This document shows, one piece after another, positions 1 through 64,000 of a stretch of DNA of 64,000 bases. Made by a program: the position numbers and the translations under genes. Source of the stretch: a virus; IMG/VR virus record IMGVR_UViG_3300005731_000013, positions 62,001-126,000 of that record; one strand, 5' to 3'. The notes beneath the pieces were generated by a model. That model saw only the letters and a program-made list of their open reading frames with translations, did no database searches and had not been told where the DNA came from. Position 1 is the first letter of the stretch. The number at the start of each line of letters is the position of its first letter.

Positions 1-2
1 GC

Positions 3-1208
3 AATGTAGGTCACATTTTGAAAAACAATAGTGAAAATACATTGAATGCTGTTCCTTTTATTAGCTGTTATGTTAACAATTTAGAAATGAATGCTGATTT
101 ACGACGCTACCCACAATTTCAAGAAACATTACAGGTGATTGAAAAGGAATTTGATGAAAATCAACACAAATATGTTGATGAACCTGGTCAGAGTTATGAT
201 GTGACACGTTACCAACCTGTGCCATATATGTTAACTATGACTGTCGATATATGGACAAGCAACACTGATCAGAAGTTACAACTATTAGAACAGATCCTCG
301 TATTATTTAACCCAGGCATAAATTTACACACTAATCAAAATACACTTGATTGGACAAGTTTAACATATTGTGAATTGACCAGCACTAATTGGTCAAGTAG
401 AACTATGCCATCAGGGACTGACACTGTGATTGATGTCGCAACATTAACTTTTGAAATTCCAATCTTTATCAATCCACCAGTGCGTGTCCAACGAATGAAT
501 ATTATCCAAACAATATTAACTAAAATGCATACATTGGATTTAGTTGATTTTGAGACATGGTCAATCGACGACCTTACCCCTGACTCACCAAATTTTGTCA
601 TTACAACATTAGAAGATTTTTGGCTTAAATTTGAAGATGGAGATGCATTGTTATTAAAATCTGATGGATCTGACCAAGGCGGGGATGGTTCTATTCTGAA
701 TTGGAACGATGATGTGTTTACAGCATATGGCGAGCTACGCCCAGGAATCAGCCAGATACGCTTACGACAAGGCGGTGACGTTACTGATCCAACAAATGAT
801 GTTATAGGGACTATCGACTATCACCCTACCAATACACAAATGTTATCTGTTACTATTGATACTGATACTTTACCTTCTAACACACAAACTGCTATCAATG
901 CAATCATTAATCCTCAATCAAATTATCCTGGTGATGGAACATTAGATGCTGCAATTAGTGGCCAACGATATTTGATATTAGATGAAATTCCAACAGGCGG
1001 GGCTTGGGGGAATATAATCGCTAATACCAATGATATAATTGAATATAATGGATCAAATTGGGTCGTAAGCTTTGACGCCAAAGCCAATAATGATACAGAA
1101 TATGTGACCAATCTTGCTACGTCAGATCAATTTGAATGGTCTGGTTCCTATTGGCAAAACAGTTATGAAGGCATATACAGAGAAGGCTGGTGGCGCTTAT
1201 ACATTTAA
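3..1208 (+). CDS. 15: gp15-like tail sheath stabilizer/completion protein (5' partial)
   Basis: In T4, gp15 caps the contractile tail and joins it to the neck. The segment RYQPVPYMLTMTVDIWTSN followed by LLEQILVLFNP matches the T4 gp15 region that reads QYNPTPIKMIYELSIFTRY then VEQILPYFQP. The frame stays open through base 3 with no stop, so the TTG at 18 is probably not the start and the gene is cut by the window edge. At least 400 residues are present, against 272 in T4. The extra C-terminal half (about residues 200-396 from the TTG) is beta-rich with Trp/Gly motifs and ends in EGIYREGWWRLYI, a type of ending I associate with neck/tail proteins of T4-like cyanophages. The stop at 1206-1208 is overlapped by the AATAAATA motif of the next gene. 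Confidence 0.75.
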   Translation, partial: NVGHILKNNSENTLNAVPFISCYVNNLEMNADLRRYPQFQETLQVIEKEFDENQHKYVDEPGQSYDVTRYQPVPYMLTMTVDIWTSNTDQKLQLLEQILVLFNPGINLHTNQNTLDWTSLTYCELTSTNWSSRTMPSGTDTVIDVATLTFEIPIFINPPVRVQRMNIIQTILTKMHTLDLVDFETWSIDDLTPDSPNFVITTLEDFWLKFEDGDALLLKSDGSDQGGDGSILNWNDDVFTAYGELRPGISQIRLRQGGDVTDPTNDVIGTIDYHPTNTQMLSVTIDTDTLPSNTQTAINAIINPQSNYPGDGTLDAAISGQRYLILDEIPTGGAWGNIIANTNDIIEYNGSNWVVSFDAKANNDTEYVTNLATSDQFEWSGSYWQNSYEGIYREGWWRLYI

Positions 1209-1214
1209 TAAATA
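1207..1214 (+). promoter_or_regulatory. late promoter motif AATAAATA, leaderless arrangement
   Basis: AATAAATA differs from the T4 late consensus TATAAATA at the first base only. The last A (1214) is followed by five bases and then the ATG at 1220. In T4 the late element covers about -13 to -6, so transcription would start on the A of the ATG. The motif overlaps the gp15 stop codon. Confidence 0.5.
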
Positions 1215-1219
1215 AATGT

Positions 1220-3130
1220 ATGAAGACACTACATGAATTATATCATAAACGATCATTGCGTATGAGTGAAATATCTCATTTAGATCTTACGTTATTGCCA
1301 CCAAATATCACTAATTTAAAATCTGCCAGACAAATCGTATGGCATTTATATCATCAAATATATAATATTCCGTCTTGCAAACACCCTAATTGTTCTGAAA
1401 ATGCAAAATGGCATCGATCGTATTATGGTAAATTCTGTTCTAAAAAATGTTCAGCATCTGACCCATCTACTATTACAAAAGCACAAACTACAATTATTAA
1501 TAGATATGGAAGTCACAAGCCATTAATTGAAAAAAGTGCAGCAAAACGGAAACAAACAAATTTAGAGAGATATGGTGTTGAAAATCCTTGGGGTAACAAG
1601 TCTGTCAGAGAAAAAATCACAGCGACAAACTTAGAACGTTACGATGTTGAAAATGCTGGCGGCACAGAAATATCACAATTGAAGGCGCAGCATACTAAAC
1701 AAGAGAAGTATGGCGATAAATTTTACAACAACCGACATCAAGCAAAAAAGACAAATTTAGAGAGATATGGAACTGAACATGCGTCACAATGTGATCGTGT
1801 AAAAGAAAAAACTGCAAATACATTTAATACAAAACATGATGGAATATTTCATAATTCGCCATCGATTTCTGAAAAAATTAAAAATACAAAATTAGAAAAA
1901 TATAATGATGAATCATATTCTAATCGTGAGAAAGCTATACAAACTAATTTAGAAAAATATGGTCATTCTAATGTTATGAATTGTCCTGCAATAAAACTAT
2001 CCCATACAAATAAAATGAATGAAGATGACGTCAAGTGCCGTCGTGCAAAAACAATGATTGAACGATATGGCGTATCAAATTTTCAATATATGCACATAGC
2101 ACATGATGATATTGCAGTCTTGACTAACCGCAAATCATTCATTGATTTTTGTAATAATAAAACAATATCAGAAATTAGTAGTTTATTAAATGTTCATCCG
2201 AGTACAATATATAATAAAATCATCAATTTTGATTGTAAAGACGATGTTAATATTGTTAAAGATCATAGCTTATTTGAAATACAAATTGCAAATTTTCTAA
2301 CTTCTTTAGATGTTAAATTTATTCAAAATACTAGACAAGAAATCAAACCATATGAGCTTGATTTTTATTTGCCTGATTATAATATAGCTATTGAATGCAA
2401 TGGCGATTATTGGCATAGTGATATTTTTAAATCAAGAAAATACCACTATAACAAATGGCAAAAATGTGTAGATGCTGGTATTCATCTGTTGTCCTTAGGA
2501 GAATCAGACTGGTATATGAATAATGAGCTATTTAAAAATTTAATCAAATCAAAATTGCATCTTGTCAATACATCCGTCGGTGCCCGCAACTGTGTTATTA
2601 AACGTGTAAATACAAATGAAGTATCACAATTTGTGAATAAACACCATTTACAAGGTCATGCTATTGGAACTCATACATATGCAGCATATGATAAACAAAA
2701 CAATTTGGTTGGTGTAATGATTTTTGGCTGGACACGAGGTTCAAAGCAATCTAGGAGATTTGAACTCAAACGTTGGGTCACTATACCGAACGTTAAGTTT
2801 CCAGGGCTATTCAGTAAAATATTCAAATTTGCACAAAATGATATAGGGTTTAAAGAAGTGATTTCATTTTCAGACAATCGTTGGTTCGCTGGTGATGTAT
2901 ATCATCTTAATAATTTTGAATGTATAAAAACACACCATCCCAATTATTATTATGTGTTAAATGGAAAATCATATCACAAACAAATGTTCATGAAATCAAA
3001 CATCAAGAAAAATTTCAATTTCTTAGCTGAAAGTATTGATAACGGTATGACTGAATTAGAAGCAACTAGAGAGTTAGGTGCGCTTAAAATATGGGATTGT
3101 GGTAAAATAGAATGGAAATGGAGTTTGTAA
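1220..3130 (+). CDS. Homing-endonuclease-like protein 1: zinc motifs, ERYG repeats, VSR-like nuclease, GNAT/Mom-like C-terminus
   Basis: Probable free-standing homing endonuclease of 636 residues from the ATG at 1220. An in-frame ATG at 1190 would run back into gp15. Order: ARQIVWHL; a Cys-rich region (CKHPNC, FCSKKC) near residues 50-80; several copies of a TNLERYGVEN-type repeat (about 100-300); a helix-turn-helix (ISEISSLLNVHPSTIYNKI, about 315-335); a nuclease-like segment with FEIQI, ELDFYLPDYNIAIECNGDYWHS (about 350-435), the D/E and W-H pattern of VSR-like (EDxHD) endonucleases; then a C-terminal domain (about 455-585) with YAAYDKQNNLVGVM, FELKRW, GLFSK and SFSDNRWF, resembling GNAT-fold/Mom proteins; end motif IWDCGK. 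The 3' end overlaps the NUDIX start (TAATG). Three paralogues occur in this window. Nuclease activity is inferred. Confidence 0.75.
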   Translation: MKTLHELYHKRSLRMSEISHLDLTLLPPNITNLKSARQIVWHLYHQIYNIPSCKHPNCSENAKWHRSYYGKFCSKKCSASDPSTITKAQTTIINRYGSHKPLIEKSAAKRKQTNLERYGVENPWGNKSVREKITATNLERYDVENAGGTEISQLKAQHTKQEKYGDKFYNNRHQAKKTNLERYGTEHASQCDRVKEKTANTFNTKHDGIFHNSPSISEKIKNTKLEKYNDESYSNREKAIQTNLEKYGHSNVMNCPAIKLSHTNKMNEDDVKCRRAKTMIERYGVSNFQYMHIAHDDIAVLTNRKSFIDFCNNKTISEISSLLNVHPSTIYNKIINFDCKDDVNIVKDHSLFEIQIANFLTSLDVKFIQNTRQEIKPYELDFYLPDYNIAIECNGDYWHSDIFKSRKYHYNKWQKCVDAGIHLLSLGESDWYMNNELFKNLIKSKLHLVNTSVGARNCVIKRVNTNEVSQFVNKHHLQGHAIGTHTYAAYDKQNNLVGVMIFGWTRGSKQSRRFELKRWVTIPNVKFPGLFSKIFKFAQNDIGFKEVISFSDNRWFAGDVYHLNNFECIKTHHPNYYYVLNGKSYHKQMFMKSNIKKNFNFLAESIDNGMTELEATRELGALKIWDCGKIEWKWSL

Positions 3131-3561
3131 TGACGATCAATGCTAGTGGATGTATTCTGTTAAGTGAAGATACAAAACGAATTTTATTGCAATTGCGCTC
3201 ACCAGACCGCAAAGGCAAAAATTATTGGGGTTTCTGGGGAGGAAGCAAAGAACATGATGAATTGCCTATACAAACTATTGAACGGGAATTAAATGAAGAA
3301 CTAGGATTATCTCCAAATATAACTAAGTTCTATCCATTACATAAAATGGTAAGCAATGATGAATCTTTTGAGTACAATACATTTTTAGCAACCGTTCCTC
3401 ATGAATTTACTCCCATTATTAATCATGAAAGTGAAGGATATGCTTGGGTAAATTATGATAGATACCCTGTTCCATTACATCCTGGTGCTAAATTAGTATT
3501 GCAAAATCCAAGAATTATCAGCAAAATAAAAACAATTGTAACTCAAATATCAAACAAATAA
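3130..3561 (+). CDS. NUDIX hydrolase
   Basis: Predicted to hydrolyse a nucleoside diphosphate linked to another moiety; the substrate is unknown. The full NUDIX box G-x5-E-x7-REUxEExGU is present as GGSKEHDELPIQTIERELNE followed by ELGL, near residues 34-58. The ATG at 3130 shares its A with the stop of the upstream nuclease gene, which indicates translational coupling. An in-frame ATG at 3112 would extend it by six residues into that gene. At 144 residues it is an ordinary single-domain NUDIX protein. It lies between two convergent homing-endonuclease-like genes and so probably travelled with them. T4 also has a NUDIX protein (NudE), but at an unrelated locus. It ends just before a strong hairpin at 3566-3593. 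Confidence 0.9.
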   Translation: MTINASGCILLSEDTKRILLQLRSPDRKGKNYWGFWGGSKEHDELPIQTIERELNEELGLSPNITKFYPLHKMVSNDESFEYNTFLATVPHEFTPIINHESEGYAWVNYDRYPVPLHPGAKLVLQNPRIISKIKTIVTQISNK

Positions 3562-3565
3562 TATT

Positions 3566-3593
3566 AATGGGTGTTATCTTCTTAACACCCATT
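3566..3593. terminator. bidirectional terminator between convergent genes
   Basis: A perfect 11-bp stem (AATGGGTGTTA / TAACACCCATT) with a 6-base loop is followed by TTTTCTCTTT on the plus strand. It terminates the nuclease-NUDIX transcript. The stop codon of the convergent minus-strand nuclease (3574-3576) lies inside the left arm, so both genes share the element. Confidence 0.8.
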
Positions 3594-5145
3594 TTCTCTT
3601 TCCACAATCCCAAAGTTTCAATAACCCGATACTTTTACAAATTTCTTTTTCAGTTAAATTTGAATCATATCCTTTAGCCACTAGTTTTTGTTTTGAGTAA
3701 TTAAATCTATGCATCAATTTTTCTTCTTTTGGATGGATATACCAATAACTCACTGGTATATCTTTTTCTAATTCAAATCCTAAAGCAGAGTACAATGCTC
3801 CATTACTCCATTCATTGTTGCTATAAGAAAACACATCTTCATCAGGATATTCATTCAAAAATTTTGATAACAATTTGCTTGCTCCACCAACTATTCGTTT
3901 CTTACTAGCATATCGAACTAATTCAAATTGATCTGTTTTGTTTCCAATCGCGATCCTTGATTTTGAAAATGTCATTACTGCTTGCATTTCGTCACCATCA
4001 AATAATGCATAACATAATGACGCAGGGGTATATCCTTGAATATGATTATTATTCAAAAAATCTTTTGTGTCTTTTGATTTTACTTTTTTAAATTCTAATT
4101 TTCTTGCATACACTGATTCTGATGACATTTGCAATTTATTTTTAATTGTATTTTTTACCACATCTTTTTTTGTATTCCAAAAATTAGAAAATATAGTGAT
4201 CAGTTGTATTCCTAGTTGTTCAGCTTCATCAAATTTTTGTTTATGATAATTTCGACTAATATGTTGAATGTCTTCGTGATGCCAATATATTCCATTGAAT
4301 TCTATTGCGATGTTATAATCTGGCAAATATATATCTAATTCCTTACGTGATGGCAATATAGATCTACTATTTTGGATAATCCTGTCAACCCCTAGACTTT
4401 TAAGGTAATTTACTATTTCGACTTCATATGAACTTTGAAATGGATTTCGAAGTTTGTGCTTGTTTAGGTAATGATATACCGTCTGAATATGAACATTTAA
4501 TTCTACAGCAATTTCAGGAATAGTTTTTTCCTGAAATAATTTTTTAAGTTCATCTGGATTATATAATGTTTCTAAATCTTTTTCTGGAAAAAATGATTTC
4601 CAGAAATCTTGTGATTTTTGATTCCATGTAGTTTTTATTTGTGCTGCATTGTTGTAATTTGGATCACCATATCGTTTTGTCTTAGTGCTTTTAACTTTAT
4701 CAACAATTTCTTTTACTTTACATTCATCATTATATAACTCTTGATGTTTTTTTCTAGCCGATTCAGTTTGCCCATTATTATAAACACCATATTTTTCAAA
4801 TGTTGTTTGCTTCCGCTTTTTAGTAATTGCTGCTTTTTTTTCGTCATTAAAGTCTTGCTTGGTTTTTGATATAGATTTTGACATTTGATTAGCAACACAT
4901 TTACATTTAGATGGGCGACCGCAATTGCCAAATCCATCAGTTATATTTGTAAACTTTTTTATATTACCAAATTGACATCTATTAGATACTTTATATAATG
5001 AACTATAAATATGCTCAGATAATTTTGCATCTTCTTCTAAAAGTGAATTGGATAATATCCAAGTATGTAATGCTTTATCTTTTTTGGCCATCCTTGTATA
5101 ATGTTTTGGGTATTCTGATATCATTGATATTAACTTGTCACGCAT
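3574..5145 (-). CDS. Homing-endonuclease-like protein 2
   Basis: 523 residues, ATG at 5145. Same architecture as the gene at 1220 but the most divergent of the four copies. It has a Cys-rich N-terminal region (CQFGN, CGRPSKCKC), two clear repeats (TTFEKYGVYNNG and TKTKRYGDPNYNN), a helix-turn-helix (IPEIAVELNVHIQTVYHYL, about 190-215), and a VSR-like nuclease segment with YEVEI, ELDIYLPDYNIAIEFNGIYW and the following HHE (about 240-330). The C-terminal GNAT/Mom-like region has FELVRYASK, GGASKLL, SYSNNEWSNGALY and the end motif LWDCGKRKW. It lies between the NUDIX gene and gp23, convergent with the former. A late motif GATAAATA at 5188-5195 predicts a leader of about 37 bases with no good Shine-Dalgarno sequence. 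DNA cleavage is inferred from the motifs. Confidence 0.7.
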   Translation of the reverse strand: MRDKLISMISEYPKHYTRMAKKDKALHTWILSNSLLEEDAKLSEHIYSSLYKVSNRCQFGNIKKFTNITDGFGNCGRPSKCKCVANQMSKSISKTKQDFNDEKKAAITKKRKQTTFEKYGVYNNGQTESARKKHQELYNDECKVKEIVDKVKSTKTKRYGDPNYNNAAQIKTTWNQKSQDFWKSFFPEKDLETLYNPDELKKLFQEKTIPEIAVELNVHIQTVYHYLNKHKLRNPFQSSYEVEIVNYLKSLGVDRIIQNSRSILPSRKELDIYLPDYNIAIEFNGIYWHHEDIQHISRNYHKQKFDEAEQLGIQLITIFSNFWNTKKDVVKNTIKNKLQMSSESVYARKLEFKKVKSKDTKDFLNNNHIQGYTPASLCYALFDGDEMQAVMTFSKSRIAIGNKTDQFELVRYASKKRIVGGASKLLSKFLNEYPDEDVFSYSNNEWSNGALYSALGFELEKDIPVSYWYIHPKEEKLMHRFNYSKQKLVAKGYDSNLTEKEICKSIGLLKLWDCGKRKWVLRR

Positions 5146-5187
5146 TTATTGATCCATATATATTTGAGGCTGTAATGTAACTAAGTT

Positions 5188-5195
5188 TATTTATC
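5188..5195 (-). promoter_or_regulatory. late promoter motif GATAAATA
   Basis: The minus strand reads GATAAATA just after the gp23 terminator. The predicted start near 5182 would drive the nuclease gene at 5145, isolating it from the very strong gp23 transcript. Confidence 0.5.
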
Positions 5196-5196
5196 A

Positions 5197-5227
5197 TAAA
5201 AAAATGACGGCTAAAAAGCCGTCATTT
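5197..5227 (-). terminator. gp23 terminator
   Basis: A perfect 10-bp stem (AAATGACGGC / GCCGTCATTT, 5202-5227) with a 6-base A/T loop runs into a T tract on the minus strand, 28 bases after the capsid gene. It is a typical intrinsic terminator ending the head operon. Confidence 0.85.
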
Positions 5228-5254
5228 AAAAAGTTTATATATGTTGAACTTAAA

Positions 5255-6415
5255 TTAAGTAAAGCTCAAGTTACCGCTATTAACGTCTAGACGGTTCAAG
5301 TAGTCAGCAGCATTACCAAGTGATGATGCTTGGTTGCTTAGTTCTACATAACCATAACGTGTCATAAAGCTGACAACTGGTTCAAATGTATCAGGATCAA
5401 GAACTGTTCCTGAGCTCATTAGCGGAATATATGGGCAATAGAATGCTGCGGCATCTGTTTCGTTTGCGCCTTTGTATCCGATAAGGATGTTATCATCAGT
5501 TGCATATTGGTTAACATAAACACGCATTGTGCCGTTAAGTGTTCCAACAAACTTAGTATTAGTAGGTGCTTCGAAAGGACCTTCTGTTGTACGTGCAAAC
5601 GCAGATGTTGTAGCTGCTTGTAGAACTGTTAGCATAGTTGGTGATACAACCATCCAGTTACCTGCGCCACGACGTGTACGTGCTGCAATATCGTTTGCTG
5701 CTTTGTTGATTAGAACTGCAAGAGCAGCATGTTCATCACCAACAAATGTTGCTGTTCCGCTAACCGCTGCTTGGTCATAAGTAGAAGTTGCTGGACCTGC
5801 AAGTGAACGTAGAGATGCTAGGATCTCTTGGTCAATTTCAGCAGTAATTTCTTGTGCCAACGCAGCCATGATTTCAGCTTCAACGTCTAGACCGTGCATT
5901 GATTGTGCATCTTGTGCAGCTTCAAAAGTCCAACGTGCGCTTAGTTTACGTGATTTTGCTTCAACAGTTTGTTTCAATACTTGGATATTCAACTTACGAC
6001 CCGCTTGACCTTCAAGAACTGAAGTTGCGTCTGCACGAGCAGTAGATGCATTACCTGAGTAACCGTTTGCAATTTGGAATGGGCTAAGTGCCTCATCGCC
6101 AGCTGTTGCACCTGCAAAAGTTTCTGCATAACGAACACGTAGAGTGTGAATTTGACCAACTGGGCCAGTCATTGGCTGAACACCAACCAATTCGTTTGCA
6201 ATAACTGTTGGCATAACACGGCGGATAACTGGTAGGATCACTTTGTTAAGTGTCGCAATGTTACCTGCAGATGTTGCACCTGTAGATGCAGATTCAGTAA
6301 GAGCTGTTTTAGTATTTTCTAAAACTGACTCCATAACCATTTTTTTGTTTCCTGTCAAACCGTCAACAAGTGCGTCCTTGGTTGCTGACCAGTTTTCAAA
6401 TAGAACGTCTGCCAT
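5255..6415 (-). CDS. 23: Major capsid protein gp23
   Basis: Main shell subunit of the head (HK97 fold in this family), 386 residues. The N-terminus MADVLFENWSATKDAL and the segment ATLNKVILPVIRRVMPTVIAN followed by VGVQPMTGPVGQIHTLRVRY are recognisable gp23 signatures. A possible maturation site for the gp21 protease is LTE at residues 39-41, which fits the (I/L)xE rule and would remove about 41 residues (T4 removes 65). It is shorter than T4 gp23 (521 residues). A good Shine-Dalgarno sequence (AAAGGAGAA) precedes the ATG at 6415. It is the last gene of the head operon, after gp22, and ends at a strong terminator. I saw no late promoter in the 13-base gap, so a promoter may lie inside gp22. 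Confidence 0.95.
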   Translation of the reverse strand: MADVLFENWSATKDALVDGLTGNKKMVMESVLENTKTALTESASTGATSAGNIATLNKVILPVIRRVMPTVIANELVGVQPMTGPVGQIHTLRVRYAETFAGATAGDEALSPFQIANGYSGNASTARADATSVLEGQAGRKLNIQVLKQTVEAKSRKLSARWTFEAAQDAQSMHGLDVEAEIMAALAQEITAEIDQEILASLRSLAGPATSTYDQAAVSGTATFVGDEHAALAVLINKAANDIAARTRRGAGNWMVVSPTMLTVLQAATTSAFARTTEGPFEAPTNTKFVGTLNGTMRVYVNQYATDDNILIGYKGANETDAAAFYCPYIPLMSSGTVLDPDTFEPVVSFMTRYGYVELSNQASSLGNAADYLNRLDVNSGNLSFT

Positions 6416-6428
6416 TTGTAATTCTCCT

Positions 6429-7559
6429 TTAGCTTAGTCCTGCTAATTTCTTGAGTTCAATAATATCAGCTGAGCCGCCAGTCTCTGTCTGGGCGCTCTT
6501 ATTAACTTTGTCACCGTTAATCATACGTTTGTTGTTATGATTTTCAGTAAGTTTAGTTTTGTTAGTTGCTTGTGTCTTAACATCAGTTGTTTCTGATAGA
6601 ACACTTGGAAGATACTTCTTGTATGCAGCTTTCAACTGAGTAGTTTTAACTGATTCAAGTAGTGTTCCCATTAGTTCTTTCTGTCCTTTGTTTAGAGGAC
6701 CAAGCATTTCGCTCATCATCGCCTTGCGTTCACTTAGGTCCATTTGGACTTTTGCCGAGCGCTTTGCTTCTGTTAGAGCTTTGTCTTTTACATTAATTGC
6801 TTCATTTTGTTCAGCAATGTTTTGTTTAAGACCCATAATTTGTTTAGCAAGTTTTGCTACCTGTGTGCTTTCGCTTAAGGCGCTTGTCATATACTCACTA
6901 GCAAAGGATTCGAAGATTTTGCGGCCGAAATTGTTTTCTTTAGCTGTTTGAATGTCTTCACGTAAAGTAGTTAATTCTTTACGCAATACACTTTCAACCA
7001 TTGTTTCAAGTTGTGCGGCACTCTTCTTAATAAAGTTATGTTTTGCTTCTGCAATAACTTTTTGTCCTTCACGAACCATTTTGACTTTTTGCTCTGCAAG
7101 AGCACGTTTGTCATCATGGAATTCATTTAATTCAGTGGTCAATTGACGTAGAACAAATTCTTCCAATTTTCCAAAGTTAGCCTTTTGTGTTTTGCGATCT
7201 TCGCGCAATTCACTAATTTCTTTCGTAAGCATTTCATTAATGAAACTATCCAACATTGCTGCATGTTCCTTGACCGCTTTTTTATAACGGACACGTTCTT
7301 CTGCAACCTTAGCTTTATCCTGTGCGAACTCTTCTAATTCTGTTTTGATAGCTTCCTTTAGCATTACGTCCATTGCTTCAACAATTTGTGACTTATCATT
7401 TTCATAACGGGTCGCAAATTCTTCACGTAATTCAGCGGTTAACTGTTCACGCTCTTCTGCAATACGAACATTAAATGCTTCAGCAAGATCAGTTTTAATG
7501 TCTTCTGAAAGAACTTTGTTTGTGCGTAGAATATCATTAAATGACTTAGGCATATTCAT
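6429..7559 (-). CDS. 22: Prohead core scaffolding protein gp22
   Basis: Main internal scaffold of the prohead, degraded by gp21 during maturation in T4. The 376-residue product is almost entirely charged alpha-helix or coiled coil with regularly spaced Glu/Lys, for example LTAELREEFATRYENDK and repeated LREDIQTAKE/LREDRKTQK-type segments. A low-complexity Asn/Lys/Thr region precedes the conserved-looking tail IIELKKLAGLS. The ATG at 7559 overlaps the gp21 stop (ATGA). The Shine-Dalgarno AGGGAG is only three bases from that ATG but nine from the ATG at 7553 (MPKSFNDIL), so the second start may be the one used. Position between gp21 and gp23 matches T4 order. Confidence 0.9.
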   Translation of the reverse strand: MNMPKSFNDILRTNKVLSEDIKTDLAEAFNVRIAEEREQLTAELREEFATRYENDKSQIVEAMDVMLKEAIKTELEEFAQDKAKVAEERVRYKKAVKEHAAMLDSFINEMLTKEISELREDRKTQKANFGKLEEFVLRQLTTELNEFHDDKRALAEQKVKMVREGQKVIAEAKHNFIKKSAAQLETMVESVLRKELTTLREDIQTAKENNFGRKIFESFASEYMTSALSESTQVAKLAKQIMGLKQNIAEQNEAINVKDKALTEAKRSAKVQMDLSERKAMMSEMLGPLNKGQKELMGTLLESVKTTQLKAAYKKYLPSVLSETTDVKTQATNKTKLTENHNNKRMINGDKVNKSAQTETGGSADIIELKKLAGLS

Positions 7560-8191
7560 TTTCTCCCTAGGTCTTGAATAAATCGAATCATCTCTTCTTT
7601 GAGATACTTCTGTGCGGTGGTGTCATGTTGCACATTAGATGCAACGTCCCAAATACTGTTTCCTCTATTATGATTCATTATTTGTTCATAAATTGGATCC
7701 GGATATGCATCCGGAGCACTTGGGTTCGCTACGATATCAACCGTAATAATTTCAAAATCTGCTACATTGCCAGATCCATCAACGTTACCGCTACCACGTG
7801 AACTAACACCTAGTTTTACACCATTTTCCAATAGTGTTTTACATATGTCACCCATCGGTGTAGGTAACATTTTTAGTTTTCCTATACCGTCTTGTCCTTG
7901 CATATCAATGTCAACAATCATATGCGAGACACGGTCTAGGTTAATATTCAAATCATCTGGATGATCTGCTTCACCAAGGACGGTGAACCCACCGGAAATC
8001 TTCTCTTTAAGTGATTTAACAGCACTTGCGATTTCATTTACCGGATAAACTCTTTGGTTTTGGTTTTTCACTCCACCTTGGATGAATATACCACGCATAT
8101 ACAGATCTTTACCACCAGAGTCATTAGTATGACTCTCAGTAGTAATTGATGCTGCATTTGGTGCAATAACTTCTCTTAGTGGTGTAAACAT
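7556..8191 (-). CDS. 21: Prohead core protein and maturation protease gp21
   Basis: Serine protease that assembles in the prohead core and cleaves head proteins before DNA packaging. The 211-residue product has the gp21 signatures: RGIFIQGGVKNQNQRVYP near residues 33-50, the His motif GEADHP (His77) and the Ser motif GVSSRGSG (Ser130/Ser131), followed by DFEIITVDIVANPSAPDA. These are the expected His and Ser catalytic elements of the family, close to T4 gp21 in length (212). The start at 8191 has a clear Shine-Dalgarno AAAGGAC. The stop overlaps the gp22 start. Confidence 0.95.
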   Translation of the reverse strand: MFTPLREVIAPNAASITTESHTNDSGGKDLYMRGIFIQGGVKNQNQRVYPVNEIASAVKSLKEKISGGFTVLGEADHPDDLNINLDRVSHMIVDIDMQGQDGIGKLKMLPTPMGDICKTLLENGVKLGVSSRGSGNVDGSGNVADFEIITVDIVANPSAPDAYPDPIYEQIMNHNRGNSIWDVASNVQHDTTAQKYLKEEMIRFIQDLGRK

Positions 8192-8201
8192 TTATTGTCC
8201 T

Positions 8202-9020
8202 TTAGCTTCCAAGATTCGATTTTGATTTTTCACTTGTGTTGCTTGGTTTAGCAACAGTCTTATCAAATTTACCGCCTTGGTCTTGTGGGCCAGTTACATT
8301 CATCTTTTTAGCTGAATTACCTTTACCACCTTTTTCATCTGAACCGCCTGCAAAATTAACTGCTTTTGCATGTCCGTTGCTTAGATCTGGTTGGTTTTGT
8401 TTGACAGGAGATGCTTTACCATCTTCGTCACCTGACATTGTTACGTTGCCATGCTTCTTAAGAACTGCGCTTTCACCCAAGTCTTCATCATCCATGTCTT
8501 CATCAGTGTCGATTTCCATATCGTCAAATTCATCTGCAACTTCATCGTCCATGCCGTCGTCAGCTGCATCATCACCCATAAGGTCTGCAAATGCTGCTTT
8601 AAGCTCAGCCATTGCATCTTCAACATTGACCATTGCATCTTCAACATTATCATCAGTATCGAATTCATCAGATTCTAAACCGTCATCCATCTCGTCGTCC
8701 ATGTCCATGTCCATCTCGCCTTCGAGATCATCCATAGCATCAACTTCGTCATCTTCACCAAAATATTCTTCAGTATCGATTTCATCTTCAATTGTTTCTA
8801 AATCATCAGCAAAATCATCAGTCTCGTCACTGATGTCAATGCTTTCATCTAGATCATCATCTAACTCTAATTCGTCTTCAACTGAAGCGTCATCTTCTGC
8901 CAAATCTGCATAAATTTCGCGAGCTGATTCAATTAGGTGCTCATGTAACATTTCACTAGCAAGATCACTCTCACCATTAACCATGTACTCAAGCACTTTT
9001 TCAAGTTTTGATTTTGTCAT
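8202..9020 (-). CDS. Acidic prohead core protein (gp67/gp68 position)
   Basis: 272 residues with an extreme charge arrangement. A short helical N-terminus (SKLEKVLEYMVNGESDLASE) is followed by about 150 residues that are mostly Asp/Glu with Met (DMDMDDEMDDG, EDMDDEDLGESAVLKK), then a basic Lys/Gly/Asn tail. It sits between gp20 and gp21, where T4 has gp67 and gp68, internal core proteins; gp67 is also short and acidic. Core-protein function is inferred from position and composition, as direct similarity is weak. Shine-Dalgarno TAGGAGTG is well placed before 9020. A weak late-like motif TGTAAATA on the minus strand (9075-9082) may be its promoter. Confidence 0.6.
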   Translation of the reverse strand: MTKSKLEKVLEYMVNGESDLASEMLHEHLIESAREIYADLAEDDASVEDELELDDDLDESIDISDETDDFADDLETIEDEIDTEEYFGEDDEVDAMDDLEGEMDMDMDDEMDDGLESDEFDTDDNVEDAMVNVEDAMAELKAAFADLMGDDAADDGMDDEVADEFDDMEIDTDEDMDDEDLGESAVLKKHGNVTMSGDEDGKASPVKQNQPDLSNGHAKAVNFAGGSDEKGGKGNSAKKMNVTGPQDQGGKFDKTVAKPSNTSEKSKSNLGS

Positions 9021-9166
9021 TTCACACTCCTAATAGTCCTTCGTAGAACATTATGTTTTGTTTTACTTCAATACTATTTACAAAACAAAACACATTACCT
9101 ATAAAAAAGGCACAAAAAAAGCAAAAAAACGCACTTAATTCTTATCACAGTGATGATAAGTAATCG
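9021..9166. other. intergenic spacer with small hairpin and A/T tracts
   Basis: 146 bases without a gene. It holds a 7-bp hairpin (CTTATCA / TGATAAG, 9142-9161) just after the small upstream gene, followed on the minus strand, after a spacer, by a T run that could weakly terminate. It also holds the TGTAAATA late-like motif (9075-9082). Confidence 0.35.
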
Positions 9167-9370
9167 TTATTCTTCTGCTTTGCTTCCATAGATATATGCC
9201 ACGTCATCAATACGCTGTTTTTGTTCTAAATCTTCAATACTTCGTGTTTTACGAAGTTTATGCAAATGCCATAATGTAATACGTGGCCTACGTTTATGAT
9301 CAATGTTAACTACAGAATAATCATCATCTGCCTCATCATACATTTCTGTTATAAATTCACGACTTTTCAT
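9167..9370 (-). CDS. Small protein between portal and core genes (gp67-like position)
   Basis: 67 residues, starting MKSREFITEMYDEADDDYS, then a basic middle (HKRRPRITLWHLHKLRKTR) and an acidic end. I do not recognise a family. It starts three bases after the gp20 stop with Shine-Dalgarno AAGGATT and lies in the slot of T4 gene 67, so a role in the prohead core is possible but unproven. Its good start signal and tight spacing within a conserved operon support a real gene. Confidence 0.6.
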   Translation of the reverse strand: MKSREFITEMYDEADDDYSVVNIDHKRRPRITLWHLHKLRKTRSIEDLEQKQRIDDVAYIYGSKAEE

Positions 9371-9372
9371 TT

Positions 9373-11079
9373 TTAATCCTTAGTTGTATCTTGTCCGCCA
9401 TCAATCAATGATTCGTCACCCATATCACCGTCAATGTCATCGCCCATGTCATCATCAAACTCAAAATCGTCCAAAGAACCATCCATGCCACCAGTAACAC
9501 CTACGTTTCCAAGATCACTAAATTCACTGCTATCTGTTTCATCTGATGTGTTGCCATCTATAGGGTTCTCTTGTTTCCACAATTTTTCATTTTCAAGAAT
9601 TTCGTCTTCATTCAATTGTAGATATTTTTTAAGAACAAAACGTTTGCTCATATATTCAATATCATCTACCTGTCTAAATACACTTGCTCTTGCACTGTTT
9701 ATTTCAATTTCACGATAATCACTGAAACTTTGTGGTTCTACAAAATCTAATTCAAATTGACTTGAATCGATTTGGTATCCACGATGTTTAACAAACATTT
9801 TAAATTCTTTATCAAACACTGGCTGAACAATGCGTTGTAATCGTCTACAATATTGTGTAAATCTATACTCTTGAATGAATGCAGTCCCGACTCTACCATC
9901 ATTAAACGTAGCAGAACCATCATCAGGACCTGTAGGCAAATAACTTGATGGGACTCTAAGTCCTCGTGCTAATTTGTTATTGAAGAATTTCAAATCATCA
10001 ATATCACCTAAACTTTGACCACCAGGTAATGTATCTACTTTTGATCCTCTACCGTCAGCAGTTTGAGCAAAAAAATAATCTTCCATAATTGATAATGGAT
10101 TATACTGTGCATCCATCATATTTGATGCACCACCAGATCTACTTGGAATACGACGTTGGTGTATTTCATTTTTGACACGCTCAACATGTGCCATTGCTTG
10201 GTGACTAGGCATATCACCTACATCAACATAGAAAATTCTACGTTCAGGTGCCCGTTGAACTCTATAAATGATAATCGAATCTTCAAGCAATTCTTTTTGT
10301 TTATATGTTTTGAAAATAGCATCTAAGATACTTGTTCCAAATGGCCAAGCTGTATCCATTCCGTCAGTCAATGCAAAATGAATAACGTGACTTGCATCTA
10401 CTAGAAATTCTGATTCAGCACCAATTCCATATCCGCCTTTACCAATATTAGTAGGTGCCGCGCCTTGGCTGGCTGATGTAGTATTTGGTCCTACTACACC
10501 TGTTGCATAATTGCTTGCATTTGCAGGTGTTGTTGCGTTCAATGTTTGAAAATTTGGATCCAAATTTTTAATAATATATTGTGCAATATCTTTACCATTT
10601 GACTCATCAACAACTGCTCGCATAACATCTGTTGGAGATATATAAAATAATTTCCAAGTTTCAGGATCACGAATAAATGGTTGATCACCATATTTAATAG
10701 TGTTGCGGAATGTATTGAATAATCGACGATTCCAATCATTTACACGACACCATTGCTTTAATACTGTCAACAAAACATCACTTTCAGTTTCAGTCGGACT
10801 ATCATGCCAAGTAATTTTGAAAGGTGTTGCAGTTGCTTCATCTTGTTGAGTTGAAAATTCTGCAATGGTATCCAAACATGTGTTAATTTCACTGTCCATA
10901 TCCATTTGATCGTAGGTCATATAACGTTCTAATCTATTTGGATGCCCTACATATACTTCAGGTAACCAAGACTGATATCTAGATAAATTACTTTTACCAT
11001 TATCAGAACCACGGGTCTTGCCATTGCCTAATGGACTTTGTGTTCCACTATATGTTTGAAAATGCTTCTGCCAGCTCAT
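9373..11079 (-). CDS. 20: Portal vertex protein gp20
   Basis: The dodecameric portal forms the head vertex through which DNA is packaged and to which the neck attaches. The 568-residue product (T4: 524) carries portal signatures: AERYMTYDQMDMDSEI-type N-terminal region (LERYMTYDQMDMDSEINTCL), HFALTDGMDTAWPFGTSIL, VQRAPERRIFYVDVGDMP and KLARGLRVPSSYLPTGPDD. The C-terminus has an acidic Asp/Gly-rich tail (about residues 510-568). It is the first gene of the head operon. Upstream on the minus strand are the late motif AATAAATA (11099-11106) and Shine-Dalgarno AAAGGAC. Confidence 0.95.
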   Translation of the reverse strand: MSWQKHFQTYSGTQSPLGNGKTRGSDNGKSNLSRYQSWLPEVYVGHPNRLERYMTYDQMDMDSEINTCLDTIAEFSTQQDEATATPFKITWHDSPTETESDVLLTVLKQWCRVNDWNRRLFNTFRNTIKYGDQPFIRDPETWKLFYISPTDVMRAVVDESNGKDIAQYIIKNLDPNFQTLNATTPANASNYATGVVGPNTTSASQGAAPTNIGKGGYGIGAESEFLVDASHVIHFALTDGMDTAWPFGTSILDAIFKTYKQKELLEDSIIIYRVQRAPERRIFYVDVGDMPSHQAMAHVERVKNEIHQRRIPSRSGGASNMMDAQYNPLSIMEDYFFAQTADGRGSKVDTLPGGQSLGDIDDLKFFNNKLARGLRVPSSYLPTGPDDGSATFNDGRVGTAFIQEYRFTQYCRRLQRIVQPVFDKEFKMFVKHRGYQIDSSQFELDFVEPQSFSDYREIEINSARASVFRQVDDIEYMSKRFVLKKYLQLNEDEILENEKLWKQENPIDGNTSDETDSSEFSDLGNVGVTGGMDGSLDDFEFDDDMGDDIDGDMGDESLIDGGQDTTKD

Positions 11080-11098
11080 AAAATATTGTCCTTTTCAC

Positions 11099-11106
11099 TA
11101 TTTATT
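11099..11106 (-). promoter_or_regulatory. late promoter motif AATAAATA for the head operon
   Basis: The minus strand reads AATAAATA 20 bases before the gp20 ATG. The predicted transcript start (near 11093) falls at the beginning of the Shine-Dalgarno sequence, giving a very short leader. Confidence 0.5.
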
Positions 11107-11213
11107 GGATTGTCACCAACAACATAAAATCTAATAATATTGAAATAAAAGTTGTGATTGTATTCATGATCAATCCATATGGACATATTATTAATATCCG
11201 ATATATAAGGTAT

Positions 11214-13544
11214 TTAGTTGTTCTCGATGGCATCGATTTGACGGCGTGCTAATCTGTTGTTTTCTTCAACTGCATCTGCCATTCTTTTTAATTGTTCATT
11301 ACTAAATCGCCATGCAACACTGTTGTCAATTTGCCCATTAGGAACAATCGATCCGTCAGTTTTGACTGTTGCGTCTTGATTTTTAATTAATGTTGATGGG
11401 ACTGAATGGTAGTCTGAGGATAATTTAGGATCAAACCCTGGAACCGTTGATTTGACTGAATTTTGACTGCCAATATAATTTGTCCAACCAGCAACTTCTG
11501 GTGTTGTGGCCCATTCTTTAAATGCAGCACTCATATCAACATTATTATCCCACCCAGGTCCGACACCTAATGTGCTAGCTGCACCTGTCAATACATTCCA
11601 CCCAAAATCACCTATATCAGCGGCAGATTCAAAAATACCTAATGATGCTCTATCAAACCAATTATACCCAGCTTTTTTGTAATCATCATCTATTACACCA
11701 GATGCGCCTGCAATACCAGTCCCAATATATGGTATTTTTTTCAACATTGGTGCCAATTTGCTCATCCAACCTACGCCTTTACTTGCACTAGTTACTGCAC
11801 CAGCGCCACCGACGCCTGCTAAACCAGCCCATAACGCATTTGCACCTGCAATCATTGCAATAGTAAACGGACTTGTTGATGCAAATAACAATCCTGCTCC
11901 TACTACCATTTCATCAACTAATGATCCATTGCCTGAATCTGTAAATATGCCTACCAAATCTTTGAAACCATCAACAAGAATTTTTAATCCATCTCCAAAT
12001 TCTGAAATTCCAGACTGCATAGAATTGAAATTATCATCATTTAAAACATCTTCAAGCTTACCAAAACCAAAACCTTCAAGTAATGATGCCATGAATGAAT
12101 TTTGTAAAATTTGTATACGATCTCTGATCATAAGCAATTGTTGTTCAGATTCTGCCATAGTAGCAGTAAACGCCGCATCTTGTTCTTTATTACTTTTATT
12201 AAGAAAATTGGTTGCGGCTTGGCCAGCGCCCACAATACTTTTAAGCAGATCACCCACTGGGTTATCTTGTTGGTAATAAGCCAAATCAATAATATCGGCA
12301 TTTTGAATCAAATCACCTGCTTGTCGCGCAAAATCTAATTGAATTGATTTCATTGCTGATGGATTATTAGCATTTTGCATAAAATTATTCGCAGCCGTTT
12401 CAAATAATTCATGTAATCCGGGGACTTGTTGCAATGCAGCCAACTGATCTGAAGACAGCATTTCCATTCCGCCCCTGAATTGACTTGTAACCATAGATGT
12501 GAATATAGATGCAAATTCATCACTACTATTGCCAAATACTGCACTCATATTCTGCATTATACTATCAAAACTAACTGTTGCATTTGGGCCTAATTTTGCC
12601 AAATCTGCCAATATCAATGCAGAATCATCACGCATTGAAAGGTTATTGCGCATTATTTCTCTGCGTTCTTTACCCGTTAATTTAGCATAAGCTAACACTT
12701 CTTGATTCAACAATTTAAAACTATCTTTAGCAGAATTAATTGCAACACTTTCGACAAAACCTTGGCGTCGCAAAAGATCAATCCGCTCAGCAGTCAATCC
12801 TGCAATTTCTTCAGTAGTCATACCAAATAACCCAAAATCACGAGTAGATGCTTTAATTGATTTGATAAGATTAATAAATGCATTGGCACTAGATGCGCTA
12901 TTGCCGCCTAATGAATTAACTGCTTCACCATTGTTCACAATGATATCACTTAATTGTTTCATATTCATGCCTAGACCAGCAACATTACCTCGAGTGTTGA
13001 CTAATTCTTGACTAAAACTGAAACCTGTTTGTAATGCCGAAGTTTGAAATTCTGCAAACTGATCAATGACTCCAGCCGCCACACCAAATGCTGTTCCAAT
13101 CGCACCTGCGCCGCCCGCAACTTTGAAAAATGCGTCATTAGTCCCTTTCAATGAACCATCTAATTTATCAAATTCATTTATAGTGGTGTCAACTTTGCCA
13201 ACTAACCCTTTGAATCCTTTACCCGCTAAATCAGATGTGTCTCGCAATAATGCAACCGCTTCAGATGCATTTTCATTTGCTAATATTAGATCAGTCTCAG
13301 ATTTAATTCTTGCCTTAATAGATGTTTTGCTATTGTTAACCCATCCATTAAGGGCTTTGAAGGCTTTACTTGATGCCTCTACTTGCTTTATGTGTTCATC
13401 ATTTGAAGATTTCTTTGGCGTGTTATTTGACTTGCCATACTTCTTTTGTAACACTGACAGAATTTCTTCCATAGTGTCTTCAGTTGCCCAATTGCCAGAT
13501 ATAACACTACCATCAGGTAATTTAATTTCAGAATCTTTTGCCAT
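11214..13544 (-). CDS. Probable tail tape measure protein
   Basis: 776 residues. The N-terminal part is charged and helical (ATEDTMEEILSVLQKKYGK). A hydrophobic glycine-rich stretch follows near residues 155-180 (GGAGAIGTAFGVAAGVIDQF), then a long Asn/Ser-rich helical region, and a second hydrophobic stretch near 565-600 (STSPFTIAMIAGANALWAGL). Long helices plus hydrophobic segments are typical of tape measures (T4 gp29, 590 residues), which set tail length and leave with the DNA. It is divergently paired with the gp26-like gene, so tail assembly genes flank it. There is no direct motif match to gp29. Another internal tail protein remains possible. Confidence 0.55.
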   Translation of the reverse strand: MAKDSEIKLPDGSVISGNWATEDTMEEILSVLQKKYGKSNNTPKKSSNDEHIKQVEASSKAFKALNGWVNNSKTSIKARIKSETDLILANENASEAVALLRDTSDLAGKGFKGLVGKVDTTINEFDKLDGSLKGTNDAFFKVAGGAGAIGTAFGVAAGVIDQFAEFQTSALQTGFSFSQELVNTRGNVAGLGMNMKQLSDIIVNNGEAVNSLGGNSASSANAFINLIKSIKASTRDFGLFGMTTEEIAGLTAERIDLLRRQGFVESVAINSAKDSFKLLNQEVLAYAKLTGKERREIMRNNLSMRDDSALILADLAKLGPNATVSFDSIMQNMSAVFGNSSDEFASIFTSMVTSQFRGGMEMLSSDQLAALQQVPGLHELFETAANNFMQNANNPSAMKSIQLDFARQAGDLIQNADIIDLAYYQQDNPVGDLLKSIVGAGQAATNFLNKSNKEQDAAFTATMAESEQQLLMIRDRIQILQNSFMASLLEGFGFGKLEDVLNDDNFNSMQSGISEFGDGLKILVDGFKDLVGIFTDSGNGSLVDEMVVGAGLLFASTSPFTIAMIAGANALWAGLAGVGGAGAVTSASKGVGWMSKLAPMLKKIPYIGTGIAGASGVIDDDYKKAGYNWFDRASLGIFESAADIGDFGWNVLTGAASTLGVGPGWDNNVDMSAAFKEWATTPEVAGWTNYIGSQNSVKSTVPGFDPKLSSDYHSVPSTLIKNQDATVKTDGSIVPNGQIDNSVAWRFSNEQLKRMADAVEENNRLARRQIDAIENN

Positions 13545-13553
13545 TAACTACTA

Positions 13554-13610
13554 CTTTTATTTAGATAAATATTCGAAAGATGAATATAAAAATATTTATC
13601 TAAATAAAAG
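13554..13610. repeat. perfect 20-bp inverted repeat carrying divergent late promoters
   Basis: Arms 13554-13573 and 13591-13610 are exact reverse complements separated by 17 bases. The left arm contains GATAAATA on the plus strand (13564-13571) and the right arm contains GATAAATA on the minus strand (13593-13600). Each late motif therefore fires across the opposite arm toward its own gene (13620 plus, 13544 minus). Confidence 0.7.
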
Positions 13611-13619
13611 GATAGAAAA

Positions 13620-14462
13620 TTGGCTGAAAATCCACTTAAACAGTATTCTAAACGTCCAGGGACATTTGTATCATTGCCGTCAGACGGGAAATTTTATACT
13701 GTGCCACCTGAAATGTCAGCTGACGGAGAAATCGAGATCCGCCCAATGACTGCTAGTGATGAAATCAAACTAAAAAATCCTGATGGGCTAATGAATTCTG
13801 AATCATTGTTTCAAGTTATTGAACATATTGCTCCTGGAATCGCAAATGCAAAAGACATTCCTACTCCAGATTTAGATATTATTGTCATAGGGATGCGGTT
13901 AGCAACCTATGGTCAATTTATGGATGTGAATGTCACATGCAAAAATTGTTCTCATACCGAAAACTATCAAATCAATTTGTCAAATGTATTGGCAAGTGCA
14001 GGAAAAATTACTGCGCCTGATAAAGTTAATGTAGGGGGGTTGGTTGTATCGATTCGTCCACATACGACAGAATCAAATACCATGTATTCAAATTATCAAG
14101 TTGAACTATTACGCGCTGCTAGAATGGTTGAAACTAATGTAATGGAAAATAAAGAACCTCTTAATAAACAATTGGCCGAAATTATGGCGAAAGGATCACA
14201 AATTTTATATGAAATTGCAATGAATCATGTCACATCTGTAATGATGCCTGATGGCAATAGTATAACTGATAAATCATTGATTAAAGAATGGTTAGCTGAT
14301 TTAGCTGCGCCTGACTATCAGTTGGTCCGTGACGCAGTTAATGCATTGAGCAAAGAACAGATTGACCGTAATGTGTCATTCCATTGTACTCAATGTGAGA
14401 CTGAAAATAAGGTCGAAGTATCATTTGATCCTGCAAATTTTTTCGGAGCCAGCTCGCTTTAA
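13620..14462 (+). CDS. 26: gp26-like baseplate hub/assembly protein with zinc-ribbon cysteines
   Basis: 280 residues from a TTG at 13620, supported by Shine-Dalgarno AAAGGA seven bases upstream. The N-terminus (PLKQYSKRPGTFVSLPSDGKF, then EIEIRPMTASDEI) resembles the T4 baseplate hub/gp26 family, where T4 gp26 is 208 residues. Two CxxC pairs, TCKNCSH (about residues 107-111) and HCTQCE (about 258-262), could bind zinc. The last codons contain the slippery sequence at 14435-14444, and an overlapping -1 frame continues to 14710. This is the layout of tail-assembly chaperone genes such as lambda G/GT and P2 E/E'. A role in hub or tail assembly is inferred. Confidence 0.65.
   Translation: MAENPLKQYSKRPGTFVSLPSDGKFYTVPPEMSADGEIEIRPMTASDEIKLKNPDGLMNSESLFQVIEHIAPGIANAKDIPTPDLDIIVIGMRLATYGQFMDVNVTCKNCSHTENYQINLSNVLASAGKITAPDKVNVGGLVVSIRPHTTESNTMYSNYQVELLRAARMVETNVMENKEPLNKQLAEIMAKGSQILYEIAMNHVTSVMMPDGNSITDKSLIKEWLADLAAPDYQLVRDAVNALSKEQIDRNVSFHCTQCETENKVEVSFDPANFFGASSL
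14435..14444 (+). other. candidate programmed -1 frameshift site
   Basis: In the frame of the gp26-like gene the codons read GCA AAT TTT TTC GGA. Two overlapping heptamers obey the X XXY YYZ rule: A AAT TTT and T TTT TTC. Slippage by -1 enters the open frame that runs to 14710. Confidence 0.65.
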
Positions 14463-14710
14463 CAACAAGTTATAATGAGGTCCAAGAGCTGGTTCAAAAA
14501 TATGAGACGCAAACAGATTTGTTCATTAAAGATTTAATGCGTATCAGTGTATTAGGACCTGTGCCATACGAAGATGTAGTCAATATGACACCAAAAGAAC
14601 GAAAAATATTATCAGATGTATTACAAGAACGAGCAGATGCACAGAACCCAAACAAAAAGACACAACAGCTAGAACCAGGTGTTGTGTCAGGACCAGTACG
14701 GAATTTATAA
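14441..14710 (+). CDS. -1 frame extension (gp26-like fusion C-terminus) or small overlapping gene
   Basis: This frame reads about 88 codons after the slippery site: YNEVQELVQKYETQTDLFIK, LMRISVLGPVPYEDVVNM, TPKERKILSDVLQERADAQN. It is helical and protein-like. Protein-like sequence begins well before any good start codon. The first plausible starts are TTG at 14519 and ATG at 14537, both inside the helical stretch and with poor Shine-Dalgarno sequences. A -1 frameshift would give a fusion of about 363 residues. In tail chaperones of other phages the extended form binds the tape measure. Independent translation from the TTG or ATG is the alternative. Confidence 0.6.
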   Translation, partial: FRSQLALTTSYNEVQELVQKYETQTDLFIKDLMRISVLGPVPYEDVVNMTPKERKILSDVLQERADAQNPNKKTQQLEPGVVSGPVRNL

Positions 14711-15427
14711 GAAGTTTAATAGATCATTCAGGCAGAACTTCGTCAACCGTATAATATTTTATCTTGTTTACAATGATGCTTCGCATCATTGGCTGATTGA
14801 TAAATCGACTTTCATTCACTTCGTTCATTCAAGTCATTTATCTTCAGCTTTTTTAAAGATATCGAAATATATTTTATTATGATTAATTTTTCGAATATAT
14901 ATGATAATCATATATCATTTTCCAGAACTAATAACCACACTTTGCCTAGATCAGGCAAAGTGTGGTCAAAGATTCAGAGTTATTTTCCGTCACCAACTCA
15001 GCAAGCTGAGCCACTCTGTAATAAAACAACCTTATATAGCCAGGTAAGGGCGGTTGAGCGATACCCTTTTATGTTTAGCTTTATCAACGCGGGAACATAT
15101 AACAATATTACAGCTTTGTTATACTACCTCTAGGATCCTAGCGTGTGAGGAGAGCCTAGTCATTTTTGATTTGTCAAATCAATGCATTTAGACTGCGGCG
15201 CGCCAGATCTGTCAATATAAGAATATCTTATATAAACTCAAGACGGGTCAAACCAGTGTTGCCGCTATAGCAGGGTTCTGTGGAAGGGTTCTGTATTAGC
15301 ATGTGTTAGCTGCTAGGAAATCTTCATATTATACACATAAGACTTAAATGTGTTTGAATATCATAGTTAAACGATAATATTTTACCAGTTTAACAACATT
15401 TGTATTATTAGTCAACAGAAAAATACA
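14711..15427. ncRNA. candidate large structured noncoding RNA (about 0.7 kb)
   Basis: About 717 bases between a plus-strand and a minus-strand gene with no convincing protein. The region is rich in local pairings: AATGATGC/GCATCATT (14772-14790); ATATATGA/TCATATAT (14895-14913); a perfect 13-bp stem with a 7-base loop (14934-14966); nested CAGAGT/ACTCTG around CTCAG/CTGAG (14975-15018); a 12-bp CTAGGATCCTAG palindrome (15130-15141); TTGATTT/AAATCAA (about 15165-15182); TATAAG/CTTATA near 15216-15232; and GTTAAAC/GTTTAAC (15366-15394). GGGTTCTGT occurs twice (15273, 15286). Size and phage setting recall giant ornate RNAs such as GOLLD and ROOL, but I cannot match a consensus. Strand and ends are unknown. 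No tRNA, tmRNA or intron core was seen. Confidence 0.5.
14934..14966. other. perfect 13-bp hairpin in the noncoding region
   Basis: Arms ACCACACTTTGCC and GGCAAAGTGTGGT enclose the loop TAGATCA. It is the most stable-looking stem in the interval. No T tract follows on the plus strand (CAAAGATT) and none is obvious on the minus strand, so it looks like part of an RNA fold rather than a terminator. Confidence 0.7.
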
Positions 15428-15856
15428 TTATTTCTTTGGTATTGTGACATCTTTGACATGATTTCGATGAATCTTACCACCTATAAAACTGTTATGATAA
15501 TCTGAACGCAATAATACATCTCTTATGATTTGCTCACGTAGCTCTATATATGACATTTCGCCTTTGCTGTTACACAAATGTAAAATTTCACGAATATAAT
15601 TATCGCCACCATTTGTTTCAACTAATAATTTTAATTCTTCAGAAGAACCGTAATATGATTTCCAATCGGATTCTTTAATTACGGTTCTTTTGCGTTTTTT
15701 GCCTTTTAACGGAGGAATTTTACGAGTTGACCAAAATAATTTTTTACCGATATATTTCATACCCGTAGTTTTTTCAGTAATCAAATAAACAAAACCAACC
15801 CAATTTGAAAGTTCATCCATAGAAGGCTTAAATTCTTCACCATTGTATATCCACAT
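15428..15856 (-). CDS. GIY-YIG-type nuclease domain protein
   Basis: 142 residues. The segment FVYLITEKTTGMKYIGKK near residues 22-39 is the GIY-YIG core with the first motif reading VYL and the second YIG. It is followed by a basic block (KGKKRKRTVIKESDWKSYYG) and a Glu-containing helix, as in small phage GIY-YIG proteins. A nicking or double-strand endonuclease is expected, either a homing (Seg-like) enzyme or a DNA-processing enzyme conserved in T4-like marine phages. The ATG at 15856 lies exactly five bases after a perfect TATAAATA, so the late mRNA may be leaderless. No Shine-Dalgarno sequence is visible apart from GGTG. Confidence 0.7.
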   Translation of the reverse strand: MWIYNGEEFKPSMDELSNWVGFVYLITEKTTGMKYIGKKLFWSTRKIPPLKGKKRKRTVIKESDWKSYYGSSEELKLLVETNGGDNYIREILHLCNSKGEMSYIELREQIIRDVLLRSDYHNSFIGGKIHRNHVKDVTIPKK

Positions 15857-15861
15857 GCACC

Positions 15862-15869
15862 TATTTATA
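15862..15869 (-). promoter_or_regulatory. perfect late promoter TATAAATA, five bases before ATG
   Basis: The minus strand reads TATAAATA-GGTGC-ATG. With T4 spacing the first transcribed base would be the A of the start codon of the GIY-YIG gene. Confidence 0.65.
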
Positions 15870-15888
15870 TGGTATACAATTATGTTTA

Positions 15889-16137
15889 TCAGATGTTGTT
15901 ATTGATTCTATCTGCCAAGATAATACTAATATTTTCTGAATCTACAACTTCATTTGAGCTTTCTTTATTATGGTCATTTTCTGGCGTTAGATACTTGCGA
16001 TACAATGTATCATTAATAAAATCATTATAATATTTTTGATAGGCACTAGTTCTAGCATCAGTATCATTATACTTCCAATCATAACCCTCCCCTCTCCAAA
16101 TATTAGAACTAGTAATTATATTGCTATTGTTTTCCAT
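15889..16137 (-). CDS. Hypothetical protein, 82 residues
   Basis: Soluble, Asn/Tyr-rich and acidic toward the C-terminus (IIT SSNIWRGEGYDWKYND, then SAYQKYYNDFINDTLYRKYL). I do not recognise a family. Shine-Dalgarno AAAGGAAT precedes the ATG at 16137. It begins 15 bases after the gp46 stop on the same strand, so it is probably co-transcribed with gp46. Confidence 0.6.
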   Translation of the reverse strand: MENNSNIITSSNIWRGEGYDWKYNDTDARTSAYQKYYNDFINDTLYRKYLTPENDHNKESSNEVVDSENISIILADRINNNI

Positions 16138-16152
16138 TTTATATTCCTTTAA

Positions 16153-18720
16153 TTATTCAGTATTACTTATTTCAAATGATGTAAACCCATTTTCTTTTAC
16201 AACATTCAAAATTTTATGAATTCTCCCAACAAGTTCTTCTCTGTGTGAAATTAGGAAAATATTCTTATTACGCTCTCGATTCATTTTCTTCAAAACCAAA
16301 AGCGCACTTTCTACACCGTTTTGGTCTAAACCACTATCAATAAGTTCATCAATAGCCATAAAGTCAATAGGCATATTTGTACATTCATGAACATCACGGA
16401 ACGCCCAACTTAGTCCAAGAATGAGTCGATTGCGCTCACCTCTACTTAGATTGTCAAAATCCAAATCACGTCCTAATTCAGTAATTTCTACTGACAGGTC
16501 ACTTTGGAAGATAACCTCATGTGGCAGACCTAATTTAGTTAGATAATAATTCAATCTCAAATTCAAATATTGTAAATTTTGTTCAATAATGCGTTTACGA
16601 ACAAAGCTATCTTTGTTGGTCAACAATTTCAGCAAGAAATCTTGGTGCTCGCGCAAATTGTGCAACTCATTCATTGTTTCCCAGTCAATTTCTTGAATCC
16701 CACTCTGCTCCAAAATTTCAATTTGATCGCAATATGGATCTTCAGCATTCATTGTTGATTCTAATTGGTTTTGTAATGATGTCAATTGACTTTGTTGTTC
16801 ATATGCTTCTTGTGCAGTAGCATATTTTGTGACAGGAATTGAAGGCTGAATTACGATGTTATCTAATTTAGAAGATAATTCAACAGTTGCTTCATTATAT
16901 TGGCTAATCAAATTATCAAAATCAGCAACAGCCGCGGCCTTTGTTTGCATGATTTGTTCATGTTGCTCATCATGAATATCTTGGCCGCAAGCGTAACATG
17001 TATGCTCTTTAGCAGCATTTAGATCATTCAATGCCTTTTCTTTAAGGCGTGATTCTCGTTGAATACTTGCTTCTAACGTAGCAATTTCTTTTTTAATTTC
17101 CGCACTTTCAGCATGTTTACGATTATATTCTTCTAAATCGATATGTTGTTGTAGCTCATGTTCTAAATCAAGTTTTGACAGGAAATCAATTGATTTAGTC
17201 AATAATTCGATTTCTTCGTTATTCTTATTAGCCCATACCCGCTGTCTTCGTTTTAAATCTGAAATGCTTTTTTCAATTTGCTCATTAGCATTTTTGATAC
17301 CATTAATACGAAATTCTTCTTCTTTGATTTTATCTTTTGTGTTTTTCAATAACTCTCGTAACACAACAGCTTTTTCACTTAGCATTGTTATGCCTAGCAA
17401 ATTCTCAATAATTTCCCGTTGATCATTTGCTCGTAATGCAAGAAATGGTTCATTATATGTGTTCAATGCAACCAAATGTTTGAACATTAAATGATTCATG
17501 CCTACTACTTTTTCAATTTCAAGTTGGGTTAATCTTGATTCGCCTTGTCCTTCATCAGTTTCTTCAACATTTACACCATCTACTAAAAATCGCAATACAT
17601 TAGGACTGCGCCCCCGTTCAATTCGATAATGGGTCTGATTTATATCAAATTCAACAGTCACCAACATACCTTTTGAATTTGTCTTGTTGATTAAATTATT
17701 CTTCTTAATATTACTAATAGCATTGCCATATAATGCATAGCTCAATGCATTTACCATAGTGGTGTTATGAGTTACAATAAAATCATCAGTAATATATAGA
17801 TGATCTGGATGATTGATCATGATACACTGTGCTTTATCTTTTCCAATGAATTTGATATCAGTGATTTTCAGACCATTTGTATTATCTGTATTGGTCAATC
17901 TATCCTTCAACGTTGGATCAGTTACAAGTGACTGCAAGTCATTATGTTTTATATATAGGTGATTGACGCCATCAACTTCATCTATATTTACAATCCCACC
18001 AACACTGCGAATCAAAAATTGCAAGTCATGTGCTAATAATTTATCATATGTAGAATAACGAAGAATCTTGCTATCACAAAACCCATTTACATCCATTAAA
18101 CCTTGAATCAATGCTTTCCGTTGTGACAATGATGCAAATTTATAAGGACCAATCAAATTATAGCCGATTGGCGAGGTTCTATAAACTAAATCATTATTTC
18201 CTAATAATACACCAGTTGAATATGGATCTGCAGGCAGGATAACGTGAAAAATATCATCTATTGGGTCCACCAAAGGAATAAACATTTCATTCTTGACATC
18301 AAGATTCATGATTTCAGTTGTAGACAATGTCATATATTCTGTAGGATCATCAAAAGAATTTGACTTAACATTCCATAAATGATCTCCACAAGCATGAGTT
18401 TTTCGTCCATCCTCAAATGTTAATTCATAAATGTCAACCATACCTTGAGGAAAAATACCAATTACAGATGCATTTTTGCCATCCGGAGTAGATACTACAT
18501 CATGAAGTTTGATATCACCCATGGTCGTCCAACCCTTAGGTGTGTGAATCTTGCTATATAGCGGTTGTGCTTTGCCTACACCATTTCTTGACCCATCACC
18601 TCCAAGATCCAGGTTATTACCTAATACAAGTGTCAATCCTGAGTCTTCAAAATTAATTGCTTGGGTGATGTTGCCAACACTCAAAAAGTTTTTAATTGTT
18701 ACATTTTTGATTTTGATCAT
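16153..18720 (-). CDS. 46: gp46 recombination/repair ATPase subunit (Rad50/SbcC-like) interrupted by an intein
   Basis: With gp47 it forms the Mre11-Rad50-type nuclease that resects DNA ends for recombination-dependent replication in T4. The 855-residue precursor has an N-terminal ATPase half (MIKIKNVTIKNFLSVGNI), a Walker A motif split after Lys50 (GSRNGVGK, then TTMVNALS from residue 320), a central coiled coil with a zinc hook CYAC (Cys575, Cys578), an ABC signature LSRGERN (about 758-764), Walker B IDFMAIDE (785-792) and a switch His (LISHREEL). Removing the intein (residues 51-319) leaves 586 residues, close to T4 gp46 (560). The start overlaps the end of the upstream nuclease gene by 29 bases. 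Activity requires splicing, because the P-loop is otherwise broken. Confidence 0.95.
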   Translation of the reverse strand: MIKIKNVTIKNFLSVGNITQAINFEDSGLTLVLGNNLDLGGDGSRNGVGKAQPLYSKIHTPKGWTTMGDIKLHDVVSTPDGKNASVIGIFPQGMVDIYELTFEDGRKTHACGDHLWNVKSNSFDDPTEYMTLSTTEIMNLDVKNEMFIPLVDPIDDIFHVILPADPYSTGVLLGNNDLVYRTSPIGYNLIGPYKFASLSQRKALIQGLMDVNGFCDSKILRYSTYDKLLAHDLQFLIRSVGGIVNIDEVDGVNHLYIKHNDLQSLVTDPTLKDRLTNTDNTNGLKITDIKFIGKDKAQCIMINHPDHLYITDDFIVTHNTTMVNALSYALYGNAISNIKKNNLINKTNSKGMLVTVEFDINQTHYRIERGRSPNVLRFLVDGVNVEETDEGQGESRLTQLEIEKVVGMNHLMFKHLVALNTYNEPFLALRANDQREIIENLLGITMLSEKAVVLRELLKNTKDKIKEEEFRINGIKNANEQIEKSISDLKRRQRVWANKNNEEIELLTKSIDFLSKLDLEHELQQHIDLEEYNRKHAESAEIKKEIATLEASIQRESRLKEKALNDLNAAKEHTCYACGQDIHDEQHEQIMQTKAAAVADFDNLISQYNEATVELSSKLDNIVIQPSIPVTKYATAQEAYEQQSQLTSLQNQLESTMNAEDPYCDQIEILEQSGIQEIDWETMNELHNLREHQDFLLKLLTNKDSFVRKRIIEQNLQYLNLRLNYYLTKLGLPHEVIFQSDLSVEITELGRDLDFDNLSRGERNRLILGLSWAFRDVHECTNMPIDFMAIDELIDSGLDQNGVESALLVLKKMNRERNKNIFLISHREELVGRIHKILNVVKENGFTSFEISNTE
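17764..18570 (-). mobile_element. class 3 (WCT) intein in the gp46 P-loop
   Basis: 269 residues (precursor 51-319). It begins AQPLYSKIHTPKGW, so residue 1 is Ala rather than Cys or Ser, and ends FIVTHN before Thr+1. Block B is CGDHLW (His114, Trp116), block F is AQCIMI (Cys299) and block G has Thr317 before His-Asn. Trp, Cys and Thr in these blocks are the WCT set of class 3 inteins, which start splicing from the block F Cys. A LAGLIDADG-like domain is present, but both catalytic Asp positions read Asn: GVLLGNND (about 170-177) and LIQGLMDVNGF (about 204-214). It is probably splicing-competent but no longer homing-competent. Confidence 0.85.
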
Positions 18721-20293
18721 TAGTCCAGTTCCATTCAGTTTTTCCTGAATCCCATATTCTTAGAATGCCTGCATTGTCCATCATTTCTTTTTCAGTTAAA
18801 ATACAGTTATAATGTTCAGGTAATTTTAGTTTTATTTGTTGTTTTGTGAAATGGCTGCAATGTTTTAATTCACCATTAAATAGATATTGATATGACGGAG
18901 GAAGAGTCTTGCCTTTTGTGAATTTACATTGAGAATACACATCTCCAGTAAACCAATCATTCATTGAAAAGCTTACAACATTGTTAAATTTGAGTTCTTT
19001 TTGCGCATGAGCAAATGTTTTGCTGAATAACCCTGGGTGTGTTTTGTTATCAGTTGCCCAACGTTTGAGTTCAAATCTCCTAGATTGTCTTGACCCTCTT
19101 GTCCAGCCAAATGTCATAACTCCGATTAAATTATTTTGCTTGTCATATGCACCCCAATAACTTGTGCTTATAACAAAGCTTTGTAAATGATATTTATTTA
19201 AAAACTTCCTGGCACTTTTGGCGTCAATTTTAGAAATATAACATTGACGCGCCCCTATACCTTTTTGCTTGATATGCACATGTGTTTTGATTAATTCAAT
19301 AATTTTTTCTTTTTGTGTATGCCAAGTTGATTCAGAAATTTGTAATAACGTTATATTTTGATCTTTACATTTTTGCCATTTGTTATAATGATAATCTTTA
19401 GATTTGAACAAATCACTATGCCAATAATCGCCATTACATTCAATAGCTAAATTATAATCAGGTAAGTAAAAATCTAACTCTTGGGGATGAATAATATTGC
19501 GGTCATTGAACACAATATTAGTCAAATTTAAATTATCCAATACTGCTTTAATTTCTGTTTCAAAATTGCTACAATAAAATTTAAAATCTATGTCGTATTT
19601 TTTAATATGATTATATACAGTATATTGATCAACACCTAGTTTTTTAGCAACATTCAAAACTGAATTATGTTTAAGTAATTCAGTTAATTGTGATTCATCT
19701 AATAGGATTTGTTTTGCGAGGTCAGATATATGTTGCTGACTTGGATGACCATTATATCTTGCATGATTGGATTGTAATGTTTTTTGTTTGATAATATCTG
19801 CTTGGGCAGGATTTAATACACCATATTTTTCTAAAGTTGTTTGCTGTGCTTTATATTTTAAAGAATCTGATTGCATAGCATATTCTACATCATGTCGGTC
19901 CAACATTGTAGATTTGAATTTAGATTTTAACAATTCAGATTGTAATGCATGTTCATGGCCATAACGTTCAGTCATTGTAAATTTGAATTTAGATTTTAAC
20001 AATTCAGATTGTAATGCATGTTTATGACCATAACGTTCAATCATAGTGTTATTTTTTGCAGTTTTAAATGATTCACTATTTGCACGACATTTTGCAGAAC
20101 AAAATGATGCGTAGTTTTTTCTCTGCCATTTTACAATATTATTGCATTCAATACAAGTAGGAATATGTGCGATATCATTTATTAAATGCCAAACAATTTG
20201 ACGAGCATTAGTTGAATTAACAATATTATCATCCAAGGCTGAATAATCAATATCAGATAAATCTGACATTGTTAACCGACTCTTATCCCACAA
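18692..20293 (-). CDS. Homing-endonuclease-like protein 3, between gp47 and gp46
   Basis: 533 residues from a TTG at 20293. An ATG at 20269 (MSDLSDIDYS) is an alternative. No strong Shine-Dalgarno sequence is seen. Same domains as the gene at 1220: ARQIVWHL, Cys-rich motifs (IPTCIECN, FCSAKC), RYGHKHALQSELLKSK-type repeats of which two are nearly identical in tandem (about residues 85-125), a helix-turn-helix (VAKKLGVDQYTVYNHI), a VSR-like nuclease (FETEI, ELDFYLPDYNLAIECNGDYW; about 240-330) and the C-terminal GNAT/Mom-like domain (WGAYDKQNNLIGVMTFGWTR, FELKRW, GLFSKTF, VVSFSMNDWFTGDVY), ending IWDSGKTEWNW. It splits the normally adjacent genes 47 and 46, starting 10 bases after the gp47 stop and overlapping the gp46 start. 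Confidence 0.75.
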   Translation of the reverse strand: MWDKSRLTMSDLSDIDYSALDDNIVNSTNARQIVWHLINDIAHIPTCIECNNIVKWQRKNYASFCSAKCRANSESFKTAKNNTMIERYGHKHALQSELLKSKFKFTMTERYGHEHALQSELLKSKFKSTMLDRHDVEYAMQSDSLKYKAQQTTLEKYGVLNPAQADIIKQKTLQSNHARYNGHPSQQHISDLAKQILLDESQLTELLKHNSVLNVAKKLGVDQYTVYNHIKKYDIDFKFYCSNFETEIKAVLDNLNLTNIVFNDRNIIHPQELDFYLPDYNLAIECNGDYWHSDLFKSKDYHYNKWQKCKDQNITLLQISESTWHTQKEKIIELIKTHVHIKQKGIGARQCYISKIDAKSARKFLNKYHLQSFVISTSYWGAYDKQNNLIGVMTFGWTRGSRQSRRFELKRWATDNKTHPGLFSKTFAHAQKELKFNNVVSFSMNDWFTGDVYSQCKFTKGKTLPPSYQYLFNGELKHCSHFTKQQIKLKLPEHYNCILTEKEMMDNAGILRIWDSGKTEWNWTNDQNQKCNN

Positions 20294-20303
20294 CTTGTTT
20301 AAA

Positions 20304-21323
20304 TTATAAGTTATTATATATATCCATTAATAATTTTTGACTAATAATGTCACTTTCAACAGATTGCAATTGATTATATACAATTTGATCTACACTTTCG
20401 ACAATTATTTCGCCATTGTTGACGGTTTCTGCTGAAATTTCTTCTTTCTTCATAGGAACAAGACTTAATTCACGAGGATTAAATTGTGCCATAAATGTTT
20501 CTTTAATAAAGTTAGCTTCTTCGTAACTAATAGGAACATCAAGCATTGTTCTGCAATAAGTTTTATCATTCAGGTAGTCCTCAGGTGCATCAATTAAATC
20601 ACTAAGATTAATGCGAATGTAGCGCGGGCCGTCATAATTGACATAAGTTGGTTCACCTCCCCACTCTAAAAACATGCAACCACGGTCGTCATCCCATGCA
20701 TCAGCATAGTTATGTGCAAAAGGACTACCTAAATAATGAACTTTTTCTCGAATTTGTCGTTTATGGAAATGTCCTGAAAACACATAGTCAGCAGCATGGA
20801 AGTCAGCAGTTTGCAACTCACCATAGTCTGGCATTTCTACAATTGCGTTCATCATAAAATGTGGCAACTCAAAATGTCCAAAAACATATTTACTTTTGAG
20901 CTTTTTCATTTTTTTCCATTCATCACCAATTAACCAAGGAACAAGAGCAACATTACCTTGTTCTAAAATATCATCATTGATGATGTGAATATTTTCAAAT
21001 AATTCGCCATACGGAAAAGAATTGATTTCACGTTTTTCCCTATAGAATAAGTCGTGATTACCAACCAACATATAGATATCATCAAAAGCATCACTTAATG
21101 CCTTAAGATTGCTGACTGAGTAATTTAATGTAGACACATTGACACTTGACCTATTATGATGTAGATCACCAAGAAAAATGCACGTCTCACAACCACGTGC
21201 TTTAGATTCTTTGATAAACCAAGTTACAAATTCTTCACAATCAATGTTGTGTGTGCGACTGTTATTACGGTAGCCGAAATGTATGTCTGTGAAACATGCG
21301 GCGTGTTTAAATAAATTTGACAA
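20304..21323 (-). CDS. 47: gp47 recombination endonuclease subunit (Mre11/SbcD-like)
   Basis: Metal-dependent nuclease partner of gp46 at DNA ends. 339 residues, the same length as T4 gp47. All calcineurin-type metal motifs are visible: FTDIHFG (Asp13, His15), LGDLHH (Asp52), VGNHD (Asn88-His89-Asp90), FGHFE (His149) and SGHFHKRQ (His184, His186). It starts at a TTG (21323) with AGGAAAAATA upstream. A sigma70-like promoter (-35 TTGACT at 21370-21375, -10 TAGAAT at 21347-21352, spacer 17) precedes it, with the -35 box overlapping the end of the upstream homing endonuclease gene. This is consistent with early expression. Confidence 0.95.
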   Translation of the reverse strand: MSNLFKHAACFTDIHFGYRNNSRTHNIDCEEFVTWFIKESKARGCETCIFLGDLHHNRSSVNVSTLNYSVSNLKALSDAFDDIYMLVGNHDLFYREKREINSFPYGELFENIHIINDDILEQGNVALVPWLIGDEWKKMKKLKSKYVFGHFELPHFMMNAIVEMPDYGELQTADFHAADYVFSGHFHKRQIREKVHYLGSPFAHNYADAWDDDRGCMFLEWGGEPTYVNYDGPRYIRINLSDLIDAPEDYLNDKTYCRTMLDVPISYEEANFIKETFMAQFNPRELSLVPMKKEEISAETVNNGEIIVESVDQIVYNQLQSVESDIISQKLLMDIYNNL

Positions 21324-21346
21324 ATATTTTTCCTATATATACTATA

Positions 21347-21375
21347 ATTCTACTTATTAACCTATTGAAAGTCAA
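21347..21375 (-). promoter_or_regulatory. sigma70-like promoter of gp47
   Basis: The minus strand reads TTGACT, 17 bases, TAGAAT. Five of six bases match consensus in each box. It lies directly before gp47. Confidence 0.55.
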
Positions 21376-22916
21376 CAATTTTTCCATATCCACTCAATTT
21401 TTCCACTATCCCAAATACATGGTATGTGCAACAATTCCATCATTTCTTTTTCAGTCAAATTTTTATCAAAAATATCTGGAAATTGTTGTTTTATACGAGC
21501 CTTTGTGAAATTACTGCAATGTGTTCGTTTATTTCGCCAAACATAAAAATATGAGGGAGGAACAACGTTCGCTGCATGAAATTGATTGCAATCATACAAT
21601 TGACCATCAAACCAATCATTCATTGAAAACGAGACTATTTCATTAAATCCGATATCTTTCTGTGCTTGTTTGAATATTTTACTGAACAGACCAGGATGCG
21701 TTTTATTATCTGATACCCAACGTTTTAATTCGAACCGTCTAGATTGTCTTGACCCTCTTGTCCATCCAAATGTCATAACAGCAATTAGTGTATCATTGTC
21801 GAATGCACCATAATGGATTCCACCAACAAAATTTTGTAAATGATATTTGTCAACAAATGGTCTAGCCATTGCTGCATTGATGACAGATATATCCGCTTTC
21901 CGTCCACCTATACCTTTTGGTTTATTATGCAATTTTGATTGTATTAATGCTTTGACTTTATCAAAATTTGACACAAAATCACATTCAAATATTTGAATAA
22001 GAGATATATTGTTTTCGTTAGCCAAGCGCCATTTATTAAAATGATAATTCTTGTCTTTGAATTTGTTGGAATGCCAATAATCACCGTTACATTCAATACC
22101 TAGATTTAATTCAGGAAGCCATATATCTATTTCAAAAGGAGGTATGATGTTATATGAATTTTGTTCTATTTTGATATCAGAGTTGATAGATTTGATAATG
22201 TCAACAATACCAGTCTCCAAGTAACTTGATTTTTTACATATATTATTAGTATCGATATCATGTACAGAAATATATCTAATGATAGTATTGCGGTCAACAG
22301 ATAGATGAGAGGCTAATGTTCCAGGAGTCATATTTGATAATGCAGTCTCGAATATACGCTTGTCTTCTAAAAACGACAAAATATCCGAAGACATATTAAT
22401 ATGGGAAATATGTTCCACGCCGTATTTTTTGAGTAAGGTTTGTTTTCTATTTTTAGAACCAACAATAGAATTTTGATTAGTAGCAAAAGAGTGAATGTCA
22501 GGATTTTGGAATGAAAACTCATAGCCATATTGTTCTAACATTGTTTTTGATCGTTTTAATTGTGATGTGGGATTTTGAAATGAATAATTATAACCGTGGC
22601 TCTTTAAATTTGATTCAGCCAATGTTTTTTTAAATTTACCACATCTTGCTCTGCATTTTGCTGAACAATATTGTGGATATTGATTGCGGTCTGCATTCCA
22701 TTTTAAAGACTTAGAACAGTTATCATTTTGACAAATAGGCACCTCGACTATTTGATTTTTACAATGCCAAATTATTTGACGGGCTTTAAACTTATTCCAA
22801 TCTGTGGGAATAATATCCCATAGATCAGATTTCTTAATCATATTAATGGTGACTATTTGCTTATTTGAAAATTCATCGTCAATTATTCGATTTGCCTGTG
22901 TGAATTGTATAGACAT
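21372..22916 (-). CDS. Homing-endonuclease-like protein 4, between gp55 and gp47
   Basis: 514 residues, ATG at 22916, 16 bases after the gp55 stop, with no clear Shine-Dalgarno sequence. Architecture matches the other three: KARQIIWHCK, Cys pairs (VPICQNDNC, YCSAKCRARC), repeats (YNYSFQNPTSQLKRSKTMLE and a YEFSFQNPDIHS copy), a helix-turn-helix (LASHLSVDRNTIIRYI), a VSR-like nuclease segment (LETGI, EIDIWLPELNLGIECNGDYW; about 235-320) and the GNAT/Mom-like C-terminus (GAFDNDTLIAVMTFGWTRGS, FELKRW, GLFSKIF, IVSFSMNDWFDGQLY), ending IWDSGKIEWIW. The C-terminal half is very close to the copy at 18692, indicating recent duplication or recombination between copies. It interrupts the gp55-gp47 neighbourhood. 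Confidence 0.75.
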   Translation of the reverse strand: MSIQFTQANRIIDDEFSNKQIVTINMIKKSDLWDIIPTDWNKFKARQIIWHCKNQIVEVPICQNDNCSKSLKWNADRNQYPQYCSAKCRARCGKFKKTLAESNLKSHGYNYSFQNPTSQLKRSKTMLEQYGYEFSFQNPDIHSFATNQNSIVGSKNRKQTLLKKYGVEHISHINMSSDILSFLEDKRIFETALSNMTPGTLASHLSVDRNTIIRYISVHDIDTNNICKKSSYLETGIVDIIKSINSDIKIEQNSYNIIPPFEIDIWLPELNLGIECNGDYWHSNKFKDKNYHFNKWRLANENNISLIQIFECDFVSNFDKVKALIQSKLHNKPKGIGGRKADISVINAAMARPFVDKYHLQNFVGGIHYGAFDNDTLIAVMTFGWTRGSRQSRRFELKRWVSDNKTHPGLFSKIFKQAQKDIGFNEIVSFSMNDWFDGQLYDCNQFHAANVVPPSYFYVWRNKRTHCSNFTKARIKQQFPDIFDKNLTEKEMMELLHIPCIWDSGKIEWIWKNC

Positions 22917-22931
22917 AATGATAGTCTTATA

Positions 22932-23825
22932 TTATAAAATGTTATACCCGCGATCACGCAACTCTTGATTTTGCTTTTCTTCATCTTCTTCACGAGCACG
23001 TTGTTGTGCTGCTTCATCATCCAATTGACGATTGAAACTTGGCATATATCCGCCATCTTGTAATATATCATCACGAATATGCTGATTTCGTTTTTCTAAA
23101 TTAAGAACACGAGTGAATGAATTTTGTAGGACACGAGTATAATAAGCAAACGGATTGTCACTTCTCGCTTCGTTAAATTTTAATCCAACTTCACTTAGTT
23201 GCAATAATGCAGCACTTTGCATTTCATCATTATACGTATAACCACGCCAATTGCCTCGCATTGCATAACGTTCGACTAATTTGATCATCATTTTAGCTAA
23301 TGTTGGAGTTAGTCTACCATGATCTACACTGAAACACCCATTATCAAACCCGCCACTCCAATGACTTCTTGCCACTTCACGAAGTTCATCATTAACATAT
23401 GCATAATGTTTGAATGGAGGGAAATTACATTTTGTATGCAAGTCTGCTTCGGTTTTTGGATTCTTTTTACGATCGGGTGTTTCAGGAATATGATCATACG
23501 TCATAACACGAAATACAATATCGTCATCAGGAATTGAAGCATCATCTACTTTGAACTCTGCTTGTTTTGGTTTTGTTGACCGTTGAGCGCCATTGGCTTC
23601 CCAATTTTTGATACCTGTTTCATAACCTGCACTAGACAGCTTTGCAGCATGGTTGATTTTTGCTTGTGTTACAACTTCGGGAGTGATTTCATCTACATTG
23701 TCGACAATAATGTCGAAATGTGAGTATGCGTCATCCATAGTGTAACAGAAACTCATTTTGCTTTTATGAATTTCTTTAAGAATGTCTTTATTATTAAGAT
23801 AGTTTGTTGCGCGTTTCCTCGCCAT
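22932..23825 (-). CDS. 55: Late transcription sigma factor gp55, with a large N-terminal insertion
   Basis: Directs host RNA polymerase to TATAAATA late promoters. 297 residues against 185 in T4. The start (ATNYLNNKDILKEI) matches T4 YVNNKELLQAI. The core from about residue 171 (LAKMMIKLVERYAMRGNWRG then YTYNDEMQSAALL, and NPFAYYTRVLQNSFTRVLNL) matches the T4 region with GYTQSWKQEMIADGI and NPHAYITQACFNAFVQRI. Between these lie about 140 residues absent from T4. The C-terminus is acidic and coiled, ending in a short hydrophobic GYNIL that could replace the clamp-binding tail of T4 gp55 (inference). A sigma70-like promoter (23846-23875) and Shine-Dalgarno AAGGAAAA precede it. Confidence 0.9.
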   Translation of the reverse strand: MARKRATNYLNNKDILKEIHKSKMSFCYTMDDAYSHFDIIVDNVDEITPEVVTQAKINHAAKLSSAGYETGIKNWEANGAQRSTKPKQAEFKVDDASIPDDDIVFRVMTYDHIPETPDRKKNPKTEADLHTKCNFPPFKHYAYVNDELREVARSHWSGGFDNGCFSVDHGRLTPTLAKMMIKLVERYAMRGNWRGYTYNDEMQSAALLQLSEVGLKFNEARSDNPFAYYTRVLQNSFTRVLNLEKRNQHIRDDILQDGGYMPSFNRQLDDEAAQQRAREEDEEKQNQELRDRGYNIL

Positions 23826-23845
23826 AGATTTTCCTTATTTGTTTC

Positions 23846-23875
23846 AATATAACATGGATAACCCATTGAAGTCAA
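23846..23875 (-). promoter_or_regulatory. sigma70-like promoter of gp55
   Basis: The minus strand reads TTGACT, 18 bases, TATATT (or 17 bases to TTATAT). The spacer holds an imperfect palindrome, ATGG-GTTAT-CCAT. It is divergent from the late promoter at 23891. Confidence 0.6.
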
Positions 23876-23890
23876 TAGATTTTTTTTGTG

Positions 23891-23898
23891 TATAAATA
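23891..23898 (+). promoter_or_regulatory. perfect late promoter TATAAATA of the baseplate operon
   Basis: An exact match to the T4 late consensus, 46 bases before the ATG at 23945, heading a run of five closely spaced baseplate genes. Confidence 0.75.
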
Positions 23899-23944
23899 TT
23901 ATTAAGAATGATTGAATATCATATATTTATTAGGTTGAAACATA

Positions 23945-24544
23945 ATGACAAGAGTAGATCAACGTGCGCGGTTATCAGCAAAACGTGCTTATAAAACAGC
24001 ATTTGGTGGGCCAGCATCAGTTTTGGAAAATACTAATGGAATTCTATTTCCATATACTCCGAATATTTCGGTTGCACATACTGCTGAATATGCACAATAT
24101 GATTTGGTGCATACAAATTACCAACAACAGGCGTTCAGTAGATCACGAAATCCAACAATACAGATCACAGGAACATTTATAAATCAAACTCCACGTGAAG
24201 CAAAATATACTATTGGTGTAATGCATTTTTTAAGAGTAGTAAGTAAGATGCATTATGGTATCAATGATGATGATGCAGGAACGCCGCCACCAGTATTGGA
24301 TTTTTCTGCATATGGGACTTATAATTTTTACAAAGTCCCGGTGTTGGTGAGCAGTTTTAATTTCATTTATGAAGATGGTGTTGATTATATAGAAACGGTA
24401 ACATCAGATGGTGAAACAGTTCAAATTCCGACATTGATGACCATTGCTATTGATCTGTTGCCACAATATAACCCGACCAAACAAAGTAATTTCAGTTTAT
24501 ATGATTTTGCTAACGGTGACGGTTACAAAGGAGGATTTATTTGA
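23945..24544 (+). CDS. Baseplate tail-tube initiator/cap-like protein (gp48/gp54-like)
   Basis: 199 residues. Features include a basic N-terminus (QRARLSAKRAYKTAFGGP), an extended beta segment (FPYTPNISVAHTAEYAQYDL then VHTNYQQQAFSRSRNPTIQI) and a C-terminal beta region (NFYKVPVLVSSFNFIYEDGV). This pattern is typical of the tube-domain proteins that cap the baseplate and start tail-tube growth. T4 gp48 (364 residues) and gp54 (320) are longer. It is first in the operon with gp53-like and hub genes, which supports gp48/gp54 function. The assignment to 48 rather than 54 is uncertain. Confidence 0.55.
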   Translation: MTRVDQRARLSAKRAYKTAFGGPASVLENTNGILFPYTPNISVAHTAEYAQYDLVHTNYQQQAFSRSRNPTIQITGTFINQTPREAKYTIGVMHFLRVVSKMHYGINDDDAGTPPPVLDFSAYGTYNFYKVPVLVSSFNFIYEDGVDYIETVTSDGETVQIPTLMTIAIDLLPQYNPTKQSNFSLYDFANGDGYKGGFI

Positions 24545-24831
24545 TGGCATACAAACGAAACAGTCATTTGAGAGAGACAAGGATTGTAAATGGATATACT
24601 GCATTATATAATCCATCAGTTACTCCAGATTATTCTCGAACTTTTGAATTTACGATAACACAAAAATATGTTAAACGCCCAGATTTGCTTGCATATGATC
24701 TATATGGCGATGCACATTTTTGGTGGTTATTCCCTATATATAATCCAAATGCATTGTTGGATCCAATAAACGATTTTACCTTAGAGACTAGTTTATTAGT
24801 CCCAACTCGTGATTTTGTGGCGGGGATATAA
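24544..24831 (+). CDS. 53: Baseplate wedge protein, short gp53-like
   Basis: 95 residues from ATG 24544 (shares TGATG with the upstream stop; a TTG at 24541 is in frame). Shine-Dalgarno AAGGAGG is strong. The core RPDLLAYDLYGDAHFWWLFP aligns with T4 gp53 PEELANAIYGNPQLYWVLLM, a LysM-like segment that joins wedges in the T4 baseplate. It covers only the N-terminal half of T4 gp53 (196 residues), as in several T4-like phages outside the coliphages (from memory). Its stop overlaps the next start (TAATG). Confidence 0.75.
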   Translation: MAYKRNSHLRETRIVNGYTALYNPSVTPDYSRTFEFTITQKYVKRPDLLAYDLYGDAHFWWLFPIYNPNALLDPINDFTLETSLLVPTRDFVAGI

Positions 24832-26912
24832 TGACATATATTCCTAATAGATTAAATGATTATGATACCTATACATATAATATTAGAATGTATATGGTCC
24901 ACCCGTCATATTTGTCACAACTTGATATGGCAATTCAAAATGGAAATGCGAAATTAATCGCAGATAATTCTCAAATAGCAAAATACAATATTTCTGATTT
25001 AGAACAGATTTTTACTGTTGGGCATAATTTGGTCAGAGAAGGCATTGGTAATAAATTTATAATGACAATGAATGAACCAAATGGCGCAACATTGATCAAT
25101 ACATTGAAACAAGTTAGTTTGGATTTAGGAATTGAAAATCATTTACATGCGCGATATATAATTGCAATAGATTTTCGAGGCCGCAAATCAGATGGCAAAC
25201 CGCATAAGTTCAATCAAACATTTTATTATCCTGTTATCATTACATCATTAAATTTCAATGTAAGTGAAGGCGGGGCTGCCTACAATATCAATTTAATTGA
25301 AAATTCAACATTAGGATATCAATATCTGAGCAACAATATAAATGAACAAATTACAGTGGTGGCACGAACTGTTGGTGAATTTGTTACAGAATTTGAAAAG
25401 AAATACAATAACTCAATTTTCAATGCCTGGGCAATAAATGATTCGGCAGGTGAATATTATGACACATTTTCTTTTGAATTTGATGATTCAACATCTGATT
25501 GGAAAAATTGGCGATTTCAAATTTTAGATGATGGCTTGGATATTGGTGCTGTCGAATTAGTAGGATTGCCTGGTGAAGATCCTGCATTACAAATAACTGT
25601 AAATAATGGAACAAATATCACAACATTGTTTTCACAAGTGCTGCAACTGACAGCTGAATATAAATGTATACCATTAACAGGCAAATCTGGCCTAGGACAA
25701 CAATTTGCTAGACCAATACCTAGTGAAAATACAAATACAACATTAGATTCATTGCCAACATTTTTTAAAATGATCAGTAATGTTGAATATGGCAATTATG
25801 ATCGCCTTAAAGGTGATTATCAAAAGAAGATAGTATATAAACTCAAATCATATGTTGTTACGAATGAAATTATTGATGCGATTGCATATCAAGCAAGTAT
25901 TACAAATTCTGGAGTTCAAAATCGTAGAGTAGAAAATCTTATAGCAAATAATTTCCTACGTAAAAGATATGATTATTACTACACAGGAAAAAACACTGAA
26001 GTATTAGAATTTGATATGCAATTTGATAATCTATATTATTATATCACACCATATGGCGAGGGCACAATCGGAGACCCAAACTTTATGGCACCTGTAATTG
26101 CATCAGATAAGGATCAATTGATGGCACGATTGGTTAATTCTAGAAAAGAAGTTGCATCTGCAAAAAAAGCATTCAATGCAGCATCCGCGTCAAAATTGAA
26201 TTTGTCAAATGATATTTTAGATCCACGAGGTGAATCATTCATAACTATTGGTCAAGCGAAAATTCAATTTGATAATGCTTTTGAAAATTTTCGTAGAACA
26301 ACTGATGAAGTAATTGATATATTAAAAACACAATATGAATTAACTGACGCGGATATCAATTATCAATTACGATTTGTCGCAGATACTATTAGTGACCAAG
26401 ATATATCTTCAAGTGACAATGATAGAAAAGGTGGAACCCTGAAACATGGTGCAGTCAAAGCTAATCTGGAAAATCCTGCGGATTTGGTCCAAATTGAATT
26501 AGGAATTCGCGGTGATCCATACTGGCTTGGGGCACCAAATAGCTTTTATAATCAACAACGAAATAGTGACGAAATTGTTGATTATGAAGCAGGATCGCCT
26601 AATTTCTTCTTACAAGTTAACTTGCCAACCTCTGATGAAGATAGTGCAGGCCTGCGTAAACCACAACCAGATTATCAAGTAAGTGGTGTATATACTGTTA
26701 AAAATGTGATCAATAGATATCGGGATGGAATGTTTACGCAACATCTTAATGCAGTTAGAGATCTAGCCACGAATACTATAACTGCATTTGGTAGCTTAGC
26801 AAGTAATAATGTAGATTCGTTTAACACAGATGATGCAAGCATAAAAAGTCAATATTTGGATGTTGCACAACAAATAGAAAATGCAACTCGACGAATAACT
26901 AACAATAGGTAA
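24831..26912 (+). CDS. Baseplate hub protein (gp27-like, tentative)
   Basis: 693 residues. The N-terminal 170 residues contain paired beta modules (MTMNEPNGATLINTLKQVSL, ARYIIAIDFRGRKSDG, PVIITSLNFNVSEGGAAYNI) resembling tube-domain hub proteins. A middle beta region is followed by a helical segment near 430-500 (LMARLVNSRKEVASAKKAFN), and the C-terminus ends in helices. It lies between the gp53-like and gp5-like genes, translationally coupled to gp53 (TAATG), which is where a gp27-type trimeric hub holding the spike would be expected. T4 gp27 has 391 residues. I see no diagnostic motif, so the name rests on context and modular look. Confidence 0.5.
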   Translation: MTYIPNRLNDYDTYTYNIRMYMVHPSYLSQLDMAIQNGNAKLIADNSQIAKYNISDLEQIFTVGHNLVREGIGNKFIMTMNEPNGATLINTLKQVSLDLGIENHLHARYIIAIDFRGRKSDGKPHKFNQTFYYPVIITSLNFNVSEGGAAYNINLIENSTLGYQYLSNNINEQITVVARTVGEFVTEFEKKYNNSIFNAWAINDSAGEYYDTFSFEFDDSTSDWKNWRFQILDDGLDIGAVELVGLPGEDPALQITVNNGTNITTLFSQVLQLTAEYKCIPLTGKSGLGQQFARPIPSENTNTTLDSLPTFFKMISNVEYGNYDRLKGDYQKKIVYKLKSYVVTNEIIDAIAYQASITNSGVQNRRVENLIANNFLRKRYDYYYTGKNTEVLEFDMQFDNLYYYITPYGEGTIGDPNFMAPVIASDKDQLMARLVNSRKEVASAKKAFNAASASKLNLSNDILDPRGESFITIGQAKIQFDNAFENFRRTTDEVIDILKTQYELTDADINYQLRFVADTISDQDISSSDNDRKGGTLKHGAVKANLENPADLVQIELGIRGDPYWLGAPNSFYNQQRNSDEIVDYEAGSPNFFLQVNLPTSDEDSAGLRKPQPDYQVSGVYTVKNVINRYRDGMFTQHLNAVRDLATNTITAFGSLASNNVDSFNTDDASIKSQYLDVAQQIENATRRITNNR

Positions 26913-26917
26913 CAACA

Positions 26918-28681
26918 ATGTCAATCAATCGTAGTTCTGATACTAATAGTAAAAAAGTTAGGGCACAATATAACCAAAATGTTATGGAAAAAGGCCTAAA
27001 AATTCCAACTGGCGTTTATAGGGGCGTTGTGGTTGATGTAAATGATCCTAATAAAATGGGCCGAGTCAAAGTTCATATTATGAAATTTTATGGAACATTC
27101 ACAGCAGGACAAAATGCAGGAACAAATATCGACCCTGAAGATTATTTAGGTGCAATGTGGTGTAGGCAATTAATGCCATTTGGGGGGACATCAACCCCAG
27201 CAGCAGGGCCAAATGGCGTGGTAAGTCAAAATGCATATGGAATGCATGGCCAACCACCATCATTAGATAATGAGGTATTAGTAGCATTTTCTGGTGATAC
27301 GCATAGTGGTATTATTTTGGGTGTGTTGCCTGATCCACAAAAAATTGATGGGTTAGCAGGTGCTGGCGTAACAGGTCAAACAGCATCAGGTGAAACAACT
27401 ATCCGCCAAGAAAGAAGCAAAACAACTTCTACTGCGGATGAACAACCAGATGAACACCCCTTGGCCGAAATACTTAGAAAACAAGGGTTAGATAAAGATA
27501 GAATCCGTGGACAAAATTATTCAAGTCCTACACGAGATCCAAGTTCACAGGTCATGGGAATGACTACACCTGTCGGACATAGTATTACTATGGATGATGG
27601 TGATGGTGAAGATCAAGATAATTTAGGTATGCGTTTAAGAACCGCTGGTGGGGCACAGATTCTTATGGACGACACAAATGGTATGACATACATTAACAAC
27701 CGTGAAGGCAATGTATGGGTTGAAATGAACCGTAACGGTGACATTGATATATATGCCGGAAACAGTATTAACATAGCAACTCAAGGTGATTTTAATTTTA
27801 ATTGCGGCGGCAGCTTCAATTTAAATGCAGGGCGAGCAATTAATATGAAATCAGGTGGCGCAACTGGAATTAAATTAGAAGCAGCGAGCGGAAGTGTTGA
27901 TATATTCGCCCATGCAAATCTTAACTTGCAAGCGGATGCAAATGGAAATTTACGAGTAGCTGGGAATTATAGAGAAACGGCTGGAAGAATTGATATGAAC
28001 GGTGCTCCTGCATTGGCTGCGTCAAAGCCTGCAGTGCAACAACACGCAGGCAATACAAATATAACTGAAAGCATTGCTGGACGGGTTCCAGAAGCAGAGC
28101 CTTGGAATGGGCATTTAGATGTAAGTGTGCTTGATTCGTCATCAGCTAGTGGTGCAACTGCACAAGGAAATAGTAATAGTTATTATTATGGTTCTCCTAC
28201 AGACATGCATTCATATAATGATCAGACTGGTGATTTTGACATTAACAATTATCCTGTCGCTGAAGGAGAAACAGGCGCATTTGTTCAATATAGATCTGGT
28301 GTAGATAAACGTATTGATCCTGCATTGATAACTATGGTTGAAGAAATTGCTCGACGTTTCGGCCGTCCATTGGTTATTACTTCAGGATATCGTTCACCAT
28401 CTAGAAATACAAAGGCAGGCGGCGCAAAATATTCTCAGCATATGTTAGGTAAGGCTGTTGATATTTCAGGTGGCGGATTGACTAACAATGATCGTCTACA
28501 ATTGGTTGCTATAGCAAGCTCAGTAGGAATTAAAGGGATTGGTGTTTATAATGGCGGTAGTCTGCACTTTGATAATAGAGATAGCAGCCGCGCGGGCTGG
28601 GGTTCTGATTATACTAGCAATAGTGTTCCTAGCTATGCAGTCACAACTATAAACAAGCATAAGGCAGGAGGATTTGCATAA
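26918..28681 (+). CDS. 5: Central spike protein gp5-like with C-terminal M15 peptidase
   Basis: 587 residues. An OB-fold (about 28-150; GVYRGVVVDVNDPNKMGRVK, EVLVAFSGDTHSGIILGVLP) is followed by a repetitive beta-helix needle (about 225-350; NVWVEMNRNGDIDIYAGNSI, SFNLNAGRAINMKSGG). At the end (about 460-575) is a peptidase of the M15/VanY type: TSGYRSPSRNTKAGG, SQHMLGKAVDI (His508, Asp515) and LHFD (His550), the zinc-ligand pattern of D-Ala-D-Ala carboxypeptidase-like enzymes. In T4 gp5 the cell-wall enzyme is a lysozyme placed between OB-fold and needle. Here a peptidase after the needle would cut peptide crosslinks during injection. The enzyme call is strong and the role is inferred. Confidence 0.85.
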   Translation: MSINRSSDTNSKKVRAQYNQNVMEKGLKIPTGVYRGVVVDVNDPNKMGRVKVHIMKFYGTFTAGQNAGTNIDPEDYLGAMWCRQLMPFGGTSTPAAGPNGVVSQNAYGMHGQPPSLDNEVLVAFSGDTHSGIILGVLPDPQKIDGLAGAGVTGQTASGETTIRQERSKTTSTADEQPDEHPLAEILRKQGLDKDRIRGQNYSSPTRDPSSQVMGMTTPVGHSITMDDGDGEDQDNLGMRLRTAGGAQILMDDTNGMTYINNREGNVWVEMNRNGDIDIYAGNSINIATQGDFNFNCGGSFNLNAGRAINMKSGGATGIKLEAASGSVDIFAHANLNLQADANGNLRVAGNYRETAGRIDMNGAPALAASKPAVQQHAGNTNITESIAGRVPEAEPWNGHLDVSVLDSSSASGATAQGNSNSYYYGSPTDMHSYNDQTGDFDINNYPVAEGETGAFVQYRSGVDKRIDPALITMVEEIARRFGRPLVITSGYRSPSRNTKAGGAKYSQHMLGKAVDISGGGLTNNDRLQLVAIASSVGIKGIGVYNGGSLHFDNRDSSRAGWGSDYTSNSVPSYAVTTINKHKAGGFA

Positions 28682-29391
28682 TGTTAAAGTTAGTAGAGGC
28701 TAGTAAACGAATTCAATGGGAAACATTTACCAATCAAAATACGTTTTCAACTCAATTTGAAGTAAATGTTGGGGCTGTAACAATTTCTGAATCAATGTCA
28801 GATATGATATTAAGTTACAACACTTGGAGCGGCATACGATATCTAAATGATGATGGCGATTATGTAATTGGATATGGTATTGGGGACCCGGATGACCAAC
28901 AAGGCCAAACTGAAACTGATTCATATATCGAATGGATAGGTCATGTTCGTAATAAACAAAAAACTTTGAGAAATCAATTGCCAATTGTCAATATAACACA
29001 AACTGTTTTTGATGGTTTGATGAGTTTATATTTAGACACTGGAACTTGGCGAACAGTAACCTCAAATGAAGGCACTTATGATTTAGCCGATGCTGTTCGC
29101 AATGGTAATTGGTTATTGGTTGCGGACATTATTTCTAGAGGGAATGTAAATCCAAACAGAAGGCAACATGAGGCACGAGTAATACAATTAGCCGATTATT
29201 CGGCTAGTAAAGATAGAAATCAACAAATTATTCAAGGTATACAAAAATTGCGAACATCATATGTTAACGGCTTTTCAAATGATTTTGATAAAACACAAGC
29301 CGAATTTGTATATTACCGACAACTCGGGGTGTTCTTGCCTAACATGTCAAACTTAAGGCAACGACGCATCGTTGCCCAAGCTGTTACATAA
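28681..29391 (+). CDS. Lysozyme-fold (GH24-like) baseplate protein lacking the catalytic Glu
   Basis: 236 residues, TAATG-coupled to gp5 with Shine-Dalgarno GGAGG. YLNDDGDYVIGYGIGD near residues 54-69 matches the T4 lysozyme segment YKDTEGYYTIGIGH, and RRQHEARVIQLAD (about 160-172) matches the RR-x-x-E helix of the family. The residue corresponding to the catalytic Glu11, in the E-G-x-R sequence just before that segment, falls in NTWSGIRY, where no Glu is present. The domain therefore appears non-catalytic, a structural relic or peptidoglycan-binding part. Because the gp5-like protein next door has no lysozyme domain, this may be its displaced counterpart. Confidence 0.6.
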   Translation: MLKLVEASKRIQWETFTNQNTFSTQFEVNVGAVTISESMSDMILSYNTWSGIRYLNDDGDYVIGYGIGDPDDQQGQTETDSYIEWIGHVRNKQKTLRNQLPIVNITQTVFDGLMSLYLDTGTWRTVTSNEGTYDLADAVRNGNWLLVADIISRGNVNPNRRQHEARVIQLADYSASKDRNQQIIQGIQKLRTSYVNGFSNDFDKTQAEFVYYRQLGVFLPNMSNLRQRRIVAQAVT

Positions 29392-29481
29392 TAGTAAACA
29401 TAAATGTATATAGCCAATTCACCAATCATTACACTGATAAAACAAATGGTGCTATTTGCTTGTATCGACTATTGTTGCTTA
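29392..29481. other. convergent intergenic gap
   Basis: Ninety bases between convergent genes. A weak hairpin CAAAT-6-ATTTG (near 29443-29458) is followed by TTTT on the minus strand and could end the small-gene transcript. Nothing stronger is visible. Confidence 0.3.
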
Positions 29482-29724
29482 TTATCTCCAAGTGTCGCCA
29501 CGGCTACGAGCAATTTCGTCTTCAGAAAAGGCCCCGCCCATACGATCAGGATTCAAACGCCATCCCATTTCGCTGTTTGATTCCTCGAGATCAGCAATTC
29601 TTCCCTCTAGAGAACGGATACGAGCAATAGTTTGCACAACAAGATCACTGTTTCTAGAACCAATGCCCAATCCCTCAGATAATGTCATTAGTTCTTCAAT
29701 CAATTGTTCATTTGTTTTTGGCAT
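29482..29724 (-). CDS. Hypothetical small coiled-coil protein, 80 residues
   Basis: MPKTNEQLIEELMTLSEGLG opens a helical protein with a leucine/isoleucine heptad region (TIARIRSLEGRIADLEES, about residues 32-50). No family is recognised. Shine-Dalgarno AAAGG precedes the ATG. It shares a transcript with the gene at 29791, and a perfect 28-bp palindrome sits directly before its ribosome-binding site. Its promoter is sigma70-like, unlike the surrounding virion genes, so it is probably an early or regulatory gene rather than a structural one (inference). Confidence 0.65.
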   Translation of the reverse strand: MPKTNEQLIEELMTLSEGLGIGSRNSDLVVQTIARIRSLEGRIADLEESNSEMGWRLNPDRMGGAFSEDEIARSRGDTWR

Positions 29725-29736
29725 AATTAACCTTTC

Positions 29737-29764
29737 AACATGTCATAAACGTTTATGACATGTT
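29737..29764. repeat. perfect 28-bp palindrome before the 80-residue gene
   Basis: AACATGTCATAAAC followed by its exact reverse complement, with no spacer. It contains the core AAACGTTT, also found in the promoter palindrome at 30020-30035. It is not followed by a T tract, so an operator or a regulatory RNA hairpin is more likely than a terminator. Confidence 0.75.
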
Positions 29765-29790
29765 TGATAACATGAATGGATACTTTTGAA

Positions 29791-29976
29791 TTAAATCGAG
29801 CGGCGGCTTCCCCAAGCAACATTTTTACTACGTGAAACGTCCGCGGCATCAATTTCATATTCACTTTTGAAAAGGTTGCATTTGATAGTAACTTTGTCGC
29901 CGTTCATTGCAACAATAACACCTGCGTTACCATAAATGGTATATACATTTGCGCCTACTTTCAAGTTCTTACCCAT
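29791..29976 (-). CDS. Hypothetical small beta-rich protein, 61 residues
   Basis: MGKNLKVGANVYTIYGNAGV, then IVAMNGDKVTIKCNLFKSEY. The alternation of short strands and glycines suggests a small beta barrel (KOW/SH3-like), but this is only a visual impression. Shine-Dalgarno AAAGGAC precedes the ATG at 29976. It is the first gene after the sigma70-like promoter at 30013-30041. Confidence 0.65.
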   Translation of the reverse strand: MGKNLKVGANVYTIYGNAGVIVAMNGDKVTIKCNLFKSEYEIDAADVSRSKNVAWGSRRSI

Positions 29977-30012
29977 GTCTTTGTCCTTTTGTCTTTTATT
30001 GCTTACAATATC

Positions 30013-30041
30013 AATATAAAGTAAAACGTTTTACTTGTCAA
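30013..30041 (-). promoter_or_regulatory. near-consensus sigma70 promoter with a palindromic operator in its spacer
   Basis: The minus strand reads TTGACA (30036-30041), 17 bases, TATATT (30013-30018). The spacer is filled by AGTAAAACGTTTTACT (30020-30035), a perfect 16-bp palindrome. A dimeric protein bound there would block RNA polymerase. The core AAACGTTT recurs in the palindrome at 29737-29764. Confidence 0.75.
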
Positions 30042-30073
30042 CTATAATTTATAAAAAACTTGGTTTTTCTTGC

Positions 30074-30081
30074 CATAAATA
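30074..30081 (+). promoter_or_regulatory. late promoter motif CATAAATA, five bases before the gp25 ATG
   Basis: CATAAATA-CTTAT-ATG. As at 1207 and 15862, the predicted transcript start coincides with the first base of the start codon. Confidence 0.5.
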
Positions 30082-30086
30082 CTTAT

Positions 30087-30452
30087 ATGGTAACATTTAT
30101 AGGTTTTTCATCATATAATAAACGTACTGGCACCCAAGTCTTAGAAGATAAGGAACTGGCCAAGCGTGATTTATTAAATCATTTTTATACCCGTCGTGGC
30201 GAACGATTGGGCGAGCCGGAGTTTGGCAGTATTTTGCCTGAATTACTTTTTGAGCAATATGATCAAGTTGTAATTGATGCAGCGGATGAAGATGTACGAA
30301 CAATTATTGGTTTAGATCCAAGATGGAAATTACAAGATTATGATATTGATATTGGCGAGCATACAATTACTATTACTGTCCAACTTCAATATGTGCCGGA
30401 CCTCAGTGTAGATAGGTTAGTATTGTCATATACTGATCAAGAAGGAATATGA
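30087..30452 (+). CDS. 25: Baseplate wedge protein gp25
   Basis: Wedge component with a lysozyme-related fold, conserved in contractile tails. 121 residues from ATG 30087. An upstream in-frame ATG at 30060 would precede the late motif and is less likely. KRDLLNHFYTRRGERLGEPE then FGSILPELLFEQ aligns with T4 gp25 NSLLGIITTRKGSRPFDPEF, including the Arg-Gly and PEFG signature. T4 gp25 has 132 residues. No Shine-Dalgarno sequence is visible, and the late motif just upstream predicts a leaderless mRNA. It starts the long wedge operon with gp6 17 bases downstream. Confidence 0.9.
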   Translation: MVTFIGFSSYNKRTGTQVLEDKELAKRDLLNHFYTRRGERLGEPEFGSILPELLFEQYDQVVIDAADEDVRTIIGLDPRWKLQDYDIDIGEHTITITVQLQYVPDLSVDRLVLSYTDQEGI

Positions 30453-30468
30453 AAGAATGGAACAATAA

Positions 30469-33400
30469 ATGAGTCAAAGTATTAGACAACGAAATTTATT
30501 TGCAGCAGAAGATTATAGAGTAATTTATGATAGTTTTCGCCAGGCGAATTTTCAAGCTTACGATTATGATACAATTCGGGGTGCATTGGTAGAATATATC
30601 AAGCAACAATATCCAGAAAATTATAATGATTGGATTCAAAGTAGTGAATTTGTTGCATTGATTGAAACCTTATCTTTCTTAGCACATTCTCTTGCATTCC
30701 GAATTGATCAAGCAGGCAGAGAAAACTTTCTAAGCACGGCTACCCGCCGTGAAAGTGTCTTGAGAATTGCAGAATTTTTAGGATATACTGCAACACGACA
30801 TCAACCAGCACGTGGTCAACTTAAAGTCGTTGGCATTCGTACAACACAGGATGTATATGACATCAATGGTGCTTCGTTGAAAAACACAACTATTGATTTT
30901 GAAGATGCGTATCAAAATTTCCTGTTGGTAATGAATGAAATTTTGAATGATACAAATAAATTTGGACGACCTACAAATAGTGTTTCTATAGGTAACGTGA
31001 AAACTGACTTATATTCTACAAACAATAGTGCTGATAGAAATATTGTATTTCAAATTAATGGTGACGTGAATAATGTAACTAGATCATTTGAAATACATAG
31101 TTTGGATATAGATTCATCAGAACAATTAGTTGAAGCAGAACCTAATCCTGATTCATCTTTTGACCTAGTATATAAAAATGACAGCCAAGGATTGGGCAGC
31201 GGCAATACAGGTTTTTTTGTAGGATTCAAACAAGGTAATTTACAGTATAATGACATCAATGCAGACCAAGCAATAAGCAATCTTGTAATTGATCTAGGTG
31301 CATCAGATGTAAATGATAGTGATATTTGGGTTCAAGGAATTAATGGTGATGGTGAAGTTCAAGATTCTTGGACCAAGGTTGATTCAACTTTTGGCGCGAA
31401 TACAATGTTTAATACAATTAGACAAGATAATAGAAAATTGTATAGTGTTAAAACTGTAGACAATGATAATGTAAATGTTATTTTTGGTGATGGAGTATAT
31501 AGTGAGATTCCTAGAGGCATATTACGTATTTGGTATCGAACTGGATTGAATCAAACCTATACATTAGATACTTCGGATATTGGCACAGTCTCATTTAGTT
31601 TTGATTATAATGCAAAAGATAATAATACATACAAAGTAACATTCACTTGTGAATTACAATCACCTGTCACAAATGCAGCAGCACAAGAAACAATTACAAG
31701 TATTAAGAATAATGCAGGACGTGTGTTTGCAACACAAGATCGAATGATTACAGCTGATGACTATTCTGTTTATCCATTAACTGTAAGTGAAAACATTAAG
31801 AAATTGAAGGCAGTTAATAGAACTTACACAGGACATTCACGTTTCATCAAATCACAAGATCCAACTGCAACATACCAAAATGTTGATATGTTTGCAGATG
31901 ATGGTTATTTGTATACTGAAGGCAAGGTGTTTAGAAGTTCGTTGGATTTACCAACGAATTTATCAGCCGAACAGATTTATGAACGTTATTTGGCAGATAT
32001 CATAAAAAATCCTGAGGTCATTAACACATTTTATGACAAATATGATGTAAACAATGTCAGTTATACTACATCAGCAACAAGTTATGAATGGCAACAAATT
32101 ACATCAGGATATAAAGGATCAACTGGCTATTTGACTAAAAACAGTGTAATACAAAAGGTTGGTAGTAATGCAACAAATGACTTGAATATTTTACGACCTG
32201 GTGCAATAGTCGAATTTATTGAAGATCCATATGGAACTGGATCTTTAGGCGAGGCGGGCGATTCACTTAACATTGTTGATGGTGGGTCAGGGTATACTAG
32301 CATTCCGACTGTTACTATTAGAGGAACAGGAACAGGCGCAACTGCCATTGCTTCAGTCAGTGGTGGAAAAGTTACGTCTGTAGTGTTGACTGATGGAGGA
32401 CAAAATTATCAAAACCCAGTTATAGTTGATATTGACGGGAATGGAACAGGTGCAAGCGTATCAGTTGTAATTTCAAATTCAACAAGAACATGGGCCCGTG
32501 TAATTGATGTGACGTCTGAAGGGCAAGGTGTTGTTGACACTAATGGCAACCCAACAGGGTTAACATCTAGAGGTCAAGGAACGATTATTTTAAATAAGTC
32601 TATTCCTAATACAGCTAGAGTAAGTAGAATCTTCCCTGCATATAAGACTGAATTTTCAACAGATGAAAAAAATAATATTTTAAGTGAGCTAACAAGTTTG
32701 AATAATTTCGGATTGCGTTACTCAACAGTTGATAATGAATGGATTGTTATTCAATCAGGTGATTTGCCTGATGAGGATGAAAATAATCCAGATTACTTTA
32801 GTTTAGATTACGCAGGTAATGAAACAAATGGGAATTTGGATCACAGTTGGCTTATTCGTGTAAATTATAGTGCGGATGCATGGCGATTTATTTCTAGAAG
32901 AGTTAGATATGTATTCGGGTCAGATAATCAATTACGATTTTATAACCAAAATGGTCGACGTAAATTTAATGTTGACACAAACAAGCCAGAATATGATCAA
33001 GTAGTGGTCAACAGTGTTAATACACAACCTGGAGGATCAGATTATCCAATGGGTGTAGATTCTGTATTTTTTGTTCACAAATATTATACAGAGCCAGATG
33101 GGTATACTGATGATAGGAAAATGATTGTAACATTAGCTGATTATAACAATGACAATTATCCTGATAATCCAATGTCATTTAAAAATCTAGTATCAAATGA
33201 CACCATAACTATTGGGGAAATAACAGATGACGGGAATACATATGTTGTTAGAACTGATGACGGCACATCAGTAACAGGCAGAGATAATCTATCAGTAAAA
33301 TGGAGTAGGATTTCAAGTTCTAATTATAGAATCGATCCAAGTCTTAGCAATATTATTGATGTGTTTGTTCTTAACCAAAATTATGATACTAAATACCGTG

Positions 33401-33891
33401 AGTGGTTAGCAGGAACAAGAAATATTGACAATATGCCATCTATTCCAACAGAATCTGAACTTGAAACTCAATTTGCTGAATTAAATACAAAGAAAGCAAT
33501 AAGTGATTCTATCGTATATCGTGCTTCAGAATATAAAGTATTGTTTGGTGAATTAGCTGATATTGAATTACAAGGAAGATTTAACATTGTGAAAGTATCA
33601 GGAACAACATTAACTGATAGTGAGATTAAGTCTAGAGTGTTGACATCAATTAATGAATTTTTTGATTTAGATAACTGGGACTTTGGTGAAACATTTTATT
33701 TCACGGAATTGTCAGCATACATACATCAGCAATTGCCTGGAATAATTAGCAGTGTTGTTATTATTCCAGTTCAGACTGAAAGCCAATTTGGTGATTTATT
33801 CCAAATTACTCCGAATAGTAATGAATTATTCATTCCAGACGTAACATTACAAGACATAGATATTGTCGACTCATTAAATGCATTAAGGTGA
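30469..33891 (+). CDS. 6: Baseplate wedge protein gp6, enlarged
   Basis: gp6 dimers form the inner ring of the T4-type baseplate. The N-terminus has the family signatures: YDTIRGALVEYIKQQYPENY, NDWIQSSEFVALIETLSFLA and FRIDQAGRENFLSTATRRES. The C-terminus has the conserved wedge domain (SEYKVLFGELADIELQGRFN, WDFGETFYFTELSAYIHQQL). At 1140 residues it is far longer than T4 gp6 (660). The excess includes a Gly-rich beta module at about 595-670 (GGSGYTSIPTVTIRGTGTG, LTDGGQNYQNPVIVDIDG), a type that also appears in the next gene. Order 25-6 is as in T4. The stop is followed within five bases by the next ATG. Confidence 0.9.
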   Translation: MSQSIRQRNLFAAEDYRVIYDSFRQANFQAYDYDTIRGALVEYIKQQYPENYNDWIQSSEFVALIETLSFLAHSLAFRIDQAGRENFLSTATRRESVLRIAEFLGYTATRHQPARGQLKVVGIRTTQDVYDINGASLKNTTIDFEDAYQNFLLVMNEILNDTNKFGRPTNSVSIGNVKTDLYSTNNSADRNIVFQINGDVNNVTRSFEIHSLDIDSSEQLVEAEPNPDSSFDLVYKNDSQGLGSGNTGFFVGFKQGNLQYNDINADQAISNLVIDLGASDVNDSDIWVQGINGDGEVQDSWTKVDSTFGANTMFNTIRQDNRKLYSVKTVDNDNVNVIFGDGVYSEIPRGILRIWYRTGLNQTYTLDTSDIGTVSFSFDYNAKDNNTYKVTFTCELQSPVTNAAAQETITSIKNNAGRVFATQDRMITADDYSVYPLTVSENIKKLKAVNRTYTGHSRFIKSQDPTATYQNVDMFADDGYLYTEGKVFRSSLDLPTNLSAEQIYERYLADIIKNPEVINTFYDKYDVNNVSYTTSATSYEWQQITSGYKGSTGYLTKNSVIQKVGSNATNDLNILRPGAIVEFIEDPYGTGSLGEAGDSLNIVDGGSGYTSIPTVTIRGTGTGATAIASVSGGKVTSVVLTDGGQNYQNPVIVDIDGNGTGASVSVVISNSTRTWARVIDVTSEGQGVVDTNGNPTGLTSRGQGTIILNKSIPNTARVSRIFPAYKTEFSTDEKNNILSELTSLNNFGLRYSTVDNEWIVIQSGDLPDEDENNPDYFSLDYAGNETNGNLDHSWLIRVNYSADAWRFISRRVRYVFGSDNQLRFYNQNGRRKFNVDTNKPEYDQVVVNSVNTQPGGSDYPMGVDSVFFVHKYYTEPDGYTDDRKMIVTLADYNNDNYPDNPMSFKNLVSNDTITIGEITDDGNTYVVRTDDGTSVTGRDNLSVKWSRISSSNYRIDPSLSNIIDVFVLNQNYDTKYREWLAGTRNIDNMPSIPTESELETQFAELNTKKAISDSIVYRASEYKVLFGELADIELQGRFNIVKVSGTTLTDSEIKSRVLTSINEFFDLDNWDFGETFYFTELSAYIHQQLPGIISSVVIIPVQTESQFGDLFQITPNSNELFIPDVTLQDIDIVDSLNALR

Positions 33892-33895
33892 TTAA

Positions 33896-36800
33896 ATGGC
33901 AAACAAATACATAGCCAATCCAACAACAGTAGTAAATTCAACACAAACCGCAGAAACAACTAATAGTCAAGAAATTCAAGATTACAGTGTGTTTCTACCT
34001 AATGTGAACCGTTCAGAATCATTAACACGATTTTTTGGCGCAACAGTAAATCAATTATTGAGCTCAGGCTCAACACAAAGTATTGATGCATATTGGGGGA
34101 GATTGTCTGGTAAAAATTATAATCCTGAATCAGAATTATTCAATCCAGAAATGGATGCAACCAGATTAAATTATCAATTTCAACCTGGTATTACGTCAAA
34201 AGTCGGAACTGACACACATCAAACAGTGTCATATATCAATTGGTTAAAACGTTTAGAAAGTTTAGGAACTGATTTGACCAATCATGATAGATTGTTTAGC
34301 GAAGATGGATATGTTCTAGATTTACCAGTCAATGCCGATATGATGATTAATTACTCAAATTATTATTGGTTAGAAGGCGATATCCCGTTGGTTCAAATTG
34401 AAGCAACGGTAGCAGATCCTATCGATATAGATTCTATTGTTGCTCAATCAACATATACTACTCCTATTCTAGAAAATCATAAATCAATTGAATTTGTATC
34501 TGGTATTCGTGTCCAATTTATTGGTAGCAATATTACTAGCACAAGTGGCGATTATTTTGCTGATTATACATATTACGTCGAAAATGTTGGTAGACAGGGC
34601 GGCATCAAATTGGTGCCGATAACTGATAACAACGGCGTAAATTTATTTCCTACCGTTACTCCATATTCAATCGCAATTCCAGAAGGCTGGGATACAGTGG
34701 ATTGGGATTCAACACCTTGGAGCGGAACAGCTGATTTTGAAGAATATGACATTGCGACCAATGCAACAAGAGATGATTTAAATCTTAATAAGAGTTACAT
34801 TGTTATGGAACGATGGGCAACTGATATGAATCCTTGGGCGAGATCAAACAAATGGTTTTCTTTGTACGCATTACAGGCCGCAACAGAATTTAATGAGTTA
34901 GATATTGAAGCATATCAGAATGTTCGCACTCGTGCAGATAGACCAATCATTGAATTTAATGCTAATATGGAATTATTTAATACATGTTCTAATTATGTTG
35001 AAACTGTTGATTATGTGATTAGTTTATCACAAGTTACTGTATTATTGTCTGGTGTGTCTGAATTCTTTATTGATGATGAACATGCTTTGCAAGATGGTGA
35101 TATTGTGCTAGTTGCAAAAGAAGACGAGAATGGTATAGAAATTACAGATCCATTGTCTGGCTCATACAGTCCGTCATTCAGTTCAGCCTTCAATTTAGGT
35201 GTGCAGACTACATTCTATGAAAATTCATATATTGTATCTGGAACTGGTGGCACTATGACGCTAATTCCACATAATACCTATAACGATGACGAATTTGTTG
35301 TAATTGATAAAGGTGTGTTTAAAGGACAAGTTTATGGATTCAAAGATGACGAATGGGGTATTTCACAAGTTAAAAATACTAGAGGGCAAGCGCCTCTATT
35401 TAATTTGTATAATCAAGAACAGACTCTATTGACAGATTTTGATGATAATGACTTTTCTGGTGATAAAATATTTGGATATAAAACAAATGGTGCGAGCGGA
35501 TATGACCGTGAATTAGATATACATCCGATCTATACAAATCAAGGAACATTTAATGATTATCAATTTGAATGGACCTTATCTAATCAACGTTATAATCAGA
35601 ATATCATTAATGATACATCTGAAGAAATTCGCGGATATTATTTTTGGAAAGACAGAGAAAATAATAAATTTTATAATGGCTGGTCAAATATTGATCAACG
35701 TGTGCCTGTCATTCAAACAAAAATTGCAGATGGCGTCAATCAACCTGTATTCGAATTAGGAACTGATAAAGTATCAAGATCTCAAGAATATTCAGTTACA
35801 TTTGAAAATGATGAATACAGGTGGTATGAACATAGTTATATCGCAAGAACACCAATAGGCTCGCCTAATCCATCATTCGTTTGGAAATATGATACTGATT
35901 ATACAATTAATACCGTAATTAGTAATTCGTCAAATTCTTTAGAATTTGTTGATCCGTTTGGTAATTCAACAAATATTGCAACAACGATAATAAATGATGT
36001 ATTGACTACTGTCAATGTAAATTCATCATATGAATATAATAAAATTATATATCGCAATCAAAATGATGCAACTGTATTTGGTGAAATATTTTTAAGCAAC
36101 TACAATCATAACAGATATATTGTTCAACACAACGGACAATACTTGATTGAAGATGAAGATTATACTTTTGCAGGCACAACCTTGACAATAACAAAGACAT
36201 TATTTGAAAATGATGTAATTGAATTGTCATATGTTGCAGATGTAGATTTAGAAAATGTAGTTTATGATGTTGCACCAGTTCATTTTTACAACAGTGACAA
36301 TAATCCATTTACTGAAATTGGGTATGATGATTTGATTTCACATCTAGGTGAACAGATGAATAATATGCCTGGCTTTAATGGAAAAGTGTCTGGAACAAAT
36401 AATTACTACAATATATATCGTCCACATTCATATGGCGGGAAAATTCGTCAACAAATATTTGGAACTAAAAAGATTCAATATTTGATGGATCAAGAAACAA
36501 TAAATCCAGTCCGTGCTTTAAAAACCTTTGCGTCTGATTATACATCATTTAAAACATATTTTAAAAACAAAGTGTATCAATTATGGACTACTGAAAGTTG
36601 GACAAGTGTTAAAGATTTAGTTGATCGTGCAATAAATGATATCAATATTGGCAAATCTGATGACTTTAAATATGCACATAGTGATATGGCATATACAAAG
36701 CAGCCTAGAACAAATGTAGCAGCAATAACTGATGCAACCACTACATTTGCATTACCAGCTGTGATCAACAAATATGGCGACTCTCAAAATCATGTTCAAG

Positions 36801-39800
36801 TTTGGCTTAAAGAATATGACGGAGTCAGCAGTTATGTTGAGCGACCATTAGTCAAAGGTATTGATTATAATATTGTTGATGACAATGTTGAATTGGCAAA
36901 TGCAGTCAATTTGAATGGAAGTTCAGATCCGGCAACATTGACCATACGATGGTATGATTATCAACAGTTGAGCCATATCCCATTCAGTTCAGTCAAATTA
37001 GGATTCTTTAGACCAACTCAAGTGGAAATTTTAGATGGAATTTTGATTGGTCATGATGGTGCTCGTCATGAGGCATCAGGCACAGAATTTAATGATATGA
37101 ATAGTAGTTCATTTGATGTAGTGACATCTGCATTATATGATTTTGAATTGCGTGTTTTCAATAATTTAGTAGATAAACATTCAATACAAGATGACATGTA
37201 TAATTATGACATGGGCGAATTATTCCCTAATCCGACTGACGAATTTGCATATTCATTAGCTGATTTGAACATTCATCTAGATGATTGGTTCAACCGTTGG
37301 GCAGTTAATAATAATATAACAGATTTAAATACCGTTGCATATGATGCTGGTGATGAATTTACTTGGAATTATAAATCAGTCTCTCCGTTTATCGGAAGCT
37401 GGAGAGCGTTGTATGTCTATATGTTTGGAACCTATAGACCAGATACACATCCTTGGGAAATGCTAGGACACAAAGTCAAGCCATTATGGTGGGATGCAAC
37501 CTATTCTTGGGATGCTGGTGCAGAACGTGATGCATTATTAACCGCATTAAAATTTGGTATTGTTGGAAATTCATCAACACCTGATGTAATTGACATTCGT
37601 TATGCTAGACATAATTATGATTGGGATAATGATATATTAGTTACAACTGATGGTGTGTTGAATGGCCCTGTAACTGCAAACGTTGTAGCATCTCCTGATG
37701 CTATTGATGCATCTAAGAAATTTGTATTTGGCGACTGGGGTGAAGTTGAAAACCAATGGCGAAATACATCAGAATATTATTATGCCTTGGCAGAAGCGTA
37801 TTTGCAATTATCACCATATAGTACACATGAATTATATTGGACGTTGCATGATTGGAATATTAATACAAATGTAACAGAAGCACAATGGGTTAATACAAAT
37901 TATTGTCAACGACGTTCATCATCAGAAATACATAATCAAGTAATAACTGATGGCGTCATCTCAAGTATTAAAGTTGTGAATGGCGGAACAGATTATACCA
38001 GTTTAGAATTGGCGTTCGATCAAGATGCTGTTTGCTATAAAAATGCATCAGCAATTGCATATTTAGATAATGGCAACGTGACTAATGTTGCTGTAACAGA
38101 ACCTGGCAGAGGCTTTGATAATGCGCCAAATGTTACATTGACTGCAAATGAAGAAGGCGACGGTGTTGTTCTAGAATATAATATTGATATGCAGTATCAT
38201 GTAACCCATTTGGGATTCAATACATTACCTGCAGAACAATATATTGATATATCATCTGATACAACAGCATTATCTGAACTTTTAGAAGAATTGAGCATCA
38301 ATTATATGTTGCATGTAGGCGGGTTCACTGACCAGCGAATCTTGTCTATTGAATTGGATGGTGATTATGCTGATGGAGTTATAAATGTTCCTGAAGATAG
38401 TTATTCGATTTTATTAGATAGAGGCGCACCAACAACATCTGTGTTCTATTCTGGAGTTAAAATTGATAAAGTTGAAGGTAAAGGTTATGTTGTAAATGGA
38501 TATAATCTAGATAGTAAATATTTTAATTATCTGACTCCATCAACAGCAGGAACGCAGACTAAGATTGAAATTGACAATGTGTCGGTTATCAAACATAAAA
38601 AATGGCGGAATGAAATAACACGGGTGCAATATGGAACTAGTTTCCATAAGCGTCAAGATTTATATTCATTCCTATTAGGTCTAGCACAATATTATGAATT
38701 AATCGGATTCGACGTAGTTACGCAATGGGAAATTGACGCCTTGGATGTTATGCGTTGGGCAATTGATTCAACACAAACAGAACCATATTATGTTAATGGT
38801 ATTGATGAATCATTGGTATATGCACAAGGCTCAACAGGAGTGGTGCAGACTATTGATGTAAATTATCATGGCGTTGCGAATGTAATTGACAATACATTCG
38901 CAAAAATTAAGCAGGCTGATTTGCTTGTATTGCGAAATGATACAGATACAGAAGTTACATTGAAAGATTCATCTAATAGGATTTATGGTATTGGATTGAA
39001 TGTTATAGAATATGAACATATTATTTCAATTGACAATGTCAGTATGTTCAATGACATTTTTTATATTCCTGAAATCGGCGCTGGACATAATCGTGTGCGA
39101 TTGGTTGGTGAAAAAACTCGTAATTGGAATGGTCGAATTGAAGCACCTGGTTACTTGGTTCAAGATACAGGATTGATCCTAAATATTGAATCAAGTGTTC
39201 GTGAATTCGAACATGATTGGATTTCATCTGAAAGTAAAGCATTAGAACGATTAACACGTCAAACAATTGGATTTAATGTAGGTTACAGCAAGCCTACATA
39301 CATGACTGATATGTTTATTGGTGATAAATCAGCATATAAATTTGAACAAGGCGAAAGAAAATATCGAGGAACAGAATCTGCAATTGAAGCCATGACACGA
39401 AATAAAAATATTTTCGGTGTCGAATTCGAACACAATCTATATGAGTCTTGGATGGTAAGACTTGGTGATTATGGAGATGTTTCGGAACGCAATCCATTGC
39501 AATTTGAAATTGATAATAATAAAATTAAAACAAATCCGCAACATATCAGATTTAATGCAGCATTCACTAGCGATAAATCAAATGATTTGATTATAGACTT
39601 ACATAAAGGGTCAGATAATGCAATAAGTGGTGATTTTGATACACCATTTGAATTATATGATGTATTGCCGAAAGACAATACAAGCATTGTGGCAAATGAA
39701 CCATTTCAGAACTTTACACGAGACGCGGGTCTGCCAATTGTTGATGAAATTGATTATTTCTTAAGTTCAATTGATGATATATCAACAATTTACGATCCAA

Positions 39801-42800
39801 TTGCTGATTATGCATTGATCCCAAATTGGTCTGAAACAACAGCGTATATTCAAGGTGAACAAGTAAGACGATACGGCAAAGTATATAGCTTGTTGATAAA
39901 TTCAACAGGTATTACAAATGTCAATGATGACATCACGATACGTGGAACACAAGTATATCCAACTGTTGAAAATGATACTACATTTATCGCAAATGATATC
40001 ACTGTAACATTTGCAAAAACAAATGCAAGCACATCTTATGACACTATCACAATTGATGGAACCATATCCAATCCTGTAGTGCCTTCTGGACAAACGTTGA
40101 CTATTGATGGAGTGAATATCAACTTCATCAATACTGAAACATCTGTGATTTATGATGATATTGAATTAGTAGGCAATGTTTCATTTCCAACTATACAAAA
40201 CAATGTTACTGAACAATTAGTGATTGGTTATGCAAATGATGCAGACTCAGCATTGACTACTGTGACTGTTGACTTTAATGAATTAGCTACTACTGAATCA
40301 ATGCAAACCATATGGGCAGACGCGTTGGATATCGCATCTGTTACAGATGCCATCGGTATGGCAACAACCCATCTAAATGCATTAGAAACATTACGAGCAG
40401 CATATGTTGCAGCTACTAATGTTGCGACATGGGAAGCAACATTAGACAATTACTATGACTTCAGTGGCACACCAAATAGATTATTAAATCCAGAATTTTG
40501 GGGTGAAGAAGTAAATGCAAACCTAGGCGCAAGTTGGGAGGCGGCAGCTCGCAATTTAATCCAATCTGAAATAGATTTAATTGCAGACTTATCTGGCAAT
40601 GCCGCAACTGAAACAATTGCATCAATTGTAAGTGGCACATTGAATGATGCAGCACAATTCAATTTAGATTTGGATGCTGCAAATACATTATTAGATTATG
40701 ACATCGCTGTCAATGAAAAAAATAAAAATCTATTAGATTTTGTATTATATATATTGCCAAATGGTGACGAAACAATCGCATTAGGCAAACAAATTACTGT
40801 AACTTATCCTAGCGGATATGTAATTGATGATATTGATTCAATTATTACTAAAATTGAAAATGCGCTGTCAACAGCATCAGCACCAGTTGATATCACAGTA
40901 ACTAATGTAAATGATACAGTGGTATTGAGCAGAATTTCACCGAGTGAAGGTTATAGACTAGGCGTTGCAACTAATGACGATCTAGGATTTGATGCAACTC
41001 ATAATGATGTGACTGCCTCAGGAACAACAAACACTGGACCAGTAGATCTAGAATTGACGGATATTGTTGAAAGTATCAACAATGCAAATATTGCAGGTGT
41101 TTCAGCACAATCAGCTAACAATGTTGTTCGCATATTGAGTGTGAATCAAATTTTGACAATCGATCAATCAACTGCATTGACAAATTTAGGTATCAATGCA
41201 GGTGTTACGAATGCAACACCTAATGTCACAGACGTTCCTGTTGATCTATCAATTGGCGATGTAATAACACAAATCAATGCAAGCGGAATAACTGATCTGG
41301 TTGCATCACAAATAAATGGAGTATTGATTCTAACTTACACTGGTGATGAATTAATTATTGGTGAGGGAACAGCAAATACAACATTGGGGATTACATCAGG
41401 AACATATGAATCATTTGTTGATGATGTTCAAAATGAATTTAATGAAGACGATTGGACTCAAATCACAGATCCAGCTCATTTCAATATATGGACAATTGAT
41501 AATGATAGCACTTATCAAGATTCTATAGATAACAATAATAGTTATGATGTGTATCAGACATTAGATTTTGAAATTGGTGTTACGGAAATATGTGCAGGTG
41601 AAGAAAATGGTGATGATGCCTTAATTAAAACTGATAATGAACATACATTAGGGATAGGCGACTATGTGTTGATAGTCAATTCAACATGTGTGCCGTCAGT
41701 TGATGGAATCCATCAAGTTACAAGTGTAATGGATACTACTAAGTTCTTTATTGATCGATATATTGATCAAAAAGGATACACTGGTAAAGTTATTCCTATT
41801 CGTTCAGTCAGATTTCCAGATTCAGCACAGGCGGCCGCAGCTATTGAAGGTAGCTTATATTCAAATGGAGCGCTAGGCATCAGTAATGATGATTACGTAT
41901 ATGTTGATCTTGTATTAGATGACGATGGCAATTCATTAGGATATGGCGGAACATACAAAGTTGCAAGCACAGAAAATGGATCTGGTATAGAACTATACCG
42001 TGCTGAAGTAGGCAAGACAAATAATACTAAAATTAAGAATGGTAAATTGTATAGTTATGAAAGTGGTGACATCATTTCAACTTATGAAGTATTTGATCCA
42101 CTCAAAGGAATCATTCCTGGGATTGCAGATTATGAAATTGATTTCCGTAGTGAATATGATAATGCAAAATATAATAACTCAACTGATGCAGATGTTGAAT
42201 TGCGTCTAGATAATGTATGGGGTCCTGCACAAGTTGGAAAAGTTTGGTGGGATCTATCAAATGCAATATATCTTAATTATGATCAACATACGCCAGAATA
42301 TCGCCAATTGCATTGGGGCAGTATGTTCCCTACAGCCACAATTGATGTTTATGAATGGACTAAGAGTCCTGTAACACCTGATGAATATCTGTCAGCAGTT
42401 GAAGCAGGAACAATAATTGATGGAATAGAATTGACAGGAACACCATATAGTATGGTCGACCAGTATGGCGAAGAACAGTTTAATTGGTCAGAAGATATTG
42501 AGTTGAATGTGAATACTAATCAATTAGAAACATATTATTATTTCTGGGTCAGCAATAAAACAACAACACCTACAATGGATAGATTGTATTCTGTCACCCA
42601 GATTGCACAAATAATTGAAGATCCAACAGCACATAATGTATCTTGGATGGCTGCAACCAGTGAAAATACATTGTTGGTGACTGATTTGACTCAAAATTCT
42701 GGTTATGATGATTTGATTATGCAAGTAAATTTTGATACACACAAATCTGCATATCACCAAGAATTTTTGATGCTGGCTGAAAATGACCCAGACTTATATA

Positions 42801-44617
42801 TTCCAGAATGGCTACATATTAGTTTGCGCGACAGTTTGGCAGGGTTTACCCAAACTGTAGGAAATTACCAATTTACCAATTGGGAAAATGATGTCGAATA
42901 TACATTCGAATCAATTGTAAAAAGTGATTTGGGCAAATTCTTCAGATGTCATGCAGAACATATTGCGCAAAATCCAGATGATGATGCAGATAATGATTAT
43001 TGGACATTACTTGATTATATAACTGAAAATCCTGATGGTGACTGGGATGGAGGCGACGTAGTTTCGATTGATGAGTCTAAAAATATTCCTGATCGTTCAT
43101 TGCATGAATATGCACGATATGGCATTGACACTAGACCGCATCAAACATGGTTTGTTGATATCTCAGAGGCGCGACATGTTGCATTGACTAAATTAAATGA
43201 TCAATTATCTGAAATCAACATTGTTGACAGTAATATTCCTTGGCAAGATGTATTTGAAAATACTATCGTCAAAGGCGAGATAGAATATAATCTGACAGAT
43301 TATTGGCAATTCATCGATTGGTCATATGATGGAAATGTATATGAACGTGGAATCGGAGATTATTTTGTTGATACTGAATCTGAAATGAATTTACTATCAC
43401 CAAATGATGGTGAAATTGTTCAAGTATGCTTTAGTAATGATATCGACTCAAGAAATCGCAGACAAGTATTCAAATTTGTAGATGATGAATGGTTGTTGAT
43501 TTATAAAGAAAAAGCTACGTTAGAATTTAATGATTTACTTTGGAATAATGACATTGCATTGAGTGGATGGGATGTTGTTCCTTGGGATACAAATGTATGG
43601 GATAAAAATGCAAGTGCAGTGATGACTGAATTATTTGATGTATTTTACAATGACATTTGGGTAGGCGATTACCAATCATTATATGCTGATTTATGGTTTG
43701 TAATGGTCAAACATGTATTCACAGAGCATAGAGAAGTTGATTGGATTTTCAAAACTAGTTATTTCGATGTCACAACAGAGGATGATTTAGAAAAACAATA
43801 TAACAAATATTTCAATCAAAATGTAGATGAATTATTTGATTATATTAATACAGTAAAACCATTCAGAAGTAAAGTAAAAGATGTAACACTGCGAAAAACG
43901 ACTGATGATGAATTTGAAATGAGTGGATTAGACGGAGTTGAAATTCGAGTTCAAGTCAATCCTGTTGACTCAACTATTGATGAAACTGACACTCGTAGTT
44001 TTAGATTGAATGTGTCAAAAACAAATGACAGTTATTCAAGTCAAATTATCAATGCGCATAAAATGTTGCTTGCAACAAACTTAGGTCCTGATGATACTCG
44101 TATTCCATTTTTAAATTGGGGTGCTGCAACTACCATGCCAGATGGACCTGGTGCTTTTTGGATAAATGGTGAACGAATCGAATATACTGCGGTTACCCAT
44201 ATTGGCGGCGGCAACCTAGGTGGTGGGTTCAGCAGCGGCTTCAACAGTGGCTTTAGTGGCATTACATTATTAACAGGAATAACTCGTGGCACACAAGGAA
44301 CATTTGCTAGATCACACAAATATGCAGATGTTATCGAGGCGTCTACTGGTTTTGAATTAATTGAGAATACAACGTTAAGTGATTGGAATTCAGACATTCA
44401 ACCTGCATGGAATGATCTCGGAGCAGGGATGTTGGATGGCGGAAATACAGATGCAAATGGTATCACTATTCAAGGAAACGGCTTCGGCACCATAGATTTA
44501 TATGGCGATATTCTGTATGCACAATGGGTTGTATTAGGTGAGCCAGCAGATGCAATTGATGATTTCCAATCAGAATTAGAAGAATTAATTGAAGAGTATT
44601 GGGTATTACATTCTTAG
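33896..44617 (+). CDS. Giant baseplate/tail structural protein, 3573 residues (gp7 position)
   Basis: Single uninterrupted frame of 10.7 kb with Shine-Dalgarno AAGGTGA. The N-terminus (NVNRSESLTRFFGATVNQLL, then DAYWGRLSGKNYNPE) is recognisable as a family of large proteins following gp6. In T4 this slot holds gp7 (1032 residues), a wedge protein. The protein is beta-rich and modular: a GSGY-type module near 1353-1420; two exact-length 38-residue repeats near 2011-2086 plus a partial third; a pair of flagellin-hook IN-like repeats (VDLELTDIVESIN / VDLSIGDVITQIN, about 2380-2510); and a C-terminal domain with LNWGAATTMPDGPGAFWING and a glycine-rich loop (GGGNLGGGFSSGFNSGFSG). Role inferred: peripheral baseplate wedge and fibre attachment. 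Confidence 0.65.
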   Translation: MANKYIANPTTVVNSTQTAETTNSQEIQDYSVFLPNVNRSESLTRFFGATVNQLLSSGSTQSIDAYWGRLSGKNYNPESELFNPEMDATRLNYQFQPGITSKVGTDTHQTVSYINWLKRLESLGTDLTNHDRLFSEDGYVLDLPVNADMMINYSNYYWLEGDIPLVQIEATVADPIDIDSIVAQSTYTTPILENHKSIEFVSGIRVQFIGSNITSTSGDYFADYTYYVENVGRQGGIKLVPITDNNGVNLFPTVTPYSIAIPEGWDTVDWDSTPWSGTADFEEYDIATNATRDDLNLNKSYIVMERWATDMNPWARSNKWFSLYALQAATEFNELDIEAYQNVRTRADRPIIEFNANMELFNTCSNYVETVDYVISLSQVTVLLSGVSEFFIDDEHALQDGDIVLVAKEDENGIEITDPLSGSYSPSFSSAFNLGVQTTFYENSYIVSGTGGTMTLIPHNTYNDDEFVVIDKGVFKGQVYGFKDDEWGISQVKNTRGQAPLFNLYNQEQTLLTDFDDNDFSGDKIFGYKTNGASGYDRELDIHPIYTNQGTFNDYQFEWTLSNQRYNQNIINDTSEEIRGYYFWKDRENNKFYNGWSNIDQRVPVIQTKIADGVNQPVFELGTDKVSRSQEYSVTFENDEYRWYEHSYIARTPIGSPNPSFVWKYDTDYTINTVISNSSNSLEFVDPFGNSTNIATTIINDVLTTVNVNSSYEYNKIIYRNQNDATVFGEIFLSNYNHNRYIVQHNGQYLIEDEDYTFAGTTLTITKTLFENDVIELSYVADVDLENVVYDVAPVHFYNSDNNPFTEIGYDDLISHLGEQMNNMPGFNGKVSGTNNYYNIYRPHSYGGKIRQQIFGTKKIQYLMDQETINPVRALKTFASDYTSFKTYFKNKVYQLWTTESWTSVKDLVDRAINDINIGKSDDFKYAHSDMAYTKQPRTNVAAITDATTTFALPAVINKYGDSQNHVQVWLKEYDGVSSYVERPLVKGIDYNIVDDNVELANAVNLNGSSDPATLTIRWYDYQQLSHIPFSSVKLGFFRPTQVEILDGILIGHDGARHEASGTEFNDMNSSSFDVVTSALYDFELRVFNNLVDKHSIQDDMYNYDMGELFPNPTDEFAYSLADLNIHLDDWFNRWAVNNNITDLNTVAYDAGDEFTWNYKSVSPFIGSWRALYVYMFGTYRPDTHPWEMLGHKVKPLWWDATYSWDAGAERDALLTALKFGIVGNSSTPDVIDIRYARHNYDWDNDILVTTDGVLNGPVTANVVASPDAIDASKKFVFGDWGEVENQWRNTSEYYYALAEAYLQLSPYSTHELYWTLHDWNINTNVTEAQWVNTNYCQRRSSSEIHNQVITDGVISSIKVVNGGTDYTSLELAFDQDAVCYKNASAIAYLDNGNVTNVAVTEPGRGFDNAPNVTLTANEEGDGVVLEYNIDMQYHVTHLGFNTLPAEQYIDISSDTTALSELLEELSINYMLHVGGFTDQRILSIELDGDYADGVINVPEDSYSILLDRGAPTTSVFYSGVKIDKVEGKGYVVNGYNLDSKYFNYLTPSTAGTQTKIEIDNVSVIKHKKWRNEITRVQYGTSFHKRQDLYSFLLGLAQYYELIGFDVVTQWEIDALDVMRWAIDSTQTEPYYVNGIDESLVYAQGSTGVVQTIDVNYHGVANVIDNTFAKIKQADLLVLRNDTDTEVTLKDSSNRIYGIGLNVIEYEHIISIDNVSMFNDIFYIPEIGAGHNRVRLVGEKTRNWNGRIEAPGYLVQDTGLILNIESSVREFEHDWISSESKALERLTRQTIGFNVGYSKPTYMTDMFIGDKSAYKFEQGERKYRGTESAIEAMTRNKNIFGVEFEHNLYESWMVRLGDYGDVSERNPLQFEIDNNKIKTNPQHIRFNAAFTSDKSNDLIIDLHKGSDNAISGDFDTPFELYDVLPKDNTSIVANEPFQNFTRDAGLPIVDEIDYFLSSIDDISTIYDPIADYALIPNWSETTAYIQGEQVRRYGKVYSLLINSTGITNVNDDITIRGTQVYPTVENDTTFIANDITVTFAKTNASTSYDTITIDGTISNPVVPSGQTLTIDGVNINFINTETSVIYDDIELVGNVSFPTIQNNVTEQLVIGYANDADSALTTVTVDFNELATTESMQTIWADALDIASVTDAIGMATTHLNALETLRAAYVAATNVATWEATLDNYYDFSGTPNRLLNPEFWGEEVNANLGASWEAAARNLIQSEIDLIADLSGNAATETIASIVSGTLNDAAQFNLDLDAANTLLDYDIAVNEKNKNLLDFVLYILPNGDETIALGKQITVTYPSGYVIDDIDSIITKIENALSTASAPVDITVTNVNDTVVLSRISPSEGYRLGVATNDDLGFDATHNDVTASGTTNTGPVDLELTDIVESINNANIAGVSAQSANNVVRILSVNQILTIDQSTALTNLGINAGVTNATPNVTDVPVDLSIGDVITQINASGITDLVASQINGVLILTYTGDELIIGEGTANTTLGITSGTYESFVDDVQNEFNEDDWTQITDPAHFNIWTIDNDSTYQDSIDNNNSYDVYQTLDFEIGVTEICAGEENGDDALIKTDNEHTLGIGDYVLIVNSTCVPSVDGIHQVTSVMDTTKFFIDRYIDQKGYTGKVIPIRSVRFPDSAQAAAAIEGSLYSNGALGISNDDYVYVDLVLDDDGNSLGYGGTYKVASTENGSGIELYRAEVGKTNNTKIKNGKLYSYESGDIISTYEVFDPLKGIIPGIADYEIDFRSEYDNAKYNNSTDADVELRLDNVWGPAQVGKVWWDLSNAIYLNYDQHTPEYRQLHWGSMFPTATIDVYEWTKSPVTPDEYLSAVEAGTIIDGIELTGTPYSMVDQYGEEQFNWSEDIELNVNTNQLETYYYFWVSNKTTTPTMDRLYSVTQIAQIIEDPTAHNVSWMAATSENTLLVTDLTQNSGYDDLIMQVNFDTHKSAYHQEFLMLAENDPDLYIPEWLHISLRDSLAGFTQTVGNYQFTNWENDVEYTFESIVKSDLGKFFRCHAEHIAQNPDDDADNDYWTLLDYITENPDGDWDGGDVVSIDESKNIPDRSLHEYARYGIDTRPHQTWFVDISEARHVALTKLNDQLSEINIVDSNIPWQDVFENTIVKGEIEYNLTDYWQFIDWSYDGNVYERGIGDYFVDTESEMNLLSPNDGEIVQVCFSNDIDSRNRRQVFKFVDDEWLLIYKEKATLEFNDLLWNNDIALSGWDVVPWDTNVWDKNASAVMTELFDVFYNDIWVGDYQSLYADLWFVMVKHVFTEHREVDWIFKTSYFDVTTEDDLEKQYNKYFNQNVDELFDYINTVKPFRSKVKDVTLRKTTDDEFEMSGLDGVEIRVQVNPVDSTIDETDTRSFRLNVSKTNDSYSSQIINAHKMLLATNLGPDDTRIPFLNWGAATTMPDGPGAFWINGERIEYTAVTHIGGGNLGGGFSSGFNSGFSGITLLTGITRGTQGTFARSHKYADVIEASTGFELIENTTLSDWNSDIQPAWNDLGAGMLDGGNTDANGITIQGNGFGTIDLYGDILYAQWVVLGEPADAIDDFQSELEELIEEYWVLHS
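39926..40153 (+). repeat. two tandem 38-residue protein repeats within the giant gene
   Basis: Copy 1 (39926-40039) begins DDITIRGTQVYPTV and copy 2 (40040-40153) begins DTITIDGTISNPVV. Both are exactly 38 residues and end in TSY or VIY. A third partial copy begins DDIELVGNVSFPTI at 40154. The repeats look like beta-hairpin units. Confidence 0.75.
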
Positions 44618-44628
44618 TGATATAAACT

Positions 44629-44636
44629 GATAAATA
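44629..44636 (+). promoter_or_regulatory. late promoter motif GATAAATA before the first adhesin
   Basis: GATAAATA with the predicted start near 44642, followed by Shine-Dalgarno AAGGA and the ATG at 44658. Confidence 0.55.
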
Positions 44637-44657
44637 TTATAAAGTTAAGGAATAGAT

Positions 44658-47600
44658 ATGACTGTAAACACAATAGTTGAATTGAATGCATTATTAGATA
44701 AAGTCGATCAAGACGCACAAGTTTTAGCCGCAATTACTAATGATGATGCAGACAGTACAGATAACGGCCCTGCCCCAGGTTATGTTACAACTCGCCTAGG
44801 AAGTAATGTTAAAAATATCCAAAAGGTAATCGCGGATGTTGAAGCTGATTTGGTCGAAGGACTTCAACCAAGCGTTAAGAAAGATGGTGCTACGATTGTT
44901 GAATCAGCAGCATCTTTCAATTATCAAGGCGGAAATATAACCGTAGAAAACGTCGATGGCGAAGCTACAATAACAGTGTTAACACGCTATCATGATTTGG
45001 AAACAATGCTTCTTAGTGAAGAAGGATCACGTGGTGTAGGAACAATTTGGGAAGCTGGCGCATTCATGTATGAAGAGGTGTCAGCCAATCCGCACCATAC
45101 GACTGCCGCTGGCATAATGCTACAAGAGTTGGGACCAAACTTTACTTCTCGTGACAGAATTATTGATGCACTTGATCGAGGAGTAACTTGGTCAAATGGC
45201 ACACTTATTTCAGCTGATGGGTTCCTATATAAAGCTGTCGATTCTGCAGATGATATTCCTGACATGCCAGGATTGGTTCCTGTAGGAACTGAACTTTCTC
45301 CTAGACAATTCGGTGGATATTATAATGGTGTAGATAATGATAGCACCGCAGTAAGATTATGTTATTTTTATGCAAATACTCATCAAATACCAGTAACCTT
45401 TGCAGGTATTGAAAAATGTGCATTGTGGGCTGATGGTCAAATAATTATCAATGTAGATACACATGGGCACGGTTGTCAATTGGTTGCAATTAATGGTATT
45501 AATACGCCACCTACATTTAGTTCAATTAATGTGATGTTCAAGATTGAAGATGAAAATACACCTGTTGTCTCAGGTGTAGTGGATACTCCATTAGTAGATG
45601 GCAACTTGGTTGCTGATTTAACAGCTGGATCAACTCGCCCGACAGCAGATTTCCTAAGACACACAGGGTATGCATATATTCAAGGGTCTGGTGGAACTGG
45701 TCCTGAAATTGCCGACAGATATAAAGAAACAACATGGTCATATCGACAATCATTTGCAGTACAACCAAATGGCAGAACAATGCAACCATTGAGTTTGGAC
45801 TTGACTACAGAATCAGAATTCTTTTATGAATATCGATTAATGTCAGCTCGTGGCCGTGTACATGTACAAGGATTTACAGCAGAAACTGAATCATTCAATA
45901 ACCAAACATTGTTTGGTATTTACAGAAATGGTGTTACATTATCTGATATGCAATTTACACAAGTTGACGGTTCTCAAGATCCTGACTCTACAAATAAAAT
46001 TATTCATGTAGAACGTGCTGCATATATTCATATTGATCGTATTACAGCACAAGCCCAACCAGATGGTGATAACCAAGGCGGAACATATCTTATCAATATG
46101 TCACAATTTGCTGAAGTATATATTACTGGTGTAAATGCTATTGAAGGATGGGGTTGCATGGGAACAAACCATGGTAATGGTCTATATATTTCGGATTCTA
46201 ATATCAATAGAATGGATGCACACAACGGCGGACATAATTATTATATTACTGACTCAACATTTTATAATCGTGGTGCTCATTTAGGCTGGGGCGGCGGTGT
46301 TTGGAGCGTTACAAACTGTCACCTAATCAATACATCTGCCGTGGTTGGCCGCCCTGATTATGGTAACTATTTCTTTGGAACAATCAGAGTGACAGATTGT
46401 ACAATTTCTGATGTGTCATTTACTACAACAATTGTGGCATTGGATTCACCAGGCGCAGGAACAAATGTATTGTCATATCCTGTTGCACATTCGATCGTTA
46501 TTGAAAACATAACACGAACAGATAATGATGGCAACGGCAATAATCGTGCAATCATACCACTATCATTGACTGTCAATACAGATGCAGGCATCTTGGCGCC
46601 TATTGCACCAAGTAACATTAAAATTTCTAATATCACATGTTCAGGAAATTGGCGTCTAATATTGCCAATTGATTATCAAAATATGTTGTTGCCACCTGAT
46701 ACTGACTTTTGTTCATTAACACTTTCAAATGTCAAACCTACTCGGGTTAATACAACTGGATTAGGTGTGAATATCCCAGCAAATACTATTGCTGGTGCTG
46801 GTGATTATAAAGTTGATTTTCATGCAGAAAATTGTACTAAATTGTCAATAAATGCAGCCGAACATGCAAAAATGGATTTTTATCTTAGAAACTGTGATTT
46901 GAACAGAGTTTCTGTTGCTGATGGTGCCGTTGTTGAGATTGATGGCGGACTATTAACTGATATGGATCTTCAAGATGCAGAAACACATGTTCCAGTAGGT
47001 GCGGCACGAATTGGATCAGGCTATACAACTATACGGAATGTTAAAGTGCAAGGTGAAGATGCTTCATCAGGTTGGGATCTGTCAAATGTTGAAACTATGA
47101 TTGGTGTTGATATTCCTGATAATTCAGAAAATGAAGGTAACATGTTGCCTACAGGATGTTTGAAAGCTCATGCATATTATGGTTGGCGCCGAGATGATCC
47201 AAGTGGTGAAATTACTCCAGATTTTTGGGGCAAAAATACTAATCCAGGTGTAACTGACATGACAGAGGCAATTGAAGATGCGATTGTATATGCGTCAGAT
47301 AATAATATTACATTGAAATTTAAATCAATTTATGGATTTACAAATATATCACCTACTGTTTGGGGCGATGGGGTTTACTTAGATTTCGATAGTGGTGCTA
47401 AATTACAACAGCTATCAACTCGCGATCCTGATACTCCTGCATTGCAACTAAACGGATTACATGTTGCATCAGGTCGATCATTGACTGCATCAGCATACAG
47501 TGGTGATATGACTGTATCTGTTGATAACGCAGCAAATTTTGAAGAAGGCCGCCTGGTATTTTTGCGTTCCAATCGTCTATTAGAAGGAGATCATAGATTT

Positions 47601-49358
47601 ATTCCAGCTAATGCAATTGGTCAATTATGTAAAGTTGCTTCTGTATCTGGAAATGATGTAACCTTCGTTGATCCATTGATTTGGGATATGATAATAGGAA
47701 CTGTGACCAGTGGAACAGCACAAGCGGCAACAAGTGATAATATTACATTAGATGCAGCAACAACAGCTACCACTAATGACATTAAAAACTTATTTGTAAC
47801 CATTTTGAGTGGAACTGGGGCAGGACAATCTAGATATATTGTTGATTATGACGAGACAACTAAAATTGCTGATATTGGCACAAGTTATGGAGATTTCCCA
47901 CAAGATCCTTGGGATGTTATACCAGATGCCACTTCAGTTTATGAAATTGTTGAAGATGTAACTGTTGATTGTTATGCACCATATAAATTTAAAGGTAACA
48001 TTAAATTAGAAGGATATCCTGAAAATAACGTCAATGTTGCGGGTGTTAACATTAGTTATGCAGATACTCCAATTCTAGATAATGCACATATTGATGGTTG
48101 CAGTAATTATTCATTATATACTAGATTCTCATATTTGCCAGTTGTTCGAAATTGTCAATTTAAACGTGCAAACTATGCATATAATAATGGATCAGGCCTA
48201 GGATATGGTCATAGTGATTATGGGTCATATAAAGCTTTGGTTGAAAATTGTATTGCTATTGGATGTAGAACAGGTTTTGACGCAACAAGTGCATCATATG
48301 GTATGACACGCAGAAATAATACAACAATTGGCGGTGGCCCAACATATGATGGCGGGTTCTTTTATCCTGATGTATCATCTGGTTATGAACCGAACAGTGG
48401 GTTCTCATCACATTGTGGTGCAATTGATTTGTATGATACAGGTAATGATTCACATAATGTGTTCCAATCTAAAATCAGAGGTATCCATACAATTGATAAT
48501 TGTAGAATTTCAGGATTTTCATATAGAGGATATTTGGTATTCTTTTCACCAAAAGCAATTATTATGAATTCAACATATACTGACAGTTATACTTATACCC
48601 CTATTGTCACAGATTCAGTATTTGATCCTGGTGATGATGGTATTATGTTTACAGAATCATATCCATCTACCCCACAGGAATTTATACATGTTCAACAATC
48701 AGATATGCCTGACAACGCATCATTGGTGGTAAGAAACAATGTAGTAAGTGCAGTCCAAGCTGACTTTATTCGTCTTGGCGATCTTTCAACCACTTCAAAT
48801 TTATCTTTGGAAGTTACAAATAATCATGTAACTATTGTTAAAGGATCTGGATCAGGCGATCAAAGTTTGATAGATGCTAACGACGCGTTTTCATTAGGTG
48901 CATTGATAGCACACAATAATGTTATCAATTGGGGTGGTGATGCAGCAGGTTCTGTTGCATATGATAATTTGTCGCCATTGCCATTTATTAACACTTATTT
49001 AGAGCCATCAGATATGGTAATGGTGTTAGGTGAAGGTATGTATGCTGTTAGACTTGCAACCTCAAAACGAGCAAATATTTCGTATGGTAACAATAGACAA
49101 GGCTTCTTTTGTACAGCGTATCAAGCTGACGATCTCGCCAGTCATCATTGGTATGGTTTGGTTGATTCTACCGCAGGTGTAGTTAATGAAATATCAACAA
49201 CAGGCTCAGTGTTTCATCCTGCTGATACTGCATTGTCAGCTGGATCAACAACATCAGGCATGTTAAATTTATCTATTAGATCAAATGGCACATTGCAAGT
49301 TTATAATAAAACAGGTGCAACACAAACATTTATTGTCGAATTAGGTAATAGAATATAA
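44658..49358 (+). CDS. Tail fibre/tailspike with two beta-helix modules, 1566 residues
   Basis: Probable receptor-binding or depolymerising spike. A helical N-terminal part (about 1-90, VNTIVELNALLDKVDQDAQV) should anchor it to the baseplate. LSPRQFGGYYNGVDNDSTAV (about 212) begins a pectate-lyase-type parallel beta-helix with stacked Ile/Asn rungs (NGLYISDSNINRMDAHNGGH, VTNCHLIN). A second module starts near 855 (DFWGKNTNPGVTDMTEAIED) with rungs such as VVRNCQFKRANYAYN. The C-terminus is a beta sandwich-like domain (SIRSNGTLQVYNKTGATQ). No catalytic site can be assigned by eye. It has its own late promoter and shares no N-terminal anchor with the next two adhesins. Confidence 0.7.
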   Translation: MTVNTIVELNALLDKVDQDAQVLAAITNDDADSTDNGPAPGYVTTRLGSNVKNIQKVIADVEADLVEGLQPSVKKDGATIVESAASFNYQGGNITVENVDGEATITVLTRYHDLETMLLSEEGSRGVGTIWEAGAFMYEEVSANPHHTTAAGIMLQELGPNFTSRDRIIDALDRGVTWSNGTLISADGFLYKAVDSADDIPDMPGLVPVGTELSPRQFGGYYNGVDNDSTAVRLCYFYANTHQIPVTFAGIEKCALWADGQIIINVDTHGHGCQLVAINGINTPPTFSSINVMFKIEDENTPVVSGVVDTPLVDGNLVADLTAGSTRPTADFLRHTGYAYIQGSGGTGPEIADRYKETTWSYRQSFAVQPNGRTMQPLSLDLTTESEFFYEYRLMSARGRVHVQGFTAETESFNNQTLFGIYRNGVTLSDMQFTQVDGSQDPDSTNKIIHVERAAYIHIDRITAQAQPDGDNQGGTYLINMSQFAEVYITGVNAIEGWGCMGTNHGNGLYISDSNINRMDAHNGGHNYYITDSTFYNRGAHLGWGGGVWSVTNCHLINTSAVVGRPDYGNYFFGTIRVTDCTISDVSFTTTIVALDSPGAGTNVLSYPVAHSIVIENITRTDNDGNGNNRAIIPLSLTVNTDAGILAPIAPSNIKISNITCSGNWRLILPIDYQNMLLPPDTDFCSLTLSNVKPTRVNTTGLGVNIPANTIAGAGDYKVDFHAENCTKLSINAAEHAKMDFYLRNCDLNRVSVADGAVVEIDGGLLTDMDLQDAETHVPVGAARIGSGYTTIRNVKVQGEDASSGWDLSNVETMIGVDIPDNSENEGNMLPTGCLKAHAYYGWRRDDPSGEITPDFWGKNTNPGVTDMTEAIEDAIVYASDNNITLKFKSIYGFTNISPTVWGDGVYLDFDSGAKLQQLSTRDPDTPALQLNGLHVASGRSLTASAYSGDMTVSVDNAANFEEGRLVFLRSNRLLEGDHRFIPANAIGQLCKVASVSGNDVTFVDPLIWDMIIGTVTSGTAQAATSDNITLDAATTATTNDIKNLFVTILSGTGAGQSRYIVDYDETTKIADIGTSYGDFPQDPWDVIPDATSVYEIVEDVTVDCYAPYKFKGNIKLEGYPENNVNVAGVNISYADTPILDNAHIDGCSNYSLYTRFSYLPVVRNCQFKRANYAYNNGSGLGYGHSDYGSYKALVENCIAIGCRTGFDATSASYGMTRRNNTTIGGGPTYDGGFFYPDVSSGYEPNSGFSSHCGAIDLYDTGNDSHNVFQSKIRGIHTIDNCRISGFSYRGYLVFFSPKAIIMNSTYTDSYTYTPIVTDSVFDPGDDGIMFTESYPSTPQEFIHVQQSDMPDNASLVVRNNVVSAVQADFIRLGDLSTTSNLSLEVTNNHVTIVKGSGSGDQSLIDANDAFSLGALIAHNNVINWGGDAAGSVAYDNLSPLPFINTYLEPSDMVMVLGEGMYAVRLATSKRANISYGNNRQGFFCTAYQADDLASHHWYGLVDSTAGVVNEISTTGSVFHPADTALSAGSTTSGMLNLSIRSNGTLQVYNKTGATQTFIVELGNRI

Positions 49359-49361
49359 TTT

Positions 49362-49398
49362 AAATAGATATACTAACTAAATAATAGTATATCTATTT
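49362..49398. repeat. 14-bp perfect hairpin between two adhesin genes
   Basis: Arms AAATAGATATACTA (49362-49375) and TAGTATATCTATTT (49385-49398) with a 9-base loop, ACTAAATAA. It is AT-only apart from four G/C pairs and has no T tract, so it is a weak terminator at best. The loop holds CTAAATA, one base from the late motif core. Confidence 0.5.
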
Positions 49399-49415
49399 GA
49401 TACAAAGGAATAATA

Positions 49416-52400
49416 ATGGCTGAAATCGGCAGAACAAGTTTTAAAAGTAGTACCCAGACCACATATCCAGATAATACAACAGGTGAAATTTCTCCAGCAG
49501 ATATCCGTACACAAATGGATAATATTGCAGATTCAACAGTATTTAAAGGCACAGGCAAATCTAGAGCACCAAGTAATGATGATGACTCAGTTGGAACAGG
49601 TGGCGAAGGAACATATAATGTAGGTGACATATGGGTAGATACCACATCAAACAATGTATATACATGTCTGGATGATACTGCATTTAATGCTGTTTGGTAT
49701 GTATATGCAGATCAAACATTTGTTGATAGTAGATATCATATAAATGGATATGCTACTCGTGATGAATTGGTGACGGCCCGACCATCATTAACATTGGTTG
49801 ATGGCATGATTATTGCGGCCGCAGGCATTTTATATAAAGTTGTATTGGGTGATACTTCAATTTCAGATTTACATGACTTGGTTCCATTTGGAACAGTAAC
49901 ACCGTATCATTGGACTGAAAATGTGGATCCAGGAACAACTGATATGAGTATTGCGTTACAATTAGCAGTTAATTATGAGACCGCAGTTGGCATGGGATTC
50001 AAATCATATATTGACCTATTAGGTCAAGATATTCTCGTATCTAACCAAACATTTTTTAATAATAGACAAAATTTAACTATTGCAAATGGTAAAATTATAG
50101 CAAATTCTGTCGATATATGGCCTACGGTGTCTGGACAACCTGCTCCTATATTTGATTGTAGTGGCGATGAAACAAAATATATTAACTTTACACAATTATA
50201 CATTGAATGTTCGTTTGTTGCAAGTGGTATTCGATTTAAAGAATCTTCACAATGTTCAGTATTTGATATCGAAATTCATGGCATGGGTGATAATGGGTAT
50301 GGTATTAAAACAGCAACATCTGCAGATAATTTAAAATTGACAAATGTCACAGTGCAACAATATGATGTAGATGAAGCAGGGTTTGATGATCAAACATATA
50401 GAACAGCTTATGGTTTTGAAATTCGAACAGCAAATATAGTTATGAGTGGATGTACAGCTGGTTATTGCTTATATCCATTTTATAAAACAAGTGGCGGTTC
50501 TTGGCAACTAAATAACTGTCATTTTTTCAATGGTGATTTGACAACAGTAACTGACGCAGATGCAATTTATACTGCATATATCAACAGCCCTGATGATGGT
50601 TTGATTGTTGGTAACTACTTTGAGGGCGGAACATGTTTTGTAAACGTCAATACCTTGGATAATGGCAGCACTGATACATTATTGTTCAGTGGTAACAGGT
50701 TCAATAAGGCTGGATCAGATGTAAACTATGCTATCCAATTTGATACATCTGTTGCAAATAATGACGTTCGAGGACTGATTTTGAATGATGTTCATTTTGG
50801 TGGGTATGTAACAGATGTAGCTTGGACCACTTCCGATTCAGGATCATTTTCATCACCTAAATTATATAAATTAGGTTACGTGGCTGAAAGCGGTAGTGGA
50901 GATCCAGAAGGCATTCATCCAACACCAAATAGCAATACTCAATTACGCCCTGTGCAATTTGGCGCATATGATGCGGGTGATACTACTGAAATCGAAGATT
51001 TTATTACCTATTTTGAAGCAGAACGAATAGTAAATGTTTATGTTGCACCAACTGCCAGTGGTGATGAAGATGGAACATCGGCATCTGATCCTACAACTAT
51101 AGATGCAGGAATGAGATTTATTCAGGCGTCTATGGTAGGAACTCGTAATACTGAGTATAGATTGGTGTTGGCAGCAGGAACATATACTGATATAACACAA
51201 CAATTGTTTATATCTGGAACAGAACAAAAATGGTTCTTTAATAATAATTTATTGGTGATTCAAGGACCATACTTGTCTGGATTGACACCAACAGCAATAA
51301 TTGATGGAACAACATTAAATGATACATGGCTCAAACAAACGCACCATCTAGGGTTGCCATTTTATATTTACATTAAAAATGTTAAATTTGTGAATTTTGA
51401 TTCTGAACGGCCAATGTCATTATGGTATGGCGGAGGTGCAATTATGTTGGAAAATGTGCATTGTGATGGCGCAGCAGGATTGATTGACGCTAGACATTGT
51501 ATCGTTAGATGTAATGGTTCAGATGCAGCAAATCCGGCTCTAATTGAAAATCATACTAATACTGCAATTGTTGTTCAACAAGGTTATTATCGAATTGGTG
51601 ATAATGCTGATGTAGGAAATGATTATGTAATTGAATTCAATGGTACAGGCACTGCAATTCAAATTAGCAGAAATTCAATGGGATATGTGAGGTCTTGTGT
51701 ATTAACAAATGGCGCAAATTTAATCCAATTAGAAAAAAGTTCGCGTGTTAGAACACAAAACAATACTGGAACTGCCTGGACAAATGCATTTATTACAAAA
51801 GATAATGAAAGTGTGTGGGATGATGATTATTCGAACTATCCTGATGTATTTACAGGAGCGGCTGCCGGAACACCTGTATTAAAAATACATGGTCAAACAA
51901 TGCCATTTGAATCTACTGTTGGAGACGAAGTTGGACACAAACATTTCAGAGGACCACAAATAACACTTAGACCAGATACCTTGGCAGCAATCGATAATTT
52001 ATCAGAAGGCGTAAATTATGAAATTTCATCAATTACTGATGTTGACTGGGCTGCACTTGGTGGGCCTGCATCCGCAGTTGTAGGTGATACATTTACCTGT
52101 ACCGCATCAGGAACAGCACCTGGTTTGGCATATACTTTAGATTTGGATATAAGTGAATATTCAACAGGTGGTTCTGAATATGCAGGTATTGCTAGATTGC
52201 CAATGTGGTTTTGGTTTTCAGATACAGCCATGGTAAGATTCAAATATACGATTGAAATTATAGCTGATGATGACATTGGGTTTGAAGTCAAGTGCGGAAC
52301 ACAAAGTTTAGGATCAATTGATCTGCCTGCATTCTATCCATCAAGTGGTTCTTTTGAACGGTGGACAATTGATGGCACAATTTTTGGAACCGTTGAAGGA

Positions 52401-52601
52401 CAATCATCAGGATATTATACATTTGTTGCAAGCCCCAATCATGGATCACCAATAGCACATGGTCATGATACTGATTCATTTAACAATGCAAGTTTAAGAA
52501 GTGCATCTGGTGACACGAATGATTGGGCCAGTATTGTCAAATTTGGAAATGCTGCGGATGAAATTAGAGTCACAATGATGACGTCATGGGTTACACCATG
52601 A
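49416..52601 (+). CDS. Tailspike-like adhesin with shared N-terminal anchor, 1061 residues
   Basis: The N-terminal 90 residues (GEISPADIRTQMDNIADSTV, then GTYNVGDIWVDTTSNNVYTC) are homologous to those of the next gene and should attach both to the same baseplate site. Two beta-helix modules follow, the first from about 155 (HWTENVDPGTTDMSIALQLA) and the second from about 505 (PVQFGAYDAGDTTEIEDFI), with rung-like LILNDVHFGGYV and IYIKNVKFVNFDSE. The last 170 residues form a beta domain (AGIARLPMWFWFSDTAMVRF). Host-surface binding or polysaccharide cleavage is inferred, and no active site is evident. Shine-Dalgarno AAAGGAA precedes the ATG. Confidence 0.7.
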   Translation: MAEIGRTSFKSSTQTTYPDNTTGEISPADIRTQMDNIADSTVFKGTGKSRAPSNDDDSVGTGGEGTYNVGDIWVDTTSNNVYTCLDDTAFNAVWYVYADQTFVDSRYHINGYATRDELVTARPSLTLVDGMIIAAAGILYKVVLGDTSISDLHDLVPFGTVTPYHWTENVDPGTTDMSIALQLAVNYETAVGMGFKSYIDLLGQDILVSNQTFFNNRQNLTIANGKIIANSVDIWPTVSGQPAPIFDCSGDETKYINFTQLYIECSFVASGIRFKESSQCSVFDIEIHGMGDNGYGIKTATSADNLKLTNVTVQQYDVDEAGFDDQTYRTAYGFEIRTANIVMSGCTAGYCLYPFYKTSGGSWQLNNCHFFNGDLTTVTDADAIYTAYINSPDDGLIVGNYFEGGTCFVNVNTLDNGSTDTLLFSGNRFNKAGSDVNYAIQFDTSVANNDVRGLILNDVHFGGYVTDVAWTTSDSGSFSSPKLYKLGYVAESGSGDPEGIHPTPNSNTQLRPVQFGAYDAGDTTEIEDFITYFEAERIVNVYVAPTASGDEDGTSASDPTTIDAGMRFIQASMVGTRNTEYRLVLAAGTYTDITQQLFISGTEQKWFFNNNLLVIQGPYLSGLTPTAIIDGTTLNDTWLKQTHHLGLPFYIYIKNVKFVNFDSERPMSLWYGGGAIMLENVHCDGAAGLIDARHCIVRCNGSDAANPALIENHTNTAIVVQQGYYRIGDNADVGNDYVIEFNGTGTAIQISRNSMGYVRSCVLTNGANLIQLEKSSRVRTQNNTGTAWTNAFITKDNESVWDDDYSNYPDVFTGAAAGTPVLKIHGQTMPFESTVGDEVGHKHFRGPQITLRPDTLAAIDNLSEGVNYEISSITDVDWAALGGPASAVVGDTFTCTASGTAPGLAYTLDLDISEYSTGGSEYAGIARLPMWFWFSDTAMVRFKYTIEIIADDDIGFEVKCGTQSLGSIDLPAFYPSSGSFERWTIDGTIFGTVEGQSSGYYTFVASPNHGSPIAHGHDTDSFNNASLRSASGDTNDWASIVKFGNAADEIRVTMMTSWVTP

Positions 52602-52628
52602 TATTAAACAATATGGATATAAAATAAA

Positions 52629-55127
52629 ATGACACAAATTGATAGCACAGAATTTAAATCAGTAACCAGCATTAATTTTGCAGACAATGCCGTCGGTGAA
52701 ATTAGTGCAAATGATTTACGAGTACAAATGGATAACATTGCTGATAGTGTATCATTTGTAAAAACTAGTAATACAATTGACCCGACATCAAATGACGATG
52801 GAGCAAATACAAATGGATCTGGAACATTCCAAGTAGGTGACCAATGGGTTAATGAAACTAGCGAAACTACTTTCATTTGTGTAGATAATTCTACAACTGA
52901 TGCCAAATGGGTGACAACAGGTGGCGGACTAAATGTAACAATTTCCAATACACCTACAGTAAATGAATTAGCATATTTTTCAAGTACAAACGAAATTGAA
53001 GGCATTCAAAGTATCACCTATACTCCTGATCAATTGTCAATTGGTGATGATACAAAGGTAAGTATCGGTGCTAGTGATCCATTAGGTGATGTTTTATTGC
53101 AGATCGGAAGTGATGAAATTGACATAGATAATTTATTACATCTAGAATCAAATGATCAAGTAGTGTCAATGTCAATGTCTGACAGCATCGGGTCCTCGAT
53201 GATTATTAATGATGAAGGCATTTTAAGATTCAAAGTTGGAGGGCTACCAACCACCCCTGGAACAGATTCTACAGAAATGTTGAATATTGATCCAGGTGCT
53301 GATAGTGTTACTGTTTCAGCCGCTGATCTGTTTGTAAATGATAATAATGTATGGCATAGTGGTAATCAAGGCACGGAAAGTGGTCTAGATGCAGATCTAT
53401 TAGATGGGAAAGAAGGCAGTTACTATTTGACTGCTTCTAAGATGATTAATGTTGCAACATATATCCCTGATGCTGCAAGTCATGATGAAGCATTTGCAAA
53501 TGCAATCGCAGATGTCCCAGAAGGATCAAATGGGACCATTTATGTCCCATATATTGGAACACATTATGTATTAAGTGATTATGTTGATTTAGATGGAAGA
53601 CAAATTACTTGGCATGTTGACGAACAAGCACAATTTGGCGGAGCGAATGGCGCCTGGCCATTACTGAATGGTCCTATCAATACAGGCAGATCAATATCAA
53701 TGCGAGGATTTAGTAACTACAATGATACTTGTAACCTCACATTGCTGTCAGGACCTGGTGCGACAGGTAGTCGTGAAGCTGGTATTTCAGGATATACACC
53801 AAATACTGTTGAGGCGCAAGCATATAGTCATGAACGTGGTCGGGCAGGTATGTATATTGGTATTGGTGATGGTAGTGATATCGAAGTACCTGATGCAACC
53901 TTTACAGCAACATCATTTACACCATTGGTGCCAATTGATGCATCATTGACAGCCCAAATACAAATAGGAATGTTTGTTGATGTGGCTGGTGATATGTTGT
54001 CAGGTGTTCCTTTAAGGTATACTTCACGTATCACAAGTGTTGAAAAAAATGAAGATGGTGAAGCCATCTTAGTGAATGTCGAGCAATGGTATTATGCAAC
54101 TGCGATTGGCTCAGCAGCATCACCAGGTATTCCAGTCGGAACTAATGCAGTTGTTATCAACCCACATAACAAAATTTGGGGCATTAATATTAATACATAT
54201 CTAAGAAAGACGTCTGGTGACAAATATGGCGAAACATCTGGGTCATGGATAGAATGCGGCGTATTGAACCAAACTGGAACAGATGCAACTAATGATTTCG
54301 ATGCAAACTCACATCCATTGCACTTTTATGGATATGACGCAGCCAATTTGGCAGACTCTACAAATAAAGCAGGGGTAGCATTCATTTGCCGAGGCTCATC
54401 ACAAGGTTGGTGGCAAGGGTTCCGTAACATAGGCGCTGACATTGGATTCCATAATGATGGGACAAGTGGTAATGACGGCAATTTAGGTTTCGTATCTAGT
54501 TCAGGATATGTAGGCAATGCATCATATACTGATGGACACATTGATTCAGATTTCTTAAGTAGAACTAAAGTTGGTGGTGTTTATGAAAATAACTTCAGGG
54601 TGGTTGGTAGCTTGCCAATGATCGAATTAGGTCGAAGAAATGTCGCAACAACACCAAGAATTAAATTTTTTGCAGATGGAACTGCTAGTGATGATGATGA
54701 TGCATTTAATGGTAGTATAACACAAAATAATGCGACAATGAATATTGCTGCAACTAATATCGATTTAACTGCAAGTGTTGTCGATGTTAGTGGAACATTG
54801 CAACGAACAAATGTGCTAACAACAGCATCAGGTGCGTCATATACATTGGTGATTGGTGATCGTGACGCAATTGTAACAATGGACCATACAATTGCGAATA
54901 CATTGACAATCCCTGCAGAATCTACAGTTGATTATGCTGTTGGAACTGAAATCAAAGTTATTCAAGTTGGTGCTGGGATTACAACAATTGATGTTGATAC
55001 TGGTGTAACATTGAATAATGTAGTAAACGGTTCTGGAGATTTAGCAAATGCAGGTGATTGTGTCAATCTAGTCAAAGTAGCATCTGACACATGGTGGGCT
55101 GTTGGCGACATTGGGGCGGTTGCATAA
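52629..55127 (+). CDS. Tail fibre adhesin with shared N-terminal anchor, 832 residues
   Basis: Residues 1-100 (GEISANDLRVQMDNIADSVS, GTFQVGDQWVNETSETTFIC) match the anchor of the previous gene. The middle contains DVWHSGNQG-like fibre sequence (NNVWHSGNQGTESGLDADLL), then a beta-helix-like start (PEGSNGTIYVPYIGTHYVLS) and a receptor-like domain with GWWQGFRNIGADIGFHNDG. The C-terminus (YTLVIGDRDAIVTMDHTIAN, then IPAESTVDYAVGTEIKVIQV) is a widely used fibre-tip domain that ends in WWAVGDIGA. It probably provides an alternative host-binding tip. An A-rich TATAAAATA just upstream of the ATG is a poor late motif. Confidence 0.7.
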   Translation: MTQIDSTEFKSVTSINFADNAVGEISANDLRVQMDNIADSVSFVKTSNTIDPTSNDDGANTNGSGTFQVGDQWVNETSETTFICVDNSTTDAKWVTTGGGLNVTISNTPTVNELAYFSSTNEIEGIQSITYTPDQLSIGDDTKVSIGASDPLGDVLLQIGSDEIDIDNLLHLESNDQVVSMSMSDSIGSSMIINDEGILRFKVGGLPTTPGTDSTEMLNIDPGADSVTVSAADLFVNDNNVWHSGNQGTESGLDADLLDGKEGSYYLTASKMINVATYIPDAASHDEAFANAIADVPEGSNGTIYVPYIGTHYVLSDYVDLDGRQITWHVDEQAQFGGANGAWPLLNGPINTGRSISMRGFSNYNDTCNLTLLSGPGATGSREAGISGYTPNTVEAQAYSHERGRAGMYIGIGDGSDIEVPDATFTATSFTPLVPIDASLTAQIQIGMFVDVAGDMLSGVPLRYTSRITSVEKNEDGEAILVNVEQWYYATAIGSAASPGIPVGTNAVVINPHNKIWGININTYLRKTSGDKYGETSGSWIECGVLNQTGTDATNDFDANSHPLHFYGYDAANLADSTNKAGVAFICRGSSQGWWQGFRNIGADIGFHNDGTSGNDGNLGFVSSSGYVGNASYTDGHIDSDFLSRTKVGGVYENNFRVVGSLPMIELGRRNVATTPRIKFFADGTASDDDDAFNGSITQNNATMNIAATNIDLTASVVDVSGTLQRTNVLTTASGASYTLVIGDRDAIVTMDHTIANTLTIPAESTVDYAVGTEIKVIQVGAGITTIDVDTGVTLNNVVNGSGDLANAGDCVNLVKVASDTWWAVGDIGAVA

Positions 55128-55129
55128 GC

Positions 55130-55137
55130 AATAAATA
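55130..55137 (+). promoter_or_regulatory. late promoter motif AATAAATA
   Basis: Overlaps the end of the preceding adhesin gene region. The predicted start near 55143 precedes Shine-Dalgarno AAAGGA and the GTG at 55158. Confidence 0.45.
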
Positions 55138-55157
55138 TTCAAAATAAAGGAATTTGC

Positions 55158-55733
55158 GTGGAATATATGAAAATAAATGTCCAAGGACATGTATTAATTA
55201 CAGATGTAGATAGTGGGCAAATTTTGTTGAATCGCCGTAATGCAATTCATAATGAAAATATGAGCGTTGCTATTGCTAGTACATTAACTGCATCGACAGA
55301 TATAAATGATAAACTTAGTGTGATAGGCACTATGGCATTTGGTAATGGTGGTGTGATTGTTGAAGGCAATGGCAACGTCATCTATAATGAAACAAATGTT
55401 ATTGAAACAACAGCAGAATTATATAACAAAACATATGAAAAAGATGTAAATTTTTCATATTCAAATGATTATGAAAATAACACAAAAATTGTTCATACAA
55501 ATGGAAAAACATATACTGATATTGTTGTAACTTGCACATTATCATATGATGAGCCACAAGGTCAAGATCCCTATGATGATACAGCAGATCAAGAAGGCGA
55601 TTTTGTTTTTGATGAAATAGGATTAGTGTCACAACAAGGACGATTATTGACGCATTTAATATTCCATCCTGTTCAAAAATCTGCAAATAGAAAAATACAA
55701 GTCATTTATACAGTTAGACTCACACTCAATTAA
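55158..55733 (+). CDS. Predicted virion structural protein, 191 residues
   Basis: Starts at GTG 55158, eight bases after Shine-Dalgarno AAAGGA. The ATG at 55167 is an alternative. Beta-rich, beginning INVQGHVLITDVDSGQILLN with the motif RRNAIHNENMSVAIASTLT. The end (FDEIGLVSQQGRLLTHLIFH then PVQKSANRKIQVIYTVRLTL) resembles small tail proteins found beside fibres in T4-like phages. No named family is recognised. Location among adhesin genes under a late promoter supports a tail role. Confidence 0.6.
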   Translation: MEYMKINVQGHVLITDVDSGQILLNRRNAIHNENMSVAIASTLTASTDINDKLSVIGTMAFGNGGVIVEGNGNVIYNETNVIETTAELYNKTYEKDVNFSYSNDYENNTKIVHTNGKTYTDIVVTCTLSYDEPQGQDPYDDTADQEGDFVFDEIGLVSQQGRLLTHLIFHPVQKSANRKIQVIYTVRLTLN

Positions 55734-55749
55734 GTGCCTGGTTTAAAAG

Positions 55750-55757
55750 CATAAATA
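55750..55757 (+). promoter_or_regulatory. late promoter motif CATAAATA
   Basis: CATAAATA with predicted start near 55763, ahead of the ATG at 55781 and a weak Shine-Dalgarno GAATAGG. Confidence 0.45.
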
Positions 55758-55780
55758 TCGTAAAGAATAGGTAAAATTCA

Positions 55781-56863
55781 ATGGCATATACAATTAATTA
55801 TTCAAATGGGACCAAAACTGCATTAAGTGTAGCTAATGGTGCCGTAGATACAACTACAAATATTGGTTTAGTAGGACAAAGTTATAAAAATTATGGTGAA
55901 GTAATAGCTGAAGATTTGCTTCATTTATTGGAAAATTTTGCAAATGGTGTAGCACCAACAAAACCAGTAGAAGGACAGATTTGGTATGATTCGTCTGCAA
56001 AGCTATTAAAATATTTTGATAATACAATTGACAATTCAGGCAATTGGAAACCAATTGCATCAATGTCAGTTACATCATCACAACCAACTGGTGATGGCGA
56101 GAATGAAGGACATTTTTGGATCAATACTGAAACAAATGAGTTCAATGTTTATTATAATGGCGAATGGATAACAATCAATCAAATTGGTTCGGATACCTCT
56201 GTAAAAAATAGGCAACGCCTTGCACGAGATGGTTCACAACGCAATACATTAGAATATATTGTAGGTAGTGAAATTGTTGCTATTGTTAGTGCAGGTCCAG
56301 ATGAAGATGGTTTCGGTTATTGGCGTCCCGCAAATGCAGGCCCGACTGCTGAATATCTAGAAGATGGCACAACATTGTTAGATACACAATTTGGTCAAAT
56401 TTATAAAGGGTTTAATCTTAACAATGCGAATACTGGAGAATACATTTATCATGGTACTGCAACAACCGCACGTTATGCTGACCTTGCAGAACGTTATCAT
56501 GCTGATGACAATTATGATGCAGGAACAGTAGTCAAACTTGGTGGAATTAATGAAGTAACTATAACTGATAGTGAATATTGTTCTCAAATTTTTGGAGTTG
56601 TTTCAAGTAAACCTGGTGTAAGAATGAATGAAGCAGCAGGTCCGAGTGATACACACCCATATATTGCACTTGCAGGTCGTGTCCCGGTCAAAGTAACAGG
56701 TCAGGTCCGTAAAGGAGATAGATTGGTAACGTCATCAATCGATGGACATGCTATGAGTGGCGGAGAAAATGGCGTGAACTGGGAAATGGTAATTGGCCGA
56801 GCATTAGAAGATAAATTAGATGATGCTATAGGCATGATTGAGGTTGCTGTAGGAAACAAATAA
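55781..56863 (+). CDS. Tail fibre-like protein with C-terminal peptidase-G2/chaperone-like domain
   Basis: 360 residues. The N-terminus (INYSNGTKTALSVANGAVDT, NIGLVGQSYKNYGEVIAEDL) and two tryptophan motifs (EGQIWYDSS, EGHFWINTE) are features of fibre proteins in T4-like marine phages (from memory). The C-terminal 150 residues (ARYADLAERYHADDNYDAGT, IFGVVSSKPGVRMNEAAGPS, LAGRVPVKVTGQVRKGDRLV) resemble the self-cleaving or trimerising domain found at the ends of phage appendages (peptidase G2 type). Autocleavage cannot be judged from sequence. It ends one base before the next GTG. Confidence 0.6.
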   Translation: MAYTINYSNGTKTALSVANGAVDTTTNIGLVGQSYKNYGEVIAEDLLHLLENFANGVAPTKPVEGQIWYDSSAKLLKYFDNTIDNSGNWKPIASMSVTSSQPTGDGENEGHFWINTETNEFNVYYNGEWITINQIGSDTSVKNRQRLARDGSQRNTLEYIVGSEIVAIVSAGPDEDGFGYWRPANAGPTAEYLEDGTTLLDTQFGQIYKGFNLNNANTGEYIYHGTATTARYADLAERYHADDNYDAGTVVKLGGINEVTITDSEYCSQIFGVVSSKPGVRMNEAAGPSDTHPYIALAGRVPVKVTGQVRKGDRLVTSSIDGHAMSGGENGVNWEMVIGRALEDKLDDAIGMIEVAVGNK

Positions 56864-56864
56864 C

Positions 56865-58118
56865 GTGGATATTCAGACTGGTGATACAATTGAAATACAA
56901 CATTATAATGAGCTGGCTTTAGAAGTCAATAGACTTTATAGTGATAATACTGTCGGTTTAGATTGGACAACATCTGACATAATTTTAGACGATGTAGCTG
57001 ACCCGGCAGGAGAGCCTATTTTGGCTAAAAGAACATTGTCACCAATACCACTATTTGATGATTATTTAGTTGTCACAATTGATGATGTAACATTGACTGA
57101 GTCAATTGATTATTCAGTTAATTTTACAACTGGTGAAATTACATTTGTTTACGCTTTATCACCTGATGCTGTTTTAAAAGTATACAATAAAACAACACAC
57201 AGGTATGGATGGGGGCAGACTGCTAGCATTTATCCGATAACAGTCGGTGATGAAATTGTTCGTGCAGATGAAACAGTGTCACAGGCCTATCTAGAAGCCA
57301 ATACTAATAATCTATTAGATAAAGTCAACATAATGGAAATTCGAACTGGCGGCCCTACTGAATTGACTCGTTACAACAAAGGTCAAATTATTTCTGCATC
57401 AGACAAAATGATAATTCAATCAACTATTGCTGATGATATTGTTGTTGATGACAATTATTGGAAAAATGAAATAGCTACTGTATCATCAGATTTTGAATCA
57501 TTTACTCGGTCATCTGATTGGGATGATCAATTAGTAGGCGAATATAGGTTTACGTGGGATAGTTATGCCGCCATGCGATATTTTTTCAATTCAGGTTGTA
57601 ATCTTAGACTCTATCTAGAAATGTCAGGTGACGTTAGTAACCAAGGATATTACAATTGGAATCAAGTCATAACTGATATGGGCACGCTAATTATCGATTA
57701 TACTACAACGTCACAAACAGGAACTGGCGGGACTAGTGAATCATTAGGAATGTATGATTTAACTAGCACGTACCAAAAGATATTCACATCTGGTTCGCCA
57801 TCTAACCCAGTTAGCGAAAATGGACCTAATCCTGGCGAATATGGTGACTTTGATGAATATGGTGATTGGTCAGCATTAACTTTGGTATGGCATGCAAGAA
57901 TATCAGATGATACTCCATCAAATGGAGAAATTAGTTTAGATGTTAGAGTTGTGTTGGATGACATGGATATGAATTTGACCACTGTCGGAACAACATCAAA
58001 ATATGGCGGTTATAAATTGGCTGATGATGTTGTGGATAATTCAGCAACATTTAGTATGGCTGATTATGTGCCAGTAATATCTGAATTGAATAACTTTGAA
58101 AATGATGACGACAGCTAA
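56865..58118 (+). CDS. Predicted virion structural protein, 417 residues
   Basis: GTG start at 56865 immediately after the preceding stop, with AGGAAA upstream. Beta-rich, with IQHYNELALEVNRLYSDNTV near the N-terminus, a strand-rich region (YLVVTIDDVTLTESIDYSVN then FTTGEITFVYALSP), and a domain around 190-400 with FESFTRSSDWDDQ and YRFTWDSYAAMRYFFNSGCN, where aromatic residues cluster. No named family. It closes the late tail cluster, and a sigma70-like promoter follows 15 bases after its stop. Confidence 0.55.
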   Translation: MDIQTGDTIEIQHYNELALEVNRLYSDNTVGLDWTTSDIILDDVADPAGEPILAKRTLSPIPLFDDYLVVTIDDVTLTESIDYSVNFTTGEITFVYALSPDAVLKVYNKTTHRYGWGQTASIYPITVGDEIVRADETVSQAYLEANTNNLLDKVNIMEIRTGGPTELTRYNKGQIISASDKMIIQSTIADDIVVDDNYWKNEIATVSSDFESFTRSSDWDDQLVGEYRFTWDSYAAMRYFFNSGCNLRLYLEMSGDVSNQGYYNWNQVITDMGTLIIDYTTTSQTGTGGTSESLGMYDLTSTYQKIFTSGSPSNPVSENGPNPGEYGDFDEYGDWSALTLVWHARISDDTPSNGEISLDVRVVLDDMDMNLTTVGTTSKYGGYKLADDVVDNSATFSMADYVPVISELNNFENDDDS

Positions 58119-58132
58119 GTCTTAGAAATCAT

Positions 58133-58161
58133 TTGACTTTTTAACAAAAAACGTATATTAT
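58133..58161 (+). promoter_or_regulatory. sigma70-like promoter of the glycosyltransferase/radical SAM operon
   Basis: TTGACT (58133-58138), 17 bases, TATTAT (58156-58161). Five of six bases match consensus in each box. No late motif is seen before this operon. Confidence 0.65.
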
Positions 58162-58186
58162 AAAAAGAACTTTACATGGAGTGAAT

Positions 58187-58534
58187 ATGGATACACGACT
58201 TGAAAAGGCGCTTGCCTTCTCTAAATACCGTTCTACGATTGAAAATCGTAGAACTGCATTGCTACGTAGATTGAATGCAATGATAGTAACACATTATAAT
58301 AATGGCATGTTTAATGCAGATGAAACCACGATCACATATGTGAAAGCATTAATTGATACTGGCATGTCAGACGCAATAGTATTGGATTCAAAAAATAATC
58401 CTATTGTAATTGCAGACTTGTCTGAATTTTTATCAATATTATTTGAAAATCGTCATGCTGCTATAAATGAATATGCTGATGAAATAAACAAATTAAATAA
58501 AGCACGTAATGTTAAAAAAGCAATGGATTGGTGA
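58187..58534 (+). CDS. Hypothetical alpha-helical protein, 115 residues
   Basis: ATG 58187 with Shine-Dalgarno GGAGTG (an in-frame GTG at 58181 overlaps that site). Helical and charged: MDTRLEKALAFSKYRSTIEN, then ENRHAAINEYADEINKLNKA. A similar small protein is common near tail genes of T4-like marine phages as far as I recall, but has no assigned function. It is the first gene of the operon, and its stop shares TGATG with the next start. Confidence 0.65.
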   Translation: MDTRLEKALAFSKYRSTIENRRTALLRRLNAMIVTHYNNGMFNADETTITYVKALIDTGMSDAIVLDSKNNPIVIADLSEFLSILFENRHAAINEYADEINKLNKARNVKKAMDW

Positions 58535-59418
58535 TGACATCAGGAATTGCTTTTTTTGCGTATAATACAGAACAAATTAATTATCTTAAATTGGCAAGGT
58601 TAGCTGCATTATATGCTGCGAAATATATGCCTGGATACCCGATTTGTTTAATTACAGACGATGCTAGTTGGAAATGGTTTGTCGAGTCTGACGATTATAT
58701 TGATGATGATTTGTTTGACACCATAGTGTTTACAGATCAACCTTCAAGTGATAATAAACGACTACATAAAGATTCGCCTTATACAAAATTTGTAAGTGCA
58801 TTTAAAAATGGAAATAAACACCGTATAAATGAATTTACACCATATGACAAAACATTATTGCTTGATATTGATTATATTATTCAAAATAATGATTTAGCAT
58901 ATGTATTTGACAGTGATAGCAGCGTTGCATTATTTCATAATGCAGAAGATTTGATAGGTCGTCCACCTCATGTCGCACAACAGAGATTAAATGATATTGG
59001 TATTCCAATGTTATGGAGTACAGTTGTATATTTTGATAAACATGATGAAATATCAAAATTATTTTTTGATCTTTGGGCGCATGTTGCTGACAATTATGAT
59101 TTTTATCGTTTCACATATGGATTCACTGGTGAAATGTTTAGAACTGATTTTTGCGTCAGTATTGCATGTCATATATTGAATGGCATGGGTGCTGGCAATA
59201 TTATTGATGATTTTCCATCTCCTATGATTTATATGAGTCAATTAGATGATATTGTTTCCATAAATGATATAACAGATTGGATCTACTTAGTAAATGATAG
59301 GTTGGTTGAATGGGATGATAGTTTAACACGGATTGTCAATGAAAATGTCCATGTTATGAATAAACGTGCATTGGAACGTCATTTTAATGATTTGAATACA
59401 AAAATAGGTAACATATGA
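58534..59418 (+). CDS. GT-A glycosyltransferase-like protein 1
   Basis: 294 residues from ATG 58534 (TTG 58528 is less likely). GIAFFAYNTEQINYLKLARL opens a Rossmann-like N-terminus, and YDKTLLLDIDYIIQN places a DxD motif at Asp111-Ile112-Asp113, as in GT8-like enzymes that bind a nucleotide sugar with a metal ion. MLWSTVVYFDKHDEISKLFF follows, where such enzymes often have an acceptor-loop Asn/Thr. The sugar and the acceptor are unknown. It is TGATG-coupled to the upstream gene and ATGA-coupled to the next. Because the operon lies beside the adhesins, modification of tail proteins, cell surface or DNA are all possible. Confidence 0.6.
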   Translation: MTSGIAFFAYNTEQINYLKLARLAALYAAKYMPGYPICLITDDASWKWFVESDDYIDDDLFDTIVFTDQPSSDNKRLHKDSPYTKFVSAFKNGNKHRINEFTPYDKTLLLDIDYIIQNNDLAYVFDSDSSVALFHNAEDLIGRPPHVAQQRLNDIGIPMLWSTVVYFDKHDEISKLFFDLWAHVADNYDFYRFTYGFTGEMFRTDFCVSIACHILNGMGAGNIIDDFPSPMIYMSQLDDIVSINDITDWIYLVNDRLVEWDDSLTRIVNENVHVMNKRALERHFNDLNTKIGNI

Positions 59419-60236
59419 CACAAGGATATATATTTCTAGGGGTTGACGACTATGATAGTGCTGAGAATATCAAACATGCATATGCGTTGAGCTTGAGTTT
59501 AAAATTGGTCGATCCAACACGTGAAACATGTGTCGTCGTTAATAAATTCGCAGACGTTCCATCACGGTATGAAGAAGGATTTGATTATATCGTTGAATTA
59601 CCATTTGGCAGAACGGAAGTAAATCACCATGACATGTATATTGATTTATGGCAATTATATTATTGTACACCATTTGATGAAAGTATGTTTGTAGATACAT
59701 ATACTTTGTGTGTTGACAATATTGACAATCTATGGGATATTGCAGTGTTGGATGATTTAGTTTTTCCTGAAGCTGTCAATTATCGTAATGAATCATATAT
59801 AGATGAAAGATTCGATATTCAAGAAAAAAACAACATAATGCAATTTGACACTAAATTGATTTATTTCAAACAAAGTGAAAAATCTGCAGATTTTTTTAAG
59901 ATGGCAACACCTGTATTCAAATATTGGCGTGATAGTTATAGAGAATGTTTGGGTGAAAGCAGACCAGAAGATTTTAATTATAATGTGCTGCTTAACCTAG
60001 TAGGCAACTTATTATGCGACCATATAACTATAGCCAAATGGTTTACTTATAGGGACATTACTATCAACTTTTCAACAAATGATGAATGGATTGAAAATTT
60101 AAATATATGGTATACAAAAGATCTAACTTTGAAAGTTAACAACTATAATCAAGTTGGTTTTGTGCATTATGGCCAACCCGCTGTATTAACAGCATCTATA
60201 TTGAATAAATTAAATGACTATTACAACAAACATTAG
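59415..60236 (+). CDS. Glycosyltransferase-like protein 2
   Basis: 273 residues, ATG overlapping the previous stop (ATGA). The opening GYIFLGVDDYDSAENIKHAY and AYALSLSLKLVDPTRETCVV have the same layout as protein 1. Where protein 1 has its DxD, this one reads FVDTYTLCVDNIDNLWD (about residues 92-106), so the metal-binding motif is altered. The C-terminus has VGFVHYGQPAVLTASILNKL, a GFVHY-type segment near the expected late His. It may be a divergent or inactive partner of protein 1, possibly acting as a heterodimer (speculative). Confidence 0.5.
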   Translation: MTQGYIFLGVDDYDSAENIKHAYALSLSLKLVDPTRETCVVVNKFADVPSRYEEGFDYIVELPFGRTEVNHHDMYIDLWQLYYCTPFDESMFVDTYTLCVDNIDNLWDIAVLDDLVFPEAVNYRNESYIDERFDIQEKNNIMQFDTKLIYFKQSEKSADFFKMATPVFKYWRDSYRECLGESRPEDFNYNVLLNLVGNLLCDHITIAKWFTYRDITINFSTNDEWIENLNIWYTKDLTLKVNNYNQVGFVHYGQPAVLTASILNKLNDYYNKH

Positions 60237-61143
60237 AACAACCAGTATTCCTGAATACTATATCTATTATGACGACTGGACAGGTGATATACAGTCTGTA
60301 GGTAGAAGTTTACGTGAAGTTGATTATCCATATATTGTTGTTAAAGATACTATTGCTGCAAATATTTTAAATGGCACGGCTTGTGACAGTGATTATGTAG
60401 TGACACCAGATTTGAAGTTGGTTGAAAAATTTAATTTTCAATCAAATAATCAAGACAATGATATTTTTCTGATTCCAAAATTAAATAATGCCAATTCTGA
60501 TATCAATATAACATTGTATACAACTAATAATAAATTAGCTATATCAGTTGATGCATCAATTATTGCAAAATATAATGCATATAAACATCGAGCAAAAACA
60601 CCTATAATTAATACAAAACTTGAATTTTACGTCGTAAAAGATGACACGCCAGATTTTTTATTGCAAACAATTATTATCGATTTAGATGATTTGATAAATG
60701 CAGGTGTGTTGATTTACGATGTGTCACATTTGGTTAAATTTGTTGCATTTGATGATATATGTATTTTAACTAAACAATTTTTTGATAGATATAATTTTCA
60801 AGTGATAAATGATGAATGTATTGATGAATCAATCACATCTAATAGTAATGCAACATTAGTTTATATATCACAAAATGTCAATGGACATCTGATAATCAAT
60901 CAAGAAAACAATAGCATAAATATCACAAGTAATATATCAATTGGACAATTTGCAGCCTTAGATATTCAAGAACCATTACAATGTTACATTGTTGATGAAA
61001 TTACTGACAATTTGATTCAAGGATTTGAAATAGATGTTAAATCAGTGGTCATAGCAAAATCTATGACCATGTCTTTTGATTTTGATATTTCGAATTTTGA
61101 TATTTTATATAAGAATCAAAAGATAATAATTAGTAAAGGATAA
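60214..61143 (+). CDS. Unknown protein, 309 residues
   Basis: Begins TTNIRTTSIPEYYIYYDDWT within the end of the preceding gene (22-base overlap), so it is translationally linked. Mixed alpha/beta, rich in Asn/Ile/Asp, with no cysteine pattern and no motif that I recognise. Segments such as DYPYIVVKDTIAANILNG and FYVVKDDTPDFLLQTIIIDL look like the small structural or scaffold proteins of T4-like phages. Function unknown. It sits between glycosyltransferase-like genes and could be the acceptor or a partner. Confidence 0.5.
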   Translation: MTITTNIRTTSIPEYYIYYDDWTGDIQSVGRSLREVDYPYIVVKDTIAANILNGTACDSDYVVTPDLKLVEKFNFQSNNQDNDIFLIPKLNNANSDINITLYTTNNKLAISVDASIIAKYNAYKHRAKTPIINTKLEFYVVKDDTPDFLLQTIIIDLDDLINAGVLIYDVSHLVKFVAFDDICILTKQFFDRYNFQVINDECIDESITSNSNATLVYISQNVNGHLIINQENNSINITSNISIGQFAALDIQEPLQCYIVDEITDNLIQGFEIDVKSVVIAKSMTMSFDFDISNFDILYKNQKIIISKG

Positions 61144-61146
61144 TAA

Positions 61147-62127
61147 ATGACAATGACTCCTATAAATGAGTTTGATATTGTGTTTATAAGTTATGACGAA
61201 CCAAATGCAGATAAAAATTGGCAAGACTTATTAGATAAGTGTCCTTGGGCTAAACGAAGTCATGGGGTATATGGTAGTGATGCAGCCCACAAGGCCGCCG
61301 CTGCATTATGTGAAACTTCTAGATTTATCACAGTCGATGCAGATAACATTGTCGATCCTGAATTCTTTAATGTAGAAATTGATATGTCATTGATTGGCAG
61401 TAAAGATGTTATTAGTTGGGCAGCCAAAAATGAAATTAATGGGTTAGTATATGGTAATGGCGGAATTAAATGTTGGCCAAAACATGTTGTTGAAACCATG
61501 CGAACACATGAAGCAGCACCTGAAAATAATAAACAGGCGCAAGTTGATTTTTGTTGGAATATTAATTACATACAAATGAATAATATGTATTCGACCATTT
61601 ACAATAATGCAAGTCCATATCAGGCATACAGAGCAGGATTTCGTGAAGGATGTAAAATGACATTAGATGCAGGTGATGTTGTGTCTAAATCAAATTTGAA
61701 TAAACTATATTATAAAAATTACAATAGGCTGTTAGTTTGGCAAAGTGTCGGACGGGATGTGACAAACGGCTTATGGGCCATCTATGGTGCACGTCTAGGT
61801 AGTATTATGACAAACATACGGCAAGATGAATGGGATTGGCGCGACGTGCGTGATTTTAAATGGCATGACCAATTTTGGAATAATAAAATCGCTCCTCAAT
61901 TTGAAGATGAAAATGGCGAAGTTTGTATCAATACCGGTTATAAGTGGTCTCCAGAAATTTTGGAAGCGGAAACTCGTGCCTTAGGTCAAATTGTAACAAA
62001 TGAGTTAGGTTTCGAAATGGCAGAATTGGACCAGGCTGGCAGTAAATTTTTCAAAAAAGTATATACTAACCCAGCAAGAGTTGCTCCGTTAGTCAAAGAA
62101 GATGACGTTACGAATGGAGTCAATTAA
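61147..62127 (+). CDS. GT-A glycosyltransferase-like protein 3
   Basis: 326 residues. FDIVFISYDEPNADKNWQDL opens a nucleotide-sugar-like Rossmann fold, and SRFITVDADNIVDPEFF carries a DxD motif at Asp64-Ala65-Asp66. Conserved-looking NGLVYGNGGIKCWPKHVVET and a Trp-rich C-terminal half (QDEWDWRDVRDFKWHDQFWN) follow. The YGNGG segment is typical of catalytic loops in these enzymes. Shine-Dalgarno AAAGGA precedes the ATG, and the stop overlaps the next ATG (TAATG), coupling it to the radical SAM gene. The substrate is unknown. Confidence 0.6.
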   Translation: MTMTPINEFDIVFISYDEPNADKNWQDLLDKCPWAKRSHGVYGSDAAHKAAAALCETSRFITVDADNIVDPEFFNVEIDMSLIGSKDVISWAAKNEINGLVYGNGGIKCWPKHVVETMRTHEAAPENNKQAQVDFCWNINYIQMNNMYSTIYNNASPYQAYRAGFREGCKMTLDAGDVVSKSNLNKLYYKNYNRLLVWQSVGRDVTNGLWAIYGARLGSIMTNIRQDEWDWRDVRDFKWHDQFWNNKIAPQFEDENGEVCINTGYKWSPEILEAETRALGQIVTNELGFEMAELDQAGSKFFKKVYTNPARVAPLVKEDDVTNGVN

Positions 62128-63683
62128 TGTCTAATGAATATCATAAAAATGCAATTGCAGCAAAAGAAAAATTGGGGTTGACTAGCAAGTCAATGTGCCT
62201 TGCTAAATGGTTACAGGTGAGTATGCATTTGCCACAAGGGTTAACTCAAAGTTGTTATCATCCGCCTACACATCATGTTGACATCAATAATCTAAAAAAA
62301 TCAAAAACTGCGTTGCATAATACTCCAGAAAAAATTAAACAACGACAAGAGATGCTTGATGGTAAACGTCCTTCAGGATGTGAATATTGTTGGAAAATTG
62401 AAGATGCGTCAAATGGACCACACTTATCTGACAGACATTATAAAAGTGGCGAGCGATGGGCAGCACCACATTATGATAATGTTATTAAAAGTGGAACAGG
62501 CGCTAATATTAATCCGACATACGTAGAGGTAAACTTCAATCAAGCATGTAATTTGAAATGTGTTTATTGCAGTCCGCATCTAAGCACGGCTTGGGAAAAG
62601 GAAATCAATAAACACGGAGATTTCAAATTTTCATCAGGCTATCGGCACAATAATATCGAGAGTCTAAAACAACAAAATTTGATGCCAATTGTAGGCGCAA
62701 ATAAAGATAATCCATATGTAACTGCATTTTGGGAATGGTGGCCTGAATTATATGAAACATTAGAAGTGTTTCGTATGACTGGCGGCGAACCACTGATGGA
62801 TAAAAATACATTCAAGGTTTTGGATTATGTCAATAATAATCCAAATGCTGCAATTGAATTAAGTATCACAAGTAATATGTGTCCTCCAGATAACAAATTG
62901 TTGGACAAATTTTTAGAATTGTTGACTGATATTGAACGACCTAGAATTTGGGAAGATAAAAATAAAATCAATCCAAACACAAATAATAATTGGTTCATAT
63001 CCCCCGCATGTAAACACTTTTCATTATATGTTAGTGTTGATTCTGTTGGTGCACAAGCTGAATATATACGGTCAGGACTTGATTTTGATATAATGAAGAC
63101 TAATGTGAATAAAGTATTAGATAACACACACAATACTACAATTTCATTCATCAATACATTTAATATTTTAAGTTTACCTCGTCTTAAAGAGTTTTTGCAA
63201 TTCATATTAGATTTGCGAGTCAAGTATGGTAAAGAATATCAACCTGTCAAACATATTTTGCCTGACAATGCAGCAGACCCTACTAATACAACAGATGCTT
63301 ACGAAGTGCGGCCAAGACAAAAGATATGGTTTGATATGCCATTTTTACAATTTCCAAATTGGCTAGATGTTCAAAATTTATCTGAATATCCAGAATATAT
63401 TGCAATGGTCGAAGATGCAATTGCATTTATGAATGAACACAAAGAAACAGATGATTATCATAATACATTTCATGGATTCAAAGAACATGAAATCGCTAAA
63501 TTAAGTCGTAATTTAGAAGTGATAAAGAATGGAAGACAACAAATTGATGACGATGCCTTGGCAGTCAATAAAAAAATGTTTTACGAATATGTGACGCAAT
63601 TAGATGCCCGCCGTAACACATCATTTATTGAAACGTTTCCTGAATTAAGCAAATGGTATGATGATTGTAAGAATAGTGTATGA
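62127..63683 (+). CDS. Radical SAM protein 1 with an N-terminal Cys-rich (twitch/SPASM-like) domain
   Basis: 518 residues. The radical SAM CxxxCxxC motif is CNLKCVYC (Cys141, Cys145, Cys148), which binds the [4Fe-4S] cluster that cleaves S-adenosylmethionine. The GGEP motif follows at 219-222 (RMTGGEPLMD). Before the barrel, four cysteines (Cys24 in MCLAKW, Cys43 in SCYHP, Cys85 and Cys88 in CEYCW) look like an auxiliary cluster site. Twitch/SPASM domains normally follow the barrel. The next gene repeats all four. The reaction is unknown. Family members modify peptides, sugars or nucleosides. It is coupled to the upstream glycosyltransferase and overlaps the next start (ATGA). Confidence 0.8.
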   Translation: MSNEYHKNAIAAKEKLGLTSKSMCLAKWLQVSMHLPQGLTQSCYHPPTHHVDINNLKKSKTALHNTPEKIKQRQEMLDGKRPSGCEYCWKIEDASNGPHLSDRHYKSGERWAAPHYDNVIKSGTGANINPTYVEVNFNQACNLKCVYCSPHLSTAWEKEINKHGDFKFSSGYRHNNIESLKQQNLMPIVGANKDNPYVTAFWEWWPELYETLEVFRMTGGEPLMDKNTFKVLDYVNNNPNAAIELSITSNMCPPDNKLLDKFLELLTDIERPRIWEDKNKINPNTNNNWFISPACKHFSLYVSVDSVGAQAEYIRSGLDFDIMKTNVNKVLDNTHNTTISFINTFNILSLPRLKEFLQFILDLRVKYGKEYQPVKHILPDNAADPTNTTDAYEVRPRQKIWFDMPFLQFPNWLDVQNLSEYPEYIAMVEDAIAFMNEHKETDDYHNTFHGFKEHEIAKLSRNLEVIKNGRQQIDDDALAVNKKMFYEYVTQLDARRNTSFIETFPELSKWYDDCKNSV

Positions 63684-64000
63684 ATAAATATTTTGAATAT
63701 AAACAGAATGTAATAGATAATATAAGTGATAGTTTTTGTGCAGCAAAATGGTTCAATGCGACTATATGGTTAGGGCATGGGCAGACTGTAAGTTGTCATC
63801 ATCCCGTATCACATAATATAGATGTTGACGATATAAAAACAAACCCGTCTGCATTGCATAACACAACTAAAAAAAAAGCAATGCGCAAGGACATGTTGGA
63901 AGGCATTCGTCCAGCTGAATGTACATATTGTTGGGCTATTGAAGATCAAAATAATGATACATTATCTGACAGAGTGTATAAGACTATAATTTATGATAAT
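63680..64000 (+). CDS. Radical SAM protein 2 (paralogue), 3' partial at window edge
   Basis: A frame opens at ATG 63680, overlapping the previous stop (ATGA), and remains open to the window end (107 codons). It reads FCAAKWFNATIWLGHGQTVS, then CHHP, ALHNTTKKKAMRKDMLEGIR and CTYCWAIED. This is clearly homologous to the first 100 residues of the previous protein, with Cys at the same four places. The radical SAM motif would lie beyond base 64000. Tandem duplication within one operon suggests two related substrates or a heteromer. Confidence 0.75.
   Translation, partial: MNKYFEYKQNVIDNISDSFCAAKWFNATIWLGHGQTVSCHHPVSHNIDVDDIKTNPSALHNTTKKKAMRKDMLEGIRPAECTYCWAIEDQNNDTLSDRVYKTIIYDN

Follow-up and report, generated by a model that had tools for sequence, protein, structure and literature searches.

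Comparative analysis supports a large structured RNA in a conserved gap of T4-like phages, of which Rfam's Polynucleobacter-1 appears to be a fragment

To our knowledge, large structured RNAs are few in phages, and their functions are not known. Here, we ask what is encoded in a gene-free stretch of a phage genome that an earlier note, made from the letters of the DNA, had singled out as the possible seat of such an RNA. The window, meaning the whole 64,000-nt stretch analysed, covers positions 62,001-126,000 of a 168-kb virus record and is T4-like in gene content (portal gp20, a gp26-like baseplate protein, gp46 and gp47). Within it, a plus-strand gene set (gp26 and a gp51-like ORF, ending at 14710) converges on a minus-strand set ending at 15428 (gp47, an HNH endonuclease, gp46, a small ORF and a SegE-like GIY-YIG gene). 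The stretch between them, 14711-15427, is indeed as unusual as claimed and is the sole large non-coding gap of the window: with a 90-aa cut-off, and with the gp51-like ORF counted in, the gap spans positions 14463-15427 (965 nt), against about 300-350 nt for each of the next three. The absence of a credible protein also holds, since no frame stays open among relatives, the best (14879-15133, plus strand, 84 codons) having in-frame stops or frameshifts in most of them. The supposed richness in G/C proved true of the core alone (14918-15314, 0.416), the region as a whole standing at 0.344 against 0.349 for the window.

Searching with the gp26 protein led to two relatives of the same layout, whose gaps of 605 and 650 nt align over their length; a pattern drawn from the best-conserved stretch, together with a profile search, added the others. 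The resulting set holds ten distinct IMG/VR relatives besides the window, plus one divergent member (L014), and in each the RNA lies in the same convergent gap after gp26 and gp51, wherever the contig reaches that far. The flanking gp26 is just 32-59% identical across this set, while hardly any change is seen in the core motif ACCTTGTATAGCCAGGnAAGGGCGGTTGAGCGATACCCTTTTA (plus strand). Vector contamination (AscI and BglII sites lie near 15198-15211) was ruled out, as this stretch aligns with relatives as GCATGCCAGATC. Queried at the DNA level with the window region and with two relatives, INPHARED gave nothing useful, and one genome-collection match (L080) was discarded as a chance match within apparently coding DNA of a bacterial genome.

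Taken together, these alignments support the view that the region encodes a large, conserved, structured phage RNA (Table 1). The 717-nt region is more structured than its shuffles (z -4.7 on plus, -7.6 on minus), and the hairpins described earlier are real: the perfect stem given as 13 bp in fact has 14 (14934-14947/14953-14966), and the nested stems placed near 14975-15018 include 14997-15002/15005-15010. Comparative folding, which had been suggested as a check, brought out covariation among relatives, with compensatory change in 16 of the 30 predicted pairs of the 5' domain (RNAalifold). In the 180-nt core (A6), 31 named pairs form in 96% of cells, and 10 of them (27 cells) have changed on both sides; this covariation was matched by none of 500 shuffles and by no slid register, and across groups again by none of 500. 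At the heart of the core is a pseudoknot between the loop of the AAGGG/CCCUU hairpin and an upstream GCGUUGA, for which the strand pairs GUUGA/UCAAC, GUUGU/ACAAC, GUUGG/CCAAC, GUCAC/GUGAC and GUCGC/GCGAC are seen. Across groups, its last three positions are filled by UA and CG; by GC, GU, UA and AU; and by AU, UA, CG, GC and UG. An alternative pairing of the pseudoknot loop with a 3'-terminal CGGUUGA (near 14743-14750) was set aside, as covariation (L003, L006, L013) lends it no support.

The RNA is most likely read from the minus strand, from about 15,380 to about 14,720, because its core helices, read in this direction, contain 22 G-U against 3 A-C cells, a proportion that is reversed on plus, in counts not independent of ancestry. 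Over whole regions, the counts for pairs predicted on the two strands (likewise not independent of ancestry) favour minus by 36:18 and 24:11 in two groups, and in both groups the consensus energy is lower on minus. Single-sequence folding of the core has no preference for minus (z -2.9, against -3.4 on plus), and RNAalifold at first gave a good-looking plus-strand fold with 3 and with 11 sequences, a reading that we gave up in view of the G-U test.

Table 1. Positions in the window of the proposed RNA, its elements and its neighbours
Feature	Position	Strand	Basis
gp26-like baseplate hub gene (T4_baseplate), conserved neighbour	13638-14462	+	PF12322, phrog_150
Small gp51-like ORF, ending just short of the RNA region	14519-14710	+	Position alone; no family match
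Probable terminator of the gp26-gp51 operon (GCTGA..TCAGC stem, then TTTTTT)	14792-14854	+	Sequence; alignment (stem and T-run present in relatives too)
Proposed RNA gene, ends approximate	14725-15380	-	nhmmer profile match 14707-15347; alignment of 11 relatives; G-U pattern for strand
Candidate promoter TTGACT-17-TGT TAAACT	15387-15415	-	Above 95% of shuffles; picked up by a promoter scan too; consensus match only
5' domain: small 5' hairpin, long-range GCGGC/GCCGC stem, CUAGG/CCUAG stem	15124-15314	-	RNAalifold; model R3
3' core domain, common to other phage groups	14918-15097	-	Model R1 (195.6 bits); model R2
Pseudoknot 5' strand, RNA GUUGA	15084-15088	-	Covaries with 15053-15057
Core hairpin stem, 5' side, RNA AAGGG	15064-15068	-	Compensatory changes in L003, L012, L013
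Pseudoknot 3' strand, RNA UCAAC, in core hairpin loop	15053-15057	-	Covariation
Core hairpin stem, 3' side, RNA CCCUU	15046-15050	-	Covariation
Small hairpin CUCAGC/GCUGAG	14997-15010	-	Double changes in 4 of 5 scored pairs
14-bp hairpin ACCACACUUUGCCU/AGGCAAAGUGUGGU	14934-14966	-	Hairpin at same place in relatives
SegE-like GIY-YIG gene, directly 5' of the RNA	15428-15856	-	PF19835, phrog_447

Membership in a known family was checked with covariance models. No Rfam family reaches threshold anywhere in the window, and none of GOLLD, ROOL, OLE and HEARO, the families named in the earlier note, matches the region at E up to 10, nor do their models match the relatives; the best Rfam match there, IS128 (24.7 bits against a cut-off of 80), was dismissed as a chance fold on a hairpin. 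On these searches, the third option that the note had offered, a new class, fits best, and its relatives overlap Polynucleobacter-1 (RF01718), an entry listed in 2010 by Weinberg from Burkholderiales and fresh water (PMC2864571). The window RNA gives no match to RF01718 at the gathering threshold (37 bits), nor at E up to 10 on the region; 13 related loci match it with 74-118 bits, on the same minus strand and 5' of a shared core (for example L067 8666-8801 and L045 2687-2823). A covariance model built from window-type cores only (R1) matches the corresponding gap, on minus, in other T4-like IMG/VR phages (L067, L053, L060, L051, L050, L062, L047 and L044, E < 0.003), and further, weaker loci likewise on minus in that gap. 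A model of the 5' domain (R3) finds window-type RNAs, L014 among them, and three copies in the 317-kb contig G011 only, the RF01718 copies not being found. What the tests show the two types to share is the 3' core only, with synteny and strand in agreement. Like the window RNA, Polynucleobacter-1 sits in the corresponding gap, on the same strand, of related phages, where it makes up the 5' portion of an RNA with a 3' core homologous to that of the window, but the window RNA falls outside the RF01718 model, which covers just 141 nt. Because the relatives' RNA with the shared core continues 5' into RF01718, this entry seems to be a fragment, namely the 5' part of a larger phage RNA about 450 nt in length.

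The core consensus seen in the window type, the Polynucleobacter-1 type and G011 consists of GCGUUGN or CCGUUGN, a hairpin (stem-GGUAYCGS-NNNAC-CGCC-stem) with the pseudoknot, and then a long hairpin. A further divergent group with a 398-nt gap matches a second core model, R2 (L017 6129-6288 and L020 6120-6279; E 1e-7 and 2e-6). In the Polynucleobacter-1 group, the RNA is followed on minus by (T/C)ATAAATA, the motif of T4 late promoters (about 8430-8450 in L050, and equivalents), which would drive the next minus-strand gene.

Additional copies occur in giant phages. G011 carries four, far apart, of which the one in L115 has gp46, a nuclease and gp26 as neighbours and the remainder do not; all four come with a sigma70-like promoter in the orientation of the RNA (for example TTGACA-17-TATAAA), which in three of them outscores 95% of shuffles. 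At the corresponding site, cultured jumbo phages (GAP32, CBB, Munch and 121Q types) have a gap of 690-800 nt, whose sequence recurs in 62-68 records, usually at 4-5 places in each. The GAP32 and Munch copies lie downstream of a conserved promoter, TGAAAC..TGTGGTATAAT (TGAAAC/TGGGAC..TGTGRTATAAT), of the same class as the TGAAACG/TATA promoters reported for CBB and GAP32 (PMC5259590). Their pseudoknot takes the forms CCGUUGU/ACAAC, CCGUUGC/GCAAC and CCGUUAC/GUAAC, and the jumbo hairpin loop, GGAAACCGG-ACAAC-CCGCC, is close to the GGUACCGG-ACAAC-CGCC of the other group. R2 was built without jumbo sequences, and its best four matches in jumbo loci all fall on the pseudoknot and on the right strand, but with E of 0.019-0.19 each; R1 has no match in GAP32. 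The jumbo loci have the same element order and the same site as the window RNA, and homology of the RNA in GAP32-, Munch- and 121Q-type phages to the window family is probable from these comparisons. At least one paralogue is, by sequence identity, older than the split between GAP32 and Munch, because their 99k/100k pair of copies is 69% identical, against at most 61% to others. We found no description of the jumbo-phage copies in the freely accessible literature (subscription papers and preprints lay outside its scope). As sequences, they are 450-700-nt structured, promoter-driven stretches not found in Rfam (L084 4942-5745, L087 4942-5727, L088 5029-5711; L117-L126). The neighbourhoods searched in PA5oct, Atu_ph07, Phosso, XacN1 and Vibrio 2.275.O gave no credible R2 match; PA5oct and Sinorhizobium phage Phosso have spaces of 1.0-1.5 kb near gp26 with tiny ORFs at most (L083 5513-7027, L082 6211-7226).

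We propose, as the probable explanation and with moderate confidence, that the minus strand of the window region gives an independently transcribed non-coding RNA that acts in trans as a folded scaffold, like GOLLD and ROOL. An own transcript of about 600 nt would be made during infection and fold into a 5' domain and a pseudoknotted 3' core, and the conserved core would bind a partner, which might be a protein, part of the ribosome or of RNA polymerase, or other copies of the RNA itself. Action in trans is suggested by the copies at other loci with their own promoters. A role as leader of a downstream gene does not fit the window, because the upstream gene varies (SegE or PDDEXK) and no same-strand gene follows. 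More broadly, there may be one ancient superfamily of large trans-acting RNAs, standard at one baseplate/recombination locus in a wide T4-like and jumbo group, with four or five promoter-driven paralogues of separate roles in the giants and with Polynucleobacter-1 as its fragment; this wider proposal is plausible and is offered tentatively.

Among known RNAs, ROOL and GOLLD are comparable: both are large, structured RNAs of phages, about 600-800 nt long, pseudoknotted and without coding potential. They often adjoin tRNA genes, though this is not strictly defining; the window RNA differs in having no Rfam match and a conserved baseplate/recombination neighbourhood instead, and no tRNA was found in the window or near the jumbo-phage copies scanned. 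A narrower form of the scaffold proposal, in which the RNA would assemble with itself alone into an oligomer or cage, draws on the cages formed by ROOL and GOLLD (PMC12286853); the RNA is like these two in its size, its origin from phages, its pseudoknot and the absence of an obvious protein partner. Set against the failure to match the ROOL and GOLLD models and the missing tRNA neighbour, and with oligomerisation not visible in sequence, we consider this form unlikely. Phage ICP1 offers another likeness: its most abundant transcript is a non-coding RNA of ~800 nt (PMC7567579), which is likewise large and comes from a space without ORFs in a big lytic phage, but it adjoins lysis genes, unlike the window RNA.

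The main rival for the window copy is the 3' end of the upstream mRNA, because the RNA lies close to the upstream gene and the candidate promoter is a consensus match. As a cis-acting 3' untranslated element or terminator zone, it would protect minus-strand transcripts, of gp46-segE or of the nuclease, at their 3' ends and separate the convergent operons. Such a role would suit an RNA that begins 20-110 nt past the stop of the upstream gene (and overlaps its last codons in L013), the presence of a plus-strand terminator in the gap and the scarcity of strong promoters in the window-type group. Indeed, promoters are not convincing in most members of the window and Polynucleobacter-1 types, so co-transcription with the upstream gene followed by processing is possible. 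Extra copies at other loci with their own promoters in G011, GAP32 and Munch are hard to reconcile with a 3' element, however, and a pseudoknotted core kept over such distances exceeds the needs of a terminator; we judge this rival improbable, if worth keeping in view. That the RNA works instead from the plus strand, by extending the late gp26-gp51 mRNA at its 3' end, is very improbable: it starts within about 15 nt after gp51 and plus folds well too, but the G-U and A-C counts, the strand of the Rfam relatives, the promoters of the copies and the position of the plus-strand terminator ahead of the core all point the other way. Hardly more probable is an element belonging to the SegE-like homing endonuclease, whether as mobile RNA or as target site. 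The SegE-like gene adjoins the RNA in the window, L003 and the Polynucleobacter-1 group, and an HNH endonuclease and an intein-like insert lie nearby, but other window-type members have a PDDEXK nuclease in its place, so the RNA appears independent of the SegE association; in L010, L013, L015 and L115 the RNA is present without this endonuclease beside it.

This RNA is of interest beyond the window: with its pseudoknotted core and strong covariation, it connects metagenomic DNA with an Rfam family that is seemingly just a fragment. The RNA probably extends to cultured coliphages and their relatives (121Q, GAP32, CBB and Munch), with four or five copies in each, so its expression, deletion and structure could be tested directly in the laboratory.

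Elsewhere in the window, the gp46 ORF (16153-18720) has an apparent intein-like insert within its Walker A region (GVGK/A..VTHN/TTMVNAL), resembling inserts of phage helicase and terminase profiles, and a gene for a 533-aa homing endonuclease-like protein (phrog_3339) lies between gp46 and gp47 at 18692-20293.
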